IMG/VR virus record: IMGVR_UViG_3300038954_000348
Location: 1 to 30,619 of that record
Reading direction: 5' to 3' (one strand)
From: a virus
DNA length: 30,619 nucleotides
Shown here in pieces: positions 1 to 30,619 of this stretch. The notes below the pieces were generated by a model. That model saw nothing but the letters and a program-made list of their open reading frames with translations, did no database searches and was not told the DNA's origin. The translations under genes were made by a program, and so were the position numbers. Positions within the stretch are counted from its first letter, which is position 1; every line of letters begins with the position of its first letter.

Positions 1-51
1 GCTACGTTCGGAACCCGATGGATGGGTTTTCGTCCAGTACAGCGCTGGTTT

Positions 52-124
52 GGTCAGGTAGCTCAGGTGGTAGAGCAACGGCCTGAAAAGCCGTGTGTCG
101 GCGGTTCGAATCCGCCCCTGACCA
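52..124 (+). tRNA. tRNA-Phe (anticodon GAA), likely prophage attachment site
   Basis: A full cloverleaf can be folded: acceptor GGTCAGG/CCTGACC, D arm GCTC/GAGC, anticodon stem ACGGC/GCCGT around loop CTGAAAA (anticodon GAA), T arm GGCGG-TTCGAAT-CCGCC, discriminator A. CCA is not encoded. It is 73 nt. The leftward phage late genes begin to end just 84 bp downstream of its 3' end, the usual arrangement when a phage integrates into the 3' part of a tRNA gene and rebuilds it. A direct repeat of the 3' half is expected at the other prophage end, outside this window. Confidence 0.97.
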
Positions 125-150
125 CAAGACCCCCGCTTCAATCGGCGATT

Positions 151-178
151 CGCGCCGACAGGCGTGGCTTTTCTGTTT
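151..178 (+). terminator. possible intrinsic terminator after tRNA-Phe
   Basis: A short stem CGCGCC/GGCGTG (one G-T wobble) with loop GACA is followed by GCTTTTCTGTTT. It is placed to end the tRNA transcript and would also lie between the host tRNA and the 3' end of the leftward phage genes. The stem is only 6 bp, so this is tentative. Confidence 0.35.
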
Positions 179-207
179 GGGTGGGCACAGAATCGGGCAC
201 AATTCCG

Positions 208-762
208 CTACGGGAGCGAAAACGGCCGCCATCGCACGCCAAAGCTCCATCCGCGCGTTTCTCCCGTGGCGGTGTATCCCGCGAACGCCTGCAGCCTGCG
301 CCACCGTCCGACCAGGCGTCCCGATGCACGCAGGCCCTGCGGGGTGACAGCCGTCTCGAGCTCCGGATACAGCGACCAGCTGGGCCGACTCAGCTCGTAA
401 CGCTCTTGCATCCACCGTCGCTCGCCGGCATCCCAGTACGTCAGCTCGAGTGCGTCGGTGCCCCACACGCGACTCTGGCGGCGCACCGGCGTTTCGGTGA
501 TGAGGCCGCCTAAATCGACACCGGTCGGCATGCGCACGGTGTCGACGCGGGTCTCGGTCACGCGCATGGTATCGTGCACGGTGACAACGTCCGGCAGCCA
601 CACCGGACGCGACGTGTCCGGGTCGGCCGTGGCAGCACGAATCGTATCTGGAGGCGTAGACCGGGGCGCCATGCGGCGGCCGGTGTAGTAGCCAGCGGCA
701 AGACATGCAACGGCGACGATCGCCGCGGCTACGAGCTGAACGATCGGAAAAGTGCGGGTCAA
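208..762 (-). CDS. membrane-anchored periplasmic protein of the lysis region
   Basis: 184 aa. Residues about 7-25 form one hydrophobic segment followed by positive residues (GRR), so the rest is probably periplasmic. A Thr/Val/Asp-rich stretch (VTVHDTMRVTETRVDTV) follows. The C-terminal third has alternating aromatic and glycine residues (AFAGYTATGETRGWSFGVRW) that look like beta strands of a membrane or barrel-like domain. It starts at TTG, six bases after the stop of the preceding gene, with no Shine-Dalgarno sequence. It is the last gene of the late operon, next to a membrane coiled-coil protein and an M15 peptidase, so a spanin-like or other lysis-accessory role is possible. No family was recognised. 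Confidence 0.7.
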   Translation of the reverse strand: MTRTFPIVQLVAAAIVAVACLAAGYYTGRRMAPRSTPPDTIRAATADPDTSRPVWLPDVVTVHDTMRVTETRVDTVRMPTGVDLGGLITETPVRRQSRVWGTDALELTYWDAGERRWMQERYELSRPSWSLYPELETAVTPQGLRASGRLVGRWRRLQAFAGYTATGETRGWSFGVRWRPFSLP

Positions 763-768
763 AGCTGT

Positions 769-1053
769 TTACAGCTGCTGCTGGATGGCCTGGATGCGCT
801 TGTCGATGCGATCGACCTTTTTCTCAAGACTGCTGTGCTCGTCGTGGAGGTGGACCTTCAAGGCTTCGACGTCGCTGCGCAAGTCGTCGATCTCGGACTC
901 GCGGCGCTCTGCGCCCTCGTCTTGGCGATTGAGCTCGCGCCGGCCCAGGTGCCAGAGAAGTGTGAAGACCCCGACGGCGATCGGGACGACCAGGTATTGC
1001 ATCACCCATTCTGGCAGCGAGATGGTCGTCGTTTGCATCATCCAGTCCATCAT
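769..1053 (-). CDS. holin-like single-TM protein with coiled coil
   Basis: 94 aa. Residues about 16-36 (VMQYLVVPIAVGVFTLLWHLG) form one membrane segment. Residues about 45-94 are a charged heptad-rich coiled coil (IDDLRSDVEALKVHL...KKVDRIDKRIQAIQQQL). The start codon overlaps the stop of the M15 peptidase gene by one base (TGATG), which implies translational coupling. Size, one TM and position beside the endolysin-type peptidase suggest a holin or other lysis regulator. A phage membrane-anchoring factor with another role cannot be excluded. Confidence 0.75.
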   Translation of the reverse strand: MMDWMMQTTTISLPEWVMQYLVVPIAVGVFTLLWHLGRRELNRQDEGAERRESEIDDLRSDVEALKVHLHDEHSSLEKKVDRIDKRIQAIQQQL

Positions 1054-1379
1054 CAGTCGGGGTCGTATTCAACGTGAATGTGCGTGCCTTCGTGCACGAC
1101 GTCGAAGTCGTCCCCAAGCTCGCGCTGAAGCTCACGCGCCGCGCCCGCCGGATCGGAGAGGTGCCACACGCGAAGGTCGAGCGCGCGGTCGGCGTAGTGG
1201 AGAGAGCCGGTCATGTGGGTGCCATCGTTGGCCGACGTCACGACCAGGCGCTGCGGCGTGTCGGCATAGATGGGCGCCGCTGCGTCGAGGATGGTTTCCT
1301 GGGCGGACGTCCCCTTGTACTCGACGCTCGCGTCCTTTAGAAAAAATGTCGTGCCGGATGAAGTCTGTCGGCGGTCCAT
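1053..1379 (-). CDS. M15-type DD-carboxypeptidase/endopeptidase, putative endolysin
   Basis: 108 aa, about the length of a stand-alone M15A zinc peptidase domain. The family signature is visible: H61 in GSLHY, D68 in RALDLR, and the HIHVE motif (H100, H102) near the C-terminus, with E97 as likely general base. These enzymes cut peptide cross-links of peptidoglycan. No signal peptide is present, as expected for a holin-dependent endolysin. It lies between a 55-aa membrane protein and a TM coiled-coil protein, with a one-base overlap downstream, which forms a compact lysis cassette at the end of the late operon. Confidence 0.85.
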   Translation of the reverse strand: MDRRQTSSGTTFFLKDASVEYKGTSAQETILDAAAPIYADTPQRLVVTSANDGTHMTGSLHYADRALDLRVWHLSDPAGAARELQRELGDDFDVVHEGTHIHVEYDPD

Positions 1380-1391
1380 AAGACAGGGCCT

Positions 1392-1559
1392 TTACTGGCG
1401 AGTCGGGCGGCGATCAGAGTCCTCGTCCGGTGCCGGGGCGCGTCGCCCTCCCGAGTGGCCTCCGGAAGTCGCGTCGTCAGCAAAAAGGACATCACCCCAC
1501 AGCTGGTACACGAGAAGGGCAATTGCAACGAGCAGAAGAACAAGCAGAGCCGTGTCCAT
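1392..1559 (-). CDS. small single-TM protein, possible holin
   Basis: 55 aa. Residues 4-20 (ALLVLLLVAIALLVYQL) are a clear membrane helix. The remaining tail is polar, with basic and acidic residues (SGGRRAPAPDEDSDRRPTR). It starts at ATG about 31 bp downstream of a copy of the recurrent 20-bp motif and ends 12 bp before the M15 peptidase start. Position and topology fit a holin or pinholin-like protein. There is no family match by eye. Confidence 0.7.
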   Translation of the reverse strand: MDTALLVLLLVAIALLVYQLWGDVLFADDATSGGHSGGRRAPAPDEDSDRRPTRQ

Positions 1560-1590
1560 GGCAGCACCGGTCGTTCACATGAGGGCGGGC

Positions 1591-1610
1591 GTCACCCACA
1601 ACGGGGGGAG
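1591..1610 (-). promoter_or_regulatory. recurrent 20-bp late-region motif, copy 1
   Basis: The plus strand reads GTCACCCACAACGGGGGGAG. It lies in the gap between the fibre-associated gene and the lysis cassette, 31 bp before the ATG of the 55-aa membrane protein. Four further copies occur in other gaps of the same region, in the same orientation relative to transcription. Function unknown: a late promoter element or a stoperator-like protein binding site are candidates. Confidence 0.6.
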
Positions 1611-1644
1611 CGTACCGGACCGCGTTCGGCGCTAATGGCCCCCG

Positions 1645-2403
1645 TCACACGACGAACGTGATGTTGTTAAGCGTCCACTTGTCGCCGCTCACGCTCACAG
1701 AGAGCGTGTCGTCCTCGAACAGCGTTTTCCACGACCCCGCGCTTTGGCGCACGTCCACGCGAACCGTATCGATCGTGCCGCTCGCCGGGCCAAACTCATT
1801 GGAATACAGCCCGCTGTCGCTAAGCTCGAGCTTATTGCTGCCGCTGTTGTACGCGAATGTGGCTTGGATAATGGTGCCTGTATATGCCGACCCGATAAGG
1901 CTTCCCCCATCGAGACACTGAACGCGAAACTCGTCAAACTCTGCGCTCGCGCCTTGCCCGAGCAGCTCCAGAATGCCCTGGGAGACCGCGGCGTCCGTGT
2001 CAGGCGTCTGGTCCCAGATGAACGACGAGCCCGACGGCACCACGAGCGTCGTGTTCACGGGCCACGTCAGATCACCTCCGCCGCTGTCCTCGACCTTCAT
2101 CACGAAGAAGGTGCGGAAGCCGAGCGCGTCTTCAAGGTCGATTTCCACCAGCAGCTCGTCCACCGTGAGATCCGATGTCCCGTTGCCCCAGGTGAACTCG
2201 ACATCGCTGTTCAGGTCGATCTGCACGGGGTCGGTGCCGGACGTGCCGCCCGTGGCGCTCCACAGGTCGTCGTCGTTGATCACTTGCACCTCCGAGCCGT
2301 CCGAGGCGACGGGCGATCCGTTGTTGCGCAGCGTGAGTCGGTAGTCGTAGAACGATCCGTCTAAGACATTCTGCAGGATGTCCTGCTGGGCTTCAACATT
2401 CAT
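1645..2403 (-). CDS. fibre-associated hypothetical structural protein
   Basis: 252 aa, acidic and rich in Gly, Ser, Thr and Asp, with no TM segment or signal peptide. Alternating hydrophobic and polar residues suggest mostly beta structure. The C-terminus (DTLSVSVSGDKWTLNNITFVV) looks like a closing beta strand. It follows the LamG-containing fibre gene by 18 bp in the same operon, so it is probably a second fibre or baseplate-distal component, or a fibre chaperone. No family was recognised. Confidence 0.7.
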   Translation of the reverse strand: MNVEAQQDILQNVLDGSFYDYRLTLRNNGSPVASDGSEVQVINDDDLWSATGGTSGTDPVQIDLNSDVEFTWGNGTSDLTVDELLVEIDLEDALGFRTFFVMKVEDSGGGDLTWPVNTTLVVPSGSSFIWDQTPDTDAAVSQGILELLGQGASAEFDEFRVQCLDGGSLIGSAYTGTIIQATFAYNSGSNKLELSDSGLYSNEFGPASGTIDTVRVDVRQSAGSWKTLFEDDTLSVSVSGDKWTLNNITFVV

Positions 2404-2421
2404 GGTATTGGTGGTCTTAGG

Positions 2422-4524
2422 TTAAGCGGGAAAGGTGACGTTGAGGTCGCCCGCGCTGATGCGAAGCGCGCCGCCGGCCCCGACGATCTCGTCAATCGTC
2501 GTGCTGGACAGGAGCGTACCGCCGTCGTAGATGGCGAGGGTGTCGAAGCGCAGGCCGCCGTGTCCTGCGCTCATTAGGTTGTCGTAGGTGAGGGCAGAGT
2601 CATTATCAATTTCACCGGCAAATCCGCCGGTGGACGAGAAGCCGGTGGTGTCCGTGAGCGTCACGCCGCGTACGGTGTCCTCTACCTGCACTGTGAGCAG
2701 CCCGAAATAGTCGCTCTGTCCGTTGTTTGTATCCGCAATGTTTTGCGTCGGCAGATCGACGGTCGTGGCCTTTACGTCGTCGGTGACTTGATCTTTGAAG
2801 ACGAACGTGCGCTTGACGGAGCCATTGAAGGTGCCCGAGGTGTCGTCGTAGCCGCCGGGGTTGACCGCGATGCCGTTCCCGTGCTGCTGGCCGATACCGC
2901 CCGCATCGCCGCCGATGATCTGCGGGTGGTCGAACACGTCGCGCCCCACGAGCACGCCGTCTACGTAGAACGCCGCGATGCCGGTGTCCGCGTCGGCGCT
3001 CCACTCTAGGATGTAGGTATCGACTCCAGGCACCGTGGAGCGAATCTCAGCGGTGTCGGCATCGGAGCCCGCGTTGGACCCGTCGCCGCACTGGAAGATG
3101 AACTCACCGTTGTGGACGGTGAGAGCCATGCCGGTGAACGCCCCCCCAGCCTCTTTCGCAATTTTGCCGTTCGACGTCACGACCGTCACCTCGCAAAGCC
3201 CCGACGCGGCGGTACACGGAGACAGGTCGAAGTGATCGACGCTGTAATCGAGGGGGGTGGGCGGCTCATCGCCAAGATTGGGCGGCGTCCACACGCCGGT
3301 GGCTTCCATGTCCCCTGTGACGCCGCCAACCTGATCCACGTCCGTTGTAATGTGGTCCACGGCGATGTCGCAGAAGTGGACCGTACCCGTAAACCCTCCG
3401 GGGTTGGATGTCGAGTTGTAGCCAGCTCGATTCGCGGCCACACCCGAATGGACGAGACCGATGCCTCCGGGATTATTGCCCGCAAGGTCAGGATTGTTGA
3501 ACGTGTCGGTGCCTTGCACCACCCCGTCCAGATACAAGGCGGCCCGTCCTTCCACGCTCGAGGCCGACCACTCCACGACAAGACGCGAGGTGCCCCGCGA
3601 GGATTCCGAAGGGATCGGGGCCGAGATTTCGGCGGTATCGCTGTCGCTCCCGTAGTTCGACCCATCTCCGCACTGGAAGTAGATATTGCCGTTGTAAGCG
3701 TAGAGGACCAGTCCACTTCCGCTTGCGCCTGCCTCCATGAGAATCCCGTTATCAGCGGGCGTGATGTCGCACACGACGCGGCACGTCGCTTCCTGCGACG
3801 GGGACAGGTCGAGGTAGTCGTCGAGCGTATTCCAGAGAACACCTGCCGGGTACCTCGACATGCGAGACGACCCGCCGGGGTGGGTGTCTGTCGAGACGAG
3901 CACCAGGGCCTCCGCATCGCCGTGTCCCGTCGCCACCGCTGTCGGGTTCTCCTGTACGATGGTCGGGGTAACGACCCCGTGCGCCTGCGCTTCGGCGGCT
4001 GCCGCAAAGTCGATGATACTGATGGTAGAAATGCCAGCGTCTGCCGTCGCGATGCCGTATCCATCCACGGTTCCGACTGTGAGCGGCACCACGATAGAGG
4101 GCTGCACGACGCCCTGCGCCGCCGCGTCTGCCGCTGCCGCAAACTCCACGGGGACCTCTACGACTACGCCCGCGCTGGTCGTCGCCTCGCCCACGCCTGT
4201 AACAGCGCCCGTGACGGTGGGCACCACGATGTCCGGGGTCAGGGTCGCGCGCGCATTGGCGATTGCTTCTGCGAGCACCTGCGGCCCCACGAGCACCGAT
4301 ACGACTGTACTGGCCACCGCTTCGCCGCGGCCGAGCGCCACGGCACTGGCCGGCACGGACTCGATGTTTGGCACCACGACGCCGACACCGTTCGCTTCGG
4401 CCTCTGCGGCAAACTTCGGCCCCACAAAGACCTGCACTTCGGTTGTCGCTTCCGGCACGCCTTGCCCCTGCACGACGCCTTCCGCAACGCGGGCCCTTCG
4501 CGATGTCCAGTAGATGATCGGCAC
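2422..4524 (-). CDS. large fibre/receptor-binding protein with N-terminal repeats and two LamG-like domains
   Basis: 700 aa. Residues about 10-205 contain four divergent repeats of about 45 residues, each with a pattern like FAAEAEANGVVVPNI followed by GxGxA. Two related concanavalin A/LamG-like domains follow (about 225-385 and 415-570). Both carry the string FQCGDGSN and a LDGV/VDGV strand. A C-terminal beta-rich region has TLAIYDGGTLLSS. It begins directly after the tail-tip gene. Known phage proteins of this build bind glycans, so host recognition is the likely role. The repeat shaft may vary in copy number. Confidence 0.8.
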   Translation of the reverse strand: MPIIYWTSRRARVAEGVVQGQGVPEATTEVQVFVGPKFAAEAEANGVGVVVPNIESVPASAVALGRGEAVASTVVSVLVGPQVLAEAIANARATLTPDIVVPTVTGAVTGVGEATTSAGVVVEVPVEFAAAADAAAQGVVQPSIVVPLTVGTVDGYGIATADAGISTISIIDFAAAAEAQAHGVVTPTIVQENPTAVATGHGDAEALVLVSTDTHPGGSSRMSRYPAGVLWNTLDDYLDLSPSQEATCRVVCDITPADNGILMEAGASGSGLVLYAYNGNIYFQCGDGSNYGSDSDTAEISAPIPSESSRGTSRLVVEWSASSVEGRAALYLDGVVQGTDTFNNPDLAGNNPGGIGLVHSGVAANRAGYNSTSNPGGFTGTVHFCDIAVDHITTDVDQVGGVTGDMEATGVWTPPNLGDEPPTPLDYSVDHFDLSPCTAASGLCEVTVVTSNGKIAKEAGGAFTGMALTVHNGEFIFQCGDGSNAGSDADTAEIRSTVPGVDTYILEWSADADTGIAAFYVDGVLVGRDVFDHPQIIGGDAGGIGQQHGNGIAVNPGGYDDTSGTFNGSVKRTFVFKDQVTDDVKATTVDLPTQNIADTNNGQSDYFGLLTVQVEDTVRGVTLTDTTGFSSTGGFAGEIDNDSALTYDNLMSAGHGGLRFDTLAIYDGGTLLSSTTIDEIVGAGGALRISAGDLNVTFPA

Positions 4525-4526
4525 AG

Positions 4527-6911
4527 TCAGGCGGGCGTGAGCGTGAAGGCAATCGAAATGTCCGCCATCGCGGGGTCGGCCGGGTCGGGCGCGGTGACCA
4601 CAAGCAGCTCATCGGCGTTGATCGTCTCCGCGATGGTGGCCGTCGTTGTCTGGGACGACACCGACACCGTCTGCGTCGCATTGCTCCCCACGGTGATCGA
4701 AAAATCGACGGCGGAATTCGGTGTGGTCCCCACGTGGATCAGTACGTCGTCCACCGTGAATGGAAATCGGAGCGGCATCTGCATCAGCGTCTCGCCTGCT
4801 GCGGGACGCCCCGGGACGAATGGCCCAATCTGATAGCTCGCTCCCTCAATCGTGGTCGGGTCCACACCCAGCGCCTTCACAATGGTCGCCCGATCGACGC
4901 CCACCGTGTCCGGCGCGCGCGTCGGCGCGTCGAAGGTTTCCGACCGCCCGCTCGCAATAGTGCGTGCTACGGCGGCCGGGAGCGACGTCTTCAGCTCCAC
5001 GCACGTCACCTCGTAGAAGCCCCCTTCGGTGTCCGATGTCTGCCGTTCCTCGATCGCGAGCGGCCAGTAGCGCGTGCCGTCGTATTCGATCGCGCGGTCG
5101 GACAGCGGAATAGCCGTCGGACGCGTGAGGCGCAGCCGCATCCGCTCCTGGGCGGACGATCGCAGGCGGAGCGCTTCCTCGGCCGCGAGCATCGAGACGC
5201 TAATGCCCTGCGACTGGCCGAGCACCGACCATCCCTGGGCGGGATTGCCCTGGTCGTCGAGAAGAGCGCCGAGGGAGCCTTTCCATGGTCCCGTGCCGAT
5301 GCGCACGGTGCGCTCCAGCTTCTCGCCCTCACTGCGCGCGGTGTGGTACGCCCGGTAGATCGTCGCCGCTTCCTGGTCGCTTTTGCGCTCGAAGGCGAGA
5401 CCGTCCCAGTTCGCGTACAGAATGAAGTCATCGGTACTCGAGGAGCCGGGGCGCGCCACGGCGTTGTACACGCGCAGCTCCAGGTCCAGCCCTTCGGGTG
5501 GGGCAGGAATGTCGTGCGTGACGGACTCGTAGGCTTGCTCGTTGACGTCGCTGTCCAGGTGGGTGTTCTTCATTCCGTGCGGGCCCAAGCTGCCGGCATC
5601 GGTCCACCCTTGCCCTTCGACCCACCAGAACGTGGTGCCGGAGGGCGCGGGCCCGCCGATTGCCCAAAAAGCTCGTGAGGCGTCTGGGGTATCGGTGGGA
5701 TTCGGGTTGCCCTGACCGTCGGTGAGGCGACCCTGCACACGCAACGTGAGCTGCATGTTTTCGGCATCGGCCGACAGAGCGCCCAGGTCCGCCACGGCGT
5801 AGCGGTCAGCGAAATTCGCAAACGAGCTGAGCGGCGCCGCGCTGTCGGCCGTCTGCTGGCCCTCGATTTCCAGGTAGTGCGAGCCCCCGTACAGCTGCGC
5901 CTCTATGTCTTGCTCCTTGAAGACACCTCCGAGGCTGACTTCCGTGCTGCCGTCGTTCACGAAGAAGCTCCAGCTGCCAGTTTCGAGCTCTTCGAAGCCA
6001 CCGTCGATGTCGATCACGTTCGGCGCGCCGTGCTCGTAGGTGATGCGCGAGTCGATCACGGGCTTCTCCCCGCTCACGCGGTCGCTGTTCTCTTCCCAAG
6101 CCTCGGCCGTCACATCGACCGTGGCCGGGCGCGTCGTCTGCCCGGTGAGCGTGCCGTTCGTGTCGTACTGCCAGACGTCGACCGTCGCGCCTGAAGCGAA
6201 TGCCGCGGGCTGGTGCATCCGCCACCGGCCGGTGCGCTGCACGAGGATGCAGTTGCAGTGCGTGAGCAGGTCGTCCAGCACCGCTCCCGCATTCATCGGC
6301 CGAAGGGTGCCATCACCGCCGTCGCGATAAAAAGCGCCGTTCGGCACTTGAACCGAGCCCGGGTCGTCGGCCGCCCCCATCGACTCGGGGCGCCAGTCCA
6401 TCACCATGTCGAGCGGCAGGCCGAGCCCGAGGCGCGAGAGGATCGACGTCACGGCCACGGCAAGCGTCCGCGTGCCGCCCAGCGGAAAGGCGTTGCCCGT
6501 GGCGTCCGTCCAGTCGTCGTTCAGGCCACGCAGGCGGTCTTTCGCGCGCAGCGTCACCCAGTCCGAGACGTTGTCGGCGCGGGGCGTGTCCGTCGCGCTC
6601 GGGACGCAGTAGCCCACGAACTGTTCGCTGCCGCCCTTTTTGATCGTCAGGCGGTAGTCGCGCGGGTCGCTGCCGGGGATGGCGCGCAGGAGCTGCATGA
6701 GCGTGGCGTCCTCGACGTACAGGCGGCAGGTGCCCGCTAGCGAGATGCGGGGCGTGAGCACGTGGTCGGCCGCGTCGCCGGGCGTGATGAGGTAGCCGTC
6801 CGGGCGCGGGCTGTACGTCGTGCCGCTGTAGCCCTCGGCATCGAGCACGATCTGGCAGACGTCACCGTCGTGCGTGCGAAACGATGTGTCTACGAGTGTG
6901 CCAAACGCCAC
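4527..6911 (-). CDS. tail-tip/baseplate hub-like protein
   Basis: 794 aa from a GTG start two bases after the tape-measure stop. The same frame is open further upstream (to 6989), but that would overlap the tape-measure gene by 77 bp and the extra N-terminus is low-complexity. The N-terminal part contains a beta-rich module (DGDVCQIVLDAEGYSG...RISLAGTCRLYVED). The rest is long, acidic and beta-rich. The position directly after the tape measure and before the fibre gene is that of the distal tail/tail-associated hub proteins of siphoviruses. No catalytic motif was seen. The assignment rests mainly on gene order. Confidence 0.75.
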   Translation of the reverse strand: MAFGTLVDTSFRTHDGDVCQIVLDAEGYSGTTYSPRPDGYLITPGDAADHVLTPRISLAGTCRLYVEDATLMQLLRAIPGSDPRDYRLTIKKGGSEQFVGYCVPSATDTPRADNVSDWVTLRAKDRLRGLNDDWTDATGNAFPLGGTRTLAVAVTSILSRLGLGLPLDMVMDWRPESMGAADDPGSVQVPNGAFYRDGGDGTLRPMNAGAVLDDLLTHCNCILVQRTGRWRMHQPAAFASGATVDVWQYDTNGTLTGQTTRPATVDVTAEAWEENSDRVSGEKPVIDSRITYEHGAPNVIDIDGGFEELETGSWSFFVNDGSTEVSLGGVFKEQDIEAQLYGGSHYLEIEGQQTADSAAPLSSFANFADRYAVADLGALSADAENMQLTLRVQGRLTDGQGNPNPTDTPDASRAFWAIGGPAPSGTTFWWVEGQGWTDAGSLGPHGMKNTHLDSDVNEQAYESVTHDIPAPPEGLDLELRVYNAVARPGSSSTDDFILYANWDGLAFERKSDQEAATIYRAYHTARSEGEKLERTVRIGTGPWKGSLGALLDDQGNPAQGWSVLGQSQGISVSMLAAEEALRLRSSAQERMRLRLTRPTAIPLSDRAIEYDGTRYWPLAIEERQTSDTEGGFYEVTCVELKTSLPAAVARTIASGRSETFDAPTRAPDTVGVDRATIVKALGVDPTTIEGASYQIGPFVPGRPAAGETLMQMPLRFPFTVDDVLIHVGTTPNSAVDFSITVGSNATQTVSVSSQTTTATIAETINADELLVVTAPDPADPAMADISIAFTLTPA

Positions 6912-6912
6912 G

Positions 6913-8679
6913 TTACGCGTTTTTGAATGATTGATTGCGCTCGAGCTCCAGTCGCAGGCGGTCAAGGCCGATGTCCCACGTCGCCTCAAAGCTCCCGGTC
7001 GCCGGCTGCGCCGCAGGTTGGATCATGCTTTCTACGCGGTCGATTGGCGCGACCACCTCTCCGGCATGCAGCATGGCCAGCCCGTCGCGCTTCACAAAGC
7101 CGCCGGAATCGAGGCCAAGAAGCCCGCTGAAGATACTCCCGAAGCTGCCGCCCAGACTGCCGAGGGAGCCGATGCCAAACAGGCTCATAATGCCTTTCAA
7201 GATCGTGGCCTGCGTCACGGCGCGGATCAGCTGCGAGACGACGCGCTGCAGGCTCTGTACGATCGCACGGCCGACAGAGACGAAGACGTCGCCCAGGCTT
7301 TGAACCCGCGTCTGCAGGGTGGCCATGCGCCCGAGCACGTCGCCCAGTCCCGCCCCGATGCGCGAGACCATGCGCACGCCCACGCGCTGCGTCGTGGTGA
7401 ACCCGGCCGTCAGCTGCTCTCGGACGCGCTGCAGCATCCGCGCCTGGGCCTGTAGGCCGCCGACTGACGTAGACCCCGGCCGGAAGGTCGACCCATCCGC
7501 AGGTTGCGGGCCGGAGACGTCGCCGCCGGCAGGTGTGGCGCGCATCGAACGGAAGCCGACGCCTCCAAAGATCAGGTCCATGGTGTTCTGGAGACGCTGG
7601 AACTGATCGGTCGGAATTTCCGACGTCAACACTTCTAGACGTTTCTGAACGGTCCTGAGTTGCTGCGCGAACCGGTCGAGGAGCGCTTCAGGAAAAGCGT
7701 TGGGGAACTTGTCCTGCAGCTTCTGCAGCTCTTGAAACGCCGACATGCGGAAGCCCTCGATCTGCGACAGCATCTCCTCGCGCGGAATCAGGCCGCGCTC
7801 GAACCGCTCGCGCACGTTGTCGATTTCGTCCGTCATGGTCGACACGACGTCGCGAATGCCACTGAGGTCGCCCACGCCCTGCACGAGCGCATCGCCCGTG
7901 CTCATGCCGCCGCCCTGCCCCGCAGTCACGAAGCCCCGCACCATCGCTCCGAGTCCACCCGGCACGTTTTTGAGGACGTCGATCGAGAACTGCGAAAAGG
8001 TGGCCAGGTCGTCCGACGCGGCGCGCAGGAGCTTCGCAAAGCCGCGACCCGCCGGTAGGATCTCGCCGCGGATCACCTCCTCGAACGCCGTCGAAAACTC
8101 CCGAGCGGTCTCCTTGTAGGTCGCCGTTAATGCCTGGACGTCGCGCTGTAAGCCTTGCGGCCCGAACTCGGCCGCGAGCTGGGTCGCGACGACAGCCAGG
8201 CCTGCGCCTCCGGCCAGTGCTCCGGTCGCCGCCACGGCCGCTGCGCCGAGCGCCTGTATGTGCGGCGGCAGCATCCGAAACGCTTCGAACCCTTCCTGCA
8301 CTTCGTCGAGCTCACCCGGCAGCCGAAAGCTCCCGCCACGCCGTCCATCCCCGCGAATGCGGTCCTCGTCGACGTCCGTGTTGATGTCAATCGTCCGGCC
8401 GTCGAGGCGGTCAATTTGGTCCTCAATTCCCTCAAACTTGTCGCTTAGCCGCTGCATCGCCACGCGGGCCCGCTTCGTGTCGATGCCGTCCAAAGCGCGA
8501 TCCAGGTCCTCTACGCTGTCCTCGCCGGCCTCCATCGCCGTGATCAGCGCTTCGCCGGCACGCAGGGCCTCGTCGCCCAGCTCCTCGACGTCGCCCGCCA
8601 GCTTTTGCATGTCGCGCCGCAGCTTGCGCAGGCCCTTCTGCTCGAAGCGGTACTCGAGGCTTTCTGAAACGTCGGCCAT
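6913..8679 (-). CDS. tail tape measure protein
   Basis: 588 aa. The N-terminal 120 residues are helical and heptad-rich (GLRKLRRDMQKLAGDVEEL). Hydrophobic Ala/Gly-rich stretches occur at about 143-172 (AAAVAATGALAGGAGLAVVA), and near the C-terminus a Gly/Ser/Phe/Leu segment (LGSLGGSFGSIFSGLLG) is followed by DSGGFVKRDG...LHAGEVV, typical of tape-measure C-termini. It lies directly downstream of the frameshifted tail assembly chaperone pair. It sets tail length and helps DNA entry. At 588 aa it predicts a fairly short tail. One CRISPR spacer of this prophage (26221-26256) resembles its C-terminal coding sequence at 7127-7150. Confidence 0.9.
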   Translation of the reverse strand: MADVSESLEYRFEQKGLRKLRRDMQKLAGDVEELGDEALRAGEALITAMEAGEDSVEDLDRALDGIDTKRARVAMQRLSDKFEGIEDQIDRLDGRTIDINTDVDEDRIRGDGRRGGSFRLPGELDEVQEGFEAFRMLPPHIQALGAAAVAATGALAGGAGLAVVATQLAAEFGPQGLQRDVQALTATYKETAREFSTAFEEVIRGEILPAGRGFAKLLRAASDDLATFSQFSIDVLKNVPGGLGAMVRGFVTAGQGGGMSTGDALVQGVGDLSGIRDVVSTMTDEIDNVRERFERGLIPREEMLSQIEGFRMSAFQELQKLQDKFPNAFPEALLDRFAQQLRTVQKRLEVLTSEIPTDQFQRLQNTMDLIFGGVGFRSMRATPAGGDVSGPQPADGSTFRPGSTSVGGLQAQARMLQRVREQLTAGFTTTQRVGVRMVSRIGAGLGDVLGRMATLQTRVQSLGDVFVSVGRAIVQSLQRVVSQLIRAVTQATILKGIMSLFGIGSLGSLGGSFGSIFSGLLGLDSGGFVKRDGLAMLHAGEVVAPIDRVESMIQPAAQPATGSFEATWDIGLDRLRLELERNQSFKNA

Positions 8680-8683
8680 CGGC

Positions 8684-9019
8684 TTAGGTGTGGGTGGTGG
8701 TCAGGTCGGTCGTCCAGTCCAGGTCGGTCGTCTCCCGGACGCGGTGCTTGAAGGCCTGCATCGTCTCGGTATCCTGTGCGCTCGGGCTCGAGGGCCCGCT
8801 GTACGGGTCGATCGGGTCCGCCCCGAAGGCGCTCCGCACTTCGTTGCGCAGACCGATAAGGTGCATCTCCTGGCGCCGCATGCGATCGCGATAGCCGCGG
8901 AGGCGCATGAGCAGGTGGCGCAGGTCGCCCTCGAGGATCGCGCGCCGGGTGGCACCGGTCGCGTAGAGCCGCACAAACAGGCGCTGCGTCGTCAGCTCGT
9001 CGGGCTCGGGCCCGGCGCT
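8684..9019 (-). CDS. tail assembly chaperone, frameshift-encoded T-like extension
   Basis: This reading frame has no good start of its own (the first candidate is a GTG at 8974). It stays open upstream through the GGGAAAA heptamer at 9019-9025. A -1 slip there fuses 111 residues (SAGPEPDELTTQRLFVRLYATG...) to the first 148 residues of the upstream chaperone, giving a product of about 259 aa. In lambda-like phages the G and GT proteins, made by the same kind of slip, bring the tape measure and tail tube protein together and are absent from the virion. The extension is positively charged in its middle (HLLMRLRGYRDRMRRQE) and ends 5 bp before the tape-measure start. Confidence 0.8.
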   Translation of the reverse strand, partial: SAGPEPDELTTQRLFVRLYATGATRRAILEGDLRHLLMRLRGYRDRMRRQEMHLIGLRNEVRSAFGADPIDPYSGPSSPSAQDTETMQAFKHRVRETTDLDWTTDLTTTHT

Positions 9020-9462
9020 TTTCCCGCTGTGTCGACGTCGCCTGCTTCGTCCTCGAGGCGTGGGATCATGCGCTCTACCATCGCGGCGAGCGGCAGCGCT
9101 TCGATGGCGTCCCAGTCGAGGAGGGACAGCACCGCCTCGTAGCTGAAGTCCTTCTCAAAGTGGAGCCCGCCAAGCCACACGATGCGTGCCACCATGGTCA
9201 TGATGCGCGCCGCGGTGAGGTTCAGCTCTCTCAGCTCCTCATCCGTCCACTCGCCATTTTCCTCTTCGGCCTGCGTCAGCGCGTGCAGGTCCGACACGTC
9301 GCGCAAGATCTGCCCGAGCTCGACGCCCTGGTCGGCCGCCCGCTCGAGGGCGAGGCCGCTGGGGCGCCACCCGATGCGGTAGCCGCTGAGCTCAAACTGA
9401 AGGGCGTCGTCCTCGCGCGGCGTGGGCGTGGTCGTCAGGTCGGCGTTCTGCAAGTCGTTCAT
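8992..9462 (-). CDS. tail assembly chaperone, G-like
   Basis: 156 aa and strongly acidic. It contains a helical core (ELRELNLTAARIMTMVARIVWLGGLHFEKDFSYEAVLSLLDW) like phage tail assembly chaperones. It sits between the tail tube and tape-measure genes, the conserved site of such chaperones. Near its end the in-frame sequence G GGA AAA is a canonical X XXY YYZ slippery heptamer that leads into the downstream frame. Unshifted ribosomes end eight codons later at TGA (8992-8994). No sequence-level family call was possible, but position, size and slippery site agree. Confidence 0.85.
   Translation of the reverse strand: MNDLQNADLTTTPTPREDDALQFELSGYRIGWRPSGLALERAADQGVELGQILRDVSDLHALTQAEEENGEWTDEELRELNLTAARIMTMVARIVWLGGLHFEKDFSYEAVLSLLDWDAIEALPLAAMVERMIPRLEDEAGDVDTAGKAPGPSPTS
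9019..9025 (-). other. programmed -1 ribosomal frameshift site (GGGAAAA)
   Basis: On the minus strand GCG GGA AAA GCG contains GGGAAAA read as G GGA AAA in the frame of the upstream chaperone. The lambda G-T site is GGGAAAG. The -1 frame is open from here to 8684. GC-rich sequence downstream (GCGCCGGGCCCGAGCCC) could form the usual stimulatory structure. Confidence 0.8.
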
Positions 9463-9507
9463 GCAACGTGTGAGGTCGGGTAAAGAAGAAGAACTAACGC
9501 GTTGCGG

Positions 9508-10389
9508 CTACGGAATCGTCGATTGCGTGAGGGGCCCATCCCCGTCGATCGTCGCGTCGAGGGTGGCCTCCTCGCCGTCCGCTGCCGAGATCGAGACCGA
9601 CGTGAAGAAGCCGCTGCCGGTAAACGTCGTCGATCCACTCACAGCCGAGCCACCGTCCTGGTACTCGAGCGCGACGTTGGCAAGCGTTTCGTTGAAGAAC
9701 GCGTCGATGATCATCGACACGCTGGAGTCGAAGCTGGTGCCGCCCTGCGTCACTTGGCCGTCCGAGGCCATCGACACGCTGATCGTCACGTCCTCGGCTT
9801 GCGCGGACGCGCTGATCTCGACGTCGCCGATCGCGACGTCGCTCTCGAACGTGTGGCCCGCGATCGTAAAGCGCGCGGGGATCACCGTGCCGCTGTCCTT
9901 GCGGGCAAAGATTTCCTTGTACTCCTCGCCGACGTCGTCCGGCGAGGCGGCCGGGTCCAGGTACGAGCCCTCGATGTCGATCGTCATCGATCGCTCGGCT
10001 GGGCGGATGTAGCGCCACAGCTGCTGATCGAGGCCACCCGTCTGCGCCACAGCCGCATCGAGCGTCATGTCGATCGAGTCGAGGCGTTGGATTTCATGGT
10101 ACTCGGGCTGGTTGCCGTCGCCGCTGCCGTTGTCAAACTCCAGTGCGAGGGTCGCATTGCTGTTTGCAATGAAGTCGTTGCCGCTGTCGTCGAGCAGCAG
10201 GCCGGAGTGGTCGACGCTCCACTCCTGGCGGCCAGATAAGTTGTTCACCCAGCCGAAGTTGTTCTTCGTGACGATCTCGCGGAGCTCCTGCGACAGATTG
10301 AGCACGGCGTCGGACTGCGCGCCGACGATCGTGGAGCTGATGAGCGTGAGCAGCTTGATGCCCGGAATGGGCTGAGTCGGAGCGGCCAT
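9508..10389 (-). CDS. major tail tube protein
   Basis: 293 aa, acidic and beta-rich. Features typical of siphophage tube proteins include an early strand-helix region (WVNNLSGRQEWSVDHSGLL) and a repeated strand pattern. The C-terminal segment (VSISAADGEEATLDATIDGDGPL) resembles the strand ending of tail tube proteins. It lies between the tail terminator gene and the tail chaperone genes. Many copies form the hollow tube around the tape measure. The name rests on gene order plus fold-like pattern. Confidence 0.85.
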   Translation of the reverse strand: MAAPTQPIPGIKLLTLISSTIVGAQSDAVLNLSQELREIVTKNNFGWVNNLSGRQEWSVDHSGLLLDDSGNDFIANSNATLALEFDNGSGDGNQPEYHEIQRLDSIDMTLDAAVAQTGGLDQQLWRYIRPAERSMTIDIEGSYLDPAASPDDVGEEYKEIFARKDSGTVIPARFTIAGHTFESDVAIGDVEISASAQAEDVTISVSMASDGQVTQGGTSFDSSVSMIIDAFFNETLANVALEYQDGGSAVSGSTTFTGSGFFTSVSISAADGEEATLDATIDGDGPLTQSTIP

Positions 10390-10407
10390 GGTGGGTACCT
10401 TGCGAGG

Positions 10408-10839
10408 TCAGTTCGAGAAGCGAAAGGTGTAGCGTAAGTTCAGGTCGTAGGCTTGCAGCTCGCCGACGGGGTACGGCCCAACAGGCTGCACATTCGGCGT
10501 GAGGATCGTCGCATCGCGGTAGCCATTCACCGCCAGCGCGGCGCCGGTGAGGCTGTCGTGCACCGCCTCGGCAAGCGTGTCGGCCTGGTCAGCGTTTGCC
10601 TGACCGGGCGGAAAGCGCGTGTGCACCCGAAGTGCAATTCGCACGTCGAAGCGCTCCCTTCCGCCGATGAAGTTGGCTCCGGTATTCCGGGGCCGCTCGA
10701 TCACGACGTATGGCGCCGGCTCGTCCGTGGGTACCGCACCTGCGACGTACACGCTCTCCGAGAGGCCCAGGCCCTGCCCGTCGGTGCCGGCCAGGCGCTC
10801 ATACAGTGCATGCCGCAATGGCTGAAGCGGGAAGGACAC
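10408..10839 (-). CDS. tail terminator/completion protein (DUF3168/gpU-like)
   Basis: 143 aa. It shows the pattern of the DUF3168 family: N-terminal helix (PLQPLRHALYERLAG), the segment PAPYVVIERPRNTG, then DVRIALRVHTRF with a helix (ADTLAEAVHDSL), and a closing YDLNLRYTFRF. Such proteins cap the end of the tail tube and join it to the head. It sits directly upstream of the tail tube gene and two bases after the preceding completion protein gene. Confidence 0.85.
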   Translation of the reverse strand: MSFPLQPLRHALYERLAGTDGQGLGLSESVYVAGAVPTDEPAPYVVIERPRNTGANFIGGRERFDVRIALRVHTRFPPGQANADQADTLAEAVHDSLTGAALAVNGYRDATILTPNVQPVGPYPVGELQAYDLNLRYTFRFSN

Positions 10840-10841
10840 GG

Positions 10842-11249
10842 TCAGCGCGTTAGTCGGTCGATGCTGTCGATGAAGGCGTCGAGGGCGGCGTCGGTCATGT
10901 AGTAGGTGGCCGGTACGCCGGGATGGAGCACAGCCTTCGCGAACACCGTCTCGCCGTCCACGGTGAAGCGCAGCGCTTGCGCGCGCTTCGGCTCAATGAT
11001 GTAGGGCCCTTCGGTGCCAAAATTCTGGTACACGGCGTAGTCGAGCGTATTGAACACCTTCGACCACCCCTCGCCGGTGCGGACGCTGATGTCGCGCAGG
11101 AGGTCGCCCTCGTCGACCGGCACTCGCTCCCGGGCGCGGCCCTTTGCGTCCTCGGCCGTCCGCTCGAGCTCGTCGTCCACGCGCTCCTCGAAGGTGTCGA
11201 AGCGCTCGATGGTGTCCGTTGCGACCTGGTCGGCGTTCGTCGAAAGCAT
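10842..11249 (-). CDS. neck/tail completion protein (HK97 gp10-like)
   Basis: 135 aa from ATG at 11249 (TGATG overlap with the preceding gene; a GTG one codon earlier is possible). The N-terminal long charged helix (TIERFDTFEERVDDELERTAEDAKGRARERVP) followed by VDEGDLLRDI and YAVYQNFGTEG matches the HK97 gp10/minor capsid family, which has a helix and a conserved VD.G.LR..i and Y..y.efGT pattern. This protein forms part of the head-tail joining neck. The order connector, closure, gp10-like, terminator, tube is standard. Confidence 0.88.
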   Translation of the reverse strand: MLSTNADQVATDTIERFDTFEERVDDELERTAEDAKGRARERVPVDEGDLLRDISVRTGEGWSKVFNTLDYAVYQNFGTEGPYIIEPKRAQALRFTVDGETVFAKAVLHPGVPATYYMTDAALDAFIDSIDRLTR

Positions 11250-11566
11250 CACAAAGCGATCAAGACAGACGGGTCCATCGGCTGAACAGCACGCACCGAT
11301 CCACTCAACCTGCGACCGTCGTCGAAGTCCAGACTCGCGTCGTCCCCGGCCTGGGCCTTCGTGACGTCCGCGTCCGTAAAAAAAAGGACGTCGCCGCCGT
11401 CGTGGATCTCTTGCCGGCGCTGAAGGGTGCGCCCGCCTTCCTGCGCGTCGCCGCGCGCGGCGAGCACAGTCTCGGTCGAGGACTCCGCGTATCCGCTCGC
11501 GTCGCGTGCGCCCGCGCTTCGGGCTACCGTGAGCCTGGCGTTGGTGAACGAGTCGAAGTCCCCCAT
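11249..11566 (-). CDS. head closure/head-tail adaptor protein
   Basis: 105 aa from the ATG at 11566 (MGDFDSFTN). The open frame continues upstream to 11725, but that part crosses the recurrent motif and reads as low-complexity Arg/Ala sequence. Beta-rich pattern (TDADVTKAQAGDDASLDF) and position between the connector and the gp10-like gene fit a head-closure (stopper) protein. It starts 27 bp after a copy of the 20-bp motif. Overlaps the next gene by one base. Confidence 0.75.
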   Translation of the reverse strand: MGDFDSFTNARLTVARSAGARDASGYAESSTETVLAARGDAQEGGRTLQRRQEIHDGGDVLFFTDADVTKAQAGDDASLDFDDGRRLSGSVRAVQPMDPSVLIAL

Positions 11567-11593
11567 AGAAGCGTGCGGCTGTGTCAGGCAGGC

Positions 11594-11613
11594 TTTGCCG
11601 ACAACGGGGGGAG
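11594..11613 (-). promoter_or_regulatory. recurrent 20-bp late-region motif, copy 2
   Basis: The plus strand reads TTTGCCGACAACGGGGGGAG, 17 of 20 bases as in copy 3. It is in the 65-bp gap before the head-closure gene, 27 bp ahead of its ATG, with the same orientation as the other copies. Confidence 0.55.
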
Positions 11614-11631
11614 AGACGGGCAGTGACGACC

Positions 11632-11787
11632 TCAGCTGAGCTGGAACGGCCAGACGTACGCGCTGTCGAGCTCGCCCTCGTCGGCCAGCGCCGGCGGCCG
11701 TATGACCTCGAGCTCGATCGTCCACCCGGTGGGCGGGTGACCCTGCCTGTGGAGGTGACGGATGTAGAAGAGCGTGTCGCGGGTCAC
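11632..11787 (-). CDS. small head-tail region protein
   Basis: 51 aa beginning at a GTG that overlaps the connector stop (GTGA), a coupled arrangement. The sequence is well folded in composition (TRDTLFYIRHLHRQGHPPTGWTIELEVIRP...YVWPFQLS) with no low-complexity tail. It fills the space between connector and head-closure genes exactly. It may be a small accessory neck protein. No family was recognised. Confidence 0.6.
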   Translation of the reverse strand: MTRDTLFYIRHLHRQGHPPTGWTIELEVIRPPALADEGELDSAYVWPFQLS

Positions 11788-12224
11788 ATCAACGCGCCGC
11801 CCAGCGGCGTCCGGTCGTCATACGGTCGGAGCGGCGCCCATACGCGGTGTGGTAGATGCTGCGCGCCTTTCCTGTACGATACGGAGCGCGCGCCCTGGGA
11901 CTTGCTGTCGATGTGACCTTCCGGCGATTCGATCCAGTGCTCGACGATGCGGGCAATGGTTTCGCGGAGGGCATCCAGGAGAACGTCGTCCATATTGGAC
12001 GGGTCCGGCGTCCCGTCGTCGGTCTCTGCCCACCCATCCAGCTGCACAACCCCGTGCTGGTCGAGCGCGCCAATGTCGGGCACGACGCGGGTGTTGCGGT
12101 CGCGGGCCTCGCGGTAGCGGTCGATAACGCGACGCTCGGCACGATCGACCAGCTGTTGCGTCACGTCTTCAACGCTGGACGTCACGTACCGGAACCAGTG
12201 CTTGGAAGTCAGGATGTCAGGCAC
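11784..12224 (-). CDS. head-tail connector (gp6-like adaptor)
   Basis: 146 aa from a GTG start. The N-terminal part (DVTQQLVDRAERRVIDRYREARDR) is helical. The C-terminal SVSYRKGAQHLPHRVWAPLRPYDDR resembles the end of head-tail connectors of the gp6/gp15 type, where a helix bundle is followed by a loop and ...Y....LP......L.pY... It would bind below the portal. It is followed by the 51-aa gene in a GTGA overlap. In most siphophages this gene directly follows the coat gene. Here about 6 kb of accessory genes separate the two. Confidence 0.8.
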   Translation of the reverse strand: MPDILTSKHWFRYVTSSVEDVTQQLVDRAERRVIDRYREARDRNTRVVPDIGALDQHGVVQLDGWAETDDGTPDPSNMDDVLLDALRETIARIVEHWIESPEGHIDSKSQGARSVSYRKGAQHLPHRVWAPLRPYDDRTPLGGALM

Positions 12225-12239
12225 AGCTCGGCGATGTCA

Positions 12240-12614
12240 TTAGGCAAGAGTAGGTTGGTCGGCCTGGCTCCACAGGAAGTGCCCCGCGAACCACCCGGCA
12301 AGGTGTACGACGAGATACACCCACCACGGAAGCTCGACGTGCCGGGTGCCCAGGTTGACGATGAACAAGGCCCACGTCAGCCAGAGCAGAAGCGGCCACG
12401 CAGACGCAATCTCTACCGGGTGGCCGCCAAACCAATGGCCCGCGAGCACGCTCCAGATGAACGGAATGATCCACCACTGGCGGCTCCAGATGTGCATGAT
12501 TGCAGAGAGGGTGTCGGCGGATACGCTGTTGGTCGCGGGGAGCACGTCGTAGACCGCGAGGCCCAGGGTCACGACGACGATGAGTACGATACTCGTCATC
12601 TCGTAGTCGGTCAT
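12240..12614 (-). CDS. multi-TM membrane protein
   Basis: 124 aa with about four hydrophobic segments (8-24, 47-60, 71-90, 98-115), rich in Trp (WWIIPFIWSVLAGHW; LLWLTWALFIV). Start overlaps the stop of the next membrane gene (ATGA), so the two are coupled. No catalytic motif. It could be a holin or an exclusion protein placed within the structural operon. The family was not recognised. Confidence 0.75.
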   Translation of the reverse strand: MTDYEMTSIVLIVVVTLGLAVYDVLPATNSVSADTLSAIMHIWSRQWWIIPFIWSVLAGHWFGGHPVEIASAWPLLLWLTWALFIVNLGTRHVELPWWVYLVVHLAGWFAGHFLWSQADQPTLA

Positions 12615-12871
12615 TGGTCTTTGGGGTTCACTGTGGGCATCTGGGCCTGCTCCGCGAACGCCTGAAACGCCTTGGGCGCAAACGCGCCGAGCATGAAGGC
12701 GAGCACGAGGTAGAACCCCACGGTTCCGGTGTCTGCGTTGACCGTATCATTCACGATCCCGTGCATCAGGATTGCCGCTAGTACGGTCGCGACAACGAGC
12801 GCAAACATGCTCATCAGCCGCATGGACGACGGCTTGCCTGCGTGGTCCGTGAAGAAGCCGGGGGTCATCAT
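12611..12871 (-). CDS. two-TM holin-like membrane protein
   Basis: 86 aa. Two membrane segments, about 17-40 (MRLMSMFALVVATVLAAILMHGIV) and 50-72 (VGFYLVLAFMLGAFAPKAFQAF), and a short polar tail. Size and topology match class II holins, and the N-terminal pattern resembles small phage membrane proteins next to lysis genes. It is coupled by a 4-bp overlap to the downstream multi-TM gene. It lies far from the M15 peptidase cassette, which already has its own membrane proteins. Confidence 0.75.
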   Translation of the reverse strand: MMTPGFFTDHAGKPSSMRLMSMFALVVATVLAAILMHGIVNDTVNADTGTVGFYLVLAFMLGAFAPKAFQAFAEQAQMPTVNPKDQ

Positions 12872-12986
12872 CTTGGATAGTCTGTACCGCGTAGCGATCG
12901 AGGATGGCGTCCATCTGCCCTTGCGTGAGGTTCATCGTCAAACCGCGAGCCATCTGCTCAACGGGCGTATCGTACCTTTCAAGCAT
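12747..12986 (-). CDS. small uncertain ORF upstream of the holin-like gene
   Basis: 79 aa. The first 38 residues (to VQTIQDD; includes LTQGQMDAILDRYA) look like a real small protein. The rest overlaps the holin-like gene in another frame and has the Arg/Ala bias of a shadow. The true product may be shorter or this may be a leader peptide that couples translation of the holin-like gene, whose ATG lies inside it. Confidence 0.35.
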   Translation of the reverse strand: MLERYDTPVEQMARGLTMNLTQGQMDAILDRYAVQTIQDDDPRLLHGPRRQAVVHAADEHVCARCRDRTSGNPDARDRE

Positions 12987-13044
12987 GGGCTGTCCGCTGG
13001 GAAACCAACGCGACCGTGGCGAGAGTGACTCAGACGGTTTATGG

Positions 13045-13353
13045 TCAGTTGTCCTTCACAATAAATCGTAGATCTGTGCGCTCTCGGAATCCCTGCGGCC
13101 CTTCACCGTACAGCTCAAGTGTCATCTCGCCGGCGGTGTCAAGCGGCACCATCACGTACCGCTTGTCGCCATCGCGGCTGAAGTCGCCTTTGGACCTCAC
13201 CACGGTTCCACCATCCGAATTCGTCATCGTAAGCTCAATGGCTTGTAGCTCCGCACTTATTGGGTTGCCGTTCGTGTCGCGGGGCACAAACTCCACGCGC
13301 TTGTCCTCGCCTTTCTCCGGCGGCTTGTCCGCGATATTTATCTCAAAGGGCAT
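13045..13353 (-). CDS. small beta-rich hypothetical protein
   Basis: 102 aa, soluble, with an alternating strand pattern like a single Ig-like/BppU-type domain (VEFVPRDTNGNPISAELQAIELTMTNSDGG...YVMVPLDTAGEMTLELYG). A proline-rich N-terminus resembles baseplate-associated phage proteins. Start overlaps the upstream fibre-like gene (TAATG). Probably a structural accessory of the neighbouring fibre set. Confidence 0.7.
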   Translation of the reverse strand: MPFEINIADKPPEKGEDKRVEFVPRDTNGNPISAELQAIELTMTNSDGGTVVRSKGDFSRDGDKRYVMVPLDTAGEMTLELYGEGPQGFRERTDLRFIVKDN

Positions 13354-13880
13354 TATTGGGTATCGGCTGGTTCGGTGATTGTGGCGCTGTTAGAGGGCAA
13401 GTTGATGGTTTGCCCGTCGGAGATATTCGTGTTGTCGAGCAAGATGTGGATTTCGTCCCAGACGCTCGGCCACGCGTCCCCGACGCCAGGCTCATTGTCG
13501 GTCCCCGCGGTGTGCGGCTTTGTAGCCTCAAAAGTACGCCCGACGTTGGACACTTTATCGCCGACTTGTTGGCTGGACCCGCTCGACCAAGTGCTTACAT
13601 TTTGATCCTGACCGACGTTGAGCCCGTCAATCTCTTCGCCGCTTGCACCGCTGTCGTAAAAGCGTGCGGTGGCGGCGTCGGTGCCCCCGCCCGCGTTGGC
13701 ATTGCCATTTAGGCTGATGTCGGAGGACGGATTCACTGCCCCAGACGACGGACTGCCCCACGAGATGCCCGATCCCGTCGCGATCACGGTCGAGCTCCCG
13801 TCTTTCAGTTCCAGACTGTCGAGGTTCGCGACCAAATTTTCGACCTGGCTGTTGCGGAGTGCTGTGGATTTGGTTGGCAT
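13353..13880 (-). CDS. fibre-like hypothetical protein
   Basis: 175 aa, Ser/Gly/Asn/Asp-rich, without TM. An N-terminal helix (STALRNSQVENLVANLDSLEL) precedes a strand-rich body with ARFYDSGASG and a segment KPHTAGTDNEPGVG resembling carbohydrate-binding insertions in phage fibres (V...T.. AG..N.P). Nine bases after the repeat protein gene. Probably a short fibre or fibre tip. Confidence 0.65.
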   Translation of the reverse strand: MPTKSTALRNSQVENLVANLDSLELKDGSSTVIATGSGISWGSPSSGAVNPSSDISLNGNANAGGGTDAATARFYDSGASGEEIDGLNVGQDQNVSTWSSGSSQQVGDKVSNVGRTFEATKPHTAGTDNEPGVGDAWPSVWDEIHILLDNTNISDGQTINLPSNSATITEPADTQ

Positions 13881-13888
13881 GAGTTCGA

Positions 13889-14371
13889 TTAGTCTGTGAG
13901 TTTCGCGTCGAAAACCAGCGCGTCGGTGAGGCGGGCGTCGAGGACCGCAAGGCGGGACGGCTCGGACTCAACGAGCACCAGCCGCTCCCCGCGGTCGGTG
14001 AGGCTCAGGGTGCCCTGGTTTTTCGTAGCGCCCGCGAGGGACACCGACTCTTGGCTGTTCGTGATGGAAAGCGTGCCGGTGATGGCGTTGACAGTGACCT
14101 GCCCCTCCAGCGACAAGATCTCTCCGGCATCGGTCAGTGCAAGGGTGCCCGTCGTGATCGTGGAGCCGTCCGATGCCGAGATCGCTTCTGGGCCGTCGGT
14201 GAGGGCGAGGCTGCCGATGATGACCGTGCTTTGCATGTAGCCCGAAGACACGTATCCGCTCGCAACATACGGGTCAATGCCCACATACCCACCTGATACG
14301 TATCCGCTCGCAACATACGGGTCAATGCCCACATACCCACCTGATACGTATCCGCTCGCAACATACGCCAT
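13889..14371 (-). CDS. tandem-repeat fibre-like protein
   Basis: 160 aa with two repeat types. Residues 3-46 hold 2.75 copies of a 16-residue repeat (YVASGYVSGGYVGIDP). Residues about 50-140 hold four copies of a strand pair pattern (GTLALTDAGEILSLEG and relatives, with GSLALTDGPEAIS, GTLSITNSQESVSLAG, GTLSLTDRGERLVLVE). The C-terminus has two short related LTD-ended units (LDARLTD, FDAKLTD). Regular beta repeats suggest a fibrous shaft or adhesin-like structure. Tyr/Gly/Ser repeats at the N-terminus resemble virion attachment or adhesive segments. Confidence 0.7.
   Translation of the reverse strand: MAYVASGYVSGGYVGIDPYVASGYVSGGYVGIDPYVASGYVSSGYMQSTVIIGSLALTDGPEAISASDGSTITTGTLALTDAGEILSLEGQVTVNAITGTLSITNSQESVSLAGATKNQGTLSLTDRGERLVLVESEPSRLAVLDARLTDALVFDAKLTD
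14234..14365 (-). repeat. 48-bp tandem repeat, 2.75 copies
   Basis: Two full 48-bp units (14318-14365, 14270-14317) are almost identical at DNA level, and a third partial unit covers 14234-14269. They encode the 16-residue repeats of the fibre-like protein. Near identity of the units implies recent expansion by slippage or recombination. Confidence 0.9.
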
Positions 14372-14375
14372 TACG

Positions 14376-14516
14376 ATGAAGCGCTTAGTTTTACGTCTTC
14401 GATATTATAAAGAGTGCATCAAATACTGGTGCGGACTCTCAGAGCATCGGTGCCAGTTCTGCAAAAAGAATGTCGCGCCGTATCATTCGGTGTGCCCGCA
14501 TTGTGGGACGTTTTAA
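14376..14516 (+). CDS. small zinc-ribbon protein on the opposite strand
   Basis: 46 aa (MKRLVLRLRYYKECIKYWCG...). It ends in a clear zinc ribbon C-x2-C-x10-C-x2-C (CQFCKKNVAPYHSVCPHC) followed at once by GTF and stop. It is basic and lower in GC than its neighbours, unlike the acidic phage proteins around it. It is the only plus-strand gene inside the leftward late region and exactly fills the gap between the repeat protein and the M14 gene, with stops overlapping tail to tail. It may be a recently acquired moron gene. No promoter was identified. Confidence 0.55.
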   Translation: MKRLVLRLRYYKECIKYWCGLSEHRCQFCKKNVAPYHSVCPHCGTF

Positions 14517-15694
14517 GGCGAGTAGGTGAAAGCCCCGGCCTGAAGCCGATCCTCCAGGGCTTTCATTAGGTCCTCTCCCCACTTTTGCCAGTCGCTTATG
14601 CCCATTACCCGATCCGCGCCGGTTTCGGGGGCAAGCTGGAGGCAAACGGACTTCCCGTAGTTGTCTCGGAGATACCTCCGGGTGTTCGTGGAGGTCGTGG
14701 AGGTCGTGATGGAAGCGTTCGGCTCATACCCTTGAAGGTCCGAAAGATAGTTCGCTTCTACGCCGCTATTTGACTCCGTGAAGAAATAGTGCTCGGCGTT
14801 GTTGTTTTGGGTGTGGAAGTCGAAGACAGCATCCAAAAAGTCGGCAGAAAAGTTGTTGGAGAAGCTGTCCTCGTGGATGTTGTACGGCAGAATGTCCGCA
14901 GTGCCCCAATCTCGGTTCATTGTTTGTGTCGGAGGGTCTTCGTGGGGCGTGCTTCGGAAGTACCCTGCCCACTGCCCACTCGCCGCCAGCGTCGGATAGA
15001 CGTAGAACTCAAAGTTCTGGCGGAGTGCCTGCGCCTTGGCGCTGGTGCCTAACAGGTAGTCAATAGCCGCTTCAAATGCCCAGGTCGCCATCGCTTCGTT
15101 TGCGTGTACCGTCGCGCCGAGGAACGCCGCGTTCTTATTCCCACTACCCTCAGTGATGATAAACCCACGGGCATCAATCTGCGGGATTGTCTGACTGTTG
15201 AGCGGGTCAGTGATCGACGGGAAACTGTCAAACACGCCACCCGTCCCGTCTGGCAGATCCTGAGTGTTGGGGTCAGCCATCCACTCGTCTACGCGCCGCT
15301 GCATCCTTGACACCGGAAAGATCGGGTAATGCGCGACATAGACTGTGTTTTGAGAAAACGGCGCGTTATTGCTCGCCGTGACGCTGTTTCCCGAGTAGGA
15401 TTCGTTGTCAAAGAGAAACCAGTCAGCTCCCTCGATCTGGTAAGACCACCAGATGTTGTGCAGATTCGGATCAATGCTTTGAAAGATGTTTGGTAGCGTC
15501 ACCTCAAATGTTGGCGCACGGCCCCGTAGCTCGTCCACACGAGTCGCGTACCACCAGGACTTGCTATCCCACGTCGTACTTGCCTCAATGGAGATGGGCG
15601 ACCCCGCCGACGAGTTGGCGGCATTGTAACGCAGGCTCTCCTCGTCCTGCGCGATGGATTTAGGGCTGGTCGCTTGGGGAGAACGTATGTTCAT
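14513..15694 (-). CDS. M14-family zinc carboxypeptidase in the fibre block
   Basis: 393 aa. The M14 core is visible: zinc ligands H197 and E200 (TVHANE), the substrate-binding NR pair (N260, R261 in TMNRDW), third ligand H294 (DFHTQ) and general base E357 (LAPETGAD). An N-terminal domain of about 120 residues precedes the catalytic part. The family removes C-terminal amino acids or, in some branches, cuts peptidoglycan stem peptides. There is no signal peptide. The start overlaps the preceding LamG-like gene (ATGA), so the enzyme is made with virion proteins. It may be virion-bound and act on host surface protein or peptidoglycan. All catalytic residues appear present. Confidence 0.85.
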   Translation of the reverse strand: MNIRSPQATSPKSIAQDEESLRYNAANSSAGSPISIEASTTWDSKSWWYATRVDELRGRAPTFEVTLPNIFQSIDPNLHNIWWSYQIEGADWFLFDNESYSGNSVTASNNAPFSQNTVYVAHYPIFPVSRMQRRVDEWMADPNTQDLPDGTGGVFDSFPSITDPLNSQTIPQIDARGFIITEGSGNKNAAFLGATVHANEAMATWAFEAAIDYLLGTSAKAQALRQNFEFYVYPTLAASGQWAGYFRSTPHEDPPTQTMNRDWGTADILPYNIHEDSFSNNFSADFLDAVFDFHTQNNNAEHYFFTESNSGVEANYLSDLQGYEPNASITTSTTSTNTRRYLRDNYGKSVCLQLAPETGADRVMGISDWQKWGEDLMKALEDRLQAGAFTYSP

Positions 15695-16560
15695 AGGCCG
15701 AGGCCTTGTCCAATCGTTTGCTGATAGATCGTGCTTAGGGAGCCAATGTCGCCTGTGACATTTGCATCGAAGTGGATTACGAACGGGACCTGACCGTCTA
15801 CGCCACGAGTTCCGTCTTGGCGATTGCCGATGCGATACCCGCTGTTCTCGTAGTCCAGCCCAGTGGTATCGTTGCTCTTGGAGTCATGCCGTGAGCCAGT
15901 GGAGTCGTAGGTCCGCAGGCCGTCGGTGGCGTCCTCTCGGACGAGCGAGGCATTAAGAGCAAACGACCCGGAAGGCCAAGTCGCCCCAGATCCCGACGGA
16001 TCACCTGAGCCCGATGCCTTAAAGCTCCCACCTACGGCAACGCCGCACACAATGTCGTTATTGGAACCTGAAGTAAGAAATAGAACGCGACCTGCACCCC
16101 CGTCGTGCTGGCATGCTAAATACTGGTTTTTGTTTGCGCCTCGGTTAAAGACCACAAGCGTCGTCACGGTCTCATTAGACGTGACTAAGGACTGCCCGGC
16201 GTCGAGCGCCTGGTCAGTGCCATCGAATACCATCCCATCGGTGCCGAACGATGGCCCATTTACCAAGCTCAGGTCAGGTCCTACAATGCCGATCATAAAT
16301 CCCCCCTGATCGGCATTTTGCGTGGACCGCAGCGTGTACGCAGCAAGCACATCACCAGTAAGGTCGCTTGACAGCTCCCCCTGACTGTTGCCGAGCCGAT
16401 CCCAGAAGTCTTGAAGGTTCGTTTTCTGTGCGGTTGATAGGTTGGAAGAGCGGACGGCATTTACGTCCTGTATGTACTGGTCGATGGTGCCAGTGGTACC
16501 GCCACCCCCAGACCCTCCGGACGCACCTCGAATGATGCCGCGTGCAAGTCGCTCTCTCAT
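15691..16560 (-). CDS. LamG/concanavalin-like fibre protein
   Basis: 289 aa. The Gly-rich linker (GASGGSGGGGTTG) near the N-terminus is followed by a helix (VNAVRSSNLSTAQKTNLQDFWDRL). A beta-sandwich-like domain follows, with GMVFDGTDQALDAG, TTLVVFNRG, GLRTYDSTGSRHDS and SGYRIGNRQDG, the pattern of LamG/ConA-like glycan-binding modules. Overlaps the M14 peptidase gene by 4 bp. Probable receptor- or glycan-binding virion protein. Confidence 0.75.
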   Translation of the reverse strand: MRERLARGIIRGASGGSGGGGTTGTIDQYIQDVNAVRSSNLSTAQKTNLQDFWDRLGNSQGELSSDLTGDVLAAYTLRSTQNADQGGFMIGIVGPDLSLVNGPSFGTDGMVFDGTDQALDAGQSLVTSNETVTTLVVFNRGANKNQYLACQHDGGAGRVLFLTSGSNNDIVCGVAVGGSFKASGSGDPSGSGATWPSGSFALNASLVREDATDGLRTYDSTGSRHDSKSNDTTGLDYENSGYRIGNRQDGTRGVDGQVPFVIHFDANVTGDIGSLSTIYQQTIGQGLGL

Positions 16561-16581
16561 AGCGTTGGTAGGTCTGTTGGG

Positions 16582-17298
16582 TTATGCGAGGTCGCCCTGA
16601 AAGAGCCACAGGTCGGTGCCCCGCTTCTTGAGCACACCCCCGCTCCACTGCCCGGCAAGCGACGTGCCCGTACCGTTGACCGTCACACCGCTCGCCCCCG
16701 ACACGCTCACCTGCCCCGCGCCCGTTTGTGTGATCGGAATGATCGTGCCGATTGGGAACGCGACGCTGCTGTTGGCCGGGATCGTGAGGGTGATCGCGCT
16801 GCCGTTGTTGAACTCCAGGTCTCGCAGCGCATCCTCCAGCGAAAGCGTGTAGGACGTGCCCGTAACCTCCTTCGTCTCCGTGGTGAACCCTTGCTCTTGT
16901 GCGATCAGCACTGACCCGCCCTGCACGACGTAGGTAAAGAGGGACGTGGCCCCGGCGGCCTCGTCCAGCAGAAGCGGAAGACCACCCTCCGTGGCGATAT
17001 TCGACCCGAGCGTAACCGACCGCGCGCCTGTGCCGTCCTGCGTAATGGCGATAATCCCGTGCCGACCGTCCTCGACGTTGGAGGCGTCGATCGTGGTGTC
17101 CCCCGTCAGCGTTAGCTCCACGTTCTCGTGGATGGCCGACAGGTCCCACGTCGTCGGCGACCCGAACGATAGCGTCTCGAACGGAATGGCGTTGTAAAGA
17201 GCCGCGAGGAGGCTGCTGTCCAGCTCTGAGTATGTCAGCTCCGCCCCTTTCGTCGTCGCATTGGGGTCGGAGTCGGTACGTAGCGTAAGCGTTGGCAT
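16582..17298 (-). CDS. fibre shaft-type protein
   Basis: 238 aa. N-terminus PTLTLRTDSDPNATTKGAELTYSELDSSLLAALY matches the common N-terminal motif of phage tail fibre/appendage proteins (tr.d..p..kgs.LT..ElD.n). The rest is beta-rich (ITQDGTGARSVTLGSNIATEGG...). It starts one base after the secreted-protein stop. The N-terminal motif usually mediates virion attachment, so this protein probably anchors the accessory fibre block. Confidence 0.78.
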   Translation of the reverse strand: MPTLTLRTDSDPNATTKGAELTYSELDSSLLAALYNAIPFETLSFGSPTTWDLSAIHENVELTLTGDTTIDASNVEDGRHGIIAITQDGTGARSVTLGSNIATEGGLPLLLDEAAGATSLFTYVVQGGSVLIAQEQGFTTETKEVTGTSYTLSLEDALRDLEFNNGSAITLTIPANSSVAFPIGTIIPITQTGAGQVSVSGASGVTVNGTGTSLAGQWSGGVLKKRGTDLWLFQGDLA

Positions 17299-17299
17299 C

Positions 17300-17752
17300 T
17301 TACTGCCCTGTCCAAAGGGAGTCTGTCGGAAGATTGAACGTGCGGTGCATCTGCGTCCCGTCGCGCTGCCCCATGAGTATCCCGATGTAGCGGGCTGGGT
17401 GGTCGTACACGACCACCGACCACGGACTCGTTCGGTCGGCCGAGAGCCTCCGCATCATGGCGTCGTCAATAGCGCCGCTGATCCGCACCGCGCCCCAAGA
17501 CGGAATCCCAACGTCAAGATAGACGGTGCCTGTATGTCGTTTACACGCCCACTTGTCCGTGCCCGCGTAGACGCGAGCGGTGTCGCTTTCGGGCGTGTGC
17601 ATGAGACTATCTGCGCCCATCTGCCACGGGCCTGACGGCTGTACCGTCATGGTATCCAACGTATTGCACGGCGGAGGCACCGCGTCCATCGGCACCTGCG
17701 CGGCAACCACAGTAGGCAAAAGCGCAATAACTCCAATTAGTGCGCTACGCAT
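17300..17752 (-). CDS. secreted hypothetical protein
   Basis: 150 aa with a Sec signal peptide (residues about 1-19, MRSALIGVIALLPTVVAAQ; likely cut after VAA). The mature part contains two Cys (about 29 and 70) and the strands TGTVYLDVGIPSWGAVRISGAID. It overlaps the HTH gene by 8 bp. A virion gene block containing a secreted protein under an HTH regulator suggests a lysogenic-conversion or exclusion role, but the family is unknown. Confidence 0.7.
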   Translation of the reverse strand: MRSALIGVIALLPTVVAAQVPMDAVPPPCNTLDTMTVQPSGPWQMGADSLMHTPESDTARVYAGTDKWACKRHTGTVYLDVGIPSWGAVRISGAIDDAMMRRLSADRTSPWSVVVYDHPARYIGILMGQRDGTQMHRTFNLPTDSLWTGQ

Positions 17753-18080
17753 AACCGCTGTTGAGCTCGTCTGCTTTTTGCTCTAAAACCTGCTGTACGT
17801 TGTCCAGATGCTCATCCGTCATTGTGCCCGCTCTGATCCGTTCGATGGTTTGTAAAGCGTAGCACACCGCATCTAGCCCCACAGTATGCTCCTTTTTGAT
17901 CTGCTCGTGAAGCTTGCGGGTCTTTTGCTGCACGTCTGGGCGGGTTGTGCTAGATGTAGTCCCGTTAGCTATCTTGACAACTGTGTTGGGTTCTATCCCT
18001 AAATGATCGGCCAACGTCTCGTTGTCAGGAAAGCACTCTCGTAGCCGCGCCATCCGAGTTTGCGTATCAAAGTCACTCAT
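17745..18080 (-). CDS. HTH regulator-like protein
   Basis: 111 aa. Residues about 12-55 (LRECFPDNETLADHLGIEPNTVVKIANG) match an XRE/Cro-like helix-turn-helix. The remainder is helical and charged. Upstream lie a terminator, promoter-like elements and a nested palindrome, as expected for a self-regulated gene. It is the first gene of the accessory block, overlapping the secreted-protein gene. Confidence 0.65.
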   Translation of the reverse strand: MSDFDTQTRMARLRECFPDNETLADHLGIEPNTVVKIANGTTSSTTRPDVQQKTRKLHEQIKKEHTVGLDAVCYALQTIERIRAGTMTDEHLDNVQQVLEQKADELNSGYA

Positions 18081-18126
18081 CAGTGTCAGGCATCAAATTT
18101 TTAGAAGCTAAGAGGAGCCGCCCCGA

Positions 18127-18189
18127 ACACGAATTTCGTCGAAATGTGGACAAAATCGGCCATTCGTGTCAACGGTCCAAAATGAAAAG
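18127..18189 (-). promoter_or_regulatory. putative promoter and operator of the HTH gene
   Basis: Read leftward, TTTG is followed after 19 bases by CGATTTTG, resembling the Bacteroidota -33 TTTG / -7 TAnnTTTG promoter. TTGACA at 18172-18167 is an alternative -35. Downstream are a perfect 13-bp palindrome ATTTCGTCGAAAT (18133-18145) and flanking inverted arms ACACGAAT (18127-18134) and ATTCGTGT (18162-18169). The arrangement suits an operator bound by the adjacent HTH protein. Confidence 0.45.
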
Positions 18190-18218
18190 CGGCACGCCCC
18201 CAGTCGGAAGCGTGCCGC
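18179..18218 (-). terminator. intrinsic terminator after the head genes
   Basis: A perfect 9-bp stem GCGGCACGC/GCGTGCCGC (18210-18218 and 18189-18197), 12-nt loop, followed leftward by TTTTCATTTT. It lies 42 bp after the stop of the helix-hairpin-helix gene and would end or attenuate the terminase-to-coat transcript before the accessory block. Confidence 0.85.
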
Positions 18219-18259
18219 ATGGTGTCAGGTCTCACGACGCCGGCGGTACGCCCCAGTCG

Positions 18260-18544
18260 CTACGCCTCGGCGATCTTGTCGGCCGTCGCCTCCCCCACGC
18301 CGTCAATGTCGGTGAGGTCGCCCTCGTACGCCTGCGCCTCCTCGATCGTCGTCAGCCCCGCATCGGCCAGGCCCTTCGCAGCCCTGGCGCCCACGAGCTC
18401 TTTGAGCGCGTCGGACGTCGTCGTGGGCGCGTCCTGCCCTTCGGCCAGGCTGTGCTCGTCAGGGTCGTAGTCCGCGGCGTTGATGACGTACGTGTCGCGG
18501 CGAAAGTCGTCGTCCGGGTACTCGACTTCGATCGTTTCGGCCAT
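18260..18544 (-). CDS. small acidic protein with C-terminal helix-hairpin-helix
   Basis: 94 aa, very acidic. The C-terminal half (ELVGARAAKGLADAGLTTIEEAQAY...DLTDIDGVGEATADKIAEA) contains a helix-hairpin-helix motif with IDGVGEATADKI, like the DNA-binding motifs of small proteins found after phage coat genes. It could bind DNA at the head vertex or assist head completion. Last gene before a strong terminator. Confidence 0.7.
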   Translation of the reverse strand: MAETIEVEYPDDDFRRDTYVINAADYDPDEHSLAEGQDAPTTTSDALKELVGARAAKGLADAGLTTIEEAQAYEGDLTDIDGVGEATADKIAEA

Positions 18545-18600
18545 GGGTGGTGGCTCTAAGGTGGCAAGGCTGGACGATGCGGCCGTTATCAGGCAAGCGG

Positions 18601-19767
18601 CTATCCCTGCACGATCGTGCCAAACTCCGGGCGCAGCGCCTGGCCGCCGACGTAGACGTCCATGAGGATCTCGTCCGTGGCGCCGTCACTGCCGGCGAGG
18701 CTGGAGTCGATCGTGAGGCGGACCGTGATGTTCTCGAACGTGCCCGTCTCACTCATCGCGCCCTGCAGCGGCGTCGGGGCGACGATGGCGCCCAGCATGC
18801 CCGGACGATAATACACCGTGTCCTGCGTGTGGGGCGTCTCGAAGGTGATGCCGGAGCCGTCCGTCGAGCCGGTCTGGGCGGCCGGGGCGATCGGGAGCGT
18901 GGCCGACGTGCCCGAGTAGAAGACATCCTGTGTGACGGTGTAGGTCTGCGAGTCGCCCGCAATCTGGAAGCGCGCGCCCTGCCGGATCACCCCGTCGGAC
19001 GTGCCGAGGCCGTCGACGTCGACCTCGCCGTCGCCCTGCGTGACGCTGCCGTTCGTGACCACCGTGCCGCCGGTATCGCCGAACGGGTGCGTGCCGACGT
19101 TCTGGTCCATGAAGAAGTCGATGCCGAGACGACGGCCGAGGCTGCCCTCCCGGAGCGCCTGGGGCGCGTCCGAGCCGTAATCGGCGTTGATGAACTTGTC
19201 GTCGTTCAGCAGATTCTCGTCGGTCAGCGCGGAGACAAGCGCGACGCGCTCAGACATTGGGGCTTTCTGCTCGTTGAGCACGCGACGGGCGCGGCCCATG
19301 TCGGCGATGTCGGCCGGGCTATCGCCCACCGAGCCGCCGGACGAGACGGTCACGCTCTCCGAGAAGCCGCCGGCGATGCGGCGCACGAGGAACTGGTCAA
19401 CCTGCTCGGCCACGCCCAGCGCCATCGGCTGCACGACGTCGAACGTGAAGGCCTCCAGGTCCCACGTGCTCTCCGGGGTTTCGAGGTCCTGCTTGATGTA
19501 GATGTAGTTCGTCGCGTCGACCTCGACGGTCTTCTGGGTGTTGTCCGTCTTCTGGAGCGTGAGCGAACCGCGGTTCTGCTCGTCGAGGTTCGCGGTCAGC
19601 TCCGGGCGCACCTTCACGCGCACCTTGCCGCCGCTCTGTCGGTCGACGAGCGTGTTCTCGACGTTGCGGTTGATGAGATTGGCCGCAACGAGGTTGTTGC
19701 GAAGCAGGATCGCGGCGTTCTCGGCCGCGTCGGCGAGAAGGTCTTGCGTGACAAACGTGTTCGGCAT
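18601..19767 (-). CDS. major capsid protein (P22 coat-like, HK97 fold)
   Basis: 388 aa. The N-terminal region (LLRNNLVAANLINRNVENTLVDRQSGGKVRVKVRPEL) matches the P22 coat family, in which a short N-arm helix is followed by the VnR...f...GdtV.vr.P pattern. A middle acidic insertion (GSVTQGDGEVDVDGLG...) would be the I-domain. The C-terminus (RLTIDSSLAGSDGATDEILMDVYVGGQALRPEFG) resembles the end of P22-type coats. It directly follows the scaffold gene. No N-terminal protease was seen, consistent with scaffold-dependent P22-like assembly. Confidence 0.9.
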   Translation of the reverse strand: MPNTFVTQDLLADAAENAAILLRNNLVAANLINRNVENTLVDRQSGGKVRVKVRPELTANLDEQNRGSLTLQKTDNTQKTVEVDATNYIYIKQDLETPESTWDLEAFTFDVVQPMALGVAEQVDQFLVRRIAGGFSESVTVSSGGSVGDSPADIADMGRARRVLNEQKAPMSERVALVSALTDENLLNDDKFINADYGSDAPQALREGSLGRRLGIDFFMDQNVGTHPFGDTGGTVVTNGSVTQGDGEVDVDGLGTSDGVIRQGARFQIAGDSQTYTVTQDVFYSGTSATLPIAPAAQTGSTDGSGITFETPHTQDTVYYRPGMLGAIVAPTPLQGAMSETGTFENITVRLTIDSSLAGSDGATDEILMDVYVGGQALRPEFGTIVQG

Positions 19768-19808
19768 GGGTTCGGCCGGAAGTCAGTGGTAAAATGGCAA
19801 ACGAGTCG

Positions 19809-20501
19809 TCAGCCGGCGTACGGCCGGCGAGTTTTGTTGAGCTCCTTGGCCCGCTCCTCCGCGCTCATGTCTTCCATCGCGGACGATCCGCCGCCCGAGC
19901 CGCCAGGCTGGTCGTCGGGCCCGCCACCCATCGACGACTCTTTGAAGAACGAGGGCTTCGCGTCCCGCAGCTCGTCGACGACGTCCGCCGGACGCTTTGG
20001 CTCGCCGCCCTCCCAGGCGATGTCGCCGTCGTCGGCGGTGGCCACCCACCCGTACTCGTCGTCGTACGTGTGGCGCTGCTTGGCGTACGTCATGAAGACG
20101 TCCTGCATGTCGTCGCGGACGCCGTCGGCCGCCTGCATGAGCTCGTTTTCGAGCTTCGTTTCGCGGGTGGCCTCGATCGTCGACTCGTACTCGGACACCT
20201 GCTTTTGCAGCTGGTCGACCTTCGACGCCTTCTTCTTAAGCGCCTGCACCTCGTCGTCGGTGAGGCTGCCCTTCGGCTGGCCGTCGTCACGCAGGTCCAC
20301 GCCGCGATTTTGGGCCATCTCCCGCCAGAAGTCGTCGTCGTCCTTCAGCTGTTGTTTCAGGCTGCGCTCCTGGCGTGACAGGCGCTTCTCGACGACGCCG
20401 TCGACCTCGTCTTGCGTGAGGTAGGGATCATCGTCATCGAGCTCGATCTGATCGGGTGTGACTTCGATCGGCTCGTCGCGGTCCTCGAGATGGACTTTCA
20501 T
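19809..20501 (-). CDS. scaffolding protein
   Basis: 230 aa from ATG at 20501 (MKVHLED); an ATG six codons earlier is less likely. Acidic with a long coiled coil (VEKRLSRQERSLKQQLKDDDDF...EVQALKKKASKVDQLQKQVSEYESTI), a Gly-rich linker (GGGPDDQPGGSGGGSS) and a C-terminal basic helix (ERAKELNKTRRPYAG) that could bind coat. It sits just upstream of the coat gene. This composition is typical of internal scaffolds of siphophages. Confidence 0.85.
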   Translation of the reverse strand: MKVHLEDRDEPIEVTPDQIELDDDDPYLTQDEVDGVVEKRLSRQERSLKQQLKDDDDFWREMAQNRGVDLRDDGQPKGSLTDDEVQALKKKASKVDQLQKQVSEYESTIEATRETKLENELMQAADGVRDDMQDVFMTYAKQRHTYDDEYGWVATADDGDIAWEGGEPKRPADVVDELRDAKPSFFKESSMGGGPDDQPGGSGGGSSAMEDMSAEERAKELNKTRRPYAG

Positions 20502-20605
20502 GAGAGGAAAGGGGCACAATGTCCGGGGAGCTTGTGTCGGCGCGGGCCGTCCGCGCTGCCGGCCGTGTCGGGGCCGTGAGCGCCCGCGTTGCCGCCGCGG
20601 GTGGC

Positions 20606-20625
20606 GTCACCGACAACGGGGGGAG
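20606..20625 (-). promoter_or_regulatory. recurrent 20-bp late-region motif, copy 3
   Basis: The plus strand reads GTCACCGACAACGGGGGGAG. It is in the 139-bp gap between the minor head and scaffold genes, about 105 bp before the scaffold ATG. The rest of the gap is GC-rich without a recognisable gene. Same orientation as the other copies. Confidence 0.6.
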
Positions 20626-20640
20626 GCGCGTGCGGGCTTA

Positions 20641-21738
20641 TCAGTCCCGCGGGTTCTCCCAGACGGCGTTAATCACGTTGCGCAGCATACCCAGCTGATT
20701 TGCCACGTGCGCCTCGGTGATGGTGCGCTCCCCCTCCATGTCCTCCATTAGGCGCTTTACCTCGCCGAACTCGAGGTTCGGCTCATCCGGGATGTCGCGA
20801 CTCTCGCCGGAAAAGAAGTCCGACTCGGATTTAAGGATCGTGCGCTGCCGGCACTCGCAGTGCGGATGCGGCAGGGAGGGCACCGTCTTCGGGTGGTAGA
20901 TGCCAGATCCGTATCCGTGCAGGTCGGCGACGGCGAGGACGTCGCACACGTCCGGACTGCTTTCCAGCGTGTGGTGCCGGCCGGAAAGCGTCCATTCGAT
21001 GAGGTCCACGGCGGGGTTGAGCGCAGACAGCGTCTTGCCGGCCTCGTCGGCAACAGAGGCGACCTCGTGCGCGATGATGCGGCGCAAGTTGCTCCCCAGC
21101 TGCTTCGCGCTCTGCATCGAAAAGTCGGAGTCCGCGTCCACCAGCCTGCCGAGGCCGACTTCCGCGAGCGCTCCGCTCAAGTCGTCATTGGCGATGGCAG
21201 CCGTGATGTTGCGGGTCGTTTCCGCTACGCTCTTGCCCTGCTGGACGGCCTGGTCGATGGCATCGCCGACGTCGCTACCCGTGAGTTGCAGGACGCGCGT
21301 GATCATCGAGCTCGGCGTGCGGTCGTCGTCCAGGCCCCGGCGCACGTTGATGTGGATGCGGATGCGGCCGCGGATGTCGGGCGCCCACTGCGTCCGGGGC
21401 GGGACGTCGTCCTCCGAGAAGCCGAGAGCGAGGGCGGCCGCCACGAGCGCCGCTTCGTGCGCCTCGATCGTCTCCTCTTGGGCCTGCTGGCGCTCCTGCT
21501 CGGCGGCCTGCGTCAGGTCCTGCTGCAGCTGCTGGAACGCCGCCTCGTACCGCTGGCGCAGCGCGTCAGCCCGATCGGCCGTGAGGGGCGCGTCCGGGGC
21601 CTGCTGCTGCACCTGGGCCAGGGCCTGGGCGACGGCCTCGCGCACCAGGTCGAGCTCGCCGGTGCGGACGCGGCCGAGGATGGCTTCCCGCGCGGTGACG
21701 ATGCGCTCGTTGAATACTCGTTCGGCGTCCGTAGGCAT
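20641..21738 (-). CDS. minor head/head morphogenesis protein (SPP1 gp7/Mu F-like)
   Basis: 365 aa. A long helical, Gln/Ala-rich N-terminal part precedes the C-terminal minor head domain: WTLSGRHHTLESSPDVCDVL, GIYHPKTVPSLPHPHCECRQ. The conserved Cys and His residues (C in DVCD, HPHCEC) match the Mu F/SPP1 gp7 family, where they can bind metal. These proteins associate with the portal and coat and enter with DNA. Lies between portal and scaffold genes, as usual. Confidence 0.88.
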   Translation of the reverse strand: MPTDAERVFNERIVTAREAILGRVRTGELDLVREAVAQALAQVQQQAPDAPLTADRADALRQRYEAAFQQLQQDLTQAAEQERQQAQEETIEAHEAALVAAALALGFSEDDVPPRTQWAPDIRGRIRIHINVRRGLDDDRTPSSMITRVLQLTGSDVGDAIDQAVQQGKSVAETTRNITAAIANDDLSGALAEVGLGRLVDADSDFSMQSAKQLGSNLRRIIAHEVASVADEAGKTLSALNPAVDLIEWTLSGRHHTLESSPDVCDVLAVADLHGYGSGIYHPKTVPSLPHPHCECRQRTILKSESDFFSGESRDIPDEPNLEFGEVKRLMEDMEGERTITEAHVANQLGMLRNVINAVWENPRD

Positions 21739-21759
21739 AAGCGAAAACGGTTATATCGA

Positions 21760-23118
21760 CTACCCGAGGAAGGACGTCGTCGGCGACTGCGACTCGCGGT
21801 CGAAGGCGCCCTCCACGCGGCGGCGGATTTCGTCCTCGTTCGGGTCGTAGCCCTCGTCGCGCAGCTGGTCGACGACGATCTGGCTCGCGGTTTCGACGTC
21901 GGCCGGGAGGCGGCTGCCGAAGATGCGCCGCGCCAGGTCGTCCTCGCCAGCGCCGACGACATCGGAGTAGTCAGCGGGCCACGAGGCGGACACGCCCGGG
22001 TCGGTGGGCTGCGGGCCCGCGAACGTTCTGAAATCGGCCGCCTGAGCCATGAGCCGCAGGATGCGCATCTCTGCGTCGGCCATCGTCTCGGCGACGACCG
22101 AGAGCGCGGCAGCCGCCGCGCCCTGGTGCTTGATCTGCGCTTCGGTGGCACTCTGGGCCGTCCGCGCACCTTCTTCGAGCTCGTTGTACGCGACGCGGTT
22201 CAGCTCTTTTTGCTTCTCAGTCAGCACCTGCGTGCCAAGCTCCGCCCCGTCGGTGGGCATTGACAGGCCCTTGTGCGGCCCGTAGTCGTTGTCGTAGGGC
22301 AGCACCTTCATCCCGTGGCGGAGGCGGTGCTCGATGTCGTCGGAGAGGTCGGTGTTGTCGCCCACGCCGAGCTGAATCAAGCCGTTCATGGCCGCCGAGA
22401 CGGCAAAGTCTCTACGCGATGTCATCCGGTAGATGCTGCGATGCTTCTTCGCGATCTGGAGCCCGACTCTCGCCTTCCACGGCAGCTGAAGGCGCAGCAC
22501 AGGTGCGGCCGGTCGGCCGTTCTCGTCTACGAAGAAGGCGTCGTCTTCGGCGTACGTGCCCTGGTCGACGAGCTGGTCCTTGTCGTCCTCTTCGACATAC
22601 ACTTCCCAGCCGTCGGGCATGTAGCGCGTCCAGCTCGTCTCCTCGGTGCCGTCCTCGAAGACGTCGTCGGCCTGCGTGCGCGTCCCCAGGATCACCGCTT
22701 CCTCGCTCGTCCAGTGCGGCATTGACAGGGGCGTGGTGATGTGCAGGCCGCGCTTGGGGTTGAGGACGACGACGGCGGTATTGTACTGCAGCAGCGTCTC
22801 GGCGAGCTCGAGGAGGAGCACCGTGTAGTCCTCGCCGTCCGGGCCCGCGGTCTCGAGGTCGTCGTCGGAGAGGGGCCCGAGGTCTCGATCGACATCCTCG
22901 GCGCGCTGAAACAGCATGCCGGCCAGGCGGCTCGTCAGAAAGCGCGTGCGCGGCGTGAAATCGGCATCGTCCTGGCGCTGCTCGTAGTGCTCCTGGTGCT
23001 CAAAGTAGCGCTGCACGAGCTCGTGCTCGGCGCCCTCGCCGGTCACCATGCGCTGCACGAGCTGCCAGTCGCGGTGGTGCGCGTCGTACGTGGGATGCGT
23101 CGCGTCGTGGATGGCCAT
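21760..23118 (-). CDS. portal protein
   Basis: 452 aa, acidic. Central region has the portal pattern: RSIYRMTSRRDFAVSAAMNGLIQLGVGDN, MPTDGAELGTQVLTEKQKELNRVAYNELEEGARTAQSATEAQIKHQGAAAAAL (crown-proximal helices). The C-terminus has DEIRRRVEGAFDR. It most resembles the DUF4055 portal group. It is placed between the large terminase and minor head genes. It forms the dodecameric DNA gate of the capsid. Confidence 0.88.
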   Translation of the reverse strand: MAIHDATHPTYDAHHRDWQLVQRMVTGEGAEHELVQRYFEHQEHYEQRQDDADFTPRTRFLTSRLAGMLFQRAEDVDRDLGPLSDDDLETAGPDGEDYTVLLLELAETLLQYNTAVVVLNPKRGLHITTPLSMPHWTSEEAVILGTRTQADDVFEDGTEETSWTRYMPDGWEVYVEEDDKDQLVDQGTYAEDDAFFVDENGRPAAPVLRLQLPWKARVGLQIAKKHRSIYRMTSRRDFAVSAAMNGLIQLGVGDNTDLSDDIEHRLRHGMKVLPYDNDYGPHKGLSMPTDGAELGTQVLTEKQKELNRVAYNELEEGARTAQSATEAQIKHQGAAAAALSVVAETMADAEMRILRLMAQAADFRTFAGPQPTDPGVSASWPADYSDVVGAGEDDLARRIFGSRLPADVETASQIVVDQLRDEGYDPNEDEIRRRVEGAFDRESQSPTTSFLG

Positions 23119-23124
23119 GGGCGG

Positions 23125-24462
23125 TCAGTCGTTGGCGGAGAGGATGGTGCCGAAGGCGTCGTCGTGCTGGTCCGGGTCGTACAGGTGCGTGAAGAGGCCG
23201 TAGCGGTCGCGGTCGCACGTGTGGTCGCGCTCCTTCAGCGGCTTGTCCTCGCCGCGCTTCTGAGCCTTCTCGTCCCACACGTAGCTGGAGTACTCCTTGG
23301 GCGTCTCCTTGCAGTCGGGATCGAACGTCAAGCACGGCCACCCGTCCGCTGCAGCCTGGCTGTCGAGCATCGAGCTCACGAAGCGGATGCCGTCGAGGAC
23401 GTCGTTCTCTGCCTCCTTCACGTCGAAGCCGCGGTTGCGGAGCTCCTGAATGAACGATGCGGCCGACGGGTCGACGTAGATGGTCGGGTCGATCGAGCGG
23501 TCGCCGACCCGAGCGGGGAGCCAGTCGATGAGGTCCTGGGCGTGCTGGGCGTCCGTCTTTTGCCCGTCCGATCGGCCGTCATGGTAGTGCTCGCGGAAGG
23601 TGTGCGCGAAGGGGCGCTCCTGGCCGTCCTCGGTCTGCTCGTGCCAGATCCCCTTCAGGCTGAAGGTGGTGGGGTTCGAGGTGCCATAGTCGCAGTCGAC
23701 CAGGAACGTCTCGACCTGCCGGCGTCGGTGATCCGGAAGGTCGCGGACGTGCATGTCGTCGTCCCACATCGCGTAAATCGCGCCGGCCGCGAGCACCCAC
23801 AGCCCAAGGATATAGCGCTGAAACCACATGCCCGTGTACTCGGCCTTTAGCGCCTGGACGTAGTCGGGGTCGAGAAAGATGTTGTCGTCCAGGCGAAAGC
23901 GCCACTGGCGCAGGTCGAGATCGGCTTCTCGATCAAGATACTCCTCTTTCAGCCAGTGATACGGCGAGTCGGGGTTCGTCGTCCCAAACAGCTTCGCGCC
24001 GGCGACCGACATGCGAGCCAGGACCTGCTTGAAGACGTTCTGGGGCATGAGCGTGAGCTCATTGCAAAGGGCGCCGGCGAGGGTCATGCCGGTGATCTTG
24101 TCCTCCGCCCGCTCGTCGTTGGCGCCCTCGAGCTCGACGCGACGGCCGGCAATGCGCGCCTCCTTCTTGCCGAGCGAGTACTCGACGAGCGCGCTCCCAA
24201 ACCACTGGCGCATCGGCCGTAGCACGTTACGCTCCAGGCTCTTCATCGTCTTGCCCATCATGAGAAGATCGCCTGGCGGCCCGGTGCACACGTACTCGAA
24301 CCAACGAAAGAGCTCCAGGCCGACGGTCTTGCCCGAGCGGACGGGCCCCCAGGCGATGTTGAGGCGCGCCGTCGACTGGGCGAAGGTGCGCCGCTGCTGC
24401 GGGGAGACGAGCGGATCGGTGGCGCCCACTTCCGTGCCGAGATGTACAGGCTGGTCACTCAT
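23125..24462 (-). CDS. terminase large subunit
   Basis: 445 aa. ATPase half: Walker A GPVRSGKT (39-46), Walker B-like ALCNELTLM (131-139, catalytic E135) and coupling motif GTTNPDSPYHW (160-170). Nuclease half: FLVDCDYGTSNPTTF (253-267, D256/D258) and YVDPSAAS near 330. This is the packaging motor that translocates DNA and cuts concatemers. Overlaps the small subunit gene by 4 bp. The arrangement and motifs are typical of terminase_6-type enzymes. Confidence 0.95.
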   Translation of the reverse strand: MSDQPVHLGTEVGATDPLVSPQQRRTFAQSTARLNIAWGPVRSGKTVGLELFRWFEYVCTGPPGDLLMMGKTMKSLERNVLRPMRQWFGSALVEYSLGKKEARIAGRRVELEGANDERAEDKITGMTLAGALCNELTLMPQNVFKQVLARMSVAGAKLFGTTNPDSPYHWLKEEYLDREADLDLRQWRFRLDDNIFLDPDYVQALKAEYTGMWFQRYILGLWVLAAGAIYAMWDDDMHVRDLPDHRRRQVETFLVDCDYGTSNPTTFSLKGIWHEQTEDGQERPFAHTFREHYHDGRSDGQKTDAQHAQDLIDWLPARVGDRSIDPTIYVDPSAASFIQELRNRGFDVKEAENDVLDGIRFVSSMLDSQAAADGWPCLTFDPDCKETPKEYSSYVWDEKAQKRGEDKPLKERDHTCDRDRYGLFTHLYDPDQHDDAFGTILSAND

Positions 24463-25070
24463 CCCATGTCGGGCGGGTGATACTCGTCGGTGTTGGTGCG
24501 CATGGCCGCCATGCGGTCCAGGAGCTCGTCGACCTTCTCGGACTGGTCGGCCGGCTGGTCCTTCAGCATCCGGTACTTCTCCCGAAGCAGCTTGCGGTGC
24601 TCGGCCTGCACCCGCGTCAGCGCCTCCTCAATCTTCTGAATGCGCTCGATCGCGTGGCTGTGCTGGGCCTGCTCGGCCTCGGTCGGGACGCCGACGCCGG
24701 AGCTCGCCGTGACGGCCTCCTCTTCCGTCCATCCGGTCAGCGTCAGTTCCTCCCGCTTGATCCGCTGGATACGCTGCATCATGCGCCGCTCACGGATGGC
24801 GATAAGGCGGATCTGCTCTTCGAGCTGGGCGAGCTGGTCGGTGTCGAGGCCGTTCCAGATCCGGACCTCGTCCTCCGTCAGCGTGTCGGCGTAGATGCTT
24901 TCGTGCTCGCCGGTCGTGACGGCGTTCTTGTTGCCGGGCTTTCCGCCAGGGCTGGCCCCACCATGATGCTTGCATCGGCCTTCGCCCGTGTGATCGGTGC
25001 CCCACCCCGCCGGGTGCTTGCATGGATCACCGGAGCGGGTTTGAGCTCCGCACCGGGGCGTTTCGGGCAT
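24459..25070 (-). CDS. terminase small subunit
   Basis: 203 aa. The N-terminus has a Cys/His zinc motif (CGAQTRSGDPCKHPAGWGT and CKHHGG), found in many small terminases, then GKPGNKNAVTTGEHE. The body is a helical coiled coil (QLEEQIRLIAIRERRMMQRIQ, RIQKIEEALTRVQAEHRKLLREKY). It would recognise the packaging site and regulate the large subunit, which overlaps downstream. ATG at 25070 chosen; an out-of-frame ATG lies 7 bp upstream. It starts 45 bp after motif copy 4. Confidence 0.9.
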   Translation of the reverse strand: MPETPRCGAQTRSGDPCKHPAGWGTDHTGEGRCKHHGGASPGGKPGNKNAVTTGEHESIYADTLTEDEVRIWNGLDTDQLAQLEEQIRLIAIRERRMMQRIQRIKREELTLTGWTEEEAVTASSGVGVPTEAEQAQHSHAIERIQKIEEALTRVQAEHRKLLREKYRMLKDQPADQSEKVDELLDRMAAMRTNTDEYHPPDMG

Positions 25071-25114
25071 CGTTCATGGGGTCGTTTTCCAAATCGACGG
25101 GAGTCAGCGCCTCT

Positions 25115-25134
25115 GTCACCAACGACGGGGGGAG
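25115..25134 (-). promoter_or_regulatory. recurrent 20-bp late-region motif, copy 4
   Basis: The plus strand reads GTCACCAACGACGGGGGGAG, 18 of 20 as in copy 3. It lies in the gap between the sigma-like gene and the small terminase gene. This is a natural site for a late promoter or a packaging-region binding site. Confidence 0.55.
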
Positions 25135-25142
25135 GATCATCC

Positions 25143-25727
25143 TCACGCGACGCGCTCGGGACGGTGCTCGCGCCACAGCGTTTTCGCCGCGTCGGGAAGG
25201 CGGCCGGCGTCGGCGAGAGCGTCGTACACGCGGGCCAGCTCAATCGCGCCATCCGAATGCTTCGGGCCCGTCTGGGGGGCACGATGGTCGGGGTCGGGCG
25301 CGGGCGGCTCGTCGGCCGTGGCCACGTGGTCACGCACCTTGTCGCGGAAGGTGCGGCGGAGGTGCAGGCGGAGCGTGCGTTGGCCGGGCTGCCAGGCAAG
25401 CAGGGCGCGCAGAAAAAGGGGCCACGCGTCCTGCAGGACGTCCTCGACGCCAAGCGGGCCGGTCACGGAGCGGGCGGCATCGCGGCAGATGTAGAAGATT
25501 GTCTCGGCCTCAGAGGCGAAGAGGGCATGCAAGGCGCGAGACTCGTCGGAAGAGGGCGAGCACTCGCGCACGGCCTTCTTGGCGGCGTGATACGAATGCT
25601 TCTGTTTGACGGAGCGGGCGCGGGCCATCCACTGGCGCGTTAGGCGGCGGACGGCAGAGGCGGGCAGGTCGGCGGCGGCCTGGCGGTGGCGCTGGGCCCA
25701 GTCGCGGGTGTTCATGCGCAGAGGCAT
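25143..25727 (-). CDS. sigma-factor region-2-like protein, putative late regulator
   Basis: 194 aa. Residues about 92-135 (GVEDVLQDAWPLFLRALLAWQPGQRTLRLHLRRTFRDKVRDHV) follow the sigma-70 region 2 pattern: an acid-rich DLxQ-like helix, an aromatic/acidic helix and a basic helix with R/D residues. A region 4 helix-turn-helix is not obvious, although residues 160-190 are helical. Basic N-terminus (about 25-55). At the head of the late operon, a phage sigma-like activator would fit. Start overlaps the preceding stop (TGATG). The sigma assignment is tentative. Confidence 0.6.
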   Translation of the reverse strand: MPLRMNTRDWAQRHRQAAADLPASAVRRLTRQWMARARSVKQKHSYHAAKKAVRECSPSSDESRALHALFASEAETIFYICRDAARSVTGPLGVEDVLQDAWPLFLRALLAWQPGQRTLRLHLRRTFRDKVRDHVATADEPPAPDPDHRAPQTGPKHSDGAIELARVYDALADAGRLPDAAKTLWREHRPERVA

Positions 25728-25981
25728 CAGGTCGAAGGACGGTCGAGCTCGTGGCGGAGGTGCACCTCGACGGCCTGGCAGATGCGGCTCAGCTCGGACC
25801 GCGACGCGCTGATGCCCTCGACGTCGGCCACGATCGTCGGCAGGGCATTCCAGCCGTGTTCGCGACGTAAAATGTAAATGGTGACGTGGCGCGGATCGCC
25901 CGGGTAGGACAGCAGGGCGTCGGCGAGCTCCTGGGCGGCGTCGTGATCGCGAAGGCGAGCATCCGGTCGCATACGCGGCAT
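25727..25981 (-). CDS. small hypothetical protein, first gene of the late operon
   Basis: 84 aa from ATG at 25981 (a second ATG three codons later is possible; upstream codons back to 26017 cross the motif copy 5). Contains DAAQELADALLSYPGDPRHVTIYILRREHGWNALPTIVADVEGISASRSELSRICQAVEVHLRHEL, helical and possibly HTH-like (GWNALPTIVADVEGISAS). It overlaps the sigma-like gene by 3 bp, so the two are likely made together. Function unknown. Confidence 0.6.
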   Translation of the reverse strand: MPRMRPDARLRDHDAAQELADALLSYPGDPRHVTIYILRREHGWNALPTIVADVEGISASRSELSRICQAVEVHLRHELDRPST

Positions 25982-26008
25982 CGGTCGTGCGCAGGCTAGT
26001 GGCGCCCC

Positions 26009-26028
26009 TCCATCCACAACAGGGGGCG
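26009..26028 (-). promoter_or_regulatory. recurrent 20-bp late-region motif, copy 5 (degenerate)
   Basis: The plus strand reads TCCATCCACAACAGGGGGCG, 15 of 20 as in copy 1. It lies 28 bp before the ATG of the first late gene, a spacing close to copies 1 and 2. It is the most diverged copy and is called with lower confidence. Confidence 0.4.
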
Positions 26029-26090
26029 TGCGCTACAACTTACAAACTACGTGCGCCAAAAGAGACCCCAGACGCGCGCCCTGGCTGCAT

Positions 26091-26127
26091 AGAAAACGCC
26101 CCACCCGGCGGTCGGCCGAGTGGGGCG
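26091..26127 (-). terminator. intrinsic terminator ending the lysogeny operon and CRISPR array
   Basis: Leftward: stem CGCCCCAC/GTGGGGCG (26120-26127 and 26097-26104), a C/A mismatch, inner stem CGGC/GCCG, a 5-nt loop, then TTTTCT. It begins within the last degenerate CRISPR repeat, so it ends a right-to-left array transcript precisely. This supports minus-strand transcription of the array. Confidence 0.8.
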
Positions 26128-26351
26128 GGATACCACAAAGGTGCGATTAAAGCCGTAGCAGGGCGTCCACCATGCGGTCGGCCACGTCGTCTTTCAACAC
26201 CTCAAAGGTGCGATTAAAGCAGCGTCCTTCCTCGGCAACTTCGGAAGCGTCTTCAGCTTTCAACACCTCAAAGGTGCGATTAAAGCCTTGCGAGCAGCAT
26301 CTTCTTCGTCGAGACCGGCGTCTTTCAACACCTCAAAGGTGCGATTAAAGC
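26124..26351 (-). CRISPR. type I-B-like CRISPR mini-array (3 full repeats, 1 degenerate, 3 spacers)
   Basis: Three identical 30-nt repeats lie at 26322-26351, 26257-26286 and 26191-26220. A degenerate copy at 26124-26153 keeps 18 nt (26136-26153). Spacers are 35 nt (26287-26321), 36 nt (26221-26256) and 37 nt (26154-26190). On the minus strand the repeat begins GCTTTAATCGCACC, has a 5-bp hairpin CACCT-TTG-AGGTG and ends in the 8-nt tag GTTGAAAG, as in type I-B repeats. The degenerate copy is distal and followed by a terminator, giving right-to-left orientation. No cas genes or AT-rich leader are present. Processing and interference would depend on host type I-B Cas proteins. The 36-nt spacer resembles the prophage's own tape-measure gene region (7127-7150). 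Confidence 0.95.
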
Positions 26352-26433
26352 CCCCGCGTGTGCGGGGTCACTATCGTGCGCAACAGCGCCGAAGACTTGG
26401 CCGCGGGTCTATCCCCGCGTGTGCGGGGTCACT
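26352..26433 (-). CRISPR. type I-E-like CRISPR unit fused to the I-B-like array (2 repeats, 1 spacer)
   Basis: The repeat at 26405-26433 has, on the minus strand, AGTGACCCCGCACACGCGGGG followed by the 8-nt tag ATAGACCC, 29 nt in all. A second copy at 26352-26372 contains only the first 21 nt, identical. The spacer at 26373-26404 is 32 nt, and the period is exactly 61 nt, the type I-E value. The stem CCCCGC/GCGGGG and the ATAGACCC tag resemble type I-E (Cas6e) repeats. The second copy stops at the end of the hairpin and passes without a spacer into the first I-B-like repeat. A host with type I-E Cascade could process it. Confidence 0.88.
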
Positions 26434-26465
26434 GCTGTGCCAATGTGTCGGGCCGACGCGGGTTC

Positions 26466-26795
26466 CTACACCTCCGCAGCCTCGAGCTCGCGTCCGCAAT
26501 TGGGGCAGTAGCGATGCCGCTCGTCCACCGCTTCGCCGCATTCCGCGCAGCGCACCTTCACCATGTCTCCGGAGCGTGTAGACGCAGCGGCCTCCTCGAC
26601 GGCCGCGCTCGTGCTTTTGCCGAGCAGGAGAAGCAAAAAGATGACGAGGAACGGCGTGAAGACGAGCGCCAGCAGGAAGAAGCCCAGAAACGAACGACCT
26701 TGCTTTTCAGCGAGCTTGCCAGCCCCGAAGCACAGGGCCGCCCAGACACAAAGAAGGCCGATCGTGATGATGGCGAATAATGTAGATTCGGGCAT
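26466..26795 (-). CDS. two-TM zinc-ribbon membrane protein
   Basis: 109 aa. TM segments at about 7-25 (FAIITIGLLCVWAALCFGA) and 36-58 (FLGFFLLALVFTPFLVIFLLLLL) with a basic loop between. A cytoplasmic-type zinc ribbon at the C-terminus has CAEC-x10-CPNC (VRCAECGEAVDERHRYCPNCGREL). The gene lies between the lipoprotein gene and the CRISPR unit, whose first repeat is 32 bp past its stop. Expressed with the repressor, it may act in superinfection exclusion or in the lysogen envelope. The specific family is unknown; host proteins of this layout also exist. Confidence 0.8.
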   Translation of the reverse strand: MPESTLFAIITIGLLCVWAALCFGAGKLAEKQGRSFLGFFLLALVFTPFLVIFLLLLLGKSTSAAVEEAAASTRSGDMVKVRCAECGEAVDERHRYCPNCGRELEAAEV

Positions 26796-26800
26796 GGGTT

Positions 26801-27241
26801 TTAGTTGAGCGGGTTCACACTACCAAGCAGATCGGCCTCGGTGTCAAGGCTTTCACCGTCTACGCGAATGGTAGCAAGTCGAGCCGTTTCATCGCTGACC
26901 TCATCGAGCAAGGCCCCACCGTCTTGGCGATACACCTCTACGTACGCCCCATTCTGCGCATCAAAGTCATTGCGCCCGTACGCGACGAGTGCGCTGTCCG
27001 GGTGCAGCGTTGCGATGAGAATGCCGCCCCCGTCGAGATGGTCCGTCGTCCCCCATGCTCCGGAGCAGCAGAGCCCTTCGGTGTCGACGTTCTTGGCCAC
27101 CACGTAGTAGCCGGCGTCGTACGTGCCGGCATCAATGCGGATGTCCACCGGACCGGCGTTATCGCCGCCACCGACGACGCCACAGCCGACCCAGAGGCTA
27201 CACAAGCACACGACCCAAAATTTCAAAATCGATTCCCTCAT
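26801..27241 (-). CDS. putative lipoprotein, lysogenic conversion candidate
   Basis: 146 aa from the second ATG (MRESILKFWVVCLC), with an upstream ATG at 27259 as alternative. An N-terminal hydrophobic segment ends in SLWVGC, an imperfect lipobox, followed by Gly-rich GVVGGGDN, as in Bacteroidota lipoproteins. The mature part is beta-rich with a CC pair (EGLCCSGAWG). It overlaps the repressor stop by 44 bp, so it is probably expressed during lysogeny. Surface lipoproteins in this position often block superinfection. Confidence 0.65.
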   Translation of the reverse strand: MRESILKFWVVCLCSLWVGCGVVGGGDNAGPVDIRIDAGTYDAGYYVVAKNVDTEGLCCSGAWGTTDHLDGGGILIATLHPDSALVAYGRNDFDAQNGAYVEVYRQDGGALLDEVSDETARLATIRVDGESLDTEADLLGSVNPLN

Positions 27242-27824
27242 CAAGCTGAAGTGTCTCATTCGGATAAGAATCAGAGTCTGAGATGATACGGATACGCTGC
27301 CCAGAGAGTCGCTGCAAGCGTTTGATTTGTATTGCCCCCTCCAGTCGAAAAAGGTAGACGTCGTCCTGCTTGATGTCGAGCTCCGGCTCCGGAAAGCGCA
27401 ACACGGGCACCATGCTATGCTTCTGGTATTTCTCGCCCATCGAATCTCCGCGCACGAATACCCAAAATACGTCCTTTCCCGGTCGACTCATCGCTTCGGG
27501 ACCGTTGACGTGACCGATGGGGTCTTCCTGAAGAGCGTACGTGCCGTCTCCCATTGAGGCTTGGAGTCCGTAGATTGGATCGGTTTGACCAGCCGATACC
27601 GGTCGATCGTTTACCGGTCTCGGTTGCGCGTTTTCAGGCAACTCGTACACGCCATGACCTGTTTTCTCGAGCTTGCCCTCCCGTGCGAGCCTATTCATAG
27701 CATTTCGGACGGTTGAAGCCGCGTATTCCGCACCAAGCTCATCGCACATCTCGCCCGGGCTCATCGGTGCGCCGATCTCACGCATCACCTCTAGGACTTT
27801 GTCGTCAGCCGATTGACTGGGCAT
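27198..27824 (-). CDS. S24/LexA-like phage repressor
   Basis: 208 aa from ATG at 27824; a GTG at 27848 would add eight residues but would put both operators inside or beside the coding start. N-terminal winged HTH (SADDKVLEVMREIGAPMSPGEMCDELGAEYAASTVRNAMNRLAREGKL). C-terminal S24 domain with catalytic Ser in VRGDSM and Lys in IQIKRL (S128, K168 in this numbering). The GDSM is followed by an unusual insertion (GEKYQKHSMVPVLRFPEPE). An Ala-Gly-type cleavage site is not obvious. It likely maintains lysogeny and responds to DNA damage. It is divergent from a ribbon-helix-helix gene. The downstream lipoprotein, membrane protein and CRISPR units share its transcription direction. Confidence 0.85.
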   Translation of the reverse strand: MPSQSADDKVLEVMREIGAPMSPGEMCDELGAEYAASTVRNAMNRLAREGKLEKTGHGVYELPENAQPRPVNDRPVSAGQTDPIYGLQASMGDGTYALQEDPIGHVNGPEAMSRPGKDVFWVFVRGDSMGEKYQKHSMVPVLRFPEPELDIKQDDVYLFRLEGAIQIKRLQRLSGQRIRIISDSDSYPNETLQLDEGIDFEILGRVLV

Positions 27825-27872
27825 GACTAGTCTTAACAGTTTGTTCACGGTATTGACTAAACATGACTGGTC
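27812..27872. promoter_or_regulatory. duplicated operator-like repeats in the divergent control region
   Basis: Two 21-bp repeats start at 27812 and 27852, 40 bp apart. The consensus is ATTGACTrrrCATGACTrGTC with differences at four positions. Each contains TGACT twice and an 8-bp palindrome-like GACTrGTC (perfect in the first copy, 27825-27832). The first overlaps the repressor ATG. They are placed to be bound by the repressor or the ribbon-helix-helix protein and to control both directions. The intervening DNA is AT-richer and presumably holds the divergent promoters. Confidence 0.55.
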
Positions 27873-27921
27873 GAGTGCGGTCTAACTTACCGCAAACAAC
27901 GCAAACAAAGTAACTGATACG

Positions 27922-28095
27922 ATGGCAAAGACCAAGCAGACCATCGCGGGACGGGTCGATCCTTGGATTCGGACGTGGATCAAGCGCGAGGCCGAGCGCC
28001 GGGATCGAACCATGAGCTACATCTTCGAGGAGCTGCTCGAGGAGAGCATTCAGCGGCGCCAGGATGAGAACTCGGCGGCGAAAGCGGCCGCCTAG
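27922..28095 (+). CDS. ribbon-helix-helix DNA-binding protein (Cro/Arc-like)
   Basis: 57 aa. An N-terminal strand (KQTIAGRVDPWIR) is followed by two helices (WIRTWIKREAERRDRT; MSYIFEELLEESIQRRQ), the Arc/CopG ribbon-helix-helix pattern. First rightward gene, 97 bp from the repressor start and divergent from it. It likely works as the early Cro-like regulator that competes with the repressor at the shared operators. The upstream region has two copies of CGCAAAC (27891-27907) that might be part of its binding site. Confidence 0.8.
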   Translation: MAKTKQTIAGRVDPWIRTWIKREAERRDRTMSYIFEELLEESIQRRQDENSAAKAAA

Positions 28096-28165
28096 CACTT
28101 GCTCCCACGGCTGTACTGCCTAAGGGCTCCCGCACTTCGCTCACGATTTCTGCATTCGTCTCGCA

Positions 28166-28678
28166 ATGGCCTCTCCCTCCCATCAACAACAGCGCGCCCA
28201 CGATGCGCTCCTGAAACTGCATTATGCCGACGGCTGGAAAGTGAAGACGCTGGCCGGCTTCGCGCAGTGCTCGACGCGCACCATGTACCAGCTGCTGGAG
28301 GAGCCCAGCTCCATCAAGCTGACGTACGTCGACAACCTGCGCACCGCCCTCGCCGAGCGCGATAACTACCGGCTCTTCGACTATCTCCTACCGCGCGGCA
28401 TCGTCATGGCGCGCACCGAGGTGACCAGCGATGCGGACGGCTGCGTCGACGACGAGATCGGCGACCTGAGCGAGGCGGTCACGGATCTGCGCCGCGCCAA
28501 GAAGCGCAACGACGCGGATGCCATGGCCGAGGCGCGGGCCCGGATCCGACAGATCGAGCGCCGCCTGGAGGACGAGGAAGAGATCGTGCGGCAGGCCGAA
28601 AGCGGGGCCACCGTCGTGCATGTGTCGCCCGGCCGCGGCGACGGCGCCTCTGAACCGAAAGCCCCCGACAGCCCATGA
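28166..28678 (+). CDS. phage regulatory protein, CII-like
   Basis: 170 aa. N-terminal half (HDALLKLHYADGWKVKTLAGFAQCSTRTMYQLLEEPSSIKLTYVDNLRTALAERDNYRLFDYLLP) resembles the phage regulatory CII family: a helical start, an HTH-type segment, then a conserved ...LfdYLLP. A coiled-coil C-terminal half follows (SEAVTDLRRAKKRNDADAMAEARARIRQIERRLEDEEEI). It probably controls early or replicative genes. It overlaps the next gene by 4 bp (ATGA). Confidence 0.55.
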   Translation: MASPSHQQQRAHDALLKLHYADGWKVKTLAGFAQCSTRTMYQLLEEPSSIKLTYVDNLRTALAERDNYRLFDYLLPRGIVMARTEVTSDADGCVDDEIGDLSEAVTDLRRAKKRNDADAMAEARARIRQIERRLEDEEEIVRQAESGATVVHVSPGRGDGASEPKAPDSP

Positions 28679-28890
28679 CCAACGCCTACGCCCGCCACGT
28701 CGTCGACGGCGCCTACTGCAACTGGTGCGGTGCCTCGCTGCCCGCTGGCAGCATGAATGCCTGCTGCTCCGCGCCCTGCTACCAACAGCGGCGCCGCCAG
28801 CTGCGGCACCTCGGCGACGAGATTCGCGACACCCCGCACGCTCCTACGTTTTCGGCCCCCAACGCCCATGCCTGCGCCTCAGCTGAATGA
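28675..28890 (+). CDS. small zinc-finger protein
   Basis: 71 aa. CNWCGASL-(x9)-CCSAPCYQQRRRQ is a treble-clef-like Cys pattern followed by a basic helix. It starts within the upstream stop (ATGA) and overlaps the next gene by 23 bp. Similar small Cys-rich proteins are common early phage proteins. Its specific role is unknown. Confidence 0.7.
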   Translation: MTNAYARHVVDGAYCNWCGASLPAGSMNACCSAPCYQQRRRQLRHLGDEIRDTPHAPTFSAPNAHACASAE

Positions 28891-29074
28891 CCGGATGTAC
28901 ACCTGGGTGCCGTCGGCCCAGGGTGACAAATGGGTCCCTGGTACCGTGATCGGCCTCGGCGGGCCGGTCGTGCTGCTCCGACTGGAGCCGACGGACGACG
29001 TGAGGACGCGCTTCGCCGTGCGGCACGAGAACCACGTGCACCCGCCGGTCCCCGCGGCCGGCACTCAGCGATGA
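28868..29074 (+). CDS. small hypothetical protein
   Basis: 68 aa from ATG at 28868; an internal ATG nine codons later is possible. The pattern (VPSAQGDKWVPGTVIGLGGPVVLLRLEP) resembles a small SH3-like or KOW-like beta barrel. Overlaps the zinc-finger gene and shares ATGA with the next open frame. No family recognised. Confidence 0.55.
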   Translation: MPAPQLNDRMYTWVPSAQGDKWVPGTVIGLGGPVVLLRLEPTDDVRTRFAVRHENHVHPPVPAAGTQR

Positions 29075-29249
29075 ACCGAAACTACCGGGTGCAACTCCCG
29101 GCATCGCTGCGATGCCCACGCTGGGCATCACCGTTCGCAAGATCGAACGGTTGCGGAAGAGTGGCCGCACTCGGTAGCACCTGCCAACGGCCGTCGTGCC
29201 GGCGCATGAGGGTGCAATTCCCTCCGGAGTGCCCGCCCCACGCAGGGGC
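29066..29249 (+). ncRNA. candidate structured RNA with two tRNA-like units
   Basis: Unit 1 (29066-29109): an 8-bp stem CAGCGATG/CATCGCTG encloses 11 nt and a hairpin CCGGG-TGCAACT-CCCGG. Unit 2 (29167-29232): a 6-bp stem GCACTC/GAGTGC encloses hairpins GGTAG/CTGCC, CGGC/GCCG and GAGGG-TGCAATT-CCCTC, laid out like a small cloverleaf. Between them lies a perfect 8-bp stem ACCGTTCG/CGAACGGT (29130-29151). Each T-arm-like hairpin (loops TGCAACT and TGCAATT) differs in its stem by paired changes. Each unit is followed by a stem with loop ACGCT or ACGCA and then TCAC. An open frame (29071-29328, 85 codons, ATGA overlap) crosses the region but looks like low-complexity Arg/Pro/Ser. The RNA type is not known. 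Confidence 0.4.
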
Positions 29250-29288
29250 GTCACTGGCTTTCTCACAATCAAGTGCCAGACACAGAAA

Positions 29289-29319
29289 GCCCGCCCGGTG
29301 TCGCAAGCACCAGGCGGGC
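29289..29319. other. inverted repeat, possible leftward terminator
   Basis: A 7-bp stem GCCCGCC/GGCGGGC, one C/A mismatch, an inner stem GGTG/CACC and loop TCGCAAG. Read leftward it is followed by TTTCTG. The layout closely resembles the terminator after the CRISPR array. No leftward gene is visible to its right within the window, so its role is uncertain. Confidence 0.35.
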
Positions 29320-29323
29320 CGAG

Positions 29324-29353
29324 CATGACCTCTCATCACATGACCTCTCATCA
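29324..29353. repeat. tandem 15-bp direct repeat
   Basis: CATGACCTCTCATCA occurs twice without spacing (29324-29338 and 29339-29353). Each unit contains ATGA-CCTC-TCAT, an imperfect palindrome. It sits between the structured region and the next gene, 94 bp before that gene's ATG. It may be an operator or a small iteron pair. Positions 29354-29446 hold nothing else recognisable. Confidence 0.7.
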
Positions 29354-29446
29354 AGATCACGATGTGCTATGCAAAAGACTGAACCTGCACGCGGTTCCGG
29401 AGACGGGCCCGCATCGATTCGTATCCACTATCACCGGGTGGAGCCC

Positions 29447-29839
29447 ATGACCGTCTACACTGACGGACGCGCCCTGTACTACCCTGAGAATGACTATCGC
29501 CCCGGCCTGGCGCTGCACTCGCCGACCGAGACGCGCCGGATTACCGTGGCCGAGTGGGAGCTCGTCGAGCGCCCGGACCTCGAGGCCCTTGAGCTTACGG
29601 GCCTGGAGACGGTGCACCTGCGCTACGCGCTGGACGGCAAGCTCGACGAGGCGGCCGCGGCCAAGGACGTCGGCCCGGTGTCGCTTGCGCTCCGGCACAT
29701 CCAAAACGGTCGCACGCTCGCAGGCGCCCTGGAGCGTGTGGACAACCCGGCCGAGCTCGGCATCGAGGAGACCGCGCCCGGGCCGTATGAGGGCACCGCC
29801 ACGCAGATCGCCCGCGCCGGGCGGAGGGCAGCGGCATGA
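29447..29839 (+). CDS. hypothetical early protein
   Basis: 130 aa from ATG at 29447, preceded by the purine-rich GGTGGAG, one of few ribosome-binding-like sites in the window. The frame is open further upstream (ATG 29369 or 29273), but those parts cross the tandem repeat. N-terminus MTVYTDGRALYYPENDYRPG is strand-like, with helices toward the C-terminus (DVGPVSLALRHIQNGRTL). No family recognised. It overlaps the next gene by 4 bp. Confidence 0.65.
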   Translation: MTVYTDGRALYYPENDYRPGLALHSPTETRRITVAEWELVERPDLEALELTGLETVHLRYALDGKLDEAAAAKDVGPVSLALRHIQNGRTLAGALERVDNPAELGIEETAPGPYEGTATQIARAGRRAAA

Positions 29840-30243
29840 CCGATTTCAAGTTTCCCGACATCACACCAGCACGTGGGTCGAGAAGTGTCGGGCGCTGGAT
29901 CTCTGTCAAGGCTGACAGCCAGTACATCGGCCTCAGTCAAGACCTGGTCGCAGAGCTCGACATCGACCACAAGGATGAGCTGATCCTCGCATTTGACGAC
30001 CAGTCACGCCCATGGATCGGCGTCTCGACCGAGGAAGGCGTCGGTGCCAAGATTAAGAACAAAGACGAGCACAGCGCCTGCGTCGAGTCGGTTCCGCTAC
30101 ATCTGCAGCTGAAGCGCTTTGCGAAAGGCGAGGGGCGCGTGCGTCTGTACTTGAACGGTGAGACTGCCGAAACAGAGCTTCACGGCGATTCCATCACCTT
30201 ATATCGGCTCTCGCCTGAGTCGGAGGGCAGCGACCATGGATAG
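29836..30243 (+). CDS. hypothetical early protein
   Basis: 135 aa, starting in ATGA overlap. The sequence has the strand-helix pattern of a small DNA-binding or SpoVT-AbrB-like fold in its first half (YIGLSQDLVAELDIDHKDELILAFDDQSRPWIGV), then KIKNKDEHSAC and a basic helix (PLHLQLKRFAKG). It overlaps the next gene by 8 bp. No family recognised with confidence. Confidence 0.6.
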   Translation: MTDFKFPDITPARGSRSVGRWISVKADSQYIGLSQDLVAELDIDHKDELILAFDDQSRPWIGVSTEEGVGAKIKNKDEHSACVESVPLHLQLKRFAKGEGRVRLYLNGETAETELHGDSITLYRLSPESEGSDHG

Positions 30244-30547
30244 CTTTGCTCGCGCCATCGACCCGCCCGACCCACGCAAAGAGTCCAGCCGCCTGCGCCG
30301 CGTCGTGCGCCACCTGGCCTGCCTTTTGGAAGGGCGGCGCGTCCAGGTCCATGCCGGCAGCGACAGCCCGGCGAAGCGCTACAACGGCGTGTGCGGCAAG
30401 GTCGAGGCCGTCCGCCCGGCCGACATCGCCGAGTCGGGCTACCTGCTCTACATCGACGTCGAGTGCCGAGCCGACATCGCGCCGCGCATCGTCGCCGAGC
30501 CGCACGAGCTCCGATCGGCCCCGGCCGGAGGTGGTACCGATGGATAG
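30236..30547 (+). CDS. hypothetical early protein
   Basis: 103 aa from ATG at 30236 within the end of the upstream gene. Basic N-terminal half (RKESSRLRRVVRHLACLLEGRRVQVHAG) and an acidic strand-rich second half (ESGYLLYIDVECRADIAPRIVAEPHEL). Translationally coupled on both sides. Family unknown. Confidence 0.6.
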   Translation: MDSFARAIDPPDPRKESSRLRRVVRHLACLLEGRRVQVHAGSDSPAKRYNGVCGKVEAVRPADIAESGYLLYIDVECRADIAPRIVAEPHELRSAPAGGGTDG

Positions 30548-30619
30548 ACTCCTCATCGCCCTTCTCGCCTGGGCGCTCACGCTCTTGACTGCGGCCCTTT
30601 ACACGATTCTAGTGCCGGC
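30540..30619 (+). CDS. partial small membrane protein, cut by window end
   Basis: The ATG at 30540 lies in the previous gene's stop overlap. The 26 visible codons (MDRLLIALLAWALTLLTAAL...) form a hydrophobic membrane segment or signal anchor. The rest lies beyond the window. Confidence 0.5.
   Translation, partial: MDRLLIALLAWALTLLTAALYTILVP

Follow-up and report, generated by a model that had tools for sequence, protein, structure and literature searches.

A cas-less mini-CRISPR array joins type I-E-like and type I-B-like repeats in one unit of a phage contig

Introduction

Can one short phage transcript carry guides for two incompatible CRISPR systems? If it can, phages hedge against variation in immunity from one host strain to the next, and in Salinibacter ruber CRISPR immunity is plasmid-borne and varies among strains. 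The question is raised by a 30,619-base virus record (IMG/VR record IMGVR_UViG_3300038954_000348, positions 1 to 30,619; hereafter the window), in which the original prediction, made from the letters and their open reading frames, saw a prophage-borne hybrid of type I-E-like and type I-B-like repeats without cas genes. Viral mini-arrays and RNA anti-CRISPRs (Racrs) are described as single-type in those parts of the reports that were available to us (PMC6858448, PMC11656645, PMC10651486), and a limited literature search for hybrid or chimeric arrays found none, an absence that is no proof of novelty. The locus also offers a clean natural test of two questions: can two Cas6 enzymes share one RNA, and do viral arrays serve in conflicts among phages or as RNA decoys?

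Results

Anatomy of the array

The array is read on the minus strand of the window, from 26433 to 26124, and consists in this order of an I-E repeat, a spacer, a 21-nt I-E repeat, three I-B repeats with their spacers and a fourth I-B repeat, that is, six repeat units of two types and four spacers. The I-E-like repeat R1 (26405..26433, minus strand; AGTGACCCCGCACACGCGGGGATAGACCC) is complete, with 29 nt, a 6-bp stem and the 5′ handle ATAGACCC, and is followed by the 32-nt spacer E1 (26373..26404, minus strand). Repeat R2 (26352..26372, minus strand; AGTGACCCCGCACACGCGGGG) holds the first 21 nt only, which is the stem-loop up to the expected Cas6e cut site; the I-E period is 61, and R2 is joined without a gap to I-B-like repeat 1 (26322..26351, minus strand), a 30-nt repeat of sequence GCTTTAATCGCACCTTTGAGGTGTTGAAAG that ends in GTTGAAAG. 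Spacer B1 (26287..26321, 35 nt), an identical repeat 2 (26257..26286), spacer B2 (26221..26256, 36 nt), an identical repeat 3 (26191..26220) and spacer B3 (26154..26190, 37 nt) follow on the same strand, and the array closes with a degenerate I-B-like repeat (26124..26153, minus strand; GCTTTAATCGCACCTTTGTGGT/ATCCC), in which 21 of the 22 nt up to the expected Cas6 cut site are kept and the 8-nt handle is lost. That a 30-mer should occur three times unchanged and a 21-nt stretch twice, all with the spacing of a CRISPR, is far beyond chance.

The I-E unit has the 28–29-nt repeat, GC stem-loop and 32-nt spacer of its type, and the I-B unit has a 30-nt repeat ending in TTGAAAG/T, spacers within the range of 34–41 nt and, in relatives, linkage to I-B cas genes. 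As a short series of repeats and spacers, spaced as in a CRISPR and located in a viral genome, the locus resembles a virus-borne mini-CRISPR array. The repeat and spacer lengths, coordinates, 61-nt period and continuity of the two halves given in the original prediction hold for every base when the minus strand is read, and the absence of cas genes that it reported agrees with zero cas matches among the window proteins scanned, in a contig that is possibly incomplete. Rfam gave no match within the array. No spacer matches elsewhere in the window, and self-targeting was hence ruled out.

Genome context

The window proteins include terminase subunits, a portal, a major head protein, a tape measure protein and a CI-like repressor, and because of these genes we regard the window as a contig of a tailed, probably temperate phage. 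The prophage state that had been proposed is plausible: the CI-like S24 repressor speaks for it, but no integrase was seen in the 30.6-kb contig. A tRNA gene lies at the left contig end (52–124) and is a possible attachment site.

The gene of the CI-like repressor (27198..27848, minus strand; S24 peptidase domain; phrog_4, phrog_6201, PF00717) is the first of a putative operon on the minus strand, in which a putative lipoprotein gene (26801..27259) overlaps its end and a gene for a small membrane/zinc-ribbon protein (26466..26795; PF13240) begins 5 nt behind the lipoprotein gene. The stop codon of the zinc-ribbon gene is 32 nt ahead of R1, and the array is leaderless and last in the operon; with only these 32 nt between stop codon and R1 and no promoter-like site, it does not have a leader and promoter of the type found in the portogloboviruses SPV1 and SPV2. 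Directly after the array stands a strong rho-independent-type terminator (26093..26127, minus strand), whose 13-bp hairpin leads into TTTT. A sigma-70-like promoter was looked for and not found, with the reservation that promoters of Rhodothermota may differ. The simplest reading is that the array is co-transcribed with cI, which predicts its expression in the lysogen. A 38-nt similarity to the Salinibacter phage SRUTV-1 was discarded, as it covers the terminator hairpin region only and no array.

A relative of the window phage (G003; TerL 78% identical, nucleotide identity 72% over 3.3 kb) holds different cargo and no repeats in the slot downstream of cI; by eye, this cargo (G003 22253–25532, L066 about 4250–7530) includes a gene resembling a Panacea/DUF4065-type antitoxin. 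A major-capsid search of genome contigs returned no prophage relative. Elsewhere in the window, at about 14250–14370, an ORF contains 48-nt tandem repeats encoding YVASGYVSGGYVGIDP-like repeats.

Related arrays in other viruses

Large collections were searched by pattern, by which pattern-exact relatives only are recoverable. Scans of IMG/VR (2.9 million viral contigs) with degenerate I-B repeats returned only the contigs L055, L056 and L057, and scans of viral contigs with the exact 30-mer and 25-mer of the I-B repeat and the exact 20-mer of the I-E repeat gave no matches. Counting the window, I-B repeats of this class were found in four viral contigs; every one carries a unit of a second type beside the I-B unit, and in three of them the two are fused.

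The plan of the window recurs, with other spacers, in L056: after an I-E repeat and a 32-nt spacer comes a second I-E repeat, which stops at the Cas6e site and is fused to an I-B repeat, followed by a 37-nt spacer and a terminal I-B repeat. L056, a contractile-tailed phage by its baseplate genes, is unrelated to the window phage. The contig as assembled is a perfect palindrome and partly misassembled, and the array lies within one arm. Since the fused design thus occurs with other spacers in at least one unrelated phage, the array of the window is not an assembly accident. At 8626–8668, 0.4 kb upstream of its array and just before an 87-aa ORF, L056 also bears a lone I-E/I-B repeat fusion that lacks spacers, looks decoy-like and could be a dual RNA anti-CRISPR. 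L057 is a contig of 45.8 kb that encodes CI and an integrase and resembles a prophage; in it, an I-E mini-array with a 32-nt spacer is followed 0.3 kb on by an I-B mini-array with two 36-nt spacers, the units being unfused. L055/L060 (IMGVR_UViG_3300028304_000116) has at 2690–2900 an I-B repeat, a 34-nt spacer and an I-B repeat that is fused at its Cas6-site end to another hairpin repeat. This second type (hairpin CACCCNTC..TTAC..GGGTGAG, then ATTGAAAG/T, ending in GATTGAAAG) is followed by a 37-nt spacer and a second copy; between the copies the stem sequence is changed and the pairing kept, and a blastn search with this repeat against PLSDB came back empty.

A scan for Salinibacter-type I-E repeats returned an I-E mini-array of one type only, which likewise finishes with a 21-nt repeat, as well as two repeats that stand alone or are cut at the end. 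The mini-array, with one 32-nt spacer, is the same in contigs from two samples (L067, about 8890–9010; L070, about 590–700). As a side observation, Saccharomonospora phage PIS 136 (JX006077.1, L012) has at 1935–2146 an unannotated I-E-like mini-array, in which the repeat recurs every 61 nt in at least four copies.

Repeat ends and Cas6 sites

The cut positions of Cas6e and Cas6 were placed according to established I-E and I-B biochemistry. Both terminal repeats of the window array, the 21-nt R2 and the fourth I-B repeat, stop at the expected cleavage site. When terminal repeats were compared with the first repeat of their unit, changes were found at 43 of 64 positions 3′ of the Cas6 site and at 15 of 172 positions 5′ of it (Fisher p 7e-19); this count covers eight repeats in five viruses (window, L055, L056, L057, L067), some of which may share ancestry, and the p value is indicative only. 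First repeats are intact, and the I-E stems can still fold in all viruses compared. Changes that lie 3′ of the Cas6 site are as expected if 3′-end processing alone matters, and ends at the expected cut sites indicate that each half of the array has what crRNA maturation needs and little more. Decay of the terminal repeat is found in host arrays too.

Host systems and spacer targets

The original prediction called for both repeats to be sought in host relatives, and this was borne out in family and not in the exact sequence: related repeats accompany complete I-E and I-B systems in S. ruber, and the exact I-B 30-mer is absent from the genome contig collection. Plasmid pSR66 of S. ruber M1 carries a complete I-B system with CTYCTAATCGCACCTTTGAGGTATTGAAAG repeats and plasmid pSR118 of strain SP73 a complete I-E system with GGTAACTCCGCACACGCGGAGATAGACCC repeats, and both systems have been reported (PMC6060240). 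The assignment of the window repeats as I-E-like and I-B-like is supported by these close variants, and the repeat families and spacer lengths are shared with the window array. In contrast to the cas-less array of the window, the systems of M1 and SP73 are complete, single-type and plasmid-borne, in separate strains and with 38 and 105 spacers, respectively. Against each of the S. ruber systems encountered, the window repeats show several differing positions. Plasmid pSR47 of strain RM158 has a lone I-E repeat, GGTGACCCCGCACCCGCGGGGATAGACCC, to which R1 is identical at 27 of 29 positions; this lone repeat (L011 2088–2116) stands directly after an ORF, with no listed cas genes in the stretch examined. 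Host I-E spacers (SP73) are 32 nt long in 61 of 64 cases and host I-B spacers are 34–41 nt with a mode of 36. The window spacers, with 32 and 35–37 nt, thus have the S. ruber host lengths, which supports the reading as a mini-array.

One I-E spacer of SP73 resembles the TerS gene of the phage family to which the window belongs, with 6 mismatches in L016 and 8 in the window at the same position; the spacer encodes AGWGTDHLGE where the TerS of the window has AGWGTDHTGE, and shuffled spacers never came down to 6 mismatches in three rounds. This match points to Salinibacter, a genus of salt-loving bacteria, as the most likely host. For the spacers of the window itself, DNA searches of INPHARED, PLSDB and the individual loci retrieved found no protospacers above background, and a six-frame peptide protospacer search likewise gave nothing above background.

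Discussion

A probable mini-array for two host systems

We consider it rather probable that the locus is a cas-less, leaderless mini-array that either host system could use, with guides probably directed against competing phages. Transcription of the cI operon would read through the array and stop at the terminator. Where the host has an I-E system, Cas6e would cut behind each of the two I-E stem-loops, which would yield a single crRNA of 61 nt for I-E Cascade, made of an 8-nt handle, the 32-nt spacer and a 21-nt stem-loop, and in a host with an I-B system Cas6 would free three I-B crRNAs. With these guides, the CRISPR system present in a given host strain, be it I-E or I-B, would be turned on rival phages or plasmids, which would amount to superinfection exclusion.

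The mini-arrays of the Sulfolobales portogloboviruses SPV1 and SPV2 share with the window array the few spacers, lack of cas genes and host-like repeats, and are given a role in inter-virus conflict in the part of the report consulted (PMC6858448). They differ in having leaders and probably being able to gain spacers, and the same part of that report describes no fused repeats of two subtypes in one transcript (PMC6858448), whereas the window array is leaderless, lies within a lysogeny operon and has repeats ending at Cas6 sites. Leaderless mini-arrays of phages and prophages likewise have one to few spacers and host-type repeats, occur in tailed phages and have no cas genes, and those described in the accessible portion of PMC11656645 are all single-type, while the window array is two-type.

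The strongest rival, which we judge unlikely, is a dual RNA anti-CRISPR, whose fused repeats would titrate Cas6 and Cas7 of either system into dead-end complexes, so that the phage would escape both and the content of the spacers would be irrelevant. Racrs too are viral mimics of CRISPR repeats without cas genes, and their I-E members were tested and work, according to the available part of PMC10651486. The solitary fused repeat beside the array of L056 and the absence of protospacers from the databases and loci searched keep this explanation alive, and the lone I-E repeats in L069 and S. ruber pSR47 are also in its favour. However, a Racr is by definition a solitary repeat in that portion of the source (PMC10651486), whereas the window locus has repeated units of two subtypes with correctly sized spacers between them. 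Moreover, I-E and I-B spacer lengths are kept in every multi-repeat unit, and the upstream handles are kept while terminal decay occurs only where crRNA maturation has no need of the sequence. These lengths, the retained handles and the presence of several spacers speak for the mini-array rather than the RNA anti-CRISPR.

It is less likely still that one half only, for example I-B, is active, and that the I-E unit is the remnant of an older mini-array recombined with the end of a host I-B array, which would make the two-system appearance functionless. Phages of similar samples (L067/L070) do have I-E mini-arrays of one type only that finish with the same 21 nt, terminal decay is not peculiar to viruses, and the units of L057 are separate; but a chance remnant does not sit easily with a second-type unit beside I-B in four of four viral contigs of this class, fused in three, or with I-E stem-loops that are intact in all compared viruses. 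A transduced fragment of a host CRISPR or an assembly chimera without a phage role, to which the host-like repeats and the palindromic, partly misassembled L056 might point, is highly improbable, the chimera being rejected outright, because the same architecture recurs with other spacers in unrelated phages, the array is contiguous with the lysogeny operon and terminator, and trimmed repeat ends are atypical of a random fragment.

Returning to the two-system mini-array, such ‘bilingual’ loci may well form a class in phages of Salinibacter and its relatives, in which crRNA units of two subtypes share a locus, every unit ends at the Cas6 site of its subtype, and a prophage could commandeer either system, depending on its host strain. 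The recurrence in unrelated phages makes the two-system array a target for searches. Small, apparently coiled-coil ORFs lie between the repeat units of L056 (8703–8966) and L057 (about 1735–1920), and they possibly encode accessory or anti-CRISPR proteins.
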